Shown piece after piece: positions 1 to 64,000 of a stretch of DNA of 64,000 nt; position 1 is the first letter of the stretch; every line of letters starts with the position of its first letter. Source of the DNA: Candidatus Iainarchaeum sp. (GTDB lineage Archaea > Iainarchaeota > Iainarchaeia > Iainarchaeales > UBA10219); NCBI GenBank assembly GCA_018304425.1, contig JAGVWE010000002.1:62001-126000 (forward strand), given 5' to 3'. The notes beneath the pieces were generated by a model. The model made no database searches, was not told the DNA's origin, and was given only the letters and a program-made list of their open reading frames with translations. A program made the position numbers and the translations under genes.

Positions 1-161
1 AGGTTGATGTGCTCGGGCACGCCAATGGTCAAATCGGCGTGGAAACGGAAGGCAAAATAGAGCGCGGCCGCCGAGCAAAAAGAGTCGACGTCGGCGCCGG
101 CATGCGTGAGAAGCAGGACTTTTTTTCCGCCGAGCGTGGAAAGGAACGCGGATGGATTCAA
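1..161 (-). CDS. DHH-family phosphoesterase-like protein, partial (runs off window start)
   Basis: Reverse-strand reading after the prefoldin stop gives LNPSAFLSTLGGKKVLLLTHAGADVDSFCSAAALYFAFRFHADLTIGVPEHIN; resembles the N-terminus of DHH proteins; possible TTG start at 161. Confidence 0.45.
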   Translation of the reverse strand, partial: MNPSAFLSTLGGKKVLLLTHAGADVDSFCSAAALYFAFRFHADLTIGVPEHIN

Positions 162-536
162 TTACATCCCTTCCGCTTTTTTCTCCCTGCCTGTCTCGCC
201 GGCACCCGTTGCACCCGATCTCTCGATGAGCGACTTGAGTTTGGTCAGCTTGTCAACCAAAGCCGCTTCCTGTTTCTGCAGGGACTTCACGCGGACCTCG
301 GCGGACTCCTTTTGTTCCCCGATTTCCTTCTCGACTTTCTTGGCGTCGGAGAGGATGAGGATGTTGCCCACTGCCTTGTAGACCTTTTTTTCCTTCGAGT
401 TCTTCAACTCGCTGAGCGCCGCGTTCAAGGCGTTCGCCTGCAACTGCAGCTGCTGTTTCTGGTTGGTAATGCCCATGAGCTGGGCCCGGTTCCGCTCGAA
501 CTCGGTCACGTTCTGCTGGATGTTCTGTTCAGCCAT
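162..536 (-). CDS. pfdB: Prefoldin beta subunit
   Basis: MAEQNIQQNVTEFERNRAQLMGITNQKQQLQLQ... coiled-coil prefoldin beta pattern; GGAGG upstream of ATG at 536. Confidence 0.9.
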   Translation of the reverse strand: MAEQNIQQNVTEFERNRAQLMGITNQKQQLQLQANALNAALSELKNSKEKKVYKAVGNILILSDAKKVEKEIGEQKESAEVRVKSLQKQEAALVDKLTKLKSLIERSGATGAGETGREKKAEGM

Positions 537-801
537 CGAAATTTCCTCCTTGCAATGCAATCCTCGAAACCAATTCAATGGATTTAAGGTAAGAGTTGGC
601 GGACGCCTTTAAAGCCGTCGCATCCCCTGCTGTAACTCTCAATGACAGAATGTTCTTATTAACCTTAACGTCCGTCCGCGACCGCTTCTCATGGCTTGCC
701 CCAATCTCTGGTTTCAAGGCCTTAAAAGCCGTTTCCGCGAGTTCCCGAGAAGGGAACTCTAAGGCCAGTTCAAGCCGGAATTCATCCTTCAAACGAGACA
801 C
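529..801 (-). CDS. pcc1: KEOPS complex subunit Pcc1
   Basis: LELALEFPSRELAETAFKALKPE...RSRTDVKVNKNILSLRVTAGDATALKASANSYLKSIELV is Pcc1-like; start uncertain (GTG 801 or TTG 792). Confidence 0.8.
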   Translation of the reverse strand: MSRLKDEFRLELALEFPSRELAETAFKALKPEIGASHEKRSRTDVKVNKNILSLRVTAGDATALKASANSYLKSIELVSRIALQGGNFDG

Positions 802-1279
802 GCTCCACGCAAAACGAGGGCCCCAGTTCGGCTTCGCCCCTCCGAAACGAGACCGTCTTCCCCTTTTCCGTCCAAGCGAATTCGGCCTCGCTGCAAACGA
901 GTTCAGGGTCAAGCAGCCGGCCAAGCAGGTCAGCGGCCTTCTTCCCGCGCACGTCCATGCTCACTTCCCCGACCACGAGCTTCTTCCACGACGCCTCCTT
1001 CACCACCGAGACCTCGGCTGAAAACGACTCCAGCCAGCCGCCCTCGGAGACCGCGATGCCGCGCCACTCGAACCGGTTTCCCTCCAGCGGCGAAACGATG
1101 ACTAGGACTTCAAGCCCCTGGTACCGCGCAAAGGAAACCAGCCAGTCAACGGATTTCCCCGCCCGCGACACAAAGAGCGAGCCGGGGAAAACGGCGGCAA
1201 GGGCTTTTGCCAGCCGCCTTGCCTTCCCCGAAGACTGCTTCGAACAGGAAAACAAGGCAGGCATGCTCGCGCTCCCCAC
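782..1279 (-). CDS. Archaeal Brix-domain (Imp4-like) ribosome biogenesis protein
   Basis: Single Brix-like domain, FSCSKQSSGKARRLAKALAAVFPGSLFVSRAGKSVDWLVSFARYQGLEVLVIVSPLEGNRFEWRG; superoperon position. Confidence 0.65.
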   Translation of the reverse strand: MGSASMPALFSCSKQSSGKARRLAKALAAVFPGSLFVSRAGKSVDWLVSFARYQGLEVLVIVSPLEGNRFEWRGIAVSEGGWLESFSAEVSVVKEASWKKLVVGEVSMDVRGKKAADLLGRLLDPELVCSEAEFAWTEKGKTVSFRRGEAELGPSFCVERVSFEG

Positions 1280-1280
1280 G

Positions 1281-1412
1281 CTACCTCGCCTTGACTTCCT
1301 TGGTTAACGGGTCGCGCACCCTGAACAAGACCTTGTGGGCGCAGACCGGGCACCGGATGACTCCCTTGGGGAGCTCCGGAAACGTTTCCCCGCATTTGCC
1401 GCATTTGTACAT
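1281..1412 (-). CDS. rpoP: DNA-directed RNA polymerase subunit P (Rpo12)
   Basis: Short ORF absent from supplied track: MYKCGKCGETFPELPKGVIRCPVCAHKVLFRVRDPLTKEVKAR, with two CxxC motifs. Confidence 0.93.
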   Translation of the reverse strand: MYKCGKCGETFPELPKGVIRCPVCAHKVLFRVRDPLTKEVKAR

Positions 1413-1429
1413 GTTTTCAACCTCGCTGT

Positions 1430-1936
1430 TCACTTGCCTTCAGGCGCCTCGGCCCCTTCGGGTGCCTCGGCTTTGTCCCCGGCCTGGGCTTCGGCCTGGG
1501 TCTCGGCTTCTGCCCCGGCCTTCTTCTTCCGGGCTCGCTTGGGTTTCGCGGGCGCGGCTGCCTCGGCGGCCTTGCCGGTTTCCTTTTCCTGTTCGAGTTC
1601 TTCCAGGATTTCCCGGGCCATACCCGTTCCCTTGGTCTCCTCGGTGGCTGCCGTCAGCGCGGAAACCATGGGCATGAAGCTCTTCTGGGAAACCATCTTG
1701 CGGATGATTTTTCCCGCCTGGGTCTCCGGAAGGTAGGTGCCGCCCGAAAACTTCAACTCGCATTTCCTGCAAAAAAAGATGCCCCGCTGCAGGCGCTTGA
1801 CCTTGGCATACCCGCAGTTCGGGCAGGCGTGCTTCTTTTTCTGCTCGGCTTCCACTTTCAGCAACCGCTTCCGGATGCCTATCCCGTACCTTGCACCGTA
1901 CCGGCCGGCACTCAAAACCTTCTGCGTCGAACCCAT
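1430..1936 (-). CDS. rpl37ae: Ribosomal protein eL43 (L37Ae) with long C-terminal extension
   Basis: RYGARYGIGIRKRLLKVEAEQKKKHACPNCGYAKVKRLQRGIFFCRKCELKFSGGTY zinc ribbon; A/E/K-rich tail. Confidence 0.92.
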   Translation of the reverse strand: MGSTQKVLSAGRYGARYGIGIRKRLLKVEAEQKKKHACPNCGYAKVKRLQRGIFFCRKCELKFSGGTYLPETQAGKIIRKMVSQKSFMPMVSALTAATEETKGTGMAREILEELEQEKETGKAAEAAAPAKPKRARKKKAGAEAETQAEAQAGDKAEAPEGAEAPEGK

Positions 1937-1946
1937 GCATTCTCAC

Positions 1947-2735
1947 CTATTCACAGTACTGCTTCCGCAACTCCTTGCCCTTCTTGAAGGCAAGCGCCAC
2001 GCACTTGTTGATTTCCTCCGGCGAAAACGCGCCCTCGCCTCCCTTCTGGAAAGCCGAGATGAAGTCGTCCTCGGTGGTGGTCACGGAAAACCGCGCGTCC
2101 AACGCCTTTTCCTCGGCCAGGCTGGGGTCCACGACCACGCTGTTCCCCACCTTGACGAATGTGCACATGACCGGCTTGCGCGCCAGCTTGAGCTTGCCCG
2201 CGAACTCTCCCTTCACCGGCTTGTCCTTGTCGTCCAGCTTCGGGATTTTCGTGTCCTGCAAGGCAATCAACGCGGCCAAGGCACAGGCGTCGAAGAGGTT
2301 GCCGTCGAAGTTCAAGACATAGATGTCGATGAACACGACCCAAACCAGCTCGCCCTCGCGGATGCAGAGGCTCTTGAAATCCAGGCAATTGGACTCGCGG
2401 ATGCCGCGGTCCACGACCCTGGAAAGCTCGATGGAGCCCTCCCGGGGCGGCCCGGCCTCGAAAGTCGGGTCAGCCAACGCCAAGAGCTCCGCACCCACGC
2501 TGATGGTGCCCGCGTCCGGCGTGTCCGGGAACGGTTCCCCGGGAATCATCTTGATGCCGGCGACGACATCCGTCTGGCCGAGCTTGATGCGGCAAATCCC
2601 GTCCGCGTTCTCGCTCACGTTCTTGATGACCTGCACAGGCCGGTATTCATCGAACTTCCGGCCATCGCTTCGCTTGCCCTCCCGGAGGGTGGCAAGCACC
2701 TTGTCCGCACTCAAATTCCACAAAATCTGGCTCAT
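1947..2735 (-). CDS. rrp42: Exosome complex component Rrp42
   Basis: LREGKRSDGRKFDEYRPVQV...IKLGQTDVVAGIKMIPGEPFPDTPDAGTISVGAEL, RNase PH fold. Confidence 0.95.
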   Translation of the reverse strand: MSQILWNLSADKVLATLREGKRSDGRKFDEYRPVQVIKNVSENADGICRIKLGQTDVVAGIKMIPGEPFPDTPDAGTISVGAELLALADPTFEAGPPREGSIELSRVVDRGIRESNCLDFKSLCIREGELVWVVFIDIYVLNFDGNLFDACALAALIALQDTKIPKLDDKDKPVKGEFAGKLKLARKPVMCTFVKVGNSVVVDPSLAEEKALDARFSVTTTEDDFISAFQKGGEGAFSPEEINKCVALAFKKGKELRKQYCE

Positions 2736-3526
2736 TCCACAACACCTTCTTCCGCCGCCCGGGCACCGGCTTCCATGTCGCCGCTATTGCCTTCCACGGC
2801 ATACTTTTTCTTCAACGCTTCCTTCTGCAACTCGTACACTTTTTTCACGTGCTGGAACGCGAGTTTCTGGGATTCCTCCCACTCCTTCTGCGTCATCAAG
2901 CCATCCAACTGCAGCAAGACCACCTCGCCGAGGTTGGGCAGGATGGCCATGGGGATGTCCACCGCGTCCGGGGCGTCCTCTTCGGCCTTGTTGAGGTCCA
3001 CCAGCAGATGGCCTCCCGCCTTGCCGACGCCGATGCCCGCGACCAAGTCCCTCATCGGGATGCCCGCGTCCGCCAGCGCCACGGATGCAGCCGTCAAGGC
3101 CGCGACCCGCGTGCCCGCGTTGCTGTCCAGGATTTCCACGTCCACGTCGATGGCCGTGTTCGGAAACCGCTCCAGGAAAATCGCACGCGCCAAAGCCTCT
3201 CCCGAGACCTTCGAAATCTCGATCTCGCGGCGGCCCGGCTTCGGGTTCTTCCGGTCAGGCACCGAAAAGGCAGCCATCCTGTAGGTGTAGCGCACGATGG
3301 CCTTATAGGGGTTAGCCAGGTGCTTGGGCAGGCACTCCCTTGGCCCGTAAACGCTGGCCAAGACCTTGTTCTGCCCCCACTCCACGTACGCGGAACCGTC
3401 CGCACGCGGGATGACTCCCACTTCGACCTTTATCTTCCGCAACTCGTCCGCCTTGCGGCCGTCAAGCCGCTTGCCTGACTTGTCCACATAGGTCACTGTT
3501 TCTTCGCTTCCAGTTTTTTTCGCCAT
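2732..3526 (-). CDS. rrp41: Exosome complex component Rrp41
   Basis: RLDGRKADELRKIKVEVGVIPRADGSAYVEWGQNKVLASVYGPRE...GRREIEISKVSGEAL. Confidence 0.96.
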   Translation of the reverse strand: MAKKTGSEETVTYVDKSGKRLDGRKADELRKIKVEVGVIPRADGSAYVEWGQNKVLASVYGPRECLPKHLANPYKAIVRYTYRMAAFSVPDRKNPKPGRREIEISKVSGEALARAIFLERFPNTAIDVDVEILDSNAGTRVAALTAASVALADAGIPMRDLVAGIGVGKAGGHLLVDLNKAEEDAPDAVDIPMAILPNLGEVVLLQLDGLMTQKEWEESQKLAFQHVKKVYELQKEALKKKYAVEGNSGDMEAGARAAEEGVVE

Positions 3527-3551
3527 AAACCATTCACATCCTTTTCAAGCA

Positions 3552-4217
3552 TCACGCGTACTTCGCGGCCTCGGCCTTCCTGCCCTCTTCGCGCAGGAAA
3601 GAAGTCACGCGGTCCGTCAGGTTATCCAAATGGGCTTCGCGTTCAATGATTTCAACGGCCTTGATGGCCAGGCCCACGTTCGAGCCCTTCAACCAGATCC
3701 GGCCGTTCCTGCCCACGAGCATCGAGCAACCCGTGCCCCGCTTCAACACTTCCAGCATCGAGCCGTTCCGGCCGATGACGCGCGGGATCTTCACCGGGCT
3801 CACCGAAATGAGGTCGCCCCCGTAAAACACGCGGGACTGCTCGAGTTCGAGCTCGTTCATTTCGTTGACGTGCGCCACCTTCGCCGAGACGATGGTGCCC
3901 GGTTTCAGGTTCTCCGGCAGCTCCTTCTTGGAGACGAAGGCCGGGTAAAAGTGGTTGACGTCCGTGGTATAGCCCGCGAACTTCTCCGAAATCAACACCC
4001 CGACAACCAGGTCCCCCGCCTGCGCGACGTACTTGCCTTCCAGGGGAACCACGCTTGCCGAGTCGCCGTCGATGCGGGCCATGCCCAGGCAATCCGAGTA
4101 AATCCTTCCCTGGTGGAGGTATACGTGCTGTCCGAGCTTCTTCCTCTCCTCGGTCACGACTTCCCCGGGGACCACGACTATTTTCGCATTGTTTTCATTC
4201 AATCCAATCACTTCCAC
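3552..4217 (-). CDS. rrp4: Exosome RNA-binding subunit Rrp4 (S1/KH)
   Basis: VVVPGEVVTEERKKLGQHVYLHQGRIYSDCLGMARIDGD...VIGRNGSMLEVLKRGTGCSMLVGRNGRIW. Confidence 0.95.
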   Translation of the reverse strand: MEVIGLNENNAKIVVVPGEVVTEERKKLGQHVYLHQGRIYSDCLGMARIDGDSASVVPLEGKYVAQAGDLVVGVLISEKFAGYTTDVNHFYPAFVSKKELPENLKPGTIVSAKVAHVNEMNELELEQSRVFYGGDLISVSPVKIPRVIGRNGSMLEVLKRGTGCSMLVGRNGRIWLKGSNVGLAIKAVEIIEREAHLDNLTDRVTSFLREEGRKAEAAKYA

Positions 4218-4915
4218 TACTTGGTTTCAACCAGTTTCGATTCGACGCTTCCATGCGTCAAATGATTCAATTCATTGAAGAGGTCCTGCTTCAATCCAGC
4301 GGGAACCTCCACCAATGCAATCAAAGAACCGTCATTCTGCCATTCCTCTTTCTTCAAATCATACTTGTGGAGCACGGCCGTGGCCTTCCCCGCGTACAGG
4401 GCGGGAACCCTGACCGCGACCCGCAACTGTTCCATGGAAATCGGGATGAGCCTCCGGATTTCCTTGAGGATGCCCGGAACCTGTTCCTGGGAGGACTTGT
4501 TCAAGTCCACCTGGATCCTGGCCTCCTCCATGGCCAACGCGATGCGCTGCGGGGGATGCGGGGCCTGCGTCTGCGGGTTCACCGCGTTCCGGGCGATGAA
4601 CTGGATGACTTCCGCCTTCCGCTTTTCCAGCATTTCCCTGCGTTGCTGCGTCGTTAACTGTACTTCTCCCTCCCGGACAATGCGCTCCACGACCGTTTTG
4701 AGGTCGCTGGTGCCGAAGACCGCCTTGATGCGTTCCTCGCTTTTCACGTCCCCCTTGTGGGCGTCCTTGAACACCGAGTCGATGACAAGCAAGTCCTCGA
4801 TGGCGACTTTCCCGCCATGCTTCAATTCCATGGCCAGGTTCGGGTCCACTAACAACTCGAACCGCTCGCCCGCGTGCTCATACCTTGCGATTACCGCGTC
4901 TTCCAATTTAACCAT
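4217..4915 (-). CDS. sdo1: SBDS-family ribosome maturation protein
   Basis: MVKLEDAVIARYEHAGERFELLVDPNLAMELKHGGKVAIEDLLVIDSVFKDAHKGDVKSEE. Confidence 0.95.
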   Translation of the reverse strand: MVKLEDAVIARYEHAGERFELLVDPNLAMELKHGGKVAIEDLLVIDSVFKDAHKGDVKSEERIKAVFGTSDLKTVVERIVREGEVQLTTQQRREMLEKRKAEVIQFIARNAVNPQTQAPHPPQRIALAMEEARIQVDLNKSSQEQVPGILKEIRRLIPISMEQLRVAVRVPALYAGKATAVLHKYDLKKEEWQNDGSLIALVEVPAGLKQDLFNELNHLTHGSVESKLVETK

Positions 4916-4945
4916 GCAAATGCCTTGGGCTCGAACCCAATCAAT

Positions 4946-5674
4946 TCACTTTGCCGAAGTCCCCAAATAAGACTTGAGCTTGTCATTGGGTATCCGCGTG
5001 AACACCCGCTTCGAGTCAATGAAAGCGAACTCGACGCGTTTCAGGTCGAGCTTCTCCTTCTCGCCGAGGCTGCCCTCGATGGCCTTCAACAACAACTTCA
5101 TGCCGTCCTCCAAGGAAATGTCTTCCTTGTACTCCTTTTCCAGGATTTCCATGGCCTTGGCCTTGCCCTTCCCGATGGCAATGGCCTGGTACTCGGCCAG
5201 GGCACCGGATGGCTCGGTCTCGAACAACCGCTTGCCCGAATTGTCCACGCCCCCCACGATGAACGAGATGCCAAAGGGCCGCATGCCCCCGTACTGGGTG
5301 AACAACTGCATGATGTTGGAAATGTCTTTCACCAGGGTCTCGAGCTGAATGGATTCCTCGTAGTACATCTGGTTTTCCTGGGCCTTTCCCCGGGCAATGC
5401 CCACCAGCCTCCGCGCGTCCCCCACGAGGCCCGCGGAAACCACGGCAATGTGCTTGTCCACGACGAACATCTTCTCAATGCTGTCCGGGAGGAGCAGCCT
5501 GCTGGGCACCTTCTTCTCGGCCCCGAACAAGACGCCGTCCTTGTACTTCAAGGCCACGCCAATGGTGCCCTGGCTCACGATCTTGGACGCGTACTCCACC
5601 TGGTAGAGCCTACCGTCCGGACTGAACATCGTGGCCACGCGGTCATACTGACTGGACTGTGAAACCGGATACAA
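4946..5674 (-). CDS. psmA: Proteasome alpha subunit
   Basis: SQYDRVATMFSPDGRLYQVEYASKIVSQGTIGVALKYKDGVLFGAEKK; start approximate, likely non-ATG. Confidence 0.95.
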   Translation of the reverse strand: MYPVSQSSQYDRVATMFSPDGRLYQVEYASKIVSQGTIGVALKYKDGVLFGAEKKVPSRLLLPDSIEKMFVVDKHIAVVSAGLVGDARRLVGIARGKAQENQMYYEESIQLETLVKDISNIMQLFTQYGGMRPFGISFIVGGVDNSGKRLFETEPSGALAEYQAIAIGKGKAKAMEILEKEYKEDISLEDGMKLLLKAIEGSLGEKEKLDLKRVEFAFIDSKRVFTRIPNDKLKSYLGTSAK

Positions 5675-5798
5675 GCAAAAACACCTCTCAAAAAGGCTCC
5701 CAATTACCCTTAAACTATCTATTATAACTGTGATAGGTTTTAAATGGTTTCCATGGCCTGCGCCAAGAGAATGGCGCAATCAAGGCAATGGACGGCTT

Positions 5799-6209
5799 TT
5801 AACACGCGTTGACGCTGGGCTCGCAGTAGGCGTCCTGGCAGGCAAACAACTGGCACGATGTGTTGAGGCTCGCGCAGTCCCTGTCCGCGGAACAGGACTT
5901 CCGGTAACCGGTTGCCAGGCCAGCGGCCGGCAAGCCAAAGCCCTCCCCCAAGGGGTTGTCCGACAAGATGTAGGGGCTGTTCTCGTTCATGGGCCCCAGG
6001 GGAACCCGTTGCTGCACGTCACCCGATGGAACCGGGCTTGGCCCTGGCCCCTGCACCTGCTGGGGCGCCTGCGGCGGCTGGGCTTGGGGGGACGCCGGCA
6101 CCGGCTTGCCCCCCACAGGGGGCTTGGGGGCATCCTGTTGGAGTTGCACGCAACCTGCCAAGGACGCCAAGACCAGCAACGAAACCACGAGGAAACCAGT
6201 CACGCGCAT
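5799..6209 (-). CDS. Putative lipoprotein
   Basis: MRVTGFLVVSLLVLASLAGCVQLQQ signal peptide with LAGC lipobox, P/Q-rich linker, Cys-rich C-terminus. Confidence 0.65.
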   Translation of the reverse strand: MRVTGFLVVSLLVLASLAGCVQLQQDAPKPPVGGKPVPASPQAQPPQAPQQVQGPGPSPVPSGDVQQRVPLGPMNENSPYILSDNPLGEGFGLPAAGLATGYRKSCSADRDCASLNTSCQLFACQDAYCEPSVNAC

Positions 6210-6249
6210 GCATAGAATAGGGGCCGAGGAGTTATTTAAGGGTTTGGGA

Positions 6250-7005
6250 ATGGCACGGAAAAGGTTAATTAAGGTGGGCGGCAACAATTCTGGTATGGCC
6301 TACACGCACCTCGACCGCGCCGTCAAGCGCGTGCGACGGGGAAAGAACCCGGCCACGCCGCGGCTGGCGCGAAGAGCCGTGTTTGCCTTGGGCAAGCGGG
6401 GCCGCCAGGCCGAAGCCAAGTGGCACCGGCGCGTGGCCTGGTACGCGGACCAATCCATTCAAAGACTGCAGAGCGCCCGAGCGGACATTATCGCTGGCAG
6501 GTATTTACCGAGACTGTTGTCGACCGTCTTGTCTCCCCGCCACCACCGCAAGCCGCATGCCAAGCAGTTCGTGGCGCGCATGGCCGGCACGGTGGCAGCC
6601 TCAACCGGCAGCGTGGCAGGCGGCTATGCCACGGGCTCGGTCTGGGGTTTGCTGGCGGGAATTGGGGTCGGCTTCGCCTTGGGAGCGACCGGCATCCGGC
6701 GTGCAACCAACCGCAGGCTGCCCCGGGACGCTCGACTGGTGCAGGCAGTCGATGAATTCCTGCTGGAAGGAGGCTTCTGGTGCCATGGCAGGGGAGACAC
6801 GTGGGTCAACGCCAGCAAAAACGGGGAATACTCCGTGGAATCAACGGGCAAACGATTTGTAAGCGAAGTCAAGGCAAGCAACCGACAGCGGGTGGAGGAA
6901 TTGCTGGCCCTGCTCAGAAAAGTCCGAAAAGCCCATTACGACGCGATGCTCGGCGCCGAAGCAAGGCTGGCCGAAAAAAACCCGGAAGTCCCTGACGGCA
7001 CGTAG
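6250..7005 (+). CDS. Hypothetical protein with basic N-terminus and Gly-rich hydrophobic segment
   Basis: MARKRLIKVGGNNSGMAYTHLDRAVKRVRRGK...GTVAASTGSVAGGYATGSVWGLLAGIGVGFALGAT; ATG at 6250. Confidence 0.6.
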   Translation: MARKRLIKVGGNNSGMAYTHLDRAVKRVRRGKNPATPRLARRAVFALGKRGRQAEAKWHRRVAWYADQSIQRLQSARADIIAGRYLPRLLSTVLSPRHHRKPHAKQFVARMAGTVAASTGSVAGGYATGSVWGLLAGIGVGFALGATGIRRATNRRLPRDARLVQAVDEFLLEGGFWCHGRGDTWVNASKNGEYSVESTGKRFVSEVKASNRQRVEELLALLRKVRKAHYDAMLGAEARLAEKNPEVPDGT

Positions 7006-7072
7006 TCAGGGCTTGACTTCCTGGTTCTCCAAAACCCAATAATTAAATACAACAAATGCACAAGGCATATTC

Positions 7073-7723
7073 ATGGGAGCCCTCAGACGCGCAATCGAAA
7101 GGGTGGAGAAAAAGAAGCCCATCCAAGGGCGGCCCAAATTCGACAAGGCCACGCGGTTCCGCATCTGGCGGACGGGAAAGTGGCTCCGCAAGCGGAGGAA
7201 ACTCGCCGAGGACTGCCGCATCGCCTTGCAACTCTTGAAGGAAAACGACGGGAACCTGGCCAGGGGCCAGCGCAGGCGGAAGGAAGGCAAACCCACGCTC
7301 AAGAAAAGGGTTCTATCCGAACGCCTCGGGTGGGCCGCCCTCGGCACAGTGGTCGGCGGTTTTGTCGGCGTGCTAACCAGCACGGTAGCAATGGGCAATG
7401 CGGTTATTCCCTATAACTCTGCGCCTTCCTGGGGCATTGCAGGCGGGATGGCGGCCGCGGGCGCGGCGGCCTCCCCATTGTTCAGGCCCCGAGAAACCAA
7501 GGTGATGGTCGACCTGCACAATCTCTTGAGGAGCAAACGCTTGAATGTTACGACGTACGGAGAACGGCTGCCGGCGGACCAGGTAGAAGCTAACAGGCGG
7601 GTAATCAGTGAAGTAAGAAGGAAAATCGAGGCCCTGCAGCAACTGAATGCCCACGAAATCGAGACCCTGGACAACTACCTGAGCACGGCACGCACAACCG
7701 GGCGGATTGGAGTCAAGGCTTGA
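7073..7723 (+). CDS. Hypothetical protein, same layout as preceding gene
   Basis: Basic N-terminus, then LGWAALGTVVGGFVGVLTSTVAMGNAVIPYNSAPSWGIAGGMAAAGAAASPLF, then helical C-terminus. Confidence 0.6.
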   Translation: MGALRRAIERVEKKKPIQGRPKFDKATRFRIWRTGKWLRKRRKLAEDCRIALQLLKENDGNLARGQRRRKEGKPTLKKRVLSERLGWAALGTVVGGFVGVLTSTVAMGNAVIPYNSAPSWGIAGGMAAAGAAASPLFRPRETKVMVDLHNLLRSKRLNVTTYGERLPADQVEANRRVISEVRRKIEALQQLNAHEIETLDNYLSTARTTGRIGVKA

Positions 7724-8057
7724 CCTTTCCGATGCTGCCGCTCACGCCCAAGAGCTTGGGGATGACGGGTTTGCCGTCCACTTGCTTGACGAACAACAAC
7801 CCGGCCTTGACTTCGTCGAGGTGTTCGAGCGCACAGCGCACCACGCCCACGCTTTTCTTCGAGTCAAAGCCCATGAGCCACAGCTTTTGGCGCGCGGTGC
7901 CGACCTCGCCATAGAGGTGGAGGAAGGTCTCCCACACCGCGTGGCCGACGTCGGGCTCGGAAAGCCGTTCCTTGGCCGAGAGGCTGAAGGAAACATAGCG
8001 CTTCTTTCCCCGGTAGGAAGCCGGAATCGGGTTCATGGACTGCTTGGCGTTCTTCAT
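7713..8057 (-). CDS. rnp2: Ribonuclease P protein component 2 (Pop5/Rpp14 family)
   Basis: KKRYVSFSLSAKERL...FLHLYGEVGTARQKLWLMGFDSKKSVGVVRCALEHLDEVKAGLLFV. Confidence 0.85.
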   Translation of the reverse strand: MKNAKQSMNPIPASYRGKKRYVSFSLSAKERLSEPDVGHAVWETFLHLYGEVGTARQKLWLMGFDSKKSVGVVRCALEHLDEVKAGLLFVKQVDGKPVIPKLLGVSGSIGKVKP

Positions 8058-8155
8058 TGCACCAAGCTAGCGCCAATAGGGCTAAAAACCGTGTGATTGC
8101 CAGTGAAGGCATGGAAGCCCGGCGTGTTATGGTTGACAGGGCATTCCCGCAGGGC

Positions 8156-8711
8156 CTAGTGGAGTTTGCCATAGACCGGGTTCCCGAAGCGGCCGTCCTC
8201 GACTTGTCGCTTGAGGAATTGCAAAAAAAGCCCGTGGAAAAATTCGTAGTGGGCTCTTTCGGGCTTGTTTAGGCAGCCCTTTCGCACAAATTCCAAAAAA
8301 TAGGGCGCGATTGCGTCCCGCTTTTCCCCGCTGGCAGCGACGGCTTGTCCGAAGGTGAATTGCCTGGAGTCAATTTTCGCGGCCAACTTCAGCAATACGG
8401 ACTTGGCCTTGGGTGAAAGGGGGTGGAACATGGGATAGAAGAAATCCTTGTCCAACTCCTTTGCAATTTTGAATGTTGTTCTCGTAATTCGACATCCTGA
8501 AAACTAGGCAACCATGATTTTTCGCAATCTGCTCCATTTTTACCAGCAAGGATGTTTTCCCCATTCCACGATTGCCCGTGATGCTCATGTTCATTGGCGA
8601 GCCATTCGTCGTCTGAAGCAGCCAACGCTCGAATTGATCCAGTTCCGCTTCTCTTCCGACAAAGAATTGGGGTCGAGCAGGGATTTGCGGATTAAAGGGA
8701 TTGATGCGCAT
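8156..8711 (-). pseudogene. Remnant of an archaeal AAA-type ATPase (Walker A N-terminus joined to winged-helix C-terminus, core missing)
   Basis: N-part NPFNPQIPARPQFFVGREAELDQFERWLLQTTNGSPMNMSITGNRGMGKTSLLVKMEQIAKNHGCLVFRMSNYENN in one frame; C-part IAKELDKDFFYPMFHPLSPKAKSVLLKLAAKI...FLEFVRKGCLNKPERAHYEFFHGLFLQFL in another, overlapping near 8470. Confidence 0.75.
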
Positions 8712-8765
8712 ATATGTTTATAATTTTAGTAATGTTTATATTTTTTACTAACTTCATAAACTTCC

Positions 8766-9326
8766 TTACTTCTCGGCCTCCAGTGCCTTCAATTCCGGGG
8801 ATTCCCCAATCAAGTCAAAGATTTCGCGCTCGAGGGCCTTGACGAGGGGCAGGCAGGCCCGGATTTTGGCGGCCTCATGCGGGTTTCCGGCGCCATAGCG
8901 GGCGGCAAGGTCTTCGAGGCGTTCCTCGACCGAGACCAGTTGGTCGTGCTGGACGCGCTTGTCCGCGTAGAAGACGAGCTTCTCCTCCCAGCCGCGGTCT
9001 GGAAAGGGCTCCAAGATGGAATACAGGCCGTGGCGCGCACAGATGCGGCCGAGGACGGGAAACCCGCACTCGGAGAGCACGCGCTCGACCTGCGCGTACT
9101 CGTCGCCCCCGGCCTGGATGGCGTGCACCTTCATGAGGTCGTGGAGCAACGCGGCACAGCGCACGACCTGGGGCTGGACCTGAATGCCCTTAGCACGCAG
9201 TTTTTCGGCGAGGAACCCCGCCACCCTCGAAACCAACCTGCAGTGGGCGCGCACGTTCGCCGGCAACGCGTACTCGTCCCAGAGCTTCACGCACTCGGCC
9301 TCGGATAAGCGCTTGATGCCGGTCAT
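8766..9326 (-). CDS. HD-domain phosphohydrolase
   Basis: VRAHCRLVSRVAGFLAEKLR...VRCAALLHDLMKVHAIQAGGDE...ARHGLYSILEP; ATG at 9326 overlaps the end of alaX. Confidence 0.8.
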   Translation of the reverse strand: MTGIKRLSEAECVKLWDEYALPANVRAHCRLVSRVAGFLAEKLRAKGIQVQPQVVRCAALLHDLMKVHAIQAGGDEYAQVERVLSECGFPVLGRICARHGLYSILEPFPDRGWEEKLVFYADKRVQHDQLVSVEERLEDLAARYGAGNPHEAAKIRACLPLVKALEREIFDLIGESPELKALEAEK

Positions 9327-9964
9327 GCCTCCAACAACACCTCGATGCGCTCCTTTTCCTTTCCCTTGCTCTCGCGCTTGAGGTAGATGCCCCCAACCTC
9401 GGAGGCGTTGCGGACGTGCGTGCCACAGCATTCCATGGTCTTGAGGCCCTGGCACTCCCACACGAAGCGCGTGGGGTTAGCGGGGTCGCGGTAGACGCGG
9501 ATGGGCCGCGCCGCCTTGACGACCTGGTTTGCCTTGGCCTCGAACTCGGCGAGGTACGGGCGCACGTTTTCCGGCCAAAGGATGTCGAGCCGCGCCTTGT
9601 CCACGGAGACGTTGGAGCCAAAGTATTCGGGGTTGTTGAGCTTTTCTTCCATGATGACGCCGACGATGTGGCCAGCCGAATGCATGCGCATGATGCGGTA
9701 ACGCTTGGCCCAGTCGAGGACGCACTGGACTTCCTGGCCGGGCTGCAAGCCATGGTTGCCTTCGAGCGTGTGGGCAATGTCCGGGCCGTCGACGGCGACG
9801 TCGATGACGGCCTTCCCATTGATGGTGCCGCTGTCGGATTGCTGGCCGCCGGCAAAGCCGAAGAACACGGTGCGGTCCAGCCACACGCGGGGGCCCTCTA
9901 CCTTGACGACTTTCGCCGTGCACTCCTTCAGATAGGCGTCCTGCTCGAACAACTTCTCGGTCAT
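9323..9964 (-). CDS. alaX: Alanyl-tRNA editing protein AlaX
   Basis: FFGFAGGQQSDSGTINGKAVIDV...MRMHSAGHIVGVIMEEK...MECCGTHVRNASEVGGIYLKRESKGKEKERIEV. Confidence 0.92.
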   Translation of the reverse strand: MTEKLFEQDAYLKECTAKVVKVEGPRVWLDRTVFFGFAGGQQSDSGTINGKAVIDVAVDGPDIAHTLEGNHGLQPGQEVQCVLDWAKRYRIMRMHSAGHIVGVIMEEKLNNPEYFGSNVSVDKARLDILWPENVRPYLAEFEAKANQVVKAARPIRVYRDPANPTRFVWECQGLKTMECCGTHVRNASEVGGIYLKRESKGKEKERIEVLLEA

Positions 9965-9985
9965 GGTTTCACTCCCCAAAAAAAC

Positions 9986-10594
9986 TCATTCCCCTAAAAA
10001 GAACGGCTGGAACCGCTCCACCAACCGCTTGCCCTGCGCCCGGGAGAAGCCGAGCAGGACGGCGAAGGCGGCCAGGTCCTTGACGGCGCGGAGTTCCTCG
10101 GGCTTCGAGGCCCCGCTGAAGAACAAGGCGTTGGCCTGGAACTTCTTCAACAGCTTGACGACCATGAAATAGTTTTTGAGGAGAAGGCTCCGCTTCCGCC
10201 CGTTGCAGCGCAGGAAGTCCGCGAAGGAAACCGCGACCGGCACGTTGTTCTCGGCCGAGAGGCGCGCGATGGCCGTGTCAAAGCTGAGCTTGCCGCTGTC
10301 ACAGGGCATGAACAGGAAGTCCACGCCCTTCGTCGAGACCGCGAACTTGTTGGCTTCAACAGAGCCGCCGCGCACCGCCAGGAAGTCGACCTTGCCCCGG
10401 AAGCGTTGCACGACGCGCTGGTCAGGCTGGTCGAGTACGAGGCAGAGCCTGGCCCTTGGATGGGCCTTGCGGAGGGCCTGGAAGCCGGCGTCGTCCTTGC
10501 AGGACGCGGCCAAGAGCACGCGGTCGTTGCCGAGCTCGCCAGCCAGGGAATCGAATTCCTTGCCAGCGGCGAAGACGAGGTCCACGAAGGGCAT
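9986..10594 (-). CDS. rnp3: Ribonuclease P protein component 3 (Rpp30)
   Basis: PHP-like fold, FVDLVFAAGKEFDSLAGELGNDRVLL...RFRGKVDFLAVRGGSVEANKFAVSTKGVDFLFMPCDSGKLSFDTAIARLSAENNVPVAVSF; adjacent to L15e. Confidence 0.82.
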   Translation of the reverse strand: MPFVDLVFAAGKEFDSLAGELGNDRVLLAASCKDDAGFQALRKAHPRARLCLVLDQPDQRVVQRFRGKVDFLAVRGGSVEANKFAVSTKGVDFLFMPCDSGKLSFDTAIARLSAENNVPVAVSFADFLRCNGRKRSLLLKNYFMVVKLLKKFQANALFFSGASKPEELRAVKDLAAFAVLLGFSRAQGKRLVERFQPFFLGE

Positions 10595-10644
10595 GACAAG
10601 AGTAGGTAATCAACGAATTAAATAAGGTATGCCGGGTTCGGCCG

Positions 10645-11259
10645 TTAGTTGCCTTGCCGGTGGTGGGCTCTCAGGCTGGGCCGGTTCTTTTCGTAGCCAA
10701 TGCCTTTGCCGTGCAAGCCCCTGCTCCGCTTCTGGGCCGAGGTCAGGCCGCGTTCGGCGCGGTCCTTGTGTTGCTTGGCGCACACCCAGTTAAGTTCCTT
10801 GTCGGCTTTCACGGTGGGCGCAAAGGGGTCCACCAGGATGGCCTCGAAGTAAAAGTGCTGGCCGTCCTCGCCAATGTAGTAAGAGTTCAGGACTTCGCAG
10901 TTGGGGAACCGCTTGCCGGCCCGCTGCTCGGCAATGCCTTGAATGCTTTGCTTGCGCGTCAGCTTCTCGATGCCCATGCGCTTGGGCTTCCTACCCCGCT
11001 TGGGCCTGAAGTGGAGGCCGCCGCCCTTGCGGATGCGCACGCGGGCCGCGAAAACGCCTTGCTTGGCCTTGTAGCCGAGTTCGCGGGCGCGGGGGATGTT
11101 CGTAGGCTTGTCCAGGCGGACAATGGCTTCCACTGGCCTGCGAAACGAAATCAAGCGCTCGCGGTTCAGCTTCTTGTAATCGTAGGACTCATCCAGCTGT
11201 ACGCCCTTGAACTCCTTTTGGAAGGTCTCCTTCACGTGCTGCGCCAACGACATAAACAA
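10645..11259 (-). CDS. rpl15e: Ribosomal protein eL15
   Basis: RARELGYKAKQGVFAARVRIRKGGGLHFRPKRGRKPKRMGIEKLTRKQSIQGIAEQRAGKRFPNCEVLNSYYIGEDGQ. Confidence 0.97.
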   Translation of the reverse strand: MFMSLAQHVKETFQKEFKGVQLDESYDYKKLNRERLISFRRPVEAIVRLDKPTNIPRARELGYKAKQGVFAARVRIRKGGGLHFRPKRGRKPKRMGIEKLTRKQSIQGIAEQRAGKRFPNCEVLNSYYIGEDGQHFYFEAILVDPFAPTVKADKELNWVCAKQHKDRAERGLTSAQKRSRGLHGKGIGYEKNRPSLRAHHRQGN

Positions 11260-11359
11260 TCCACTAACAAAATCCGGCCAAAAGCAGGACTGGAATACAC
11301 CTAAACTGCTGGAGAAGGCTTTAAAAGGTTTGGGTGGCCGCCTCCGGCGGGCCAGGGGG

Positions 11360-12100
11360 CTAGCCTTTCAGCTTCCCCTCGGCTTCCGCTTCCTCGATGC
11401 CTTCCGCCACGGCTTCGCCGGTGTAGAGGCCGACCAGGCGACCGATGAGGATGGTGATGTAAAGGATGCCGCAGATGACCTCCACGATGGCCAGGGAGCG
11501 GCCGAAGTAGGTCACCGGCAGGACGTCGGCGAAGCCCACCGAGGTCAGGGCCGTGAAGCTGAAGTACACCAGGTCCGCCCAATGGGCCGGCTGGCCGGTG
11601 CCCGGACCCACCAGGATCTCGAAAGAGCCCGGGATGAAGAACTCCAGCAGGGAGAACACCCAGCCCCAGGCGATAGCGATGAGGAGATACACGGCGACCG
11701 CGCCGTAGAGCACCTCGTTCGTCACCTTCTTGACGTGCAGGATGACGTACAGCAGGGACTTGATGATGAAGGCGTAGAAGAGGATCGCGAAGACGTGGTT
11801 CAAGAAGATTATTTCCGGCAGCGGCCAGGCGAAGCGCAGCCAGTTAGACACGAAAGCGGGGACCCCGAGGGCGAGGCCCAACAGGAAGTCTTTCCTGCGG
11901 TGGCTCACCGTGTAGATCCCGGTGATGAGCACCACGGAGAAGACGAGGGCCAGGGCCAGGTAACCGAGCGCGTCGCCTTCCACGAAGGGATAGATCAGGA
12001 TGGAGGCGACGAGGGCAACCAGCAGGAACCGCATGCGCTTGTGCGGGAAGTGGACGATCCCTTCCTTACGGTGGGTGTGGTGGGGCGCGTGCTCGGCCAT
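11360..12100 (-). CDS. Two-pore-domain-type ion channel protein (Ion_trans_2-like)
   Basis: Multiple TM helices followed by WADLVYFSFTALTSVGFADVLPVTYFGRSLAIVEVICGILYITILIGRLVGLY. Confidence 0.8.
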   Translation of the reverse strand: MAEHAPHHTHRKEGIVHFPHKRMRFLLVALVASILIYPFVEGDALGYLALALVFSVVLITGIYTVSHRRKDFLLGLALGVPAFVSNWLRFAWPLPEIIFLNHVFAILFYAFIIKSLLYVILHVKKVTNEVLYGAVAVYLLIAIAWGWVFSLLEFFIPGSFEILVGPGTGQPAHWADLVYFSFTALTSVGFADVLPVTYFGRSLAIVEVICGILYITILIGRLVGLYTGEAVAEGIEEAEAEGKLKG

Positions 12101-12151
12101 GGCAATAATGGGGCGGAAGGGTTCTTATACGTTTCAGGGCGCAAGGTAAAT

Positions 12152-13180
12152 ATGCCCAAATGCAACCGGAGGTGTGCGGCAGAGGCCAAGATAACGCTTG
12201 CCTACGGGCCGCACCACTATTGCGCCGAGCATTTCACGGACTTCTTCGAGCACCGTGTCACCAAGACCGTGCGGAAGTTCAAGCTGCTGAAACGCGGGGA
12301 GAAGGTCGGGATCGGGGTGAGCGGGGGCAAGGATTCGCTGGCCCTCGCCTACCTGTTGGGGAAATACTACGCGAAGTCCAACGAGCTGCTGGCGCTGATG
12401 ATTGACGAGGGCATCGAAGGCTACCGGGATGTGGCCCTGCGGGTGGCGAAGAAATACTGCGACGAGTGGAAGATCCCCTACCAGGTCGTGAAACTCAAGG
12501 ACCGCTTCGGCTACTCGACCACCGAAGTCGTGCACAAGATAAACGCCCAGCCAAGCCTGGGCACGAGCTGCGCGTTCTGCGGGAGCTTCCGCCGCACCGT
12601 CATGAACGAGTGGGCGCGCGAGCAGGGCTGCGACAAGTTTGCCACCGGCCACAACCTGGACGACGAAGCGCAAAGCGTGTTGATGAACGTTTTCTCGAAC
12701 AACCTGCCCAAGATGGCGTGGCTCGGGCCCATGACGGGCGCGGAGGGCTTTGACGGCAACGGCTTGTTCGTCAAGCGCGTCAAGCCCCTCTACGAGTGCC
12801 CCGAAAAAGAGATCATCGCCTTCGACGCGTTCAAGGGAATCGAGCACTACTCGGAGGAATGCTGTCCCTTCAGTTGGATGGCGAAGAGAAACCACGTCCG
12901 CGAGATGCTGAACCACTTCGAGGACCAGTTCCCGGGCACCAAGTTCACGGTCGTCAAGTGGTTGCAGGACCTCAAACCCCACTTAGAGGACGTCAAGCCA
13001 GCGGGCCGGCTCCAGGCATGCACGGCGTGCGGGAGCCCCTCGAACAGCCCCCTGTGCCGGCCCTGCAGCATGGTGAAGCTGCTGGACGCCGTCAAGGCCG
13101 CGCCCCGGAAAGCCGTTGCGGCCAAGGGGGGCCCCACCTGCGCCGAAACCAAGGGCCTCCACGACAGGGAATTCGTTTAA
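12152..13180 (+). CDS. TtuA/Ncs6-family tRNA 2-thiolation protein
   Basis: Zn-Cys N-terminus; PP-loop GIGVSGGKDSLALAYLLGKY; CAFCG...ATGHNLDDEAQSVLMN; C-terminal CTACGSPSNSPLCRPCSM. Confidence 0.92.
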   Translation: MPKCNRRCAAEAKITLAYGPHHYCAEHFTDFFEHRVTKTVRKFKLLKRGEKVGIGVSGGKDSLALAYLLGKYYAKSNELLALMIDEGIEGYRDVALRVAKKYCDEWKIPYQVVKLKDRFGYSTTEVVHKINAQPSLGTSCAFCGSFRRTVMNEWAREQGCDKFATGHNLDDEAQSVLMNVFSNNLPKMAWLGPMTGAEGFDGNGLFVKRVKPLYECPEKEIIAFDAFKGIEHYSEECCPFSWMAKRNHVREMLNHFEDQFPGTKFTVVKWLQDLKPHLEDVKPAGRLQACTACGSPSNSPLCRPCSMVKLLDAVKAAPRKAVAAKGGPTCAETKGLHDREFV

Positions 13181-13212
13181 AAGCGTTAGCAAATAGATTG
13201 AATAGCGTGCGA

Positions 13213-13280
13213 GCCCGAAAGGGCGAGCCAGTCCCATGCCGCGCATGGGACGTTTTCGCAAACCTTTTGTAAAAAGGTTT
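13213..13280 (+). other. Three consecutive perfect hairpins immediately upstream of tRNA-Val
   Basis: GCCC-GAAA-GGGC (13213-13224); GTCCCATGC-CGC-GCATGGGAC (13231-13251); AAACCTTTT-GTA-AAAAGGTTT (13260-13280). Confidence 0.75.
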
Positions 13281-13281
13281 T

Positions 13282-13353
13282 GGGCCTGTAGTCTATCGGC
13301 TAGGACGGCTGCTTGACGTGCAGTAGAGCCTGGTTCAACTCCGGGCAGGCCCA
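13282..13353 (+). tRNA. tRNA-Val (GAC)
   Basis: GGGCCTG...CAGGCCC acceptor; anticodon arm GCTGC-TTGACGT-GCAGT; T-arm CTGGTTCAACTCCGG. Confidence 0.92.
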
Positions 13354-13458
13354 CTTAAACCGATTTAATTGGCGTATACGAGGGTTTTAGGCGATTCCGA
13401 CGGGTTTATAAATTTTTAGAATGCATACTCGTTGTAGGATTTTCAGGAGGTCACTGGA

Positions 13459-13587
13459 ATGGCATTCGAGGAAGAAATCCTGTTCGACGACGAAGACGAC
13501 GGCGGGGACGACGACGACTTCGACGGCGATGACGACGATGACGGCGGCGACGGTGACGACGATTTCGATTACCCTGAAAACAACTAA
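13459..13587 (+). CDS. 42-aa ultra-acidic small protein
   Basis: MAFEEEILFDDEDDGGDDDDFDGDDDDDGGDGDDDFDYPENN; CAGGAGGT RBS; upstream TTTATAAATTTTT box; below ORF-track length cutoff. Confidence 0.72.
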   Translation: MAFEEEILFDDEDDGGDDDDFDGDDDDDGGDGDDDFDYPENN

Positions 13588-13608
13588 ACGATTGTTTTCT
13601 CTTTCAAC

Positions 13609-14847
13609 CTATTTTTGAGCCTTCTTGAGTTCGGCCAGTGAGGCGTCCACTTCGTCGAGTTTTTCCTTGACCTGCTTGTTGTACTGGTTTATTCTTGCCT
13701 TGTAAATGGAGTCGAAGTCGCGTTCCACGTCCTTCCGGAGGCTCTCCCGGAAGTCCGCCAGGTCCTTGAGCTTTTTTTCGACGGCATCGAGGGCGGCAAC
13801 GGCCTGGGACTGGTCGAGTTCCCGCATTTTCTTCTTGAGCAACTGGTCGAGTTCGGCTGACTTGCCTGACACCATGTCGTCCACCCTCAGTTTTACGTCG
13901 TTCATGAAGCCCTCCGAGATGTGGCCCTCCACTTCCAGGGTCTTGCTGATGCGCGCCTCCAACTGGTTCAGCCGTTGTTCCGCGGTTTTCAGGAACTCGT
14001 TGAACCGGAGTTCCGCGCGCTGCAACTCGTTGTTGGTTTCCGCGAACCACTTGGCCTTGGATTCCTCCAGCAACCGGATGTTGGCGGCCAGGTCCTTGGA
14101 CAACTGCTCGCTCAACTGCCTCTGCGCCTGGATGCGGGAAACGTTTTCCTGCGTCAACTCGTTGGTTTTCCGGATTTCGAGGAGCTTCTGGTCCAGGATT
14201 TCCTGCAACTGCCTGCGGTTGGACTCGAACTCGGCCTGGACCTTGGAGAGCATGAGGGTGCGCTGGCTCTCCAAGAGCACGGAGACCTTGGTGGACTCCC
14301 TTTTGAGGGCTTCCGCGATTTTCGCGTCAAGGACCGCGTCGAGCTCCTGCTTCAAGCGCTTCATTTCGTCGAGGCGCGCGTCCACGGCCGTGAGAATGCC
14401 GGAATCCCACAAATGCTCCCGGTCAGGCTTGCGCTCCGGTTGCCCGGAGGCTGCAACGGGTTGCTGGGGAGAGGGCTCGACCCTCGCCTTCTTGCCGAAA
14501 AACCCGAACGCCTTCTGCATGGACACGGGCTCCCTGACTGGCGGCGCTTCAACGGGCTTGGCCTTGGGTTCGGGCGCTTCCTCTTTCTCGTCCTCCCAAC
14601 CCCCGGCCACCTCGCCGAACACGCCCTCGGACTCGGTGACATCCTCTTCCAGGGGCTCGGCGACCGGCCTTGCAGCAAGCGGTTCCCTGGCAACGGGTTT
14701 TCCTCCCCTCGCCTCGGCCAGCAACGCACGGGCATCCTGTTCCGAGACATTGACCTGGCGGAGGTTGGCCACGATTTCCTGGTCGGAAATGCCCAACCCC
14801 ACCAGCTTCTTGACCGAGTCCAGGAGAATCGCGTGCTTGGAGTCCAT
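13609..14847 (-). CDS. Long coiled-coil protein with N-terminal UBA-like helical segment
   Basis: LVGLGISDQEIVANLRQVNVSEQDARALLAEARGG followed by low-complexity linker and about 250 aa of coiled coil. Confidence 0.65.
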   Translation of the reverse strand: MDSKHAILLDSVKKLVGLGISDQEIVANLRQVNVSEQDARALLAEARGGKPVAREPLAARPVAEPLEEDVTESEGVFGEVAGGWEDEKEEAPEPKAKPVEAPPVREPVSMQKAFGFFGKKARVEPSPQQPVAASGQPERKPDREHLWDSGILTAVDARLDEMKRLKQELDAVLDAKIAEALKRESTKVSVLLESQRTLMLSKVQAEFESNRRQLQEILDQKLLEIRKTNELTQENVSRIQAQRQLSEQLSKDLAANIRLLEESKAKWFAETNNELQRAELRFNEFLKTAEQRLNQLEARISKTLEVEGHISEGFMNDVKLRVDDMVSGKSAELDQLLKKKMRELDQSQAVAALDAVEKKLKDLADFRESLRKDVERDFDSIYKARINQYNKQVKEKLDEVDASLAELKKAQK

Positions 14848-14932
14848 GCCACTCAATAGGAATTACCTGAATTTAAGGATAACGAACTGCCTGCGCGCAG
14901 GGCTTTTATTCAGGAAAGCCCTATTGCCTGGC

Positions 14933-15856
14933 ATGCCAGATGCAAGCAGCGCCTTTGAAGCCAATTCCGGGACCCTGGAAATCATTGGGTTCATGGCTCT
15001 TACCATCGTGGTCCTGCTGGTCCTTGGTTTCATCGTGTGGTACCTCCTCCGAATCACGAAAATCTTTCCCCTCAAAGCCTCCAACCCCTTTTCCAGCCAA
15101 GCCCCCGAACTCCCGGCGGAATACCTTCACTCGCCGGAGACCCGCAAAAAGGTCATCCACGCACTGGGCTGGGACCCCACCCCCTTCGCGCCCCGAGAAC
15201 TCCTCCACCTTGTCTTGGCCGACCCCAGCAGTTGGACCCTCATTGCCTCCAACCTGGTGGCCCTGGGCTTGGCCTGGCAGGAGAACGCGGGCCTCGCCAC
15301 GCTCTTGGCCGTGTACTGGTTTCAAAGCGTCATCATCGGTTTCTTCAACGCCTTCAAGATGCTGCTGGCCGAGGGAAGCGAGTTCAAGGCCGTCCTGGGA
15401 GACAGCGTGCTGGGAAAAGGCATCCAGTGGATTGGCCGCCTCTTCTTCACCGGGTTCTTCGCCTTCCACTATGGCTTGTTCCACTTCGTCTACGCCGCGT
15501 TCCTCGGCCTCGAAGGCCTCCTCGCACCCGCGGGCAACTCGGAGTGGCTTGGTTTTCCGGGCTTGTTCGGGCCGCCAAACCTGGAGGTCGTGCTGCCGGC
15601 CGCCGCCCTGTTCTTCTCCAACCACGGGTACTCGTTCATCCACAACCGCGGCACCGACAAACTCAAGTCCCCAGCCCAGCTCATGGCCGCGCCCTACGCG
15701 AGAATCATCCCCATGCACTTGACCCTCATCTTCGGGGCGCTCCTCTACGTCCTGGGCGGCCCGCTGCTGGCGCTCGGGTTGTTCGGCTTGCTCAAGACCG
15801 CGGCCGACGTCACCATGCACGTCCAAGAACACGCCCAGGCAACGGCCACGCAGTGA
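14933..15856 (+). CDS. Integral membrane protein (DUF6498-like)
   Basis: Multiple hydrophobic helices; LAVYWFQSVIIGFFNAFKML...FAFHYGLFHFVYAAFL...HGYSFIHNR. Confidence 0.6.
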   Translation: MPDASSAFEANSGTLEIIGFMALTIVVLLVLGFIVWYLLRITKIFPLKASNPFSSQAPELPAEYLHSPETRKKVIHALGWDPTPFAPRELLHLVLADPSSWTLIASNLVALGLAWQENAGLATLLAVYWFQSVIIGFFNAFKMLLAEGSEFKAVLGDSVLGKGIQWIGRLFFTGFFAFHYGLFHFVYAAFLGLEGLLAPAGNSEWLGFPGLFGPPNLEVVLPAAALFFSNHGYSFIHNRGTDKLKSPAQLMAAPYARIIPMHLTLIFGALLYVLGGPLLALGLFGLLKTAADVTMHVQEHAQATATQ

Positions 15857-15891
15857 AAAAAGGCGGAAAGCAGAAAATGGGTTGCGGGCAG

Positions 15892-15963
15892 TGGACTGGC
15901 CGGGAATCGAACCCGGAGTCTCCACAATGCCAATGTGGCGTCTTACCACTCGACTACCAGCCC
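15892..15963 (-). tRNA. tRNA-Ala (GGC)
   Basis: Reverse strand GGGCTGG...CCAGTCCA; anticodon arm CCACA-TTGGCAT-TGTGG; T-arm CCGGGTTCGATTCCCGG. Confidence 0.93.
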
Positions 15964-16022
15964 AACTAAACAATATTGGCCAGAAGAAGGTAATTAAAGC
16001 TATGGGGTGGGCCGTCGGTTCG

Positions 16023-16736
16023 TTAATTGTAGGCCATGGCCCGTATCGTCCCCTTGCAGACCACGTCAAACGACTTGGGCTTAATCATGCCGTCTTCTTT
16101 CATGGTGTAATGGATGGTGATGACCCCGTTCGATAGCTTGGTTCCGGCCGGTGGCGTTGGAAAGCTCTCCACGACACCCCATTCCCCTCCCAGGGAATCG
16201 GCCCAGGTCTTCACTTCGGCCGTGCCAGCGAAGTCCCCGGAAAGGTCCGCATAGAAATCGGCAGCAGAATGAGGAATATCGAATTGCCCGGTAATCCGGT
16301 TCTCCCAGACTTCGAGGGTGAGTGCCACGCCATCCTGCCCGATGTGGATGTATTCGTCGCCTCCCCTGCAGGACGCGGTCGTTCTCTCCTGCACCTTCGC
16401 ATCTATCCTGGAGAACATGTCCTCGGGAGCGCAGGCATAGTTGCATTCGATTACCTTTACCGGGTAAAGGGACATGCTGTTCCCTGCGAGGTAGTCGATG
16501 GAGCGGAGACCCCGTGCATGGCAGTAGGCTTCTGAATCCAGGCAGTCGTCAAAGGTCTGGCAATCCTTGCAGACATAGCCAAACTTTGGAATCGATTCGC
16601 CGTCGGCGAAGAAGAAACCCGTTTGCCCAGGCGCCGTCTGCACCGCCGGTTTTTGTCCTGGAAAAGACAGGCAACCCACAAGAAGCAGGAAAACGAAGAG
16701 TGCGAGGCCCGGCAGCAATCCTTTGGTGGCCTTCAT
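16023..16736 (-). CDS. Putative lipoprotein
   Basis: MKATKGLLPGLALFVFLLLVGCLSFPGQ lipobox; Cys-rich extracellular domain. Confidence 0.65.
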   Translation of the reverse strand: MKATKGLLPGLALFVFLLLVGCLSFPGQKPAVQTAPGQTGFFFADGESIPKFGYVCKDCQTFDDCLDSEAYCHARGLRSIDYLAGNSMSLYPVKVIECNYACAPEDMFSRIDAKVQERTTASCRGGDEYIHIGQDGVALTLEVWENRITGQFDIPHSAADFYADLSGDFAGTAEVKTWADSLGGEWGVVESFPTPPAGTKLSNGVITIHYTMKEDGMIKPKSFDVVCKGTIRAMAYN

Positions 16737-16746
16737 GGTCTCAGGC

Positions 16747-16995
16747 TTAGGGCGCGATGAGGATGACGTTGTCGCCGCGCAAAATGATTTGCTTGAACTT
16801 GGTCTTGGGTTCGCCGTTGACGAGTTGCTCGGCGTGCTCGAGGACGATGTTCATGTGCACGTCAAAGGCCTTCAGGGTGCCCCTGATCTGGGTGTCGCCT
16901 TTCAGCGAGACCAGGACTTCCTTTCCAATCGCTTCATTCAAGAGGTCAAAGGGTCTATTCGTCAAAAAAAACAACTCCTCAACGGGGTTTACCAA
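16747..16995 (-). CDS. Sm/LSm-like RNA-binding protein (SmAP)
   Basis: RPFDLLNEAIGKEVLVSLKGDTQIRGTLKAFDVHMNIVLEHAEQ...KQIILRGDNVILI, Sm1 and Sm2 motifs. Confidence 0.93.
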   Translation of the reverse strand: MVNPVEELFFLTNRPFDLLNEAIGKEVLVSLKGDTQIRGTLKAFDVHMNIVLEHAEQLVNGEPKTKFKQIILRGDNVILIAP

Positions 16996-17776
16996 ATAAG
17001 GACCTAAAGCTATTTAAAAGGCTTTGGATGAGCCCGGCTTTTTCCTGGGCCACGGACTCCACTGGCTTGCCGGCCACCCGCAGCGCGGCCTTGGCGAAGG
17101 CCAGCGAAGCCGGTGCATTGGGTTTTCGGACGACGACCGGAGAAACCTTTTCCTGCATGAAGCTCCGCCGCACTTCGTCGTCAAAGGGGATGATGCCCAG
17201 GACCGGCAGTTCCAGCATCTTCGAGACCTCGTCCTCGGAGACCTCGCCCTTCTCGCGTAACACGAAGTTGAGCACGACGCCAATGGGCTTGGCGCCCAGC
17301 CGCTGCGTGGTGATCTTAATCTTCAAGACGTCCGCAATGGAAGCACTGGTTGGCTGCGTGACGAGAAGCACCTCTTCGGCGGCCGCCAGCGAGGACAACA
17401 CGTTTTTCTCGATGCCGGCCGGGGCATCCAACAACACGTAGTCGAACATGGGGGCAATGGATTGCACGACCGAGCCCAGCCGCTCCGTGTCCACGCGGCG
17501 GTAGTTTTCGAGGCTCAGCCCCGAGGGAATGAATTTCACGCCCTCCGGGCCCTCGTAGAGCGCGTCCTGCACCGAGGCCTCGCCGAGGAGGACATCGTGC
17601 AAGGTGATGGGAGAGGAATGCATGCCCAGCAACAGGGATAGGTTGGCCATCGCGACATCCGCGTCCACCAGGCAGACATGGTAGCCCAGTCTCGTCAAGG
17701 CGATGCCGAGGTTGGCGGTAACCGTGGTCTTGCCCACGCCGCCCTTCCCGGACGCGATGGTGATGACGCGCGGCAT
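16979..17776 (-). CDS. MinD/ParA-family ATPase
   Basis: MPRVITIASGKGGVGKTTVTANLGIALTRLGYHVCLVDADVAMANLSLLLG deviant Walker A. Confidence 0.92.
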   Translation of the reverse strand: MPRVITIASGKGGVGKTTVTANLGIALTRLGYHVCLVDADVAMANLSLLLGMHSSPITLHDVLLGEASVQDALYEGPEGVKFIPSGLSLENYRRVDTERLGSVVQSIAPMFDYVLLDAPAGIEKNVLSSLAAAEEVLLVTQPTSASIADVLKIKITTQRLGAKPIGVVLNFVLREKGEVSEDEVSKMLELPVLGIIPFDDEVRRSFMQEKVSPVVVRKPNAPASLAFAKAALRVAGKPVESVAQEKAGLIQSLLNSFRSLFGKPR

Positions 17777-17777
17777 T

Positions 17778-18281
17778 TCAGGCTTCCTCCCGTGGAATGG
17801 GTTCGCTCAACGGCGGGGCAAGGAGCTTGGCCTTCATGAAGGCCTCGACTTCCCTGGCAATCGCGTGCATTTCGATGGTGGAGAGGCTGCTGCCCGCGCG
17901 CAGGATGTAGACTTTTTCGTTGAAGGGGAACAACATGTACCAGTTGCCCGCACGCACCAGGATGGCGTCGGAGTCCGGGATTTCGGCGCGCACGTAATTG
18001 AACAACGCCGTGCCCGTCAGGGCCTCGGTGTCCAGGTCTCCCTCGCTGGAAACCACCATGGAGCCATGCCGGTTGGCCACGATGATGGCGTCCACCGCGT
18101 GCTTTTTCTTCAAGACCGAGACGAGTTCCTGCAAGTGGGCCGGGTTTTCCTCGAACCGGTGCCGTTGGCTGAAGTCGTGGAGGGCCCGCAATTGCTCGAC
18201 GGGGAGGCAGGTGTCGTCCAGGTCGAGGAGCAGGCCGGAAGCCCGACGGAACACGAAACCAAGAAAGGAAGCCAGCGACAT
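17778..18281 (-). CDS. Roadblock/LC7-like domain protein
   Basis: LQELVSVLKKKHAVDAIIVANRHGSMVVSSEGDLDTEALTGTALFNYVRAEIPDSDAILVRAGNWYMLFPFNEKVYILRAGSSLSTIEM. Confidence 0.5.
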   Translation of the reverse strand: MSLASFLGFVFRRASGLLLDLDDTCLPVEQLRALHDFSQRHRFEENPAHLQELVSVLKKKHAVDAIIVANRHGSMVVSSEGDLDTEALTGTALFNYVRAEIPDSDAILVRAGNWYMLFPFNEKVYILRAGSSLSTIEMHAIAREVEAFMKAKLLAPPLSEPIPREEA

Positions 18282-18282
18282 G

Positions 18283-18786
18283 TCAGTTACCCAACTTATG
18301 TAAACCGAGTTTCTTTAAAAGGTGGTACTTGGACTCGGAAAAGCGTTTCTGCAACAGGATGGAGGCGAGGAAGCGCTCGGCGAAGGCCGTGGAGAACTCC
18401 TTGGCGAAGAGGCGTTGCACGCCGTTCTTTTCCAGGGCCGCTTTCAAGCGATAGCCCTCGTTGAGGGCAAGCACCAGGTCGACCTGCTGGTTGGACAGCT
18501 TCACCAGGTCGTAGACCGCATAATCGGAGGCCAAGGCATTGAAGCAGCACCGCGCGGCCTCCTCGGAGGAAACGCTTACGCCGTGCTTCAAGTACTCGTA
18601 AACCGAGGCCACGATTTTTCCGTCGCGGTAGAACAACGCGCCCTCCTCGATGCCTTCAACGCCTTCCACGGTGGCGACGAGGTAACCCGAAAAGCCCTCG
18701 TTCGCTTGCAGGAAGACCTCGCGCTTGTAGTCGGCTTGCTTGGCGTTCACGGCCTGGCGAAGCAGGCTCCCGGATGGCAGGTTCAC
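18283..18786 (-). CDS. Conserved archaeal protein (possibly DUF2226-like)
   Basis: FSGYLVATVEGVEGIEEGALFYRDGKIVASVYEYLKHG; compact cluster with MinD and roadblock genes. Confidence 0.5.
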   Translation of the reverse strand: MNLPSGSLLRQAVNAKQADYKREVFLQANEGFSGYLVATVEGVEGIEEGALFYRDGKIVASVYEYLKHGVSVSSEEAARCCFNALASDYAVYDLVKLSNQQVDLVLALNEGYRLKAALEKNGVQRLFAKEFSTAFAERFLASILLQKRFSESKYHLLKKLGLHKLGN

Positions 18787-18787
18787 T

Positions 18788-19276
18788 TCATCCCTTCCTG
18801 GTCGCGCCCAACGAAATCACGTGGTCCGCGTTGTTCTTCAAGGCAGCCGCACTCTGGGGGTCGGCCAGGACGACAATGGTTTCCTTGCCATAGCGCTTGG
18901 CTTTCACGATGGCCGGCGTGAAGTCCGAGTCCCGGGTCACGAACGCAATCGCCTGGATGTGGGAGTTGAAAATGCATTCCACGGCTTCCGCGGCCATGCT
19001 CACGTCCACGTCCCCAACGGTAATGACGGTCTCGAAGCCCTGGTTGACGACGGCCTCCAAGAGCTTGTTGCTCGCGTACTGGTTGAGGAACACCTTGCCG
19101 ATTTTTATGCGGCCGAACTGCTCGATGGCCTTCTTGACGTCCTTCAAGTCGATGCCGAGCTCCTTGCGGAGGATGTTGGGGCCGTCCACGTAGACCGCGA
19201 TGTTGATTTTCTTGAGTTCCTTGCCGAACTTCGACAAACGCTCCCGGACTGCCTTGAAATCGACTTTCACGCCCAC
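18788..19276 (-). CDS. NYN-domain (LabA/TIGR00288-like) putative RNase
   Basis: INIAVYVDGPNILRKELGIDLKDVKKAIEQFG...VTVGDVDVSMAAEAV...IAFVTRDSDFTPAIVKAKRYGKETIVVL. Confidence 0.87.
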   Translation of the reverse strand: MGVKVDFKAVRERLSKFGKELKKINIAVYVDGPNILRKELGIDLKDVKKAIEQFGRIKIGKVFLNQYASNKLLEAVVNQGFETVITVGDVDVSMAAEAVECIFNSHIQAIAFVTRDSDFTPAIVKAKRYGKETIVVLADPQSAAALKNNADHVISLGATRKG

Positions 19277-19422
19277 CCACCTCTATAAGTCGGACAACCC
19301 CAGGGGCGCCGACACAAACGCTATAAGGGCAGTAAAGTAATATATTAAGTGAATTTAAAGGAGGGGGCCGCGGAACCGGGCAACCTTTTTAAACCAAACC
19401 CCCCTATTAGCGTAGGATTTCC

Positions 19423-19827
19423 ATGGCCGAACCAGAACAGGGAGAAATCAAGTTCCACCAGGTGGGACAGCTCAAGACCGGCAGCTACGTCCTCATCGAC
19501 GGCGAAGCCTGCCAAATCAAGGACTTCGAGAAGTCCAAGCCCGGCAAGCACGGGGCCGCGAAAGCCCGCATTACGGGGATTGGCATCTTTTCCGGCCAGA
19601 AGCGGACCCTCATGAAGCCCACGAACGCGGACACGGAAGTTCCGCTCATCAAGCGTGGCAACGCCCAGGTCGTGGCCATCATGGGCGACACCGTGCAAAT
19701 CATGGACCAAAACGATTACACGACTTTCGACGTCGACAAGCCCAAGGACCTCCAAGGCCTGGCCTCGGGAGTCGAATGCGAGTACATCAAGTACGGCGCC
19801 CAAGTCAAGATTGTGCGAAAGAAATAG
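19423..19827 (+). CDS. eif5a: Translation initiation factor aIF5A
   Basis: GSYVLIDGEACQIKDFEKSKPGKHGAAKARITGIGIFSGQKRT, includes hypusine loop. Confidence 0.96.
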   Translation: MAEPEQGEIKFHQVGQLKTGSYVLIDGEACQIKDFEKSKPGKHGAAKARITGIGIFSGQKRTLMKPTNADTEVPLIKRGNAQVVAIMGDTVQIMDQNDYTTFDVDKPKDLQGLASGVECEYIKYGAQVKIVRKK

Positions 19828-19839
19828 GCCGCCTAATTT

Positions 19840-20763
19840 TCACGCCACCAGACGACGTAATTGCTTGTCCTTTCTCAGCGTGGACAGCGCGGCGTTCAAC
19901 AGTTCCCTGGCATCCAGCCGGTCGAGGCGCAACCGCGCGGCCACCCGGGGGAGCGGGTCCCCGCTGTAGAAGAACTCCCGCACCAGGTTTCGTTGCCTTT
20001 CGGGCAGCCGATTGATGGCGCCGCGGACGAGGGCCAGCTCCTCCCGCTTGGATGCACTCTCAAGAACGCTCGATACCATGCCCCGCGACGGCCGCTTTGT
20101 TCCCGCAGTGGCAGGGGTGACATGGACCAGGTCCCGCTGGGCGAAGACGGCGAGCAAGCCGACTTTCACCTTGTACCAGTATTCGACCATGGAATCGGAA
20201 ATCCTCTCCCGGTGTTCGGCCGGCATCGTCCGCCCCCTCAACTGACTCGGCTGCCCGCGGCGGGCAGCGGCAATCCTTTTTCGGGTGCGGCGAGGCATGG
20301 GTTTCCCACGGACGGCATCCGCTCGCTGGGCGAACACTTCCAACGTCCGCGCGGACGCTGGACGGCCTTGCAGGGCGGCGGAAATCCGGGCCCGTGTCTC
20401 CGGCGACCGGGGCTTGCCCTGCTTCGCGGCCGCGATGCGGTTGCGGTGAACGGCGGAAAAGCGTTTCCCCTTATGAGCCTCGGACCAACGCCGCCTGAAC
20501 GCCGCGCTGCGGTCCAACCACTCGCGGGCGGCCACCCGCATCTCGTTTGACGTGCGTCCCTCCAAGAGTTTCGCGAAATTCGGGCTGGGCCCGCGACGGG
20601 GGCGATAAAGGCAGGCCTCCATAGCCTCGGGTGTGTAAATGCCCCAAGCAGCGCCAAATTCACGGAGGTAGTGGTTGACCACGTTGGCGCGGGAAGCACC
20701 CCGAGAATGCAGGCTGATAGCCGGCTCAAACGTGGACATGGTCCACCTGCGCTGGCGCGACAT
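19840..20763 (-). CDS. NUMOD3-repeat protein with C-terminal sigma-region-4-like HTH
   Basis: AHKGKRFSAVHRNRIAAAKQGKPRSPETRARISAALQGRP, RGKPMPRRTRKRIAAARRGQP, RGRTMPAEHRERISDSM; C-terminus INRLPERQRNLVREFFYSGDPLPRVAARLRLDRLDARELLNAALSTLRK. Confidence 0.62.
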   Translation of the reverse strand: MSRQRRWTMSTFEPAISLHSRGASRANVVNHYLREFGAAWGIYTPEAMEACLYRPRRGPSPNFAKLLEGRTSNEMRVAAREWLDRSAAFRRRWSEAHKGKRFSAVHRNRIAAAKQGKPRSPETRARISAALQGRPASARTLEVFAQRADAVRGKPMPRRTRKRIAAARRGQPSQLRGRTMPAEHRERISDSMVEYWYKVKVGLLAVFAQRDLVHVTPATAGTKRPSRGMVSSVLESASKREELALVRGAINRLPERQRNLVREFFYSGDPLPRVAARLRLDRLDARELLNAALSTLRKDKQLRRLVA

Positions 20764-20847
20764 AAAGTAAAAGGTGATTAAGACCTATAAAAGGCTATTG
20801 GATAAAAACCGGCCAAAGCCAGAATCGTGCGAAAAAAAAGGACTGAT

Positions 20848-21579
20848 TCAGTTCATCCGTGCCCGCGAGCGCAGGTGATGCATCAATGGATTGGGGCTCC
20901 GCATCAGACTGAATTTGCGCATGAGTTGCCGGGCGAGTGCATGGGTTGCCTGGCTGCTGGTGTGGAGCTCGGCCCATCGCACGAGCAAGTCAATGAAGTC
21001 GAAGAGCGGGGCAAGCCTTTTGCGGTCACGCGCCTGCATACCCGGGTCAGCGCAGCCCCGGCCTCGGCTTTGTTTCGGCGCAGACCCTCAAGTAACTCTT
21101 GGCTGGCCCTGGTGTCCTTCATGGTCCGGAAAGCGATTTCCTTGTCTCGGATGAAACGTTCAAGGGTTTCCCTTACCACTGAAACGGACTGGTTGCGCTG
21201 CCCAAGCCAGGTGTCCTGAAGCAAGCCGAAGAGTCCCCGGCTGCTGCCAAACAATTCGCCGGCGTCCACCAGGCTGGCGGAGCCGTGCCTGCAACGCTGC
21301 ACCAAGGCCCGGTCGCGGACCAGGGACTTCACGGCATCCTGACTTCACGGCATCCTGTTTAACCGGGCCGGGGACGAGGACGGTCCAGATAAGTCGCCGG
21401 GCTTTTTCAAAAGCCAGCGCGGGTTCCACTCCTGGCCTGGCGGCCGCCAGGCCCAGGTCGACCACGGCTTGCCGGACCACGCCCAGGCGCCTGGAGCTCA
21501 TCCCCGCTTCGCGTGCCCGTTGTTCGGTGGACACCGGGCCTGTTACGGCCTTCGGGCTTCTGCGACGTTTGGACGCCAT
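20848..21579 (-). pseudogene. Hypothetical gene disrupted by 16-bp tandem duplication and a second frameshift
   Basis: MASKRRRSPKAVTG...LVPGPVKQDAVKS is continuous across the duplication with LVRDRALVQRCRHGSASLVDAGELFG...LLEGLRRNKAEAGAALTRV, then shifts to RDRKRLAPLFDFIDLLVRWAELHTSSQATHALARQLMRKFSLMRS. Confidence 0.7.
21325..21356. repeat. Exact 16-bp tandem duplication (GACTTCACGGCATCCT x2)
   Basis: Copies at 21325-21340 and 21341-21356. Confidence 0.98.
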
Positions 21580-21807
21580 GAGAGAACAAGCGCTGAACCG
21601 GGATTTAAGCGTTTCGGCCGCGCACTTTCTTGGACGGCACATAATGGCTTGCCGTTCGGGTTTCGAACTCCACCCGCTTAACCGTTTTTCGCGGGTAATA
21701 TTGTGAGTTTGAATTAGACTCCCAGTACTGTTTCTAAGGCGGCGTGGCACCGGAAATGAGGGGTGTTCGCGCGGCTTTAAATAGGTGCGTAGACCAGTCT
21801 CTAAGGG

Positions 21808-24800
21808 ATGGCCATGTCCGAGGAAACAGCCACCGTGGAAGTCGAGGGCGGCGGGGAGAACCCGTTCATCTCCAAGTGGGAGAGCTTTTACAAGCACGCG
21901 TGCCTCAAGCAGATCGAGAAGCTCGTGGGCGAGTACCCTGAAAAGCGGAGCCTCTTGATTGACTTCGTGTCCATCGAGCACTTCGACCCCGAGCTTGCGG
22001 ACGAGCTCCTGGCCAACCCCGATTACGTGCTCGAAGCCGCGAAGATGGCGATAACCAACATCGACGTCCCAGCCCTCGAACTCGAGCAGTTCCTGCCCAA
22101 CATCCGCGTCTACAACCTTCCAAAGGACCGGCAGAGCCTCCTCCGAAACATCGAGGCCGAGCACTTGAACAAACTGATTGCCGTGGAAGGCATCGTGCTC
22201 TCCATGACCGAAGTGCGGCCCAAGCTCAAAATCGCGACCTGGGAGTGCCGGAGGTGCGGGAACACGTACAAGCTCATCCAGACCGGGCAAGCGGCCAGGC
22301 AGCCGGCCGTGTGCGAGTGCAAGCACCGGGACTTCAACCTCGTGGCCGAGAAAAGCGAGTTCATCAACCACCAGAAAATCCAGGTCCAGGAACCACTGGA
22401 ACTGCTAAAAGGAAGCGAACAAGCCACCATTTTGGACGTCATCATCCTCGACGACATGGTCAACAAGGTCGCGCCCGGCATCAAGACCTGCATTACCGGG
22501 GTGCTGCGGCTCATCCAGCCCAAGGAGAAGAGCATCGTCTACGGCAAGCAATTGGAGGCCATCCACTTGGAGGAAACCGCCAAGGAATTCGCGGAAGTCG
22601 ACGTCTCCAAGGAAGAGGAAGCCGAGATTCGGAAGCTGGCCAAGGACGAGAAAATCTACGACAAACTGGTGGGCTCCATCGCGCCCGCCATTTACGGCCA
22701 CGAAGTGGTCAAGGAAGCCATTGTCTTGCAGTTGTTTGGCGGCGTGAAAAAAATGCTGCCCGGGAACCCCAGCACGCGCGGCAACATCCACGTCCTGCTC
22801 GTCGGAGACCCGGGTGTCGCCAAATCCCAGTTGATGCAGGCCGTGAACAACATCGCGCCGAAAAGCATTTACGTGGCCGGAAAGACGACCACGGGCGTGG
22901 GGCTGTGCGTGGCGCCTGATTCCCTGGTGCTGAACGAAAGCGGATTCAGGGACATCCGGGGGTTTGTCGAGGAACGGTTCGAGGATGCAACCGCGCGGGA
23001 GGAAATCCCGGGCGCGCACTCGAATCCATGCCAGGGCAAGACCATGCCCTGCTTGGGCGAAGACCTCAAGCTCAGCGAGCAACCCGTGTCGAAAATCTGG
23101 CGAATAAAAGCCCCAGAAAAGATGTACAAGATTGTCACGCAGTCCGGCCGGGAACTTTCCCTTACTCCTGCGACTTCGCTGACCCGGCTGAAAACATCAC
23201 AGGTCGCGTGGACGATGGCTGAAGAACTTGCTGAGGGCGATTACGTGGCCGTTCCCCGGCGCCTGCCGGAGGGCCAGCGGGCTAAGATCCCCTCCATTGC
23301 CTGTTTGTGGCAAAACAAGAACATCCGGGTGGTGGACGACCTGTCCAACCCATTCAAGCTAATCACGGATGCGCTGGCCAGGACACATGGCTCGCTCCAA
23401 AACGTTGCACGCGTCCATGGCCTTGACAGGGAAAGCGTGTACCGGTGGCGCATGCGAGAGTTCCATCACAGCATGCCCTTACACGTTTTTGTAAACCTTG
23501 GGTTGGAAGCCGGGCAAACCATGGAATGGCTCGCTGGCCACGTCACGGAGTGCTTCCTCGCCTACGGAAAGACCTGCAAAGTGCCGCGCTACCTGGACGA
23601 TGAGCGACTCGCGTACGTTGCCGGGCTGCTCTTCGGGGATGGCAGCATTTACCTACGCGACAACTCCGTGCACCTCCGCTTCTACAACAACAGTCAGGAG
23701 ACCCTGGACCGGTTCGACGCGGCTGTGCGGGAACTCTTTGGCCTGGAAACCGAGAAGCTCTTGGAACCGGGAAAGGTGCCGGGGCGTAGGTTTAATTCGG
23801 CCATTGCCTGGAAGCTGTTCCAGGCTTTCGGGCTCAGTAACAGGAAACTCGAGAACCGGCTCAGCCACCTGGCCACGGAGATGCCCAACAACGTGCTGGG
23901 CGCCCTGTTGAGCGGGTTGTTCGAAACAGATGGCTTCGTGTCGGACACGGTGAAGGCGTCCCCTTCCGTGGGCATCAGCACCATCAGCAAGCCCCTGGCA
24001 GACACCCTCCAACTAGCCCTACTGAAATTCGGAGTGCTCGCCAAGAAGCGGGAACGGAACGTTGCGGGACACGTTGCCCAAGGCAAAGAGATATGCGTGC
24101 GCTCGAACAACAATCAATTCTACGTGGAAGTGCGGGGCAAGGAAAACCTGCAAGCGTTCAAAAAAGGCGTTGGATTCAGGCTGGAACGCAAGCGCACGGC
24201 CCTCGAACGGGTTATCGCGCGCACCGGGAAAAGCAACCCCAACCATGACCTGGTTCCGGAACTGAAAGAAGCCATGGAAGAGGCGGGAGCGCTTTGGGAA
24301 TACCGGCATAGGCTAAGCCCCTCCCGGTCGACGCTTTCCCAGATTGCAGGGGAAAAGAAAAACGGCTTTTTCAGGGCCCTCGCGGAGTCAGACGTGTTGT
24401 GGGACCGGATTGCGCGCAAGGAAGCGTTTAGCCCTGCATTCGAGCACGTGTACGACGTCACGGTCGAAGGCACGCACAATTTCGTGGCCAACGGCTTCTA
24501 CGTCCACAACACCGCGACGGCAGTGAAGGACGAGTTCGGCGAGGGCGGTTGGACGCTGAAGGCGGGGGCCTTGGTCCTGGCCTCGGGCGGGATGGCCATG
24601 ATTGATGAGTTCGACAAAATGGATCCTGAGGACCGGAGCGCGATGCACGAGGCCATGGAGCAGGGCATGATTTCGGTCGCGAAAGCCGGCATCGTGACCC
24701 GGTTCAAGACCGAGACCTCCATCCTCGCGGCGGCCAACCCCAAGTACGGAAGGTTCGACCCATACCAGAACTTCATGCAGCAAGTGGACCTGCCGCCCAC

Positions 24801-25533
24801 CCTGATTTCGCGGTTCGACTTGTTCTTCATGATAAAGGACGTGCTGGACCGCGAAAAGGACAGCCGGATTTCCGCGCACATCCTGAAAACCCACCAGGCC
24901 GCGGAACTCCTCTTACAGGAAAAACGCGGCACCCTCAAGAAGGGCCAGCGCAAGGAAATCGAGGAGATTCAAAAGATCGTCACGCCCGCCATTGACGGTC
25001 AACTCCTGCGGAAGTACATTTCGTTTGCCCGGCAAAACGTTTTCCCCGCGCTGAGCCGGGAAGCCATTGACGCGATTTCGGTTTTCTACCTGGACCTGCG
25101 TGAACAGGGAAAGAAGGAGGGAACCTATGCCGCGACCCACCGGCAACTGGAAGCCATGGTGCGGCTGGCGGAGGGCTCGGCCCGGGTGCGGTTGTCCGAC
25201 ACCATCGAGCTAGTGGACGCGGAACGCGCAATCCGGTTGTTCAAGACCTCGCTGCAGGAACTCGTCATGGACAAGGAAACCGGCAGAATCGACATCGACT
25301 TGATCAACATCGGGCAGAGCCAGAAACAACTCGAGAACATGAAGAAGGTGCTGAACCTCGTGAAAAGCATGAGCGCGGAACTCGACATGGTGCCCATCGA
25401 GGACATCATCAGCGAAGCCAAGACCGAGGGCATCGACGCCGACAAGGTCAACGAGATACTCAACAACCTCACGAAAGCCGGCGATATTTACCGGCCCAGG
25501 CACGGGTTCGTCAAGTCAACGGAGAAGAAGTAG
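21808..25533 (+). CDS. mcm: MCM replicative helicase, interrupted in frame by an intein
   Basis: LVGDPGVAKSQLMQAVNNIAPKSIYVAGKTTTGVGL [intein] TATAVKDEFGEGGWTLKAGALVLASGGMAMIDEFDKMDPEDRSAMHEAMEQ. Confidence 0.97.
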   Translation: MAMSEETATVEVEGGGENPFISKWESFYKHACLKQIEKLVGEYPEKRSLLIDFVSIEHFDPELADELLANPDYVLEAAKMAITNIDVPALELEQFLPNIRVYNLPKDRQSLLRNIEAEHLNKLIAVEGIVLSMTEVRPKLKIATWECRRCGNTYKLIQTGQAARQPAVCECKHRDFNLVAEKSEFINHQKIQVQEPLELLKGSEQATILDVIILDDMVNKVAPGIKTCITGVLRLIQPKEKSIVYGKQLEAIHLEETAKEFAEVDVSKEEEAEIRKLAKDEKIYDKLVGSIAPAIYGHEVVKEAIVLQLFGGVKKMLPGNPSTRGNIHVLLVGDPGVAKSQLMQAVNNIAPKSIYVAGKTTTGVGLCVAPDSLVLNESGFRDIRGFVEERFEDATAREEIPGAHSNPCQGKTMPCLGEDLKLSEQPVSKIWRIKAPEKMYKIVTQSGRELSLTPATSLTRLKTSQVAWTMAEELAEGDYVAVPRRLPEGQRAKIPSIACLWQNKNIRVVDDLSNPFKLITDALARTHGSLQNVARVHGLDRESVYRWRMREFHHSMPLHVFVNLGLEAGQTMEWLAGHVTECFLAYGKTCKVPRYLDDERLAYVAGLLFGDGSIYLRDNSVHLRFYNNSQETLDRFDAAVRELFGLETEKLLEPGKVPGRRFNSAIAWKLFQAFGLSNRKLENRLSHLATEMPNNVLGALLSGLFETDGFVSDTVKASPSVGISTISKPLADTLQLALLKFGVLAKKRERNVAGHVAQGKEICVRSNNNQFYVEVRGKENLQAFKKGVGFRLERKRTALERVIARTGKSNPNHDLVPELKEAMEEAGALWEYRHRLSPSRSTLSQIAGEKKNGFFRALAESDVLWDRIARKEAFSPAFEHVYDVTVEGTHNFVANGFYVHNTATAVKDEFGEGGWTLKAGALVLASGGMAMIDEFDKMDPEDRSAMHEAMEQGMISVAKAGIVTRFKTETSILAAANPKYGRFDPYQNFMQQVDLPPTLISRFDLFFMIKDVLDREKDSRISAHILKTHQAAELLLQEKRGTLKKGQRKEIEEIQKIVTPAIDGQLLRKYISFARQNVFPALSREAIDAISVFYLDLREQGKKEGTYAATHRQLEAMVRLAEGSARVRLSDTIELVDAERAIRLFKTSLQELVMDKETGRIDIDLINIGQSQKQLENMKKVLNLVKSMSAELDMVPIEDIISEAKTEGIDADKVNEILNNLTKAGDIYRPRHGFVKSTEKK
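22906..24510 (+). mobile_element. Intein (535 aa) with LAGLIDADG/DOD homing endonuclease domain
   Basis: Starts C-VAPDSLVL; DOD motifs YVAGLLFGDGSIY and LLSGLFETDGFV; ends VYDVTVEGTHNFVANGFYVHN followed by T. Confidence 0.95.
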
Positions 25534-25587
25534 TCGGCCTATTTATAAGCGATAACGCTTTTATTCTGCGAGGGGTAAAAGGTTCCT

Positions 25588-25995
25588 ATGACGCGGTCTT
25601 CGACTTCTGGACCCGGCCGCCGCCCCCGAAAGGGGTCGGAGAAGAGGAGACAAGTGCAGCCGGCCTTCGAATCCAGGTGGCTCCCCGAATTGCCGCGGCG
25701 CCTGGGCCGGTTTTACGCGGAATGGTGCCGGACCAAGGAGCTGCCCAGTTCCTCTGCCGAGCGCGTGGAAGCCGCCCTGCGCGACCCTTTGGTTGGACGA
25801 GTCCTGCTGCAAGGCATCCAAGACCTAATCCGGGATATTCGAGCCCGCCGGGGCCTGTTGAAGTCGGGGGCCGGCCCGGAGAACGCGGACGAATTCACTC
25901 GGCAGTTGAAGAAACTGAATGCCGCGGTACGGGAACACGTTGGATTCATCAATTACTGGGTGGAAGTGCATGAAAACCCTCCAAAAAAACCTTGA
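25588..25995 (+). CDS. Hypothetical protein
   Basis: Open frame after MCM; overlaps the downstream PLP-protein start. Confidence 0.4.
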   Translation: MTRSSTSGPGRRPRKGSEKRRQVQPAFESRWLPELPRRLGRFYAEWCRTKELPSSSAERVEAALRDPLVGRVLLQGIQDLIRDIRARRGLLKSGAGPENADEFTRQLKKLNAAVREHVGFINYWVEVHENPPKKP

Positions 25996-26620
25996 CCTCG
26001 TCCGTGAACGCATTCGCACCGCGTGCCAGCGGCGAAACCGCGACCCCGCCGGGGTGCGGTTGGTGGCCGTGACCAAGGAGCGGAGCGTCGAAGAAGCACA
26101 GGCACTGGCCGCGTTGGGCGTCAAGGACTTCGGCGAGAACCGCTTGGAGGGCCTCGAAGAGAAAAAGGGAAAGGTGCCCGGCGCGGTGTGGCACTTCATC
26201 GGCAACCTGCAAAGCAACAAGGCCAAGCGCGTGGCCGAGTTGGCTGACTACGCACATTCCATTGAGTCGTTGAAGGTCGCGGAAAGGGTTTCAGGGCGGT
26301 GCATGGAGCTGGGGAAAAAGTTGCCGGTCTTCCTGGAAGTCAACGTCGCCGGCGAGGCCAGCAAGCACGGCGTGCCCAAAGAGGAGTTGCCGGTCCTGCT
26401 GAACGGGGCGCGGATGCTGCCCGGCATCAAAGTCATTGGCTTGATGACGATGGCGCCGCTCGTGGAGCCCGAGAAGACCAGGAGCCCATTCCACATGCTG
26501 GCCGAGTTCGCGCGCCACAACGGGTTGCCGGAGCTGTCCATGGGCATGAGCAACGACTTCGAGGTCGCGGTCGAAGAAGGAGCGACGTTCGTACGGATTG
26601 GGTCGGCGCTGTTCGAGTAA
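25970..26620 (+). CDS. YggS/PROSC-family PLP-binding protein
   Basis: VRLVAVTKERSVEEAQALAALGVKDFGENRLEGLEEK...WHFIGNLQSNKAKRVAE...LSMGMSNDFEVAVEEGATFVRIGSALF. Confidence 0.94.
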   Translation: MKTLQKNLDLVRERIRTACQRRNRDPAGVRLVAVTKERSVEEAQALAALGVKDFGENRLEGLEEKKGKVPGAVWHFIGNLQSNKAKRVAELADYAHSIESLKVAERVSGRCMELGKKLPVFLEVNVAGEASKHGVPKEELPVLLNGARMLPGIKVIGLMTMAPLVEPEKTRSPFHMLAEFARHNGLPELSMGMSNDFEVAVEEGATFVRIGSALFE

Positions 26621-26639
26621 TCCGAAAGGTTTAAATCAA

Positions 26640-26659
26640 CATTATAATATATTATAATG
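26640..26659. promoter_or_regulatory. 20-bp perfect palindrome, probable TATA/operator of the vapBC pair
   Basis: CATTATAATATATTATAATG, identical to its reverse complement, 8 nt before the antitoxin start codon. Confidence 0.7.
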
Positions 26660-26667
26660 GTGGTCTG

Positions 26668-26889
26668 ATGAGCCAAATGTTCAAAGCCAAGATAAGGCGG
26701 GTGGGCACCTCACTGGGGCTATTAATTCCAAAGGATGTTGTGGTCGAAGAAGACATCCAAGAGGGCGAACAGGTAGATGTAGGTCTCCTCAAGGCCAAAC
26801 GGCTCGAATCCATCAACAAATTGTTTGGCATCGCCAAAGGCGCCAGGTCGTTCAAGCGGGATAAATCCAATCGTGTGGACCGGTACTGA
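26668..26889 (+). CDS. AbrB/SpoVT-type antitoxin (VapB-like)
   Basis: FKAKIRRVGTSLGLLIPKDVVVEEDIQEGEQVDVGLL; overlaps PIN gene. Confidence 0.85.
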   Translation: MSQMFKAKIRRVGTSLGLLIPKDVVVEEDIQEGEQVDVGLLKAKRLESINKLFGIAKGARSFKRDKSNRVDRY

Positions 26890-27263
26890 TGTATTTGCTG
26901 GACACCTCGGCCTGGATCGAACTCTTTCAGGGAACCAAAAAGGGGGAAAGGGTCAAGAACTTGATGAAGGAAGAAAGGCCCTGCATGAGCATGGTCTCGA
27001 TAGCCGAAATAGCCGCTTGGGTCAAACGAGAGAACGTTGAACGCGAAACTCTATGGACCCACATTCTGAACACCTGCACGGTGTTGGACCTCAGCCCAGT
27101 AGTCTCATTCCTTGCAGGCGAAATAAGCATTGAACGCCGAAAGTCGGTCGGGAAATGGGGCCTGATGGACTCCTTCATCCTGGCGACAGCCCGCGCTTTT
27201 AGCCTCGTCATCATGACGGCAGACAACGATTTCAGGGGCCTTGATTACGTGGAACTCGTTTAG
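26889..27263 (+). CDS. PIN-domain ribonuclease toxin (VapC-like)
   Basis: MYLLDTSAWIELFQGTKKGERV...SIAEIAAWV...GLMDSFILATARAFSLVIMTADNDF. Confidence 0.92.
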   Translation: MYLLDTSAWIELFQGTKKGERVKNLMKEERPCMSMVSIAEIAAWVKRENVERETLWTHILNTCTVLDLSPVVSFLAGEISIERRKSVGKWGLMDSFILATARAFSLVIMTADNDFRGLDYVELV

Positions 27264-27331
27264 CGTTTTTCCTATTTAAACGAGTTTTGCCGCCCGCCAG
27301 GCTTTTAATGGCTTTGGTGGGGTATGAGGGT

Positions 27332-28039
27332 ATGGCCGCTGGCAAGCCCGTGCTCGTCGAACTCGACGTCTTCCACGAGAACTGCTTTGCCATCCCCGTG
27401 ACCGAACGCATGGACGGCGTGAGCATGGTGTCCGTGCCCGCCAACAAGCGCACCCCGGACCGCATCACCTTCTACGCGCGCATCAGCGGACCGGGAGCGC
27501 CTCAGGCCGTGGAGCGCATGCGGAAGCAGGCCGGGATCCGGCGCATCGACCTGCTCTGCAGGGGAAAGGAGCACGTGTTCGTCTACGCCGAAGCAGACCC
27601 CGTCTGCTCCTCCCTTTACTCTTGCCTCGAAGCCGGCGCGTTGTTGAACGAGCCCGCCCTCACGATAGGCACTCATGATACCCTGTCCCTCATCTTCCCT
27701 GACCAGGACGCGCTCAAGCGGTTCGACAGCGAGCGCCCGGGCTTCGACTTCCGCCTCCGCTCCAAGAAACCCTTCGACGAGGAGAGCCTCTCCGGGCTCG
27801 CGACCTTCTCCAAGCAGGGGTTCACCCAGTTGAAAACCGTTTCCTCCTCGCTCTCGCCCGCGCAACGGGAGGCCTTCGACCTCGCCGTGCAACGCGGTTA
27901 CTACCACGAGCCCCAGAAGATAACGGTCACCGAACTCGCCTTCGAGACGGGGGTTTCGGCCAGCACCTGCGCCGAGCACCTGCGAAAAGCAGAGGCCAAG
28001 CTCATGCCCGTGCTCGGGCAACTCATGAAATACCTGTGA
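27332..28039 (+). CDS. HTH-10 (Bat-like) transcriptional regulator
   Basis: C-terminal LKTVSSSLSPAQREAFDLAVQRGYYHEPQKITVTELAFETGVSASTCAEHLRKAEAKLM. Confidence 0.87.
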   Translation: MAAGKPVLVELDVFHENCFAIPVTERMDGVSMVSVPANKRTPDRITFYARISGPGAPQAVERMRKQAGIRRIDLLCRGKEHVFVYAEADPVCSSLYSCLEAGALLNEPALTIGTHDTLSLIFPDQDALKRFDSERPGFDFRLRSKKPFDEESLSGLATFSKQGFTQLKTVSSSLSPAQREAFDLAVQRGYYHEPQKITVTELAFETGVSASTCAEHLRKAEAKLMPVLGQLMKYL

Positions 28040-28114
28040 ACCGGTAATCACCGGGCCAAGACTTATATAGCCGAGCGGGAACGATTATTGCAGGGTAAAT
28101 GGAGGGGTCCTTGG

Positions 28115-29260
28115 ATGAAGTCGAGTTACTGGATTGTGTTAGTCGTTTTGGCGGTTGTTTTGGCGGGTTGCACCCTGCCGGGTGCAGGCACGCAGGCAGG
28201 CACCGGCCCACGGGACGGCGCAACCGCGCCACAGGAGTCCATCAAAATCGGTTCCCTCCAGCCCATGACCGGAGAAGCGGCGAGCTGGGGCCAGAACGGG
28301 GTCGCAGGAGCCCGTATGGCGGTCGAAGAAATCAATGCCGCGGGCGGCGTCCTCGGACGCAGGCTTGAATTGGTTGCGGAAGACGACAAGTGCAGTTCGG
28401 AAGGGGTTACGGCGATAACCAAGTTAATCAACGTGGACCAAGTCGATGCCATCATTGGCCCGGACTGCTCGGCGTCGGGGGCGGCGGCTTTGCCGGTGGC
28501 GCAGAAAGCCGGGGTTCCAGTCGTCATCATCTCGGCCTCCAATCCCACGCTCACCAGGTTGGGGGACTACATTTTCCGGATTTATCCCTCCAGCGCGGTG
28601 GAAGGGGCTACCGGTGCGGAGTTCACGGTGAACAAGCTGGGAAAACGAAAGGCCGCCGTCATCTTCGTGGAAGACGTTTGGAGCAAAGGAGTCAAGGACG
28701 CGTTCATCGCGCGCTTCAAGGAACTCGGCGGGCAAATCGCGTACGAAGACAGTGTTACGCCGGAAGCGCGGGACCTGAAAACCCAGTTGACGAAGGCCAA
28801 GAACTCGGGGGCCGACGTGCTGTATTCTCCTTTGCGGCCGGCCGGCGGCGTGGCCTTGTTCCAGCAGGCGCAGGAAATAGGCCTGGGCATGCCCATCGTG
28901 GGCGGCGACTTCTACGACAGTGAGGAAGTCGTCAAGCATCCCGCCTCGGAGGGAGTCTATTACACGGTGCCCCACGTGACGACGCCGGACGCGTTCGCGG
29001 CCAAGGTGAAAGCCATGCCTGGCAACGAGAACCTGGCCGTGTTCCTCACCGCGCCCATCGGCTATGACGCAGTGAAAATCCTCGTCGACGCCATGCATCG
29101 GGCGGGAAGCACGGACAAGCTGGCCGTCATGCAGGCGCTCAAGCTGACGAAGTATTCGGGGGTTTCCAACCCCGACATCGACTTCGACGAGGCCGGCGAC
29201 CTCAAGAACGCCCTGATGGACGTCAAGGTCGTCCGCGGCGGGAAAGGCGTGCTGCCCTAA
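28115..29260 (+). CDS. livK: Branched-chain amino-acid-type ABC transporter substrate-binding lipoprotein (LivK paralog 1)
   Basis: VVLAGC lipobox; IKIGSLQPMTGEAASWGQNGVAGARMAVEEINAAGGVLGRRLELVAEDDKC. Confidence 0.92.
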   Translation: MKSSYWIVLVVLAVVLAGCTLPGAGTQAGTGPRDGATAPQESIKIGSLQPMTGEAASWGQNGVAGARMAVEEINAAGGVLGRRLELVAEDDKCSSEGVTAITKLINVDQVDAIIGPDCSASGAAALPVAQKAGVPVVIISASNPTLTRLGDYIFRIYPSSAVEGATGAEFTVNKLGKRKAAVIFVEDVWSKGVKDAFIARFKELGGQIAYEDSVTPEARDLKTQLTKAKNSGADVLYSPLRPAGGVALFQQAQEIGLGMPIVGGDFYDSEEVVKHPASEGVYYTVPHVTTPDAFAAKVKAMPGNENLAVFLTAPIGYDAVKILVDAMHRAGSTDKLAVMQALKLTKYSGVSNPDIDFDEAGDLKNALMDVKVVRGGKGVLP

Positions 29261-29317
29261 CGCCGAATTTAAAGCCCGCCGGTAACGCTTTTAAGGCCTG
29301 CCAGGCGTAAATAAGGT

Positions 29318-30022
29318 ATGCAGAAGCCCTTGCTGGTGGAACTCGAGGCCTTTCACGACGACTGCTATGCCATCAACGCCCAGGAACGGTTCAAGGACGT
29401 GCGCATGCTGACCATGCCCGGCATGGCGGTGAACGCCCGGACCATGACGTTCTACTCGAAGGTCAGCGGCCCGGAGACCCTGAAAGCCATCGAGTTCATC
29501 CGCCGCGAGCCACATGTCAAGCACCTGCAGGTCATTTACAAGGACCGGGACCGCGCGTTCCTCGAATTGCAGTTCGACAAAAAGCATTCCTCGATTTACT
29601 CGTGCATGGAGGCCGGCGCGCTGTTGGACAAGCCAGCGCTCACCCAGGGCCGGCTCGACTTCCTGCCCCTTATCTTCAGGAACGGCAAGGACTTCAAGGA
29701 GTTCGCTGGCAAGGTCAGGGACAAGTTCGACTTCAAGTTGAAGTCCAAAATCGTGGTGGACGCCAAGGCGGTGGACGGCTTGGGCAGCCTCTCAGCCTGC
29801 GGGGCCGCGGAACTCAAGACGGTGTCGGCCTCGCTGTCGGACGCGCAACGGACGGCCTTCGACTTGGCCGTGCAGCGCGGCTACTACGACCACCCCCAGC
29901 GAACGACCGTGGCCGAGTTGTCGGCGCGGGCCGGGCTCGCGCCCAGCACCTACGGCGAACACCTCCGCAAGGCCGAGTCCAAGTTGTTGCCCGTGGTCGG
30001 GCAGCTAATCAAATACCTTTAA
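29318..30022 (+). CDS. HTH-10 (Bat-like) transcriptional regulator, paralog of 27332-28039
   Basis: LKTVSASLSDAQRTAFDLAVQRGYYDHPQRTTVAELSARAGLAPSTYGEHLRKAESKLLPVVGQLIKYL. Confidence 0.87.
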   Translation: MQKPLLVELEAFHDDCYAINAQERFKDVRMLTMPGMAVNARTMTFYSKVSGPETLKAIEFIRREPHVKHLQVIYKDRDRAFLELQFDKKHSSIYSCMEAGALLDKPALTQGRLDFLPLIFRNGKDFKEFAGKVRDKFDFKLKSKIVVDAKAVDGLGSLSACGAAELKTVSASLSDAQRTAFDLAVQRGYYDHPQRTTVAELSARAGLAPSTYGEHLRKAESKLLPVVGQLIKYL

Positions 30023-30031
30023 CTTCAGCCG
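30009..30031. repeat. Direct repeat copy 1 (at the 3' end of the HTH-10 gene)
   Basis: TCAAATACCTTTAACTTCAGCCG, identical to 30593-30615. Confidence 0.95.
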
Positions 30032-30071
30032 GTGACAAGGCTTTTAATGAGTTCAGGGCGGAGTAATCCCT

Positions 30072-30395
30072 GTGGCAAACTACAAAGTCTTTTTGACGGC
30101 GGCGTTCGAGAAAAAACTGGCAAAAATGGATGGCACGTTCAAAGGCTGGTTCGAAAAAATGCTTGACCAATTGGCGGAAAATCCGTTCACAGGAAAACCG
30201 TTGGGCGTTGACTGGTTCAGGGAAAAGAAGCATGGCAAGCACCGGGTGTACTATCTTGTTTACGAGAACGTGAAAAGCATGTACGTTGTCAACTTGAGCG
30301 AAAAGAAGGACCAGGAAGTAATCATTAATTCCATCAAGCTGCTGTTTGACATGTACAAAAAGGAATTAGACGAATTGCTTGGCGGAACAAATTAG
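30072..30395 (+). CDS. RelE/ParE-superfamily toxin-like protein
   Basis: MANYKVFLTAAFEKKLAKMDGTFKGWFEKMLDQLAENPFTGKPLGVDWFREKKHGKHRVYYLVYENVKSMYVVNLSEKKDQEV; GTG start. Confidence 0.78.
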   Translation: MANYKVFLTAAFEKKLAKMDGTFKGWFEKMLDQLAENPFTGKPLGVDWFREKKHGKHRVYYLVYENVKSMYVVNLSEKKDQEVIINSIKLLFDMYKKELDELLGGTN

Positions 30396-30532
30396 CGCAC
30401 TTGCCGCACTCGTCCGGCCTTGATGTCGGCGAGGCTCGACACAAGGTCCTTGACGAATTCCAGGTCAATTTTTGCCTGCTTCTTCAACGCGAGATATTCG
30501 TCTCTTGGAATCGTAACCATTTGCTGTGTCAT
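30392..30532 (-). CDS. 46-aa antitoxin-like protein convergent to the RelE-like toxin
   Basis: MTQQMVTIPRDEYLALKKQAKIDLEFVKDLVSSLADIKAGRVRQVR; short ORF absent from track; resembles archaeal RelB-like antitoxins (IPxxEYxxLKK...DIKAGRV). Confidence 0.75.
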   Translation of the reverse strand: MTQQMVTIPRDEYLALKKQAKIDLEFVKDLVSSLADIKAGRVRQVR

Positions 30533-30592
30533 GCATATAATGCGAGCAAAGCTCAATATAAACGTTTAGTTTTCAGCCCTGAAACGGTATTG

Positions 30593-30615
30593 CTCAAATA
30601 CCTTTAACTTCAGCC
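30593..30615. repeat. Direct repeat copy 2
   Basis: TCAAATACCTTTAACTTCAGCCG, identical to 30009-30031; preceded by an in-frame remnant ending ...LLKYL*. Confidence 0.95.
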
Positions 30616-30695
30616 GCTGGACAGCGGGAAAACCGTTAAATAGGGGTTTGCCTTCATATAATGCGGGTTTTAACCTGTTTAGGGGAGGTACGGAG

Positions 30696-31844
30696 ATGAA
30701 CGGAAAGTACGTGATTGCGTTACTCGTGTTGGGCGTGCTGTTGGCTGGTTGCACGAACCAGCCGCCGGCGGCGGGGCCTGCACCCGGTCCGGTACCGGTT
30801 GAACCGCCCGCGACCAAGGAGCCCATCAAGCTCGGGTTCATTGGACCGCTTTCCGGGGACGTTGCCGCCATCGGAATCGGCAGCAAGGAAGGCGTCGAGA
30901 TGGCGGTCGAAGAAATCAACCAGGCCGGTGGCATCAACGACCGAAAAGTCGAGGTAATCTACGAGGACGGAAAGTGCTCGGGCGCGGCCGCGGCCTCGGC
31001 GGGAAACAAGCTCATCAACCTTGACAAGGTTTCGGCCATCATCGGCGGGCTCTGCTCGGGCGAGACCCTGGCCGTGGCGCCGGTCGCGGAAAAAGCAGGC
31101 GTCCTGATGTTATCGAGCTGTTCTTCTTCGCCGAAGGTAACGGAGGCCGGCGACTACATCTTCCGGGACTATCCCAGCGACGAGTTCCAGGGCGCGTTCG
31201 GGGCCGAGTATGCCTTCAACGAGTTGAAGGCGCGAAAAGTGGCCATCATTTATTCCCTGAGCGACTGGGGCGTTCCCATCAAGGACCGGTTCAAGGCCCG
31301 GTTCACGGAATTGGGTGGAACCATTGTCGCGGAGGAAGGCGTTGACGACAAAATCCAGGACACGCGGACCCAGTTGATGAAGCTCAAGTCCGCGAACCCG
31401 GACGCCGTGTACATGCCGCAGTACTCGGGCGCGACCGCCATCATCCTCAAGCAGGCAAAGGAACTCGGTTTAACCGTGCCCTTGCTGGGAGGCGACGCGG
31501 GCAACGACCCCAAGGTCATCGAAGTGGGTGGCAGCGCGGCGGAGGGCTTCCTCTCCACGGTGCCGTTCTCCGAGCCCCCCAAAGAATGGGAGGCTGCCTA
31601 CACCCAGCGGACCGGCCACGAAGTCAGGCTCTGCGGGGTGCACGCCTATGACGCGGCGAAGATAATGGCGAAGGCCTTGGCAGTGGTGGGGGACGACGCC
31701 TCCAAACTCAGGGACTACCTCTACGCCATGCCGCCCTATAAGGGCATGTCGGGAGAGGTCAGCTTTGACCGGAATGGCGACCTCAAGGGAGCCAGGTACT
31801 CGGTGCTGCAGGTCAAGAACGCCAAGTTCGAGAAAGTGTATTAA
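30696..31844 (+). CDS. livK: LivK paralog 2 (substrate-binding lipoprotein)
   Basis: LLAGC lipobox; IKLGFIGPLSGDVAAIGIGSKEGVEMAVEEINQAGGINDRKVEVIYEDGKC. Confidence 0.92.
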   Translation: MNGKYVIALLVLGVLLAGCTNQPPAAGPAPGPVPVEPPATKEPIKLGFIGPLSGDVAAIGIGSKEGVEMAVEEINQAGGINDRKVEVIYEDGKCSGAAAASAGNKLINLDKVSAIIGGLCSGETLAVAPVAEKAGVLMLSSCSSSPKVTEAGDYIFRDYPSDEFQGAFGAEYAFNELKARKVAIIYSLSDWGVPIKDRFKARFTELGGTIVAEEGVDDKIQDTRTQLMKLKSANPDAVYMPQYSGATAIILKQAKELGLTVPLLGGDAGNDPKVIEVGGSAAEGFLSTVPFSEPPKEWEAAYTQRTGHEVRLCGVHAYDAAKIMAKALAVVGDDASKLRDYLYAMPPYKGMSGEVSFDRNGDLKGARYSVLQVKNAKFEKVY

Positions 31845-31865
31845 GAGCGGCCGGCGGCTGAAAGG

Positions 31866-31941
31866 CCCCGGTTCTTTTTTCTTTTATTTTTTCGGGCTAG
31901 CCGGCCGGCTGGAGTGGGTGAAAAAAGAAAAAAAGCCGGGG
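31866..31941. terminator. Bidirectional terminator-like inverted repeat between convergent genes
   Basis: CCCCGGTTCTTTTTTCTTTT...AAAAAAGAAAAAAAGCCGGGG outer arms enclosing the palindrome AGCCGGCCGGCT. Confidence 0.65.
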
Positions 31942-31945
31942 TGGC

Positions 31946-32296
31946 TTAGTCTTTTGCCATGCCCCAGAGTGCTTTGACTGCCACGACCAAGGCTGCTGGT
32001 GCTGCCATGGTGGCTATGCCGCCGAGAATGCCCGCCAAGTACATTCCAATCATGGGAATGGCCTGGGTTCCAGCCGTGTTGGCTGCCAGCAAGGCAACCG
32101 TGGCCAGTAAGAAGTTGTGGGTCTCGTGGGCCGTGACGTTCAGGAATCCAACGACTAACCCGATTACGACCAGGATTAGCCCGACTTGGGGGATTGCGTT
32201 GGGCATGAACCCGTTCACCAAGGCGACTAATATGCCCAAGAGGAACAGGTACTGGCCCATCTTGCTCATTTCCATCTTGTTTCGACCTCCAAACAA
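31946..32296 (-). CDS. Small four-helix membrane protein
   Basis: MGQYLFLLGILVALVNGFMPNAIPQVGLILVVIGLVVGFLNVTAHETHNFLLATVALLAANTAG... Confidence 0.6.
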   Translation of the reverse strand: MFGGRNKMEMSKMGQYLFLLGILVALVNGFMPNAIPQVGLILVVIGLVVGFLNVTAHETHNFLLATVALLAANTAGTQAIPMIGMYLAGILGGIATMAAPAALVVAVKALWGMAKD

Positions 32297-32384
32297 AGTT
32301 AAAAGTAGGAATTGATGGGCTTAAGAGGTATTTAAGGATAAGGTTTTCAACGAATGGAATTACGGCGGAAGACGAAGTAAACGG

Positions 32385-33377
32385 TTATTCGGGGTAGTAT
32401 TTGATGTCGTAGAGCTTGTAGTAAATGAAGTGGCTGTAGTCGGCCAGGGTGTCGCCTGCAACCGTCAACACCTCGCGTTGGATGGCCTTGAACTCGTCAT
32501 AGCTTTGGACCAGCATCTCGACTTCGAAGTCATAGTAGCCGATGGCGTCGTTCCAGAAGACGATGTGGGGGCAGATGCGCGCGTATTCGAGGAGGCTCGC
32601 GTACTTGGAGCGGTTTTTGAGGCGAAGGTGCAGCTTGTACATTAAGTAACCCAGCTTGGAGGAATTGAGTTGGGCGCGGTAGGCGAGGATGATGCCCGAG
32701 GCCTCCATCTTCTTCAAGGAGTAGCGCACGACGACGGGAGAGAGGGAAATCCGTTGCGCGATGGAAACGATGGGTTCCCGGGCATTGCTTGAAACAAAGG
32801 CGAGCACCTTTTTGTCCGAATTGGAGAGCTCCACGTTCGAAAAGGCCTGGCCCATGGCCTGGAAGGGCCGGTCGCGCACTTCATGGGGCAGGATGCAGGC
32901 GCAGGCAAAGGTGGTCAAGCCATTGTACACGCAGACCACCGTGTTCTGGATGTGTTCCTGGAACATGGAGAGGAACTTTATCCAGAAGTCCCTGAACTCG
33001 TAGGTGTTCTTCACCCAGACCAGGAAGCCGAAGTCGAATTCGCCGTCGATGTTGCCGCTCCACCAGACATGCTTGTGGCCGGAAATGAAGTCGAAGACCT
33101 CCTGCCGCTTGGCCTCGTCGAGGATGCTGAACTTCAAGTACACCCGGAAGGTCTGGAAGCCCAGCTTCGGCGAGTCCACGACCGCGTAAAACCGGTCGAT
33201 GAAACCGTTCTCCAAGAGCTTGCCGATGCGGTAGTTGACCACGTTTTTGTTCACGCGCAGCTTCTTCCCGATGGCCGCATTCGACTGCCTGCAATTGCAG
33301 TCCAGCTCGTACAGGATTTTGCAGTCGAGCTCGTCCAAGCCCTTGGCGGCAAATGCAGACTTATCCCAAAAATGCAT
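32385..33377 (-). CDS. Tandem Lrp/AsnC-like transcriptional regulator
   Basis: LDELDCKILYELDCNCRQSNAAIGKKLRVNKNVVNYRIGKLLENGFIDRFYAVVDSPKLG and a second HTH DKKVLAFVSSNAREPIVSIAQRISLSPVVVRYSLKKMEASGII. Confidence 0.9.
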   Translation of the reverse strand: MHFWDKSAFAAKGLDELDCKILYELDCNCRQSNAAIGKKLRVNKNVVNYRIGKLLENGFIDRFYAVVDSPKLGFQTFRVYLKFSILDEAKRQEVFDFISGHKHVWWSGNIDGEFDFGFLVWVKNTYEFRDFWIKFLSMFQEHIQNTVVCVYNGLTTFACACILPHEVRDRPFQAMGQAFSNVELSNSDKKVLAFVSSNAREPIVSIAQRISLSPVVVRYSLKKMEASGIILAYRAQLNSSKLGYLMYKLHLRLKNRSKYASLLEYARICPHIVFWNDAIGYYDFEVEMLVQSYDEFKAIQREVLTVAGDTLADYSHFIYYKLYDIKYYPE

Positions 33378-33502
33378 TTTAGGTCAAAATAAGTATTTAA
33401 AGCAACAATTTATATATTTGACTAAAAAATGGCCACATATTCTTATTAAGTGGGTAGACCGAAGGTATGTTAGGTCCCCCACGGGGACCGGGAAGGGGTT
33501 GG

Positions 33503-34663
33503 ATGAAGGTTTCCATTGTTCTATGGGTCGCCGTACTGCTCGCATTGGCTGGGTGCGTCCAAGGGACGCAAGGCACGCAGGGCACCCAAGGCGGCTCCCA
33601 GGCCCAGCCGGGTGGGGCGGCAGACGCGAGCGGTGAAATCGTCCTCGGGTTTGCGGACGCCCTGACTGGCGACGCGGCCACCTACGGCGCGGTCTCCAGG
33701 AACGCCATCGAGATGGCCGTGGACGAAATCAACACCGAAGGCGGCATCAACGGGAAAAGGTTGCGCGTCATCTATGAAGACAACAAGTGCAATGGCAAGG
33801 ACGCTGCAACCGTTGCGCAAAAACTGGTTAACGTCGACAAGGTCAAGGTCATCGTGGGATGGAGCTGCAGCGGCGCGGTGCTGGGCGCGGCGCCCGTGAC
33901 CGAGAAAGCTAGGGTCATCATCCTGGACGGCTACGCCAGCAACCCCGACATCACCTATGCCGGCGACTACGTTTTCCGCACGAGCTACTCGGACACCCTC
34001 AGCGGCGAGGTGCTCGCGAAAGCCATGCAAGGGTTCTCGCGCGTGGCCGCGCTGGCCGAAGCGACGCCGTATGCGGAAGGCGTGGTGAAAGCCTTCAAGG
34101 CGAAGTTCGGCAAACCCCTGACCGCCGAGGAGACCTATTTGCAGGAGTCCCGGGACATGCGCACGCAAATCACGAAGCTCGCGGCCACGAACCCCGAGGC
34201 CATCGTGGTGAGCCCGCAGTCGGCCATAACCGGCGGGATTGCCGTAAAGCAGTTGCGGGAGCTGGGCTTCAAGGGAGCCATCTACTCGAGCATCGTCATC
34301 GGCGGCCCGGAGTTCCTCGCGCAGGCCGGCGCGGCTGCCGAAGGCGTGCTGTTCCAGGCCGACCCCGAGGCAGTTGAGTCCACTGAAAAAACACGGGTAT
34401 TTTCCGATTACCGGAAAAGACATGGAGACGAACCCGGCTACCCCTATGCCCTTGCCAGCAACTGGGACGCGATGATGATTCTCGCGGAAGGGTTGCGGAA
34501 GGTCGGCTACGACGCTGACAGGCTGCGTGATTACCTGTATTCGGTCAAGGCCTACGACGGCATCCTGGGCCGCATCGGGTTCGATGAGAACGGGGATGTA
34601 ACCGGCTTGAACAGCCAGGTGAAGGTCTGGCAGAACGGGAAGACCGTGCCGGCCGAGGAATAG
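33503..34663 (+). CDS. livK: LivK paralog 3 (substrate-binding lipoprotein)
   Basis: LALAGC lipobox; QGTQGTQGTQGG linker; IVLGFADALTGDAATYGAVSRNAIEMAVDEINTEGGINGKRLRVIYEDNKC. Confidence 0.92.
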   Translation: MKVSIVLWVAVLLALAGCVQGTQGTQGTQGGSQAQPGGAADASGEIVLGFADALTGDAATYGAVSRNAIEMAVDEINTEGGINGKRLRVIYEDNKCNGKDAATVAQKLVNVDKVKVIVGWSCSGAVLGAAPVTEKARVIILDGYASNPDITYAGDYVFRTSYSDTLSGEVLAKAMQGFSRVAALAEATPYAEGVVKAFKAKFGKPLTAEETYLQESRDMRTQITKLAATNPEAIVVSPQSAITGGIAVKQLRELGFKGAIYSSIVIGGPEFLAQAGAAAEGVLFQADPEAVESTEKTRVFSDYRKRHGDEPGYPYALASNWDAMMILAEGLRKVGYDADRLRDYLYSVKAYDGILGRIGFDENGDVTGLNSQVKVWQNGKTVPAEE

Positions 34664-34742
34664 ACCGGTGAAGGGCGGGGTAAGGTTAATTAACCCCGTC
34701 TCCCCTCTTTATTTCGAATTCCTGGTTAGGGGGTAACGGGTT

Positions 34743-35639
34743 TTGTGGAGTGAGTTTTTCGCGGTGCTGCCGCAGTTGCTGATGAACGGCTTGATAGCCG
34801 GCGGCATCTACTCGCTCATCGCCATCGGCTACACCATGATTTACGGCATATTGCGGTTCATCAACTTCGCGTACGGCGAAATCGCGATGGTCGGAGCCTA
34901 CGCGGCTTACACGGCCATCGTGTGGCTGCACTGGCCGCTGTGGGCCGGGGTCCTGGCCGCCCTCGCGGTGTGCTCGTTGCTTGGCGTGGCCATCGACTTC
35001 GTGGCCTACAAGCCCCTGCGAAAGGCCAACCGGTTGTCCTCGCTCATCACGGCCATCGCGGTCAGCCTCCTCCTCCAAAACCTCGTCGCCTTGTTCTATG
35101 GCAACGAAATCAAGACCTTTCGGGAGGGGCCGGTCGAGCAGGGCATGAACTTCTTCGGCGCGTTCATCACACCCACCCAGGTAACCATCATCGCCACCGC
35201 GTTCCTCCTCATGGCCGGACTCTACTGGTTCGTCGCGAAAACAAAACTCGGCAAGGCCATCCGGGCAACTGCCGACGACATGGAACTCGCGAAAGTCGTC
35301 GGCATCGACTCCGAAAAAGTGATTCGCACCACGTTTGCCCTGGGCTCGGGCCTCGCAGCCGCGGCCGGGGTGTTGATTGCCTTGGAGCAAAACATCGAGC
35401 CCACCATGGGCGTGATGCCGGGAATCAAGGCCTTCACCGCGGCAGTCGTTGGAGGGATTGGCAGCATCCAGGGAGCCATGCTGGGCGGCATGCTGATCGG
35501 CTTGGTGGAAAACATCGGCATCTGGTTCCTGCCCAGCGGCTACAAGGACGCGATTGCCTTCGTGGTGCTGATTTTCTTCCTGATGTTCAAGCCCAAGGGC
35601 CTGCTCGGCGGAAAACTGGAGGAGGACGTCCGCAAATGA
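34743..35639 (+). CDS. livH: Branched-chain amino-acid ABC transporter permease LivH
   Basis: LLMNGLIAGGIYSLIAIGYTMIYGILRFINFAYGEIAMVGAYAAY; non-ATG start likely. Confidence 0.95.
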   Translation: MWSEFFAVLPQLLMNGLIAGGIYSLIAIGYTMIYGILRFINFAYGEIAMVGAYAAYTAIVWLHWPLWAGVLAALAVCSLLGVAIDFVAYKPLRKANRLSSLITAIAVSLLLQNLVALFYGNEIKTFREGPVEQGMNFFGAFITPTQVTIIATAFLLMAGLYWFVAKTKLGKAIRATADDMELAKVVGIDSEKVIRTTFALGSGLAAAAGVLIALEQNIEPTMGVMPGIKAFTAAVVGGIGSIQGAMLGGMLIGLVENIGIWFLPSGYKDAIAFVVLIFFLMFKPKGLLGGKLEEDVRK

Positions 35640-36544
35640 TCGACCTGCTCGGCATGTGGCCTTACTTCCTGCACCTCCTCATCTACATCGGCATCTACGC
35701 CATCCTCGGCATGAGCCTCAACCTCATCACGGGCTACACGGGGCTGCTGAACCTTGGCCACGCGGCCTTCTGGGGCATTGGAGCCTATACCAGCGTCCTC
35801 CTGGTCTTGGCGGGAATTCCCTGGCTCCTGGCCCTGGTGGCCTCGGCCGTACTGGCCGGCCTAGCCGGGCTGTTGATTGGCTTTCCCTCGCTGAACCTCC
35901 GCGGCGACTACTTCGCGGTCGCAACCCTTGGCTTCGGCGAAATCATTCGAAGCATCCTCATCAACTGGAGCGAGGTCACGAGGGGCCCGCTCGGCATCCC
36001 CGGCATTCCGAGGCCGGAAGTGATGGGGTTCGTGTTTGAATCCAACGAGGCCTTCCTCGCCCTGGTCCTGGCGCTCGCGTTCCTGACCTATGTCTTCCTG
36101 CGGCGGCTCACGCGCTCGAGCTTTGGAAGGGTGCTGCGCGCCATCCGCGAAGACGAAATCGCGGCACAGGCGCTGGGCAAGGACGTGAACAAGTACAAGC
36201 TCACGGCCATGGGCATCGGCGCGGGTTTCGCGGGAATCGCGGGCGGCTTGTTCGCGCACTACATCACCTTCATCGACCCGACCTCCTTTGTCTTGAACGA
36301 GTCCGTGCTGATGCTGTTGATCGTCGTGTTGGGCGGCATGGGCAGCCTCGAGGGCTCGCTGGTGGGGGCTGTTGCCCTCGTGTTGTTGCCTGAACCGCTC
36401 CGGCTCATCGGCGCGAACTCGGACATCACGTGGCTGAAGACGGGTTTCGCGCAGGTGCGGATGGCGGTCTATGCCCTGGTGCTGTTGCTGGTCATCATCC
36501 GGTTGCCGCAGGGCCTGCTGGGCGAGGGGAGGAACCGCAAATGA
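35636..36544 (+). CDS. livM: Branched-chain amino-acid ABC transporter permease LivM
   Basis: MIDLLGMWPYFLHLLIYIGIYAILGMSLNLITGYTGLLNLGHAAFWGIGAYTS; ATGA overlap with livH. Confidence 0.95.
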   Translation: MIDLLGMWPYFLHLLIYIGIYAILGMSLNLITGYTGLLNLGHAAFWGIGAYTSVLLVLAGIPWLLALVASAVLAGLAGLLIGFPSLNLRGDYFAVATLGFGEIIRSILINWSEVTRGPLGIPGIPRPEVMGFVFESNEAFLALVLALAFLTYVFLRRLTRSSFGRVLRAIREDEIAAQALGKDVNKYKLTAMGIGAGFAGIAGGLFAHYITFIDPTSFVLNESVLMLLIVVLGGMGSLEGSLVGAVALVLLPEPLRLIGANSDITWLKTGFAQVRMAVYALVLLLVIIRLPQGLLGEGRNRK

Positions 36545-37311
36545 AGGAGGCCATGCTGAATGTCAGGGGTATCTCCAAGGACTTCGGCGGCTTGAAGGCC
36601 TTGAACAACGTGTCCTTCGAGGTCGGCGAACGGGAAGTCGTGGGCTTGATTGGCCCGAACGGCTCGGGAAAGACCACCCTCTTCGAAATCATCAACGGGT
36701 TTTACCTGCCGAGCCACGGCAGCGTGGAGTGCTGCGGGCAACGCATCACGGGCTTGTTGCCGCATGAGATTGCCCGGAGAGGCATTGGCCGGACCTTCCA
36801 GATTGTCCGGTTGTTCCCCAAGCTCACCGTCCTCGAAAACCTGCTGGTCGCGGAACAGCACTTGAAGGGCGAGTTGCTGCTGCATGCCCTCCTCAAATTG
36901 AGGCATGTCGAGGCCGAAGACCGCGCCAACAAGGAGAAGGCATTGAAGCTACTGGAGCTCGTGGAACTCGGGCACAAGAAAAACGAGTTGGCGGAAAACC
37001 TGTCCTATGGCCAGCAGAAGCTGCTGGAGATTGCGCGGGCGCTGGCCTTGGAGCCGCGGATTTTGTTGTTGGACGAGCCGGATGCGGGCTTGAACCCGAC
37101 TATTGCCAGGAAGGTGTTCAACGTCGTCAAGGAACTGAAGAAGGAAGGCAAAAGCGTTCTGATGATCGAGCACGACATGGAGACCGTGATGGGCTTGTGC
37201 GACCGCGTGGTGGTGCTGGACTTCGGCGAGAAAATCGCGGAAGGAACCCCCAAGGAAATCCAGGCCAACGAGAAGGTCTTGGAAGCCTACCTGGGGAAGG
37301 TGAAAAAATGA
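36541..37311 (+). CDS. livG: Branched-chain amino-acid ABC transporter ATPase LivG
   Basis: SKDFGGLKALNNVSFEVGEREVVGLIGPNGSGKTTLFEIINGFYLP...ENLSYGQQKLLEIARALALEPRILLLDEPDAGLNP. Confidence 0.95.
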   Translation: MKEAMLNVRGISKDFGGLKALNNVSFEVGEREVVGLIGPNGSGKTTLFEIINGFYLPSHGSVECCGQRITGLLPHEIARRGIGRTFQIVRLFPKLTVLENLLVAEQHLKGELLLHALLKLRHVEAEDRANKEKALKLLELVELGHKKNELAENLSYGQQKLLEIARALALEPRILLLDEPDAGLNPTIARKVFNVVKELKKEGKSVLMIEHDMETVMGLCDRVVVLDFGEKIAEGTPKEIQANEKVLEAYLGKVKK

Positions 37312-38021
37312 GCGCCGCCCTGAAAATCGAGAACCTGCACGCGGGGTACGGCAAGCTGCCCATCCTCAACGGCGTGAACCTCTCCGTGGAAGCCGAGAGC
37401 ATTACGGCCCTGATTGGCCCCAATGGAGCCGGCAAGAGCACGGTGTTGAAGGCCGTGTTTGGCTTGACGGGCTGGCGCAAGGGCCGCATCAGCTTCGAAG
37501 GCGAGGAGCTCTCGCGGCTGCCCACCCATGAAATCATCCGGCACGGCGTGTGCTTCGTCCACCAGGGGCGGAACATCTTTCCCACCCTGTCCGTGCAGGA
37601 AAACCTCGAACTCGGGGCCTACATCCGGGCAAACGAGGCCTCCCTGGTCTCCGACCTGGAGCGGGTGTACGAGTTGTTCCCGGCACTCAAGAAAAAGAGG
37701 CTGGACACCGCGAAAAGCCTGTCAGGCGGGCAGCAACAGATGCTGGGCCTGGGCCGGGCGCTGATGCTGCACCCCAAGATGCTGTTGTTGGACGAGCCCT
37801 CGCTGGGCCTGGCGCCCAAGATTTTGCGGGAAATCTTCGAAAAAATCGGCTACATCAACGAGTTGGGCACCACCATTCTCCTCGTCGAGCAAAACGTGCA
37901 AGAGGCCCTGGAGTACAGCGACAAGGTGTTCATCCTCCGTGAGGGAAGAGTCGAGTTCGAAGGCACGCCCAAGGAAGTGCTGGCCAGCGACGTACTGAAG
38001 AAGGCGTACCTGGGTCGCTGA
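37308..38021 (+). CDS. livF: Branched-chain amino-acid ABC transporter ATPase LivF
   Basis: LKIENLHAGYGKLPILNGVNLSVEAESITALIGPNGAGKSTVLKAVFG...VHQGRNIFPTLSVQENLELG. Confidence 0.95.
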   Translation: MSAALKIENLHAGYGKLPILNGVNLSVEAESITALIGPNGAGKSTVLKAVFGLTGWRKGRISFEGEELSRLPTHEIIRHGVCFVHQGRNIFPTLSVQENLELGAYIRANEASLVSDLERVYELFPALKKKRLDTAKSLSGGQQQMLGLGRALMLHPKMLLLDEPSLGLAPKILREIFEKIGYINELGTTILLVEQNVQEALEYSDKVFILREGRVEFEGTPKEVLASDVLKKAYLGR

Positions 38022-38022
38022 A

Positions 38023-38856
38023 CTACTTCTTGTCCTTCTTCTTGTCAGCGAACAACTGGAGGGCTTCCAGGACCTCCACCGGCACGGCCAGGATGACGGT
38101 GTTGGAGGCGGTTGGCCCCAGGCCGTCAATGGTTTGAAGCGTTCTCAACTGCATGGCGCCCTTGCTCGTGGCCATGATTTCCGCGGCCTGCGCGAGGTTG
38201 ACGGCGGCCAGCTTGTCTCCCTCTGCCTTGATGATGGTGGCGCGCTTCTCCCGCTCGGAGCTGGCCTGCCGGGACATGAGCCGCTTTAGGTCTTCCGGCA
38301 TGTCGATGTCCTGCAGCTTGATGGACGTTACTTCAATTCCCCAGTTCAGCGTCTCCCGTTCCACGATTTTCTCTATTTCTTCCCCGATTTTCGTGCGCTC
38401 CGCCAGAATCTCGTCCAAGGTCATGCCGCCGATGACGTCCCGCAACGCGGTCTGCGCGTACTGGGAGACGGCATAGGCATAGTCCTGGACTTTTAGGATG
38501 GCCTTGGAAGCATCGGCTACCTTGAAGTAGACCACGCCGTTGATGGAGACCGGCACGTTGTCCTTGGTGATGGCCTGCTGCTTGGGGATGTCAATGGTTA
38601 TCACGCGCATGTCCACCACTTTCACCCACTCAATGAGGGGGATGACGAGGTTGAGGCCCGGGTTTAGGGTGCCCGCAAAGCGGCCCAAGCGGAACTTGAT
38701 GCCGGTCTCGTACTGCTGGATGACCTTGATGGCCATGAAGAACAAGACCAGGAACAGGCCAGTGACCGGGATGAAGCCGCCCACGAAGTACAAGCCGCTG
38801 AACAACAGCAACAACAGGAGGGCCAACACGAGGACGGCCAGGTACTCTAACAACAT
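38023..38856 (-). CDS. Slipin/stomatin (SPFH) family protein
   Basis: VIQQYETGIKFRLGRFAGTLNPGLNLVIPLIEWVKVVDMRVITIDIPKQQAITKDNVPVSINGVVYFKVADASKAILKVQDY. Confidence 0.95.
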   Translation of the reverse strand: MLLEYLAVLVLALLLLLLFSGLYFVGGFIPVTGLFLVLFFMAIKVIQQYETGIKFRLGRFAGTLNPGLNLVIPLIEWVKVVDMRVITIDIPKQQAITKDNVPVSINGVVYFKVADASKAILKVQDYAYAVSQYAQTALRDVIGGMTLDEILAERTKIGEEIEKIVERETLNWGIEVTSIKLQDIDMPEDLKRLMSRQASSEREKRATIIKAEGDKLAAVNLAQAAEIMATSKGAMQLRTLQTIDGLGPTASNTVILAVPVEVLEALQLFADKKKDKK

Positions 38857-38918
38857 GGAAATCCATTGAATGGGGGTTCAATAAGAATAAAAGGCTATTC
38901 GCGGGTTGTGTGGTTTGA

Positions 38919-39746
38919 ATGAACCGAGGACTCGTGGCCCAGCTGGTCTTGCTGTTCCTGGCCACGCAGGCCCTCGGCTTGTTCACGGCGGACTACCTCG
39001 TCCGCGAAGGCGTGCGCGCGACCCTCGTCACGGACAACCCCGAGGACGTGGAAAACAGCCTCGGCTTGTTCGCCTACATCCTGGGCTTCACCGCGGTCCT
39101 GCTCGTGCTCATCAAGTTCCTCAAAGACCAGTGGCTGTACTGGGTCTTCAAGTGCCTGGAAACCGCGGCCGTCTTCTTCGCCTCCCTCCTGGTCTTCAAC
39201 GCGTTCACGGACAGCCTGCTCATCCTCCTGGCCGCGGCCGCCCTCGTGGTCGCACGGCTCTTCTTCACGGCCAACCTCTGGCTGCGCAACCTGGCCACGG
39301 TGTTGTCCACGGCTGGCGCTGGCGCGCTCATCGGGGTATCGCTTGGCGTGTGGCCGGTCGCGGTATTGCTGGGCCTGTTATGCGTCTACGACTACGTGGC
39401 GGTGTTCAAGACCAAGCACATGGTGACCCTTGCGAAATCGGTTGCCTCGAAAAACCTTTCCTTCACCTACGCCTTGCCCACCAAGGAACACGTCTTCGAG
39501 TTGGGGGCAGGAGACATGGTGATGCCGTTGACGTTTGCGGCCAGCGCGTTGGCGGCCGCGAAGACCGCGCACGCCTTCCCCCTCTACTGGGTGCCATCGG
39601 CCGCCGTCCTGGTGGCTTCCCTGGCCGGGTTGCTGGCCACGCTCCTCTACGCCTCGAAGCGCGCCGGAAAACCCCTGCCCGCGCTGCCCCTCCAAGGCGC
39701 GCTCATGCTCGCGGCATGGGGCGCGACGAAGCTGGCGGGATTCTAA
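38919..39746 (+). CDS. Presenilin/signal-peptide-peptidase-like intramembrane aspartyl protease
   Basis: Polytopic; LLCVYDYVAVFKTKHMVTLA (YD), HVFELGAGDMVMPLTFA (GxGD), KPLPALPLQGAL (PALP). Confidence 0.87.
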   Translation: MNRGLVAQLVLLFLATQALGLFTADYLVREGVRATLVTDNPEDVENSLGLFAYILGFTAVLLVLIKFLKDQWLYWVFKCLETAAVFFASLLVFNAFTDSLLILLAAAALVVARLFFTANLWLRNLATVLSTAGAGALIGVSLGVWPVAVLLGLLCVYDYVAVFKTKHMVTLAKSVASKNLSFTYALPTKEHVFELGAGDMVMPLTFAASALAAAKTAHAFPLYWVPSAAVLVASLAGLLATLLYASKRAGKPLPALPLQGALMLAAWGATKLAGF

Positions 39747-40354
39747 GACCGCTTGCGCACGTCGAAGGCGTCGGCGAGCGCCAGGGGGATGATTACCATA
39801 TAGTCGGGGGCCGCGGGCCGGCGGCCGGGCCGCCCCCTCATGATCCAGCGCCAAACGGCTTCCAGGTAGGCTTCTTGGGCTTGGGCCACGGCCTGCTCCA
39901 GGTGGACGGGCACTGTGGTTTTTCGCTCTACCCATTCCGGTTTCCACCGGATGCCCGGCGGCAAAAGAGGGGCTTCAGCCAAGGCCCTGCCCATGATGGC
40001 GGCCTGCCGGCGGATTTCCACGGAGTCGGTGAGGCCGGAGAACAACTGTTTTTTCGAGAAGGGGCCGGCGCGCACCAGGCCGGGCAATCGCCCTCCCAAT
40101 ATTTTTCGGGCCATGGCTTCGTTGGCGCTGGTGGCAAACGACCGGATGCCCTGGAAGAGCCGGTAGAGTTCGGCCTCGATTTCCCGCGGCTCTTCCCTCC
40201 CAGGCAGGCTGAAGAGGGCGCGGAAGGCGACCGCGGTGGGCGGCCAGACCCTCGACGGCCGCTTTTCCTCCGGCGGCGGAGGGGAGCGCGGCAGGTTTTG
40301 GAAGACTTGTCGGCGGGCTTTTCCTCTTCGAGCGCGGCGTCCCGGCATGTGCAT
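39743..40354 (-). CDS. Hypothetical protein
   Basis: Open frame convergent with the presenilin-like gene; no recognised family. Confidence 0.45.
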   Translation of the reverse strand: MHMPGRRARRGKARRQVFQNLPRSPPPPEEKRPSRVWPPTAVAFRALFSLPGREEPREIEAELYRLFQGIRSFATSANEAMARKILGGRLPGLVRAGPFSKKQLFSGLTDSVEIRRQAAIMGRALAEAPLLPPGIRWKPEWVERKTTVPVHLEQAVAQAQEAYLEAVWRWIMRGRPGRRPAAPDYMVIIPLALADAFDVRKRS

Positions 40355-40360
40355 TTCACC

Positions 40361-40975
40361 TCAGTGGAACCCCAACAATCCCTTGGCTGCTTCGAAGGCG
40401 GCGAAGCCGAACAACGAGTAGAGGACGTAGCGGATGGTCTTGCCGCCCCAGGCCGCGGCGAAGAACTTGACGGGGTTGAACTTGATTAAACCGGCTGCCA
40501 TGCCGATGACGTCGAAGGGGAAGGGGATTATCGCGATGAGGAAGATGAAGGGCATGCCGCGTTGCTCGATTTTTTTCGCGACCGCGTCGACTTTCCGGAT
40601 GTCAATTTCCTTGACGGCTTCCACGGCCTTGCGGCCCATGGCGCCGGCGAGGTAAGCCGTCATCTCGCCGATGGCGGCGCCGGTGCCGGAGACGAAGCCG
40701 ACGATGACGCGGTCGAGGAGGCTCTGGCTGGCCAGGCCGACCAGGGAGGGGTTTGCGCCGACCGCCACGACGATGACTTCCACGCCCAAGGGGAAGAGGA
40801 TGGTGGCGTTGGCGGCAATCGAGATGACGAACAAGCCCAGCAAGCCATAGGTGCGGATGAATGTTGAGGGGTTGAATTCGGCTTCCTGCAAGGCGAAGAA
40901 CAGCATGACCAAGAAGGCCAGCCCCAGCACGCCCAAGTAGAGCCACTGCGTTCGGGAAAGCTTCTTGCGCCGCAT
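40361..40975 (-). CDS. VTT-domain (DedA/SNARE-associated-like) membrane protein
   Basis: TYGLLGLFVISIAANATILFPLGVEVIVVAVGANPSLVGLASQSLLDRVIVGFVSGTGAAIGEMTAYLAG...IIPFPFDVIGMAAG. Confidence 0.8.
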   Translation of the reverse strand: MRRKKLSRTQWLYLGVLGLAFLVMLFFALQEAEFNPSTFIRTYGLLGLFVISIAANATILFPLGVEVIVVAVGANPSLVGLASQSLLDRVIVGFVSGTGAAIGEMTAYLAGAMGRKAVEAVKEIDIRKVDAVAKKIEQRGMPFIFLIAIIPFPFDVIGMAAGLIKFNPVKFFAAAWGGKTIRYVLYSLFGFAAFEAAKGLLGFH

Positions 40976-41040
40976 AAAAGCCCTTGGCCAACCGATTTAA
41001 GGCGTTCTGATTTATTAACCTATTTGTGGGCAAATAAGGT

Positions 41041-41445
41041 ATGGAGTATAGCAGGATGCTGGAACGCGCGTACATGTCCTTGCCCAAGGAGAGCCTGACC
41101 AAGGAACGGTTCCAGATGCCGGCCGTGGACAGCATGATCCAGGGCAGCAAGACCCTGGTCCGCAACTTCGACCAGTTGTTGAAGGCCATGGAGCGGACCG
41201 AGGAACACGTGTGCAAGTTCCTGACCAAGGAATTCGGCACCGCGGTCTCGCCGGACAAGGGCAAGCTCGTGCTCAACGGAAAATTCGGCTTGATCCAGGT
41301 CACCCACGCCTTCGAGAGCTACTTGAAGCAGTACGTGTTGTGCCACGAGTGCGGCAAACCCGACACGCACATCATGGGCGAGCACGGCGTGAAAATGCTG
41401 AAGTGCCAGGCCTGCGGCGCCATGAGCCCGGTGCGGAAATTGTGA
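41041..41445 (+). CDS. eif2b: Translation initiation factor aIF2 beta
   Basis: LLKAMERTEEHVCKFLTKEFGT...VLNGKFGLIQVTHAFESYLKQYVLCHECGKPDTHIM...KCQACGAMSPV zinc ribbon. Confidence 0.95.
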   Translation: MEYSRMLERAYMSLPKESLTKERFQMPAVDSMIQGSKTLVRNFDQLLKAMERTEEHVCKFLTKEFGTAVSPDKGKLVLNGKFGLIQVTHAFESYLKQYVLCHECGKPDTHIMGEHGVKMLKCQACGAMSPVRKL

Positions 41446-41753
41446 AACGAGGCGAATGGGTGTACGCCAAACTCCATCGGACCCCGAACTCGGTCGTGCT
41501 CGCATGCTGTGGCAAGGAGTGGGTGGGAAAGGTCTTGGAAGACGAGCGGCATTTTTTCGAGGTGAAGGCCTCCTTTTACCAGGGCCAGTTGGTGGACGAG
41601 GCGGGCCTGGAAAAGCTCTTGCTCGAGGCAGACAACATAAACTTGTTCGGCGATAAACCCGTGCGCGTGGCCCTCGCGAAAGGGTTTATTAAGGAAAGCG
41701 ATGTAATTAGGGTGAAAGGGGTTCCCCACACGAATATCTTCAAGTTCAGGTGA
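41442..41753 (+). CDS. DUF424-family protein
   Basis: VKRGEWVYAKLHRTPNSVVLACCGKEWVGKVLEDERHFFEVKASFYQGQLVDEAGLEKLLLEADNINLFGDKPVRVALAKGFIKESDVIRVKGVPHTNIFKF; GTG start. Confidence 0.85.
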   Translation: MKRGEWVYAKLHRTPNSVVLACCGKEWVGKVLEDERHFFEVKASFYQGQLVDEAGLEKLLLEADNINLFGDKPVRVALAKGFIKESDVIRVKGVPHTNIFKFR

Positions 41754-41757
41754 CTGT

Positions 41758-42090
41758 TTGAGCAAGAAAGAAGAAGTGGCGATGGAGCAGAAGCGGCAGG
41801 AAGAAATCCGGAAAATCCGGTTGCCAAAGAGGGATACCCTCGAACAATTCGGTTTGATCACGCAACTGGTGGGCGGCTTCCACATCAAAGCGCTCTGCGA
41901 GGACGGGCAGGAAAGGATTTGCCGCATCCCCGGCAAGATGAAGAAACGAATCTGGATGCGGTTGAACGACATCGTTATTTTGAAGCTATGGGACTTCCAA
42001 CCCATCAAGGCCGACATCGTGTGGCGGTTCACGGAAGTCCAGGCCCACCACCTCAAGAACAAGGGCTACCTCCAGAAACTGCCCTACTGA
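41758..42090 (+). CDS. eif1a: Translation initiation factor aIF1A
   Basis: EIRKIRLPKRDTLEQFGLITQLVGGFHIKALCEDGQERICRIPGKMKKRIWMRLNDIVILKLWDFQPIKADIVWRF; TTG start. Confidence 0.93.
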   Translation: MSKKEEVAMEQKRQEEIRKIRLPKRDTLEQFGLITQLVGGFHIKALCEDGQERICRIPGKMKKRIWMRLNDIVILKLWDFQPIKADIVWRFTEVQAHHLKNKGYLQKLPY

Positions 42091-42099
42091 GGCGGCCGC

Positions 42100-42984
42100 A
42101 TGTGGTGGGCGATTTTATCGGTTGCGGCATCTTTTTGCTGGGCGCTGGCCAACGTCAACGACAAGTTTATCTTATCGCATTGGGTGAAGAAGCCCATCGT
42201 CAACGTGCTGGCCGTGGGCTTGACGAGCCTCCTGGCCAGCGTGGTCGTGTACTTCACGCAACCCCTTGGCGCGCTCACCTGGTTCCAGTTGGCGGTGGCG
42301 ATAGTGGCGGGAACCGCGTACATTGCCACCAACCTCTTATACTTTGAAGCCGTCAAGCGCGAGGAAATCTCGCGCGTCGTGCCCGTGCTCTACCTATACC
42401 CTCTGTTCGTCGCGGGCCTGGCCGCCTTCTTTCTCGGCGAGGTTTTCCTGCCAGCCAAGTACGTCGGCGTTTTCCTCCTGGTGGCGGGTGCCATCCTGGT
42501 GGCCAAGAAAAAGAGGTTCCGCTTGAAGTCGAAGAAGGCAATCGCCTTCGCGGTGCTGGCCGCAATGGCTTCCGCCGTGGACGTGGTGTCCGTCAAGTAC
42601 CTGCTGGGCTACGCCGACTACTGGACGGTGTTCTTCTACGCCAGCCTCGGGGGGCTGCCCCTCTTGTTGCCCTTGCTGGTATGGCACGGCCACAAGCTCG
42701 CACGCACGGTTAGGACGCGGGGCGCGAAAATCGTGGTGGGCCTGGGGGCCAGCAACGCCCTCAACACCCTGGCCACCCTCCTGTTCATTGCGGCCACCAG
42801 TTCAGGCTATGCCACGCTCACCAGCGCGCTGGGCTCGGTGCAGCCCCTCTTCACGCTGTTGCTGGGGGTGGGCCTGGCCAGGCTGTGGCCCGGCGCGATA
42901 CGGGAAAACCTGGACCACAGCATCCTCCGCCAAAAGTTTTTGGCGGTGTGCCTCGTGATCGCGGGCGTGGTGCTGATTACGTAA
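42100..42984 (+). CDS. EamA/DMT-family transporter
   Basis: Ten hydrophobic helices in two EamA-like halves, SVAASFCWALANVNDKFILSHWVKKPIVNVLAVGLTSLLASVVVYF... Confidence 0.85.
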   Translation: MWWAILSVAASFCWALANVNDKFILSHWVKKPIVNVLAVGLTSLLASVVVYFTQPLGALTWFQLAVAIVAGTAYIATNLLYFEAVKREEISRVVPVLYLYPLFVAGLAAFFLGEVFLPAKYVGVFLLVAGAILVAKKKRFRLKSKKAIAFAVLAAMASAVDVVSVKYLLGYADYWTVFFYASLGGLPLLLPLLVWHGHKLARTVRTRGAKIVVGLGASNALNTLATLLFIAATSSGYATLTSALGSVQPLFTLLLGVGLARLWPGAIRENLDHSILRQKFLAVCLVIAGVVLIT

Positions 42985-43019
42985 AAGGGGTTAAATAGGG
43001 GTTTGGAGTAATTCTAGGT

Positions 43020-43826
43020 ATGGCCGACGAGAAAATCAACGTCTACCGGTTTATCAAGGACGAGGACCTGCGGAAGACGTTCGCCAAGGTGTTCGACCAG
43101 AACACCATCATGGCGTGCCACAAGCTGTCCACGAAGGGCTTGTTTGACGTCGTCGAATACCTCATCAACGTGGGCAAGGAAGCCCACGTGTTCCGCGCCC
43201 GCGACTCGTCCGGGAACTTCCGCGCCGTGAAAATCTACAAGACGGAGACCAGCGACTTCAAGCACATGGACAAGTACCTGGTCGGGGACGAGCGGTTCAG
43301 GGACGTGCGCCGCGACAAGCGCGACATCGTGTTCGCGTGGACGCGCAAGGAACACAACAACCTGGACCTGATGGCAAAGGCCGGGGTCCGCGTGCCGCTG
43401 CCCTATGGCTTCCACGAAAACCTCCTGGTCATGGAGTTCATCGGCCGCGAGGGAGTTGCCGCGAAGACGCTGTTCGCGGGCGGGTGCAGGGATTACGAGA
43501 AGGCGTATGAAACCGTGGTGGACTGGATGGCGCGACTCTACTTCAAGGCCAACCTCATCCACGCGGACTTGAGCGAGTACAACGTCCTCGTCAACGTGGA
43601 CGCGAGGGACCGGGAAGAACTGGTGCTCATCGACTGCGGCCAATCGGTTTTGGCCTCGCATCCCATGGCCCAGGAATTCTTCGAACGCGACGTCAGGAAC
43701 GTGGCCAAGTACTTCCAGAAGCAGGGCGTGGACACTGACTATGCGAGGGCCTATGCGGCGGTCAAGGCGTTGAAGGCCAAGTATGCCGCTGCCGCGCCGG
43801 CGCGGGGCGGCAAGGGCAAAAAATAG
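43020..43826 (+). CDS. rio1: Serine protein kinase Rio1
   Basis: GKEAHVFRARDSSGNFRAVKIYKTETSDFKHMDKYLVGDERF...LIHADLSEYNVLV...LIDCGQSVLASHP. Confidence 0.96.
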   Translation: MADEKINVYRFIKDEDLRKTFAKVFDQNTIMACHKLSTKGLFDVVEYLINVGKEAHVFRARDSSGNFRAVKIYKTETSDFKHMDKYLVGDERFRDVRRDKRDIVFAWTRKEHNNLDLMAKAGVRVPLPYGFHENLLVMEFIGREGVAAKTLFAGGCRDYEKAYETVVDWMARLYFKANLIHADLSEYNVLVNVDARDREELVLIDCGQSVLASHPMAQEFFERDVRNVAKYFQKQGVDTDYARAYAAVKALKAKYAAAAPARGGKGKK

Positions 43827-43934
43827 GCTGTTTCTGCCAATGGCGGGCGTAAAAGGCCTGCATTGGCTGGGCGGGCGAACGTTCCCTTTATATATATTAC
43901 ACACTTTAACTTTAGCTGAAGAGAGGGGCATGGA

Positions 43935-44465
43935 ATGCAAGTCGAGTATTTGAAGGTGCCCCAGGACCGCATCGCTGTTTTGATTGGTCCCAAGGGCCAC
44001 ACCAAGAAGGAAATCGAGCGTAAGTGCAAGGTCAAGCTCTCGGTGGACAGCGAGTCGGGGGAAGCCGAGATTTCGGCCAAGGAAGACGGCTTCGGGGCCC
44101 ACAAGGCCGCGAGCGTCGTGAAGGCCTTGGCGCGGGGTTTCAGTCCCGGGCACGCGTTCCGCCTCTTCAGCGACGAGTATTACTTGGAGGTCATCGAGTT
44201 GCCGGATCTCCTCGGGAAGTCCTCAAAGGCCCAGCAGCAGAAAAAGGGAAGAGTGATTGGAGCGTCGGGGAGGGCCCGCGAGGAAATCGAGAAGCGCACG
44301 GGGGCCTCTGTCTCCGTGTACGGGAAGACCATTTGCATCATCGGCCGACAGGAAGAAGTCGAGCGCGCGCGCAACGCCGTCGAAATGCTGTTGGAGGGCG
44401 CAAACCACGAAACCGTGTTCGACCGCCTGAAGAAGGAAATGAGGGTCAGCAAATTCGAGTTATGA
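43935..44465 (+). CDS. KH-domain RNA-processing protein (Pno1/Dim2-like)
   Basis: LKVPQDRIAVLIGPKGHTKKEIERKCKVKLSVDSESG and a second KH GRVIGASGRAREEIEKRTGASVSVYGKTICIIG. Confidence 0.93.
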   Translation: MQVEYLKVPQDRIAVLIGPKGHTKKEIERKCKVKLSVDSESGEAEISAKEDGFGAHKAASVVKALARGFSPGHAFRLFSDEYYLEVIELPDLLGKSSKAQQQKKGRVIGASGRAREEIEKRTGASVSVYGKTICIIGRQEEVERARNAVEMLLEGANHETVFDRLKKEMRVSKFEL

Positions 44466-44484
44466 TTGCAACGGGGAAACTGGA

Positions 44485-46314
44485 ATGGCCAAAGAAGAAA
44501 AAAAGGGGAAAGCGGCGGACGAAGCCATCACCGAAGAGGAAGCAGTTGTCCCGCAGGCGGCGGCCAAGGCGGGGGCGGCACCCGACGCCAAGGCGGGCCT
44601 GACCGCGGAGGACCTGGCCAAGGAGTTCAAGGAGCACTCGGTGGCGGAGTTCTTCAAGAAAAACAAGCAGATGATCGGCTTCGTGGGAAAAATCAGGACG
44701 CTGACCACGATCGTCCACGAGTACGTGACCAATTCCCTGGATGCCTGCGAGGAAGCGCGGATTCTGCCGGACATCGAGGTGCAGTTGACGGAGTTGGGCA
44801 ACGAGTTCTATGAGGTAACGGTGAAGGACAACGGCCCGGGGTTGACCAATGAGACCGTTGGAAAGGCCTTGGGCCAGCTCCTGGCGGGAACCAAGTTCCA
44901 CCGGATGGTGCAGATGCGGGGCCAGCAGGGGATTGGAGCCAGCGGCTGCACGATGCTCTCGCAGACCACCACGGGCAAGGCCACGAAAGTCATCACCGGC
45001 ACGGGCAATGGCAAGCCCCTGCAAGCCGAAATCATGATTGACCCCAAGAAAAACGAGCCCAAGGTCATGAACTTGAAGGAACTCGGCCGGGAGTTCAAGG
45101 GCACGGTCATCAAGGCCCAGTTCAAGGACGTCAAGTACATCAACTCCGAGCAGAGCCCCATGGAGTATCTTAGGAGGACGGCCATCTCGAACCCGCACGC
45201 GCGCATCAAGTTCATCGAGCCCTCGGGGCAGGTGACGATTTTCGAGCGCAGCCTGAAGTACATCCCGGAGCGGCCCGTGGAAGTCAAGCCCCACCCCAAG
45301 GGGGTCACGGTGGACGAACTGCTCACGCTCGCCAAGTACACGGAGGCAAGGAAGGTCGGGAGCTTTTTGAAGAACGAGTTCGACCGGATGGGCGACAAGT
45401 CGGTCGAGGAAATCGCGAAAAAGATTTCGTTTGACGTCAACAAGGACCCGCGGAAGCTGACGTGGGAGGAGTCCGAGGAAATCATCAAGCGCTTCAAGGA
45501 AATGGATTTCATTGCCCCGCGCACGGACGGCCTGCGCGCCATCGGCGAGGAACGCATCCGGAAGAGCCTGGAAAGCATTGTCCAGCCCGAGTTCATTTCG
45601 ACGGTGACGCGGAAGCCCCAGGTGTATTCGGGGGGCTACGCGTTCCAGGTCGAGGTCGCGGTGGCGTATGGCGGGAACGCGGGCCGGATGGCCGTGCAGG
45701 AGGACGGGGCGGAGGTCCGGAAGATGGAAGTCATGCGGTTCGCGAACCGTGCGCCCTTGCTGTTTGACGGGGGCTCGTGTGCGACGACCAAGGCCATCGA
45801 GTCCCTGGACTGGAAGCGGTACGGCATCAAGGACATGGAGAACACGCCTTTGACGGTGTTCGTCAACCTGTTGTCGGTGCACATCCCCTATACTTCGGCG
45901 GGCAAGCAGGCCATTGCCGAGGAACCCGAGGTCGTGGAGGAAATCCGGCTGGCCCTCATGGAGTCGCTGCGGAAGACGGGCAGGTACATCATCACCAAGC
46001 GCAAGGAAGCCGAGAAGCAGTTGAAGCGCGAGATGTTCTTGAAGTACATCCCCGAGGTCGCGACCGCGTTGAGCCAGATAACCAGGGAAGACAAGAAGAA
46101 CCTGGAAAAGAACCTGGAAAAACTGGTATTGGACAAGTTGAAGTTGGAGGAAGCCATCGAGGCCGAGAAGCTCAAGAAAGACCATGAAGCCATCGAAGCC
46201 GAAATCGAGGGGAGAACCGAGGTGGCGGAAGAAGAGCGCATCGAGGGCGGTGGCGGAATCAAGACCCGGAAGGCCCGGAAACCCGTGGCGGCCAGGAAGG
46301 CGGGGGAAAAGTAG
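44485..46314 (+). CDS. top6B: DNA topoisomerase VI subunit B
   Basis: GHKL: TIVHEYVTNSLDACEEARILPDIEVQL...VKDNGPGLTNETVGKALGQLLAGTKFHRMVQMRGQQGIGASG. Confidence 0.97.
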   Translation: MAKEEKKGKAADEAITEEEAVVPQAAAKAGAAPDAKAGLTAEDLAKEFKEHSVAEFFKKNKQMIGFVGKIRTLTTIVHEYVTNSLDACEEARILPDIEVQLTELGNEFYEVTVKDNGPGLTNETVGKALGQLLAGTKFHRMVQMRGQQGIGASGCTMLSQTTTGKATKVITGTGNGKPLQAEIMIDPKKNEPKVMNLKELGREFKGTVIKAQFKDVKYINSEQSPMEYLRRTAISNPHARIKFIEPSGQVTIFERSLKYIPERPVEVKPHPKGVTVDELLTLAKYTEARKVGSFLKNEFDRMGDKSVEEIAKKISFDVNKDPRKLTWEESEEIIKRFKEMDFIAPRTDGLRAIGEERIRKSLESIVQPEFISTVTRKPQVYSGGYAFQVEVAVAYGGNAGRMAVQEDGAEVRKMEVMRFANRAPLLFDGGSCATTKAIESLDWKRYGIKDMENTPLTVFVNLLSVHIPYTSAGKQAIAEEPEVVEEIRLALMESLRKTGRYIITKRKEAEKQLKREMFLKYIPEVATALSQITREDKKNLEKNLEKLVLDKLKLEEAIEAEKLKKDHEAIEAEIEGRTEVAEEERIEGGGGIKTRKARKPVAARKAGEK

Positions 46315-46324
46315 GTGAACGCTT

Positions 46325-47467
46325 ATGGCAGACAAGAATAAAGTGAAAGTCAGGGTCTCGGAAAGGGAAAAGGAGAAGCCCAAAGACATAGCCAAGAAAA
46401 TCAAGGGCCTCGCGGAAGGCGTGGTCCAGGAGATAAAGAAGCACAAGGACCCCACCTTCATCACCATGCAGCGGGGCAAGGGCAACGTCGAATTCGATGA
46501 AGCACAGGGCTTCATCGTGTTGGGCGAGAAGAGCACGACCCGGAACTTCCTCAACATCGGGCACGCCCGGAAGTTCATGCAGACCATGATGGTGATGGCG
46601 AAGAGCCACAACTACTTGAACGAGAACAAGACGGCCTCCATCCGTGAGATTTACTACGAATTGAAGCACACCCTGGGAACGACCAAGGAAAACACCTTCG
46701 AAGAGCAAAGCGAGTCGGATGCCTGCATCGTTGACCTCGAACACGCGATTGACTCTATCCGGGAAAAGCTGAACCTGCACGCGAACCCCAAGGGCACGCT
46801 TTACGGGGACATCACGCTGAAGGACCGGATGCACAACAACGACACCTTCAACGCGGCCAAGCTGGGAAGGGGTGGCTGGAGCATCATGTCGCGCCTGGAA
46901 CCCGACGAAATCGAGATTGTTTCCTGCAAGGCCGACTACGTGCTGGTCATCGAGACCGAGGCCATGTTCGAGCGGCTCATCGAGGAAGGCTTTGCCAAGA
47001 AGCACAAGGCCATCCTCATTGGAACAGGAGGACAGGCGGCGAGGGGGACGCGGAGGCTGGTGCACCGGCTGCACACCGAGGAAAAGCTGCCCGTGTATGT
47101 TTTCACCGATGGTGACCCTTACGGCTGGTACATTTACTCGGTCATCAAGCAGGGTTCCATGGCTTTGGCCGCGCACTCCGAGTTCCTGGCGTGCCCGAAC
47201 GCGAAGTACATCGGCATGACGTTGGAGGACGTTGACGACTACAAGTTGCAGGACGTCACGGAAAAGATGAAGGACGGCGACATCAAGCGGGCCAAGGAAA
47301 TGCTTGACTATCCCTGGTTCCAGAACAAGCCCTGGCAGAACGAGTTGAAGATGGCGCTGGACCGGAAGATCAGGATCGAACAGCAAGCCCTGGCGCATAG
47401 GTCGCTTGACTTCGTGGCCAAGGAATACCTGCCGAAAAAGATAAAGAACGAAGTGTTCCTCCCGTGA
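46325..47467 (+). CDS. top6A: DNA topoisomerase VI subunit A (Spo11-like)
   Basis: TASIREIYYELKHTLGTTKENTFEEQSESDACIVDLEHAI...VFTDGDPYGWYIYSVIKQGSMALAAHSEFLACPNAKYIGM. Confidence 0.97.
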   Translation: MADKNKVKVRVSEREKEKPKDIAKKIKGLAEGVVQEIKKHKDPTFITMQRGKGNVEFDEAQGFIVLGEKSTTRNFLNIGHARKFMQTMMVMAKSHNYLNENKTASIREIYYELKHTLGTTKENTFEEQSESDACIVDLEHAIDSIREKLNLHANPKGTLYGDITLKDRMHNNDTFNAAKLGRGGWSIMSRLEPDEIEIVSCKADYVLVIETEAMFERLIEEGFAKKHKAILIGTGGQAARGTRRLVHRLHTEEKLPVYVFTDGDPYGWYIYSVIKQGSMALAAHSEFLACPNAKYIGMTLEDVDDYKLQDVTEKMKDGDIKRAKEMLDYPWFQNKPWQNELKMALDRKIRIEQQALAHRSLDFVAKEYLPKKIKNEVFLP

Positions 47468-47476
47468 TGCGGGGAA

Positions 47477-48721
47477 TCACTTTTCCTTTTTCGCCGTCAA
47501 CAGGGCCAGGGCCTCGTCGAGCTTGTCTTCGGCCAGCAACTCGAAGACCCTTCTCGCGTCGAAGGCCTTGTTGAAGTCCGTTTCTTCGAGGTTCTTCTCC
47601 AGCATGTCGAGGCCCATCTGGGCCAGGGACTTGCGGCTCTGCTGGAGTTCCCGCAGTTCGGCAATCTTTTTCTTGAAGTCCACGGAAACGAAGTCCTTGT
47701 CGAGCGAGAAAATGGCCTTGCCCTCGTACTTCTTCTCGAGCTCGGAGAGTGGGATGTCGGCCTGTGAATGGCCCTTGGCCAGGGAGCCGACGAGCTTGAG
47801 TCGGATCATCGGAGGCATGCCGTTTCCGTTGGTGGCCAGGTCGGCTTGGATGAGCTGCTCGGCCTTCTCCGCCACCTGCTGGGGCAGGACCGCGTTAAAC
47901 CGCTCCTTATGGTAGAATAAACGCCTTTGGCGGGGGAGTTCCACGAATTCCAGTTTCTTTGTCCGGGTGTCATAGAAGTGAATGCCCTTCCGCTGCTGGG
48001 CCTCCAGGTTCTTCATCTGGGTGTGAATGGTCGAGCCCGTCAAGAGGAACGTGCAGTGGTCGCCCAAGGGGGTGATGCTGTGCCAGTGCAGGTGCCCGTT
48101 GACGATCAAGTCGAAGTCGCGGGGCAGGTTTTCCAGTGAAATCGTGGAAACCATGGGGTCGTCCGCGGGGAGGAACTCGTTGATGGACTGGTGCAAGACC
48201 AGGAGGTTGGTCGCTCCCGGCACCGGCCTGGGGTTCCATCGCTTGAGCGCGTCCAAGGCATACTTTTCCGGCACCCCGCTCAAGCCGTGCACTGCGACTT
48301 TCTCGTCGCCCTTTTCGAGTAGGGCGATGGACGCGTGGAGGTAGACGAGGTAGCCCGCGTTTTCATAGACTTCCAGGATGTTGGTGTGGTCCTTGCTCCG
48401 GTACTCGTGGGTGCCGTGGATGGAAATAATTGGGACGCCGTGGAAGTCGGTGGGCTTCGAGGAGCCGTCGCGCTCGCGCACCGAGATTTTGATGCCGGAC
48501 TTCGGCGCCTGATAGGCTTTGCCGAAGACGCGGAAGCCCTCCGCCAGGACCCTTGCATCCGGCGTGTTCTCGTCGAACAAGTCCCCGGCCAAGACGATGG
48601 CGTCCGCACCCCCCTGCAGGGCCAAGTCAAAGGCTTGCACGCAGTTCTCATAGCTTTCCTCGGCGCGTTGGCCGCGAAAGGAGTAACCCAGGTGGGTGTC
48701 CGAGAAGAGGGCTAGTTTCAT
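47477..48721 (-). CDS. mre11: Mre11/SbcD-like DNA repair nuclease
   Basis: MKLALFSDTHLGYSFRGQRAEESYENCVQAFDLALQGGADAIVLAGDLFDENTPDA...ISIHGTHEYRSKDHTNILEVYENAG...IVNGHLHWHSITPL. Confidence 0.9.
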   Translation of the reverse strand: MKLALFSDTHLGYSFRGQRAEESYENCVQAFDLALQGGADAIVLAGDLFDENTPDARVLAEGFRVFGKAYQAPKSGIKISVRERDGSSKPTDFHGVPIISIHGTHEYRSKDHTNILEVYENAGYLVYLHASIALLEKGDEKVAVHGLSGVPEKYALDALKRWNPRPVPGATNLLVLHQSINEFLPADDPMVSTISLENLPRDFDLIVNGHLHWHSITPLGDHCTFLLTGSTIHTQMKNLEAQQRKGIHFYDTRTKKLEFVELPRQRRLFYHKERFNAVLPQQVAEKAEQLIQADLATNGNGMPPMIRLKLVGSLAKGHSQADIPLSELEKKYEGKAIFSLDKDFVSVDFKKKIAELRELQQSRKSLAQMGLDMLEKNLEETDFNKAFDARRVFELLAEDKLDEALALLTAKKEK

Positions 48722-49620
48722 GGCAGGGCCTCAATCAGTTGGCGCTGGGCCTTGGCCAGCCCCTCGGGGTAGAGCAGCAAAGGCCTTAAAACAGGCAGGG
48801 GAACGGTTTTGTCGAAGGCCTGCATGGCCTGGACGTCCGGAGCGTCATCGGCTTTCACGAATGCCGTCAAGCCCTCGGCTTCAATGGCTTGCGCGAGCCG
48901 GCTGGCCGGGTAGGCCTTGAACTGCATGCCGGAATTCCAGGGCACGAGCCTGGCAAGCAAGGCAGCCACTTTCGTTTCGTCGCCCGCGACAATCGGGTAA
49001 ACAGTGCAGCCCCGCTTCATCACCAGCCAGGCCGCAAAAACCTCCAAAGGATTTCCCTCGAAGAAAACGCCGACGTTTCCCTGCACGCCGACGGGGTAAC
49101 CGCCTGGCCCCGGCCGTTCTTCGACGCACAAGTAAAACGTTTCGTCGCGGACTTCGACTTCGATGACCGCGTCCGGGTGGTCGAGGTTGACTTTGGCGTT
49201 GGGTTGCGCGTCCAAAACCATGCGGCCGAGTTTGACTTCAATGTCCTTGGAGGAAAACGCGTGCTTTCCCACCCGGTGCGCGCGGACCGCGAACTGGGTG
49301 CCGGCGTTCACGCGGGCCAAGGCAAACGGCAACGCCTTCTCGCAGACGCGGTCCAGGGTGGGGTCCGCGAAGCGCTTGGCGTGGATGACGGAGTTCACGC
49401 CGAAGACCCGTTGCAGGATGGGCACTGCCTCCCGTGGGTTCACGCCGTCCACGTGCAGGACCAGGCCAGTGGACTTCACGGTTTCGAAGGCACACCTGTT
49501 CTTCTTGAGCGCCATGCGCAGGTTGTCCTTGAGGCGTTGCACGATTTTCCTGCGGACGGGGAGGCTCTTGATGCCGATTTCCGCTCCCGCCTTGACCAGC
49601 AGGCAATCGATTCCATTCAT
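48718..49620 (-). CDS. THUMP-domain ThiI-like protein lacking the PP-loop signature
   Basis: LLVKAGAEIGIKSLPVRRKIVQRLKDNLRMAL...GGYPVGVQGNVGVFFEGNPLEVFAAWLVMKRGCTVYPIVAGDE. Confidence 0.8.
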   Translation of the reverse strand: MNGIDCLLVKAGAEIGIKSLPVRRKIVQRLKDNLRMALKKNRCAFETVKSTGLVLHVDGVNPREAVPILQRVFGVNSVIHAKRFADPTLDRVCEKALPFALARVNAGTQFAVRAHRVGKHAFSSKDIEVKLGRMVLDAQPNAKVNLDHPDAVIEVEVRDETFYLCVEERPGPGGYPVGVQGNVGVFFEGNPLEVFAAWLVMKRGCTVYPIVAGDETKVAALLARLVPWNSGMQFKAYPASRLAQAIEAEGLTAFVKADDAPDVQAMQAFDKTVPLPVLRPLLLYPEGLAKAQRQLIEALP

Positions 49621-49718
49621 GCACGTAATTGGCCTGCAAAAGGCATAAATTGCCTGCCCCCGACGAGCCTTGGACCGGAGAAGCAACCCTTATATTGGTG
49701 GACGCGCAAAATATGTTT

Positions 49719-50801
49719 ATGCCCCGCTTTTTCCGCCAGCCGCCGAGAAGGCCTCTACAGCCCAGGCGGCGCCGGCGCTGGATGGTGCCGTTATTGGGGG
49801 GCGTGACCGCGGCTGCCCTGGGGACCATGGGTTGGATGACGCATCAGGTGCTGCGGATGCCTTCGCCCGAAGCCCCGGCAAGGCCCGGCATGGTGCGCGT
49901 GGACGCACCTCACACTGGAACCCGTGGCATGGTGCCACAAATGGGGACAAGGGTTCCACGGCGAAGGGCCAACATGACGGAGCCTGCCCCCGCAATCCGC
50001 GCACCTCAGCCCCCGACAGAACCATTCGCCTGGCTGGAGGGAAGAACGGGCCTCTTGTGGGAGAAGGTACGCGAAATGAAGCGGACGGGCGCGCTGGACG
50101 CTTGGCAGAAGGAAATCGAAGCCAGGCGAAACGCGATGTCTGAAACCGAAAAAGCTGGCATAGAGGCTTACTTGCGGGGCCTCACCGAGGCCAAGGCCGC
50201 GGCGCTCCTGCTGCCCGAACTCGAACCCCACAACGCCGTTTACAGCACCCAACTGCTGGGCAAGTACATTGAACAGGTGTTCCGGTTCGGCCCGGAAAAA
50301 GCCGCTGAGATGCGGAAAAACGAGTTGCGGGGACTGCTCACCCAGCTCGCGGAAAAACCCGAACTCCTCAAAGACCTTCGGTACAGCCAAGCCCTTCGGG
50401 TCGCCAGCCTGGACTACCTTAAAGACGACTTCAAACTGGACCGCGCCTGGCGGCCCGTGGTGCACGACATGTACGTGGCCTTGAACGATTGCTTCGAGCA
50501 AGCCGCACGGTATTACCCGGAAGGCGACCCGCGACGGGAAGTGCTCCTGCGTGAAGTCGACCCGTTGCGGAGTCTGTTGCGGTTCTCCAGGGGATACCCC
50601 ATTGAAAGCAACACCCAACGCCGTGCCAACGAAATCCTGGAGGCCTTCGCCGCCACGCGGGAGGTCGACGTGAACATCGACGCGGCCGTGGCCAACGCCC
50701 TCAAGAAGAGCCTGACCCCCGAGGAAATAGAGGCTATGGTGAACAGCACGGATCGCCTCATCGAATGGATCTTGAAGCAGAGGGCCGGACTAAAGTGGTG
50801 A
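49719..50801 (+). CDS. Hypothetical single-TM protein: basic N-terminus, TM, Pro-rich linker, helical C-domain
   Basis: RRRRRWMVPLLGGVTAAALGTMGWMTHQV then P-rich linker then charged helices; start approximate. Confidence 0.55.
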   Translation: MPRFFRQPPRRPLQPRRRRRWMVPLLGGVTAAALGTMGWMTHQVLRMPSPEAPARPGMVRVDAPHTGTRGMVPQMGTRVPRRRANMTEPAPAIRAPQPPTEPFAWLEGRTGLLWEKVREMKRTGALDAWQKEIEARRNAMSETEKAGIEAYLRGLTEAKAAALLLPELEPHNAVYSTQLLGKYIEQVFRFGPEKAAEMRKNELRGLLTQLAEKPELLKDLRYSQALRVASLDYLKDDFKLDRAWRPVVHDMYVALNDCFEQAARYYPEGDPRREVLLREVDPLRSLLRFSRGYPIESNTQRRANEILEAFAATREVDVNIDAAVANALKKSLTPEEIEAMVNSTDRLIEWILKQRAGLKW

Positions 50802-50896
50802 AATCCCCGCCGGCAAACGCCCTGGGGCGAAGCCTTTAAAGCCATTCGGACGGTCAATTAGTAGCCGTTGGGTTGGCGGGAACCGGAAGGCCTACC

Positions 50897-50955
50897 GCCC
50901 CCTTGAGCGCAAGCGAAAGGGGGCAAGTCCACAGGTGCCGGCTGACTGGCAGCCG
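50897..50955 (+). other. Tandem hairpins immediately upstream of tRNA-Cys
   Basis: GCCCCCTT(gagCGCaaGCGa)AAGGGGGC at 50897-50924; CGGCTG-ACTGG-CAGCCG at 50939-50955. Confidence 0.7.
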
Positions 50956-51026
50956 CGGAGGTGGCAGAACGGCTATGCATCGGGCTGCAGACCCGAAGAT
51001 AGAGGGTTCGACTCCCTCCCTCCGCT
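50955..51026 (+). tRNA. tRNA-Cys (GCA)
   Basis: GCGGAGG...CCTCCGC acceptor; anticodon arm CGGG-CTGCAGA-CCCG; T-arm GAGGGTTCGACTCCCTC. Confidence 0.92.
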
Positions 51027-51064
51027 TTAAACGCACCGGAAATGTACCATCAATAGTTCTAAAA

Positions 51065-51101
51065 GTCCCAAAAGGGAATCCACTATAACAAGGATTGAAA
51101 C
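51065..51101 (-). repeat. Single CRISPR-repeat-like sequence (37 nt)
   Basis: Reverse strand GTTTCAATCCTTGTTATAGTGGATTCCCTTTTGGGAC; GTTTCAATCC.../...GGATTGAAAC is the hallmark end of many type I/III repeats; no second copy seen. Confidence 0.5.
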
Positions 51102-51198
51102 TATTTGGGGGCATTCGGCACCAAGATTGCTTTAAGCGCCATAATAACGTTTTTCATTATTTTAGGTCGTTAGCGGTTTTTGCGGTGGGCGGCGGATT

Positions 51199-51421
51199 TA
51201 CGGCTATTGTAATAGCCGTAGAATAAGGGTTTGGCGCCTATTGTAGTAGGTGCAATGGATAGCAAAGTGCTCATTGGCGGGCAAACAGTATCTCTATGGG
51301 CATAGAGATATCTATGGTTGTAGACAGGGTGAATCGGCAGAGGTTCGTTGTATTGAGCAATACCGTGTCAATTATTGCCCAAAATAATGGGCAACACAGT
51401 ATATACATGGATATGTATATA
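51199..51421. other. Cluster of six or more near-perfect palindromes/hairpins
   Basis: TACGGCTATT-GT-AATAGCCGTA; GCGCCTATT-GT-AGTAGGTGC; TATCTCTATG-GG-CATAGAGATA; GTATTG-AG-CAATAC; TTGCCCA-N6-TGGGCAA; TATATACAT-GGAT-ATGTATATA. Confidence 0.85.
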
Positions 51422-51452
51422 TACCTTCCCATGTATAGGTTGCTGTGGATGA

Positions 51453-52073
51453 GTGCATATGGTTAACCTGGCTGCGCCCAAGACCTTCCAGTTCATCGAG
51501 TACGTGTTGGACCAGAAAACGTTTACCCAGTACCGGGCGGCAAAGGAACTGCACCTCACCATGCCCTTAATCAATCAGGCCACCAATTACTTGCTGAAAA
51601 GGGGCTTCATTGCCCACGACGGAAAACAATACAACTTGAGGGACGCGGCCGGACTCATCGCCTCGATTCACTTGTTCCGCGACATGAAAGACCTGCAACT
51701 CCTTGAAATACACACGTCCCTGGAAAAAGAAAAAGCCATGGCGTCCCTCCAAGCAACGACGGCCGCCCCCATCTACTGCCTGGACACGGCGCTGAACAAT
51801 TATTCCAACTGGTGGCGGTCCAACCTCGTGTGCGCCTACGTTGAACCCCAAGCCCTGGACGAAATCCACATGACCTTCCTCTACCATCCAGGCAATGCCA
51901 CTGTGCTTAGGGTCTTCAAAGAAAAACCAAAAGTGGAAAAATTCTTCGAAGCCCGCGGCCAAAGATTCACCGCCAAAACCAGGACCGTTATCGACATGGT
52001 CTGCGACAAACAACTAAACGCAGTAGAACCCTTATTCAGGCAACTATGGGGGCGGGACGTTGCCAACCCTTGA
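51453..52073 (+). CDS. Winged-HTH protein, putative AbiEi-like antitoxin/regulator
   Basis: FIEYVLDQKTFTQYRAAKELHLTMPLINQATNYLLKRGFIAHDGKQYNLRDAAGLIASI; 3' end overlaps nucleotidyltransferase ORF by 14 nt. Confidence 0.6.
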   Translation: MHMVNLAAPKTFQFIEYVLDQKTFTQYRAAKELHLTMPLINQATNYLLKRGFIAHDGKQYNLRDAAGLIASIHLFRDMKDLQLLEIHTSLEKEKAMASLQATTAAPIYCLDTALNNYSNWWRSNLVCAYVEPQALDEIHMTFLYHPGNATVLRVFKEKPKVEKFFEARGQRFTAKTRTVIDMVCDKQLNAVEPLFRQLWGRDVANP

Positions 52074-52797
52074 AGAACGCTATCCAAAAGAAATTACTGA
52101 TTTATCCCTTGTTGAACTCAAGAAGTTCCTGGCCTGGTGTAAGTCAAGGATACGAAAAACCGTGCCAGTCATCGGCGGCTGGGCCGTTTATGCCTATGCA
52201 CCGAAAACGGGCTCCATTGACATTGACATCGCAATCGACAAAGTGGATGAACCACCCATAAAAGGCTTCTTCAAAGAAAACGGGTTCAAGCGGAAAGAAG
52301 ACGAACCCAACGTTTACTTCAAAGAAATCACGACCGCCGCTGGCCGGACGGAAACCATCCACTATGACGTCTTCTATTCAGACCATGTCTTCAAAATCAG
52401 GGAAGCCAGCATTTCCTTCAATCTGCTGGACCGCTACTCGCAGGAAATTTCTCTGGAGGCCCAACCCATGCGCGTGCCAACCAAAGAACTCCTCCTCATC
52501 CTCAAGGTCGCCGCCTACCGGGACAGGGAAGACAATGCACGAATGGGACACTTCCGCCGGCCCCCCGGTGAACGCGAACGACTCGAAAGCAAAATAGAAA
52601 AAGACAAAGCAGACATCCGAAACCTCTTCGAAACGGCTCCAGACCAAAAAAGAATAAACGACTTACTCGAAAAAACGGGTTTCAAACAAGCCTACACCCA
52701 AAGCCTGAAGGAACTCGGAATAATCAAGACCCAAAGCAAAACCATTACCGGGAATGCCTCCATAGCAAAAGCCGAGGAACCCAAAGATCCGCGTTAA
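52060..52797 (+). CDS. Nucleotidyltransferase-fold protein, putative AbiEii-like toxin
   Basis: VIGGWAVYAYAPKTGSIDIDIAIDK matches GG-x-DhDh NTase motif; VPTKELLLILKVAAYRDR; TTG start. Confidence 0.7.
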   Translation: MPTLEERYPKEITDLSLVELKKFLAWCKSRIRKTVPVIGGWAVYAYAPKTGSIDIDIAIDKVDEPPIKGFFKENGFKRKEDEPNVYFKEITTAAGRTETIHYDVFYSDHVFKIREASISFNLLDRYSQEISLEAQPMRVPTKELLLILKVAAYRDREDNARMGHFRRPPGERERLESKIEKDKADIRNLFETAPDQKRINDLLEKTGFKQAYTQSLKELGIIKTQSKTITGNASIAKAEEPKDPR

Positions 52798-53026
52798 CCT
52801 TATAAGTTTGAAAAGCGTATAAGCTTACGAGAAACGAAAACACCGCGTTTGCGTCAGGAGAACCCTGGCTTCGGAGCGCTCCCTCCGCTCTCCCGTTCCG
52901 TCTGCTTTAAAACGATTTTGGTTGGAGGTTACTTGTATGACCATCAGAAGGGATTTAGAAAAGCTGCGGTCAAACTGATTTTGGCAGCCATCGGATTGGC
53001 GGTTTTTTCTGTGGGGATGAAACTTC

Positions 53027-54403
53027 ATGAGAACGGTCATGAAGTTCGGGGGCAGCGTGCTGTCGACTGCAGAAGATTTTCAAAGGCTTGTTGAAATTGT
53101 TGGGCCAAGGCACCGAAAAGGCGAGGAAATACTCCTTGTTAACAGTGCCTTGCATGGGGTAACCGACGAATTGATTCAGGCAGCCGAGCAAGCAGTAACA
53201 CATACAAAACACGTTTCTGGGTTCGTGAACAGGCTGCGGCGGCGACACGAAAATGCTTTACGGCTTGTTTCAAGTCCTAGAATAGCCGGGAGATGCCGCG
53301 CCGTCCTTGCAGGCAGACTGGACCGGCTTGAAAAAGCCTTGAATGCCATTAATTCCCTGCAAAACCTTGCTCCCAGAACCCAGGACTTGGTGTATACTTT
53401 CGGGGAAAGACTTTCAGCACCCATCATGGAAGCCTATCTCCTGGATGCAGGCGTCCAAGCAAAAGCCTTGGATGCAGACGAAGCAGGGCTTGTAACCGAC
53501 AGCTCTTACGGCAAAGCAAACCCCAGAATGGATTTAATTAAAAGAAATTTCAAAAAAATTGGCACGGCATTGAAGGACACCATTGCAATCATTACAGGCT
53601 ACTTTGGAGTGGACGAAAACTCGAATGTCGTGTGCTTTGGCCGCGGCGGCAGCGATTTCTCTGCAGGAATCATGGCAAACGCTGTTGGCGCGAATGCACT
53701 TGAGCTATGGAAAGACATTGGATGCTTTTATTCGGCTGATTCCAGAACAGTCAAAGGAGCCCAAAGGCTTGAAAGGCTTAGCTATGACGAAGCCGAAGAA
53801 CTGGGTTATTTTGGAGCCAAAATCATTCACCCCAAAACCATTCCACCCTTGAAGGAAAAAAACATCAAGGCCCTGGTGAAAAACGTGTTCAAACCAAGGG
53901 AATGCGGTACATTGATTACGGCGCGGCCCAGAAAAACCGGGAAAACCGTGAAAGCCATTGCGTCAAAGAAAAACATTGGATTGATTACGGTGAGAAGTGC
54001 AAGCATGGTGGACGTGCCTGGCTACCTTGGCCGGCTCTTTGGTTTGCTGAGCGAGCACGGCATAGCCGTGGACATGGTGAGCACCAGTGAAGCCAGTGTC
54101 TCATTCACGATTGACCGCAAGGACCTGTTGCTGGCAAGGAAAGCCCTGGCAGGCCTTGAACGGGAAAGCGAGCGCATGCGGTTTGAAAGCGACGTGGCAT
54201 TGATTGGCGTAATCGGCGAAGCCCTTCGTTCAACCCCTGGCATTGTGGGCAAAGCGGCCAATTGCCTGGGAAAAGCAGGCATCAACCTTGAAGCCATAAG
54301 CCTTGGCGCCAGCGAAATCGACGTGTTGTTGGTCGTCAAGGAAAGGCACCGCGTGCAAGCCGTTCAAGTCTTGCACCGGGCCCTAGTGGAGGGAAAAACA
54401 TGA
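53027..54403 (+). CDS. lysC: Aspartate kinase
   Basis: MKFGGSVLSTAEDFQRLVEIV...CFGRGGSDFSAGIMANAVGANALELWKDIGCFYSADSRTVKGAQRLERLSYDEAEELGYFGAKIIHPKT; ACT domains. Confidence 0.95.
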   Translation: MRTVMKFGGSVLSTAEDFQRLVEIVGPRHRKGEEILLVNSALHGVTDELIQAAEQAVTHTKHVSGFVNRLRRRHENALRLVSSPRIAGRCRAVLAGRLDRLEKALNAINSLQNLAPRTQDLVYTFGERLSAPIMEAYLLDAGVQAKALDADEAGLVTDSSYGKANPRMDLIKRNFKKIGTALKDTIAIITGYFGVDENSNVVCFGRGGSDFSAGIMANAVGANALELWKDIGCFYSADSRTVKGAQRLERLSYDEAEELGYFGAKIIHPKTIPPLKEKNIKALVKNVFKPRECGTLITARPRKTGKTVKAIASKKNIGLITVRSASMVDVPGYLGRLFGLLSEHGIAVDMVSTSEASVSFTIDRKDLLLARKALAGLERESERMRFESDVALIGVIGEALRSTPGIVGKAANCLGKAGINLEAISLGASEIDVLLVVKERHRVQAVQVLHRALVEGKT

Positions 54404-55452
54404 CGGCAAAAATTCCGTGCGCCGTGTTGGGTGCAACTGGAGCGGTCGGGCAGCGGTTCATCCAGTTGCTTGAGGGGCACCCGTGGTTCGAAGTGGTAGC
54501 GGTCTGCGCCAGCGAACGCAGTGCCGGGCAAAGTTATTCAGGGGCAGTAGATGGAAGGTGGAAGCTGCCTACACGAATCCCTGAAAACGTTGGAGGGCTG
54601 ACGGTAAAAGAGTGCAAGCCAGCAGACTTGAATGCACGGATTGCTTTCAGCGGCTTGGACGCGGGCGTTGCAGGGTCCATTGAAGAAGAATTCGCGCGCG
54701 CGGGCTATGCCGTGGTCAGCAACAGCCGCAACCACCGCATGGATGCCGACGTGCCGTTGTTGGTTCCTGAAGCCAATGAAAGCCACTTGAAAGCCATTGA
54801 ATTGCAGAGAAAACGGTTTGGCCGGGGCTTGATTGTAACCGACCCCAATTGTTCAACCATCGGCATGGCACTGGCGTTGGCGCCCCTGCACCAAAAATGG
54901 GGCGTCGAAAAAGTGGGTGTCGTGACCATGCAGGCCATCAGCGGTGCGGGTTATCCGGGGGTCGCCAGCCTAGACGTTGTGGACAACGTGGTTCCCTACA
55001 TCGCGGGCGAAGAAGAGAAGATGGAAACCGAGGCCAAGAAAATCCTGGGAAAATGGAGTGGAACGGCATTCGAGTTCGCCCCGGTGACGGTGAGCGCAAG
55101 CTGCAACCGCGTTCCAACCGTTGACGGCCACCTGGAAAGCGTTTCCTTTTCACTGAGGGCACAAGTTGAAAGAGAAGAAATAATGGAGGCATGGCGGACT
55201 TGGAAGCCGTTGAAGGCGTTGAAGTTGCCAAGCGCGCCGGAACAGCCGGTGGTGTACCGGGAGGAAGCCGACCGGCCGCAGCCAAGGCTGGATAGAATGG
55301 AAGGCCATGGCATGAGCGTCGTGGTGGGAAGGCTGCGGGAGTGCCCATTGCTGGGCTGGAAAATGAGCGTGTTGAGTCATAACACAATCAGGGGAGCGGC
55401 TGGTGCCGCCATCCTGAACGCGGAATTGTTGAAGGCGCGGGGGTATCTTTAA
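54400..55452 (+). CDS. asd: Aspartate-semialdehyde dehydrogenase
   Basis: CAVLGATGAVGQRFIQLLEGHPWFEVVAVCASERSAGQSY...VTDPNCSTIGMALALAPLH. Confidence 0.95.
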   Translation: MTAKIPCAVLGATGAVGQRFIQLLEGHPWFEVVAVCASERSAGQSYSGAVDGRWKLPTRIPENVGGLTVKECKPADLNARIAFSGLDAGVAGSIEEEFARAGYAVVSNSRNHRMDADVPLLVPEANESHLKAIELQRKRFGRGLIVTDPNCSTIGMALALAPLHQKWGVEKVGVVTMQAISGAGYPGVASLDVVDNVVPYIAGEEEKMETEAKKILGKWSGTAFEFAPVTVSASCNRVPTVDGHLESVSFSLRAQVEREEIMEAWRTWKPLKALKLPSAPEQPVVYREEADRPQPRLDRMEGHGMSVVVGRLRECPLLGWKMSVLSHNTIRGAAGAAILNAELLKARGYL

Positions 55453-55477
55453 AAGGAATTGTCGGGAGGTATAAGGT

Positions 55478-56236
55478 ATGAGGCTGGGATTGATTGGGTT
55501 TGGGGCCATGGGCAAAGAAGTGGCCCGAATCGCCAAAGAAAGAGGGCACGAAATCGTTGCCATTGTGGACCCAAAAGCAGCCGAGGCCACGGCTAAAGTC
55601 ATAGACGCAAAAGCCTTGGAAAAGGCGGAGGCCTGCATTGATTTTTCTTCGCTGAATGGAGTCATGGAAAACATCGAGAAAACCGCTGCCTTGAAGAAAA
55701 ACATGGTAGTGGGAACCACTGGCTGGTACGAGCACGTAGGCGAAGCCAGGAAAATAGTTGGAAAACGGGGCATTGGCTTTGTGTATGCCTCGAATTTTTC
55801 CGTGGGCGTGAACGCGTTTTACAGGATTGTGGCCGAAGCAGCAAAGGCAATGAATGGGTTAAAGGAATACGATGTGTTTGGCTATGAATTGCATCATAAC
55901 CGGAAACAGGACAGCCCCTCTGGAACAGCCAAGAGTCTGGCGAAAATAATTGTGAACAATTTTTCACGAAAAAAGAAAGTGATATACGAAAAACTGGACA
56001 GAAAAATCGAAGCAGATGAACTACATTTTGCAAGCATTCGAGGCGGCAGCGTGCCTGGAACGCACGTCATTGGATTTGATTCGGCTGCAGACTCCATTGA
56101 ATTGAAGCATGAGGCCAGGAGCAGGGCGGGGTTTGCCTTGGGCGCCGTGCTGGCAGCCGAATGGATTAAAGGCAAAAAGGGCTTTTTTGAAGTCAATGAT
56201 TTCATGAATGACTTGCTGGAGGGAAAACATGTTTGA
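55478..56236 (+). CDS. dapB: 4-hydroxy-tetrahydrodipicolinate reductase
   Basis: MRLGLIGFGAMGKEVARIAKERGHEIVAIVD...VVGTTGWYEH...YASNFSVGVNAFYRI...ELHHNRKQDSPSGTAKSLA. Confidence 0.94.
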   Translation: MRLGLIGFGAMGKEVARIAKERGHEIVAIVDPKAAEATAKVIDAKALEKAEACIDFSSLNGVMENIEKTAALKKNMVVGTTGWYEHVGEARKIVGKRGIGFVYASNFSVGVNAFYRIVAEAAKAMNGLKEYDVFGYELHHNRKQDSPSGTAKSLAKIIVNNFSRKKKVIYEKLDRKIEADELHFASIRGGSVPGTHVIGFDSAADSIELKHEARSRAGFALGAVLAAEWIKGKKGFFEVNDFMNDLLEGKHV

Positions 56237-57119
56237 GGGAACAACAACGGCATTGGTTACGCCATTCAAGCAGAACGGGGAACTGGACTTGGAGGGCCTG
56301 AAGAAGAACGTGCGTTTCCAGGTGGCCGGGGGCATCAACGGCTTGCTGGCGCTGGGCACCACCGGGGAATCGCCGACGCTCAGCGAACAAGAAAAAGAAC
56401 AGGTCGTGAAGGCAACGGTGGCGGAAGCCAGGGGAAAGGCTCCGGTCATGGTCGGCAGCGGAACCAATGACACCCGCAAGACCGTGAAGGCCTCGCAGCT
56501 GGCCTGCGACTGGGGCGCGGACGCGTTGTTGGTCGTTACTCCCTACTACAACAAGCCCACTCCAAAAGGCATCTATGAGCACTTCAAGGCCGTGAACGAT
56601 GCCGTTGACCGGCCCATCGTGGTCTACAACATCGCGGGCAGGACCGGGAAAAACATTGAAACCCAGGTCATGAAGCGGCTCGCGGAACTCGAACACATCA
56701 TCGGCGTCAAGGAAGCCTCTGGCAACATCGACCAGATAGGCGATGTCTGCCGGGAAATCCAGGCGACCCGCAAGGGCTTCACGGTGTGGAGCGGAGACGA
56801 TGGTTTGACGTTCCCGGCCATGGCCTTGGGCGCCAAGGGAGTCATCAGCGTGGCCAGCAACCTCGTGCCGGCCAGGGTAGTGGCCATGACCACGGCTGCC
56901 CTCCAAGGAAAGTGGGAAGAAGCCCGACGGCTGCACTTTGAGTTGCTGCCGCTCTTCAAGGGCATCTTCATCGAAACCAACCCCATTCCCATCAAGGCGG
57001 CCATGAACTGGGCTGGCCTGGCGGCAGGCGCGTATAGGCTACCCATGACCGAAATGGAGCCCCAGAACGCGGAGAAGCTCAGGGCACTGCTTAAAAGCCT
57101 TGGTCTGTTAAAAGGGTAG
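56229..57119 (+). CDS. dapA: 4-hydroxy-tetrahydrodipicolinate synthase
   Basis: MFEGTTTALVTPFKQNGELDLEGLKKNVRFQVAGGINGLLALGTTGESPTLS...VTPYYNKPTPKGIYEHFKAV. Confidence 0.96.
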   Translation: MFEGTTTALVTPFKQNGELDLEGLKKNVRFQVAGGINGLLALGTTGESPTLSEQEKEQVVKATVAEARGKAPVMVGSGTNDTRKTVKASQLACDWGADALLVVTPYYNKPTPKGIYEHFKAVNDAVDRPIVVYNIAGRTGKNIETQVMKRLAELEHIIGVKEASGNIDQIGDVCREIQATRKGFTVWSGDDGLTFPAMALGAKGVISVASNLVPARVVAMTTAALQGKWEEARRLHFELLPLFKGIFIETNPIPIKAAMNWAGLAAGAYRLPMTEMEPQNAEKLRALLKSLGLLKG

Positions 57120-57131
57120 GGGAGGCATGCG

Positions 57132-58436
57132 GTGTTCGAAGTCAAGGACTACCTGGAGAACCGCAAGGGGCGGCTGTACATCGGAGGCGTTTCCGCTGAA
57201 GGACTTGCCGACGAGTTCGGGACGCCGACCTATGTGTACAGCGAGGAACGCATCCGCGCCAACTATGACCGGCTGCTCAACGCCTTCAAGCGGCACTACA
57301 AGGACTCCGAGCTATACTATCCCATCAAGTGCAACAACAACCTGGCCGTGTTGAACCTCGTTCGGGGCCTTGGGGCGGGAGCCGACTGTTCAAGCCCCGC
57401 CGAGGTGTACCTGGCCAAGAAGGCGGGCTTCAAAAGGAGCCGCATCCTGTACTCGGGCAACTACCTCCGCGATGACGAAATGCAATTCGCCCTCAAGGAA
57501 GGGCTGCACATCAACCTGGATGACCTCAGCCAGATTGACCGGCTCATGAAGCACGCGGGCAAGAAGAAGCCGGGCTTCCTGTGCCTCCGCATCAATCCAG
57601 GCATGGGCGCCGGCAAATTCAAGAACCTGGTGTTCGCGGGGCCGGACGCGAAGTTCGGCGTCATCGACAAGCACGTGGAAGCCGCGTACCGGAAAGCCAA
57701 GGAGCATGGCGTGAAACGGTTCGGCATCCACATGATGACCGGCAGTTGCATCACGGAAGACGATTACTTCGTGGGCATCACGGAGCGGCTGATGGACCTG
57801 GCAGGCCCCATTGCCCGGAAACTAGGGATTTCCTTCGAGTTCGTGGACATCGGGGGCGGTTTTGGCATCGCTTACCAACCAGGAGAAAAAGAACTCGACG
57901 TTAACTACATTGGGAAACGCGTGGTGGAAGTGTTCACGAAAAAATGCGACCAGTACGGGCTTGGCAGGCCCACGCTTAAAATCGAGCCGGGAAGGTATGT
58001 GGTGGGGGACGCGGGCGTGCTGCTGACACGGGTTACTTCCCTCAAGCAGGCCTACAAGAAGTTCGTGGGCGTGGACGCGGGCATGAACACCCTGCTGCGG
58101 CCCGCCCTGTATGGCGCCTACCACCAGATGTTCGTGGCCAACAAACTGAACGAGGCGCGGACCGAAAAAGTCAACGTGGTTGGACCGATTTGCGAGAACT
58201 CCGACCAGCTGGCAAAGGACCGGGAACTGCCGCCCGCCGAGGTGGGAGACGTCATCGCCATCCTCAATGGCGGCGCGTACGGGTTCGGCATGGGCTCCCA
58301 GTACAACACGCGGCCAAGGTCGGCGGAAGTGCTCGTGCATGCCGGCAAGGCCGAGCTCATCCGGGAACGCGAAACCTTTGCCGACATCGACCGGCACGTG
58401 AGGGTGCCCAAGCGGTTGCGGGCGGGAAAGCCATGA
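57132..58436 (+). CDS. lysA: Diaminopimelate decarboxylase
   Basis: YSEERIRANYDRLLNAFKRHYKDSELYYPIKCNNNLAVLNLVRGLGAGADCSSPAEVYLAKKAGF...HMMTGSCI; GTG start. Confidence 0.95.
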   Translation: MFEVKDYLENRKGRLYIGGVSAEGLADEFGTPTYVYSEERIRANYDRLLNAFKRHYKDSELYYPIKCNNNLAVLNLVRGLGAGADCSSPAEVYLAKKAGFKRSRILYSGNYLRDDEMQFALKEGLHINLDDLSQIDRLMKHAGKKKPGFLCLRINPGMGAGKFKNLVFAGPDAKFGVIDKHVEAAYRKAKEHGVKRFGIHMMTGSCITEDDYFVGITERLMDLAGPIARKLGISFEFVDIGGGFGIAYQPGEKELDVNYIGKRVVEVFTKKCDQYGLGRPTLKIEPGRYVVGDAGVLLTRVTSLKQAYKKFVGVDAGMNTLLRPALYGAYHQMFVANKLNEARTEKVNVVGPICENSDQLAKDRELPPAEVGDVIAILNGGAYGFGMGSQYNTRPRSAEVLVHAGKAELIRERETFADIDRHVRVPKRLRAGKP

Positions 58437-59620
58437 AGGACTGGGCTTCGGACCGCGTGAAAGGCATGGGAGGCTATGCGTTCGACGAAGTGGACCAGCG
58501 CGTGGCCGCGCTGAAAAAGGAGGGCGTCAAACCCATTGACTTTGGGGTGGGGGACCCGACGGACGACACCCCGGCCGTGGTCCGCGCGGCCTGCAAGAAA
58601 GCAGTCGACAAACGCAAGAACAGCGGCTACCCCAGCTACGTGGGCTGCGAGGAATACCGGCAGACGATTGCGCAATGGACCAAGAAGCGGTTTGGCGTCA
58701 GCTTGGACGCGGGCAAGGAAATCTCGTCCACCGTGGGGGCAAAGGAAGGGGTGTTCAACCTCCACGAGGGGTTCGTGAACCCCGGCGATTACGTTATATC
58801 CCCGAACCCAGGCTATCCACCGTATGAACGCGGAACCCGGTTCGCGGAAGGCAAAAGCTGGTTCTATCCCCTGCTGCAGGAAAACGATTACCTTCCCAGG
58901 CTCTCGGAGATTCCTTCCGAGGTCGTGAAGAAAGCCAAAATCCTGTGGATCAATTACCCGAACAACCCGACGGGCGCGGTCGCGACACGGGAATTCTTCA
59001 AGGAAGCCGTAGACTTCGGGAAAGACAACCAGGTCATCGTGGCCTCGGACGAGTGCTACACGGAGATTTACTTCGGCGAAAAGCCGTTGAGCATCCTGCA
59101 GTTCGCCCGCGAAGGAGTCATCTCGGTGCAGAGCCTGTCCAAGCGCAGTAACATGACTTGTTACCGCGTGGGCTGGATGGCCGGAGACGAAAGCATCGTC
59201 AGCGTGTTCAAGAAGGTCAAGACCAACGTCGATTCCGGAACGGCCACGTTCATCCAAGACGCGGCCACGGCCGCGTTGAAGGACGAGCAGCACGTGGCGA
59301 AGATGCGCGCGCTCTACCACAAGAAGCGCGATGTCCTGGTTTCCGCGCTGAAGAAGGCCGGGATGCCGGACTGCACCCCGCCCGCGACGCTTTACCTCTG
59401 GCAGCGCGCGCCGCAGGGCATGACGGGATTGGACTTCGCGCTGCGGCTGCTCCAGAAGGACTTGGGGCTGGTGACCACGCCCGGGGCATGGATTGCCAGG
59501 GAATCCAATGGCTTGAACCCCGGCAAGGACTTCGTCCGGTTTGCCTTGGTGCCAAGCCTGGCCGAATGCAGGCAGGCAGCCGAGAAAATCCGGGACGCGC
59601 TGGCAAAGCCAAAGCGATAG
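58433..59620 (+). CDS. dapL: Class I/II aminotransferase, probable LL-diaminopimelate aminotransferase
   Basis: PIDFGVGDPTDDTPAVVRAACKKAV...INYPNNPTGAVATREFFKEAV...SLSKRSNMTCYRVGWMAGDESI; position in lysine cluster. Confidence 0.82.
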   Translation: MKDWASDRVKGMGGYAFDEVDQRVAALKKEGVKPIDFGVGDPTDDTPAVVRAACKKAVDKRKNSGYPSYVGCEEYRQTIAQWTKKRFGVSLDAGKEISSTVGAKEGVFNLHEGFVNPGDYVISPNPGYPPYERGTRFAEGKSWFYPLLQENDYLPRLSEIPSEVVKKAKILWINYPNNPTGAVATREFFKEAVDFGKDNQVIVASDECYTEIYFGEKPLSILQFAREGVISVQSLSKRSNMTCYRVGWMAGDESIVSVFKKVKTNVDSGTATFIQDAATAALKDEQHVAKMRALYHKKRDVLVSALKKAGMPDCTPPATLYLWQRAPQGMTGLDFALRLLQKDLGLVTTPGAWIARESNGLNPGKDFVRFALVPSLAECRQAAEKIRDALAKPKR

Positions 59621-59655
59621 AAAGCTATTTATTCGTGGAACGCGTTAGGTCTTAC

Positions 59656-61020
59656 ATGCGGGTTCCTTTCATGGGGCGTTTGAGGCGAAGGCCGGACGCA
59701 AGGCAAAGGCCGGCAGGCGGGCAAGCACGTGGGCCTGGTTTTTTCCGTAGACGCCGTCAACTGGGACAGGCGGCCGTTTCAGGTGGTGGAGGCCGCAGGC
59801 AACCCCACCGACAACCGCTAAGCAGGGGCATCCCGCCTTCGCCGTCCGGCAGGCCGAGGAGATGGAATCGGTGGGCCTTGGGAGCAGGGGCCGTGGCCGC
59901 CTTGGGCGCGGGCTGGCTGGGCTGGCACTTGTGGGGCCGAGCTCCCACGCCGCCGGGCCCGGGAAGGCAGCCAGCGGTTGGAACGGTTCAACCACCGAAA
60001 CCGACGAGGCCAGAGACAAGGCAGCCCCGGACCCGTGCACCCCAACCCGGGGAAGCCAAGCCCGAAGAAGAGCGGCGACCGAAACCAAAACCGGAAGCCG
60101 AACCCCTGAACGCGAAAAAAGCCTTGGAGACCCTGGGCGGCAGGCTCGGCGAAATTAACCGGCAATGGAGGAACAAGGAAATCAGCTTGCAACAGCGGCT
60201 GGACTCGATGCGGCAACTAAGACGCGAAACCATAATCCCCTTGGTCGAGCACCTGAGAAGCACGGGCGAATTGGAGGCCTGGAAAAGCGAGTTGTCCACC
60301 AGTGTCGGGCGATTCCAATTGGATGAAGCCACTGGCAACAAGGCCAGGGAACTGGAAGCTTACCGGCGATATTTTTCGAGCCCTGACGTGTGGGCACTCC
60401 ACTTGACGGATGAAAGCATCGCCAACAAGGTTTACGTGGACCACTACCGGGAACTCGAAGCCCTCCGAGTCCTGGAAAAGGGGTGGCGGGAAGCGGCCAC
60501 GGAGCGAACCCGCTGGCTGTTGACTGAACTGGATTACATTAAAAACAACCCCTCCGTGTTACTGGACCCCTTGAAAGGCCCAAAATACACAGGCCTCCTC
60601 AGCTATGTCACTGGCGCTGTAGGCGAACAACGGGTGGACGACGCTGAAAAACTCCGGAAGCCCCTGGTAAACGAAGTCCATCTCGGCATGCGCGAAGTAA
60701 TAATGGAGCTGGGCAACGACCCGGCGGTGAAGGAACGAATGGTTCGCGACGAAGTGTTCGGCAGCAATTTCGGGAAAACCCTTGGCAGGTTAAAGGACTT
60801 GTCCGGGCAGGGAGGCGACACCACCAATTGGTTGGTTGAGATGACGGCTTTCCTTGAAGAACTCGAAAAAACCAGGCCCGGCGCGAGAACGGCCATCAAC
60901 GACAGAGTATCCGAAATCGTGGTAGCCGAAGTCGAGCGGTACAAGCTGCTATTAGCCAACAGTGTGGAAAACACAGTAACCGGATATTTCTACCAACAAT
61001 TGCCATCGCACGGCCGATGA
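59656..61020 (+). CDS. Hypothetical single-TM protein, same architecture as 49719-50801
   Basis: RPRRWNRWALGAGAVAALGAGWLGWHLWGR then P-rich linker then long helical C-domain; start at 59656 or 59671. Confidence 0.6.
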   Translation: MRVPFMGRLRRRPDARQRPAGGQARGPGFFRRRRQLGQAAVSGGGGRRQPHRQPLSRGIPPSPSGRPRRWNRWALGAGAVAALGAGWLGWHLWGRAPTPPGPGRQPAVGTVQPPKPTRPETRQPRTRAPQPGEAKPEEERRPKPKPEAEPLNAKKALETLGGRLGEINRQWRNKEISLQQRLDSMRQLRRETIIPLVEHLRSTGELEAWKSELSTSVGRFQLDEATGNKARELEAYRRYFSSPDVWALHLTDESIANKVYVDHYRELEALRVLEKGWREAATERTRWLLTELDYIKNNPSVLLDPLKGPKYTGLLSYVTGAVGEQRVDDAEKLRKPLVNEVHLGMREVIMELGNDPAVKERMVRDEVFGSNFGKTLGRLKDLSGQGGDTTNWLVEMTAFLEELEKTRPGARTAINDRVSEIVVAEVERYKLLLANSVENTVTGYFYQQLPSHGR

Positions 61021-61069
61021 ACGGAAAGCCGGGCAAAGCCTTTAAAGGGCTTGCAGGGTAATTGGTTTC

Positions 61070-61813
61070 ATGGAACCACAAGTCTACATCTTCGTCTCCG
61101 TAGCCGTGGTCAGCGCCATCTCCCTGGTCGGCGTGCTCGCGCTGGCGCTCAACAAGCACCTCCTCCACCGGGCCATGGTCGTGCTGGTCAGCTTTGCCGC
61201 GGGCTCGTTGCTGGCCGCAGCCTTCCTCGACCTCATCCCGGAAGCGGCGGAACTCGTGGACCTGGATGTGCTCATGCCCGCGGCCTTGGCCGGAATCGTC
61301 ACCTTTTTCATCATCGAGCGCATCCTCCACTGGCACCACTTCCACGCCGAGGAAAACGACATCCACCCCTTCACCTACCTCAACCTCATAGGAGACGGCC
61401 TGCACAACTTCATGGACGGCATCGCCATTGCAGCCAGTTACCTGGTGAGCGTGCCGGTGGGAATCGCGACCACGATTGCCGTCATCGCCCACGAAATCCC
61501 GCAGGAAATCAGCGACTTCAGCGTCCTCGTCTACGGCGGCCTTGGCAGGAAAAAAGCCTTGTTGTTCAACTTTGGCTCGGCGTTGACCGCCTTCTTCGGC
61601 GCCGCAATCGTGCTGGTGTTCCAGAACATGGAGAACAGCGCCGTGCTGGGCCAGTTAGCGGGCTTCGCCGCGGGCGGGCTGATTTACATTGCGACGGCCG
61701 ACCTGGTGCCGGAAATCCACAAAGAACACCGCCTCAAAAAGGTGCTGGCGCAAATGGTGGCGTTCGGCCTGGGCATTGCCCTGATTTGGTTTATAATCGG
61801 AACGTTCGAATAG
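61070..61813 (+). CDS. ZIP-family divalent metal transporter
   Basis: HPFTYLNLIGDGLHNFMDGIAIAASYL...IAVIAHEIPQEISDFSVLVYGG. Confidence 0.95.
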   Translation: MEPQVYIFVSVAVVSAISLVGVLALALNKHLLHRAMVVLVSFAAGSLLAAAFLDLIPEAAELVDLDVLMPAALAGIVTFFIIERILHWHHFHAEENDIHPFTYLNLIGDGLHNFMDGIAIAASYLVSVPVGIATTIAVIAHEIPQEISDFSVLVYGGLGRKKALLFNFGSALTAFFGAAIVLVFQNMENSAVLGQLAGFAAGGLIYIATADLVPEIHKEHRLKKVLAQMVAFGLGIALIWFIIGTFE

Positions 61814-61822
61814 GGTAATAGC

Positions 61823-62989
61823 ATGAAGGTGCTGATTGTTTCCGACAGCCCCAACACTCCTTCCGGATACGGGCGGGTGGCGGGAAAAATCGCGGCCTAC
61901 TTGAACAACCAAGCCGACGGCGAAGTGCATTTCCTGGGCCTGCAGGGCTTTGGGTTCCCAGCCTATTACTCGGGCACCCACGAAGAGCGGCTGGGCAAGC
62001 CCTTCCTAGTGCATCCAAGGGGAAAAGACCCATCGGGTGCCGACCTCCTTGCCTACTACTTGAAGAAACTCAACCCGCAGGCGCTGGTCAGCCTCGGAGA
62101 CCTCCAACAGCAAAACGCCCTAATGGCACCCATCACGGAAAGCGGCTGGAAGGGCCGCTGGTTCCCGTACACCCCCTATGACACGGAGATGTTCGTGCCC
62201 ACCTGGGCGTGCGCCAAGCGCGCGGAAAAAATCATCGTGCCGGCGCAGTTCGCTGAAAAGCTGCTGAAAGGCCACCTGGGCGCTGACAAGGTCGCGCGCA
62301 TCGAGCACGGAGTGGACTGCAAGGCCTTCAAGCCCCTGCGCAAGCCGGACGTGCGCAAGGCGCGCGGCCTCGACGGAAAGTTCGTGGTGGGCGCGTTCGG
62401 GAGAAACCAGTTGCGCAAGATGTGGGTGCAAACGGTCAAGGGCTTCGCAGCCTTCGCCAAGGACAAGAAGGACGCGCGCCTCGTGTTGCACACCGAGGAA
62501 CTGCCCTTCCGAGACGACTCCGGGCAGGGCTGGGCGTTCCCCAGCCTCCTCGCCAAGTACGGGATCAGGGACAAGGTCGTGTTCACAGGCGACCTCACCG
62601 AGTACCTGAATAGGTTTTACATCGACAATGGCATGCTCAACGAATTGTATAATTGCCTGGACGTCTACGGGTTTCTGACGGGAGGCGAGGGGTTTGGCCT
62701 GCCGGCCCTCGAGGCACAGGCCGCGGGCGTGGTGCCGGTGCTCACCGATTACACGACGGGAAAAGAGTTGTGCGGAAGCCACGGCCTGCTCGTGAAGCCG
62801 CTCGCGCTCTGGGAGAACCCGACTGGAATCGAGTGGGCGGTGGCGGACGAGAAGGAATTCGCGAAGCACCTGCAGTTCCTGTACGACCACCCGGACGAGC
62901 GCGCCAAACGCGGGAACCAAGCGCGGGAGTTCGCGCAGGGCTATGACTGGGAAAACGTGCTCCCCAAGTGGAAGAAGTTACTCTACTGA
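61823..62989 (+). CDS. Glycosyltransferase (GT4-like)
   Basis: MKVLIVSDSPNTPSGYGRVAGKIAAYL...YNCLDVYGFLTGGEGFGLPALEAQAAGVVPVLTDYTTGKEL. Confidence 0.9.
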   Translation: MKVLIVSDSPNTPSGYGRVAGKIAAYLNNQADGEVHFLGLQGFGFPAYYSGTHEERLGKPFLVHPRGKDPSGADLLAYYLKKLNPQALVSLGDLQQQNALMAPITESGWKGRWFPYTPYDTEMFVPTWACAKRAEKIIVPAQFAEKLLKGHLGADKVARIEHGVDCKAFKPLRKPDVRKARGLDGKFVVGAFGRNQLRKMWVQTVKGFAAFAKDKKDARLVLHTEELPFRDDSGQGWAFPSLLAKYGIRDKVVFTGDLTEYLNRFYIDNGMLNELYNCLDVYGFLTGGEGFGLPALEAQAAGVVPVLTDYTTGKELCGSHGLLVKPLALWENPTGIEWAVADEKEFAKHLQFLYDHPDERAKRGNQAREFAQGYDWENVLPKWKKLLY

Positions 62990-63106
62990 TTTTCGGCAAT
63001 CGACGAATAATTTATATCTTGTTCGGTGCCAAGGCCATAAGCCATGCCCAGCCCGAAACCCGACATGTATTTATACAGGTTTGCACGTAGTATACCTGGT
63101 GATTGC

Positions 63107-63349
63107 ATGGGCTCCATGACTTTGGCCGTGCCAGAGGACCTTAGGAAAAAGATGAACAAGTTCTCGGAAATGAATTGGAGTGCCGTGGCACGGAACGCGT
63201 TCGAAGAGAAGGTGAAGGACCTCGAGTTCATTCGGGAGTTCAAGGCCCATAGCCGGATGACCGAGGAACGCGCCATCGAACTCGGACGCGAAGTGAGGAG
63301 TGGGCTGGCAAAAAAAATCCGGGATGCCGCCCATGAAAATCGTCGTTGA
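63107..63349 (+). CDS. VapB-like antitoxin
   Basis: MTLAVPEDLRKKMNKFSEMNWSAVARNAFEEKVKDLEF; overlaps the PIN gene. Confidence 0.75.
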   Translation: MGSMTLAVPEDLRKKMNKFSEMNWSAVARNAFEEKVKDLEFIREFKAHSRMTEERAIELGREVRSGLAKKIRDAAHENRR

Positions 63350-63743
63350 CGCAAGCGTCCTCTTCGCTGTCATGATAAAAGCCGGCTTCAACGAACACCT
63401 TCTCTTTTTGAACGAATTGGAGCCTTTTGCGCCGGAACAATTGTTCGCGGAATTCAGGAAACACAAAAAGCAAGTGTTCGAGGAAACCGGCAGAACCCCC
63501 GCAAATTTCTTCCAGCTGACGAACATACTCAAAAAACGCATCAAAGTTATTCCGCTGGCCGAATTTGCCCAGTGCGTAAAAGAAGCAGAGGCCCTACTCA
63601 CCGACAAAGACGATGCCGCCTACCTCGCGGCCTGCCTCGCCACGAACATGCCCTTATGGAGCAACGACAAGGGGTTCAAGCGGCAACGAAGGGTAACGGT
63701 TTACACCACCCAAGAACTGGCAAGCTGCCTGGGGCTTGAATAG
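63333..63743 (+). CDS. PIN-domain toxin (VapC-like)
   Basis: MKIVVDASVLFAVMIKAGFNEHLLF...LLTDKDDAAYLAACLATNMPLWSNDKGF. Confidence 0.87.
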   Translation: MKIVVDASVLFAVMIKAGFNEHLLFLNELEPFAPEQLFAEFRKHKKQVFEETGRTPANFFQLTNILKKRIKVIPLAEFAQCVKEAEALLTDKDDAAYLAACLATNMPLWSNDKGFKRQRRVTVYTTQELASCLGLE

Positions 63744-63751
63744 GCTGCATG

Positions 63752-64000
63752 TCAGCGCTTGGCCAGGCTCTTGTATACTTCCTCGAGTGCCCGGGCGTGG
63801 GCTTCGAGGGTCAACGGCGGGGCCATGCCCCGGGAGAGCTGTTCGGTGAGGTGGGGTTCTTCCGCGAACTCCAGCATTTTTTCGGCCAGGCTCTCCACGT
63901 CATTGAATTCGAAGACCAGGCCCGCGTTGTGCTTTTTGACGAGTTCTGGAAGGCAGCCGGCGTTCGAGGCAATGACCGGGACATTGCAGGCAATGGCTTC
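63752..64000 (-). CDS. Glycosyltransferase C-terminus, partial (runs off window end)
   Basis: EAIACNVPVIASNAGCLPELVKKHNAGLVFEFNDVESLAEKMLEFAEEPHLTEQLSRGMAPPLTLEAHARALEEVYKSLAKR*. Confidence 0.8.
   Translation of the reverse strand, partial: EAIACNVPVIASNAGCLPELVKKHNAGLVFEFNDVESLAEKMLEFAEEPHLTEQLSRGMAPPLTLEAHARALEEVYKSLAKR

Follow-up and report, generated by a model that had tools for sequence, protein, structure and literature searches.

A divergent AbiE/MenAT-like gene pair, putatively a toxin-antitoxin module, next to tRNA-Cys in a Candidatus Iainarchaeum genome

Two overlapping genes downstream of a tRNA-Cys gene in a Candidatus Iainarchaeum genome most probably (roughly three chances in four) constitute a toxin-antitoxin module of an archaea-wide family, acting in the manner of AbiE and MenAT. 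The pair lies in a 64,000-nt stretch of DNA, hereafter the window, from a genome of 7 contigs and 1.48 Mb with a completeness of 92.6%, and is separated from the tRNA gene by ~430 bp of non-coding DNA (Table 1). Its first gene codes for a wHTH protein and its second for a nucleotidyltransferase (NTase), and the ORF list confirms that the two frames, 51453-52073 and 52060-52797, overlap by 14 nt, as the first-pass annotation had it. The frame of the wHTH gene stands as described there, and its start should probably be moved: the homologues begin at residues matching the internal ATG at 51459 (MVNLAAPKT), which is for that reason preferred over the less likely GTG at 51453.

Table 1. Features of the tRNA-Cys-proximal locus, in window positions
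Feature	Position	Strand	Basis
tRNA-Cys (GCA)	50955..51026	+	ARAGORN, Rfam
11-bp direct repeat, copy at tRNA 3' end, CTCCCTCCGCT	51016..51026	+	exact match
Solo CRISPR repeat, CRISPR-DR7 type	51065..51101	+	Rfam 43.6 bits, cut-off 37
Palindrome A1, TACGGCTATTGTAATAGCCGTA, 10-bp perfect arms	51199..51220		hairpin search; unique in genome
Palindrome A2, imperfect, CTATTGTARTAG core in common with A1	51234..51253		inspection of sequence
Double operator B (predicted), two palindromes, centres 18 bp apart	51289..51324		sequence comparison
Palindrome C1, GTATTGAGCAATAC	51350..51363		hairpin analysis
Palindrome C2, TTGCCCAAAATAATGGGCAA	51375..51394		hairpin analysis
Double operator D (predicted), adjoining the wHTH gene, palindrome centres 18 bp apart	51400..51437		palindrome-pair tests
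wHTH protein, putative antitoxin/autorepressor	51459..52073	+	ORF 51453-52073, homologue starts, predicted model
DNA-polymerase-beta-type NTase, putative toxin, TTG start	52060..52797	+	ORF, model, motifs
Distal copy of the 11-bp direct repeat, perhaps left over from an attachment site	52879..52889	+	exact; 23-nt match at 78%

The wHTH/NTase pair recurs across archaea with a patchy distribution. A profile-guided search of ~85,000 genomes found 29 relatives of the NTase, all in archaeal records except one labelled Falkowbacteria, whose contig belongs to an order-mate in the genome set; since this search relied on one short motif, the absence from bacteria is suggestive and should be read as such. 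Members occur in Diapherotrites, Micrarchaeota, Methanocellales, Nitrosopumilus, Thermoplasmata, Bathyarchaeota, and Freyarchaeota, and no relative was found in the viral contig collection searched. In 27/29 loci the NTase gene is immediately preceded by a full wHTH gene, the exceptions being one cut by a contig end (L054) and one retaining the C-terminal half alone (L037). Within the phylum, strong matches were obtained in 7 of 87 genomes, one of the seven being broken, and their neighbourhoods differ.

A double operator is conserved upstream of the wHTH gene across these archaeal loci. This conservation implies autorepression and is the best argument for the wHTH protein being a probable repressor of its own operon, in the way of AbiEi and Rv2827c. 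When the 115 bp preceding the wHTH gene were searched for palindrome pairs with a spacing of 10-45 bp, scored for mutual similarity, the best pair had its centres 18 or 19 bp apart in 21/29 loci, a spacing found in 6.7% of trials with shuffled sequence (binomial p ~6e-19, a somewhat optimistic value, like the one that follows, given that some of the 29 loci are related). A separate test limited to spacings of 14-24 bp, which is not the basis for the spacing claim, gave p ≤0.05 in 14/29 loci and in 0/28 control regions (Fisher p 6e-12). The family half-site reads TWTC-R-N-TAW. The first-pass annotation had pointed to AbiEi, which binds inverted repeats in its own promoter and represses it; here such repeats are present and conserved, and their binding by the wHTH protein is predicted from that conservation. 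In Mycobacterium tuberculosis, Rv2827c has a functional promoter in which four inverted repeats are arranged as two sets (PMC7319586).

The control region of the window is unusually elaborate, as the initial description of a palindrome field 3' of tRNA-Cys had suggested. Positions 51027-51452 contain five perfect hairpins with arms of at least 7 bp, against 0.30 expected from dinucleotide shuffles; their hairpin coverage was reached in none of 300 such shuffles, and the segment ranks first among the 299 tiles of the window. These palindromes, of which there are about eight in all, are not a product of chance. It is quite possible, nevertheless, if not the favoured view, that most of them are decayed relics of old operators or of partial duplications, devoid of present function. 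Operator D alone adjoins the gene, B resembles the operator of a paralogue, the flanks of B and D have sequence in common (score 30.5, with a background maximum of 28.5), and the A and C palindromes do not match the family half-site. On the other hand, in the absence of selection one would expect arms as long and perfect as the 10 bp of A1 and B1 to have eroded, and the promoter of Rv2827c works with four repeats. In the gene-proximal operator D the C of the family half-site (TWTC) is lost symmetrically, and both B and D lack a TATA box at the position where the paralogue with the B-like operator has one. A half-site matrix built from the other loci did not single out the palindromes of the window and is therefore not used here as a claim of binding.

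Three copies of the pair exist in the source genome. The operator of paralogue 2 (L004, 2357-3564) is identical to window positions 51289-51328, that is, site B, at 36/40 positions (90%), with one pair of differing positions being symmetric (C..G against A..T), and the B-type sequence occurs at just these two places in the genome. The wHTH gene of paralogue 2 has deletions and a frameshift, and its NTase frame is intact; dN/dS between the window and paralogue 2 is ~0.25-0.29 (NG86), with dS near saturation, which reads as purifying selection. A window antitoxin acting in trans at both loci would explain a broken antitoxin gene next to an intact NTase. A bolder extension, which we regard as speculative and on balance unlikely, is that the window locus serves as a regulatory hub, its antitoxin repressing and neutralising paralogue 2 in trans through the shared operator B, within an archaea-wide toxin-antitoxin family invisible to present-day defence annotation. 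At the third pair (L005), the upstream segment 1740-1800 and positions 3464-3510 look duplicated (ATATAAAT..TTCGACGATTGACGTAT...), the latter lying upstream of a neighbouring CopG-like/PIN-domain (VapBC-like) pair. The family profile also found NTases that belong to the superfamily but are more distantly related, at C7:7092-7622 and C6:26569-26739 of the source genome.

The predicted structure of the NTase (pLDDT 90.8) points to a MenT-type fold. Its best Foldseek match in the PDB is MenT1 (8an4/8an5, E 1.2e-6, probability 1.00), with TM scores of 0.51/0.61 against 8an4, followed at lower rank by ANT(2'')-Ia, TM1012, and LnuA. Searching PDB sequences with the family profiles gave essentially wHTH matches alone and none for the NTase. 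At the sequence level, GG, S-x-D-x-D, and K/R-D-x-x-D (motif IV) are present in all 26 NTase members compared, and motif III (K-x-x-A-x-x-x-R) was recognised by pattern in 25 of them; in the window these read KVAAYRDR for motif III and KDKAD for motif IV. AbiEii proteins have been defined by motifs I/II of the form hG[G/S]x15DhD with a motif-II arginine, together with motifs III (K...R) and IV (+DxxD) (PMC3985639). Measured against this definition, motifs III and IV are found here and the 15-residue spacing is not, GG and DhD being 13 residues apart in 20/26 members and 14 in 5/26; the motif-II arginine, four residues before the Asp, is absent in all 26. The window motif III also fits the form published for COG4849, KLxAaxxR (PMC3985639), except for V in place of L, and in the COG4861-COG4849 pairs, which are possible relatives, the regulator likewise precedes the NTase.

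Database models gave a similar picture of divergence. The window NTase reached no cut-off in Pfam, NCBIfam, or PADLOC; the AbiE models of these collections matched neither window protein, and the AbiEii model PF08843 did not match this NTase. Across the family, PF08843 hit one of 26 members, with an E value of 0.005 that does not reach the curated cut-off, one NTase member had an AbiEii match at E 2.7e-4, and the NTase profile aligned with canonical archaeal AbiEii at E 0.022, the reversed control giving 0.14. The Pfam model for aminoglycoside-2''-adenylyltransferase matched the window NTase weakly, at E 0.001, below cut-off. Together with ANT(2'')-Ia and LnuA among the lower-ranked structural matches and with the similarity of the wHTH to MarR/TrmB, it would fit an enzyme of the antibiotic-modifying type acting on small molecules, or one acting on proteins, governed by a MarR/TrmB-like regulator and not a toxin at all. 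We consider this improbable: structurally MenT1 is the closer match, the NTase has an AbiEii-like motif IV, the genes overlap in an AbiEii-like order with the antitoxin first, and in part of the family AbiEi models hit the regulator's C-terminal domain.

That C-terminal domain is the less clear part of the putative antitoxin. The protein is modelled with confidence (pLDDT 94.9) and has the wHTH domain expected of an AbiEi-type antitoxin, and its structural matches in the PDB span the wHTH part alone; searches of the model against the PDB and viral models returned nothing clear for the C-terminal domain. The full-length profile aligned with canonical archaeal AbiEi at E 1.8e-5 (hhalign), a value discarded as support for AbiEi homology once a split by domain showed that the wHTH carries the score. 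The C-terminal domain alone gave E 0.016, with one of five column-shuffled controls reaching 0.034. PADLOC AbiEi models match this domain in three members of the family (L045, L038, and L033; best E 1.1e-5) and not in the window protein itself. These alignments link the domain weakly to AbiEi, and homology between the two is likely, not proven.

Taken as a whole, the AbiE-like reading offered by the first-pass annotation is mostly supported: a conserved if patchy pair, the AbiEii/MenT-type fold and motifs, and the double operator speak for it, and the curated cut-offs, the motif-II arginine, and the weak AbiEi link of the C-terminal domain against it. With AbiE (AbiEi/AbiEii, COG5340-COG2253, type IV) the module has in common a bicistronic arrangement with the wHTH antitoxin first and the NTase second, the hGG...DhD, K..A...R, and +DxxD motifs of the family NTases, and inverted repeats in the promoter. 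It differs in falling below every curated cut-off, in a GG-DhD gap of 13-14 residues and not 15, in lacking the motif-II arginine, and in having two complete 18-bp palindromes 18-19 bp apart where AbiE has two 23-bp repeats. The source genome, moreover, has separate loci in which an AbiEi_1 (PF09407) protein stands beside an AbiEii-type NTase (L071, C6:68223; L084, C1:17496). The likeness to MenAT of M. tuberculosis rests on the predicted structural match with MenT1 (Rv0078A), on a serine in the place of MenT1 T39, discussed below, and on a promoter whose inverted repeats form more than one set, as in Rv2827c-Rv2826c. Unlike the wHTH protein, MenA1 is small and has no wHTH, identity to MenT1 is ~14%, and R37 of MenT1 has no counterpart here. 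The module is not a textbook AbiE and is best filed as a divergent AbiE/MenAT-like sister family: one of the sequence features that define AbiE, and a match to its curated model, were looked for and are lacking.

If these proteins act as a toxin and antitoxin, the following scheme may be envisaged from the computed features. The downstream gene would produce a DNA-polymerase-beta-fold NTase toxin that most likely stops growth by adding nucleotides to RNA, for instance at a tRNA end. The upstream gene would produce a two-domain protein whose wHTH binds two neighbouring palindromes ~18 bp apart, thereby repressing the operon, and whose C-terminal domain neutralises the toxin. In the window, this control region would have expanded to its set of about eight palindromes, including the operator B common to the paralogous locus. 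As to neutralisation, an invariant serine (Ser52) precedes the first catalytic Asp of the NTase by two residues, in the same place as T39 of MenT1 and S78 of MenT3, at both of which phosphorylation has been proposed (PMC11375011). By analogy, we infer that the antitoxin might work by promoting phosphorylation of Ser52, beside the catalytic Asp pair.

The control region also holds a solo CRISPR repeat that the first-pass annotation had passed over. Between tRNA-Cys and this repeat lie 38 nt, and the wHTH start follows ~360 nt downstream. The repeat is the sole copy found in the genome, where its 3' end matched one place, and the window has no second, degenerate copy. The final 22 nt recur unchanged in the eight repeats of an array located terminally on a phage-like contig (L068, 3964-4504; IMGVR_UViG_3300033516_000258); this array runs into a predicted structural gene and may be phage-borne or an assembly chimera. 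Ectopic repeats near toxin-like loci are known from CreTA (PMC9458426), and a genuine repeat sited between tRNA-Cys and the wHTH gene could in principle give rise to a crRNA-like guide with control over the pair. This we hold to be highly improbable: a single repeat is present and no repeat-spacer-repeat unit, the toxin here would be a protein whereas that of CreTA is an RNA, neither Cas1 nor Cas6 (PF10040, a model that misses many relatives) was found in the 92.6% complete genome, and the 39 nt following the repeat, a would-be spacer, are no more complementary to the operon than background. The simplest reading is that the repeat is a relic.

Lastly, the position beside a tRNA gene had led to the proposal of a tRNA-associated island. 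The 11-bp direct repeat at the 3' end of tRNA-Cys and downstream of the pair was verified, with 0.08 occurrences expected per 64 kb and none of 100 shuffles having two, and is thus unlikely to have arisen by chance. The drop in GC after tRNA-Cys, from ~60% to ~45%, is likewise real. As the lysine-pathway genes downstream are equally AT-rich (GC3 of 0.54 for aspartokinase and 0.53 for dapB, against 0.57 for the NTase), composition is no mark of a foreign island, and this line of argument was dropped. Inspection of the ORFs listed for 47-57 kb revealed no integrase. Lying beside a tRNA gene is not characteristic of the family, as just one further locus of the 29 (L028) has a tRNA at a distance of a few hundred bp or less. 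The claim of a tRNA island, resting on one direct repeat, is weak. That a small mobile island bounded by this repeat (51016-52889) brought in the pair as cargo is doubtful, even though the exactness of the repeat, the patchy distribution of the pair, and the CRISPR repeat, as debris, would agree with it; the nearest genomes available for comparison are of the same order. Such an origin is compatible with the toxin-antitoxin explanation preferred here.

According to a published report (PMC12988326), CRISPR-Cas and restriction-modification are scarce in DPANN archaea and AbiE is enriched there. Because the wHTH/NTase pair occurs in several archaeal phyla and yet falls below the models used for counting, archaeal AbiE-like systems are probably undercounted, and what standard annotation misses here would be a distant archaeal cousin of a bacterial defence system. 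The conserved double operator offers a concrete binding code that can be put to the test, and the serine found invariably next to the catalytic Asp residues opens the question of whether a MenT-type phosphorylation switch may be ancient.
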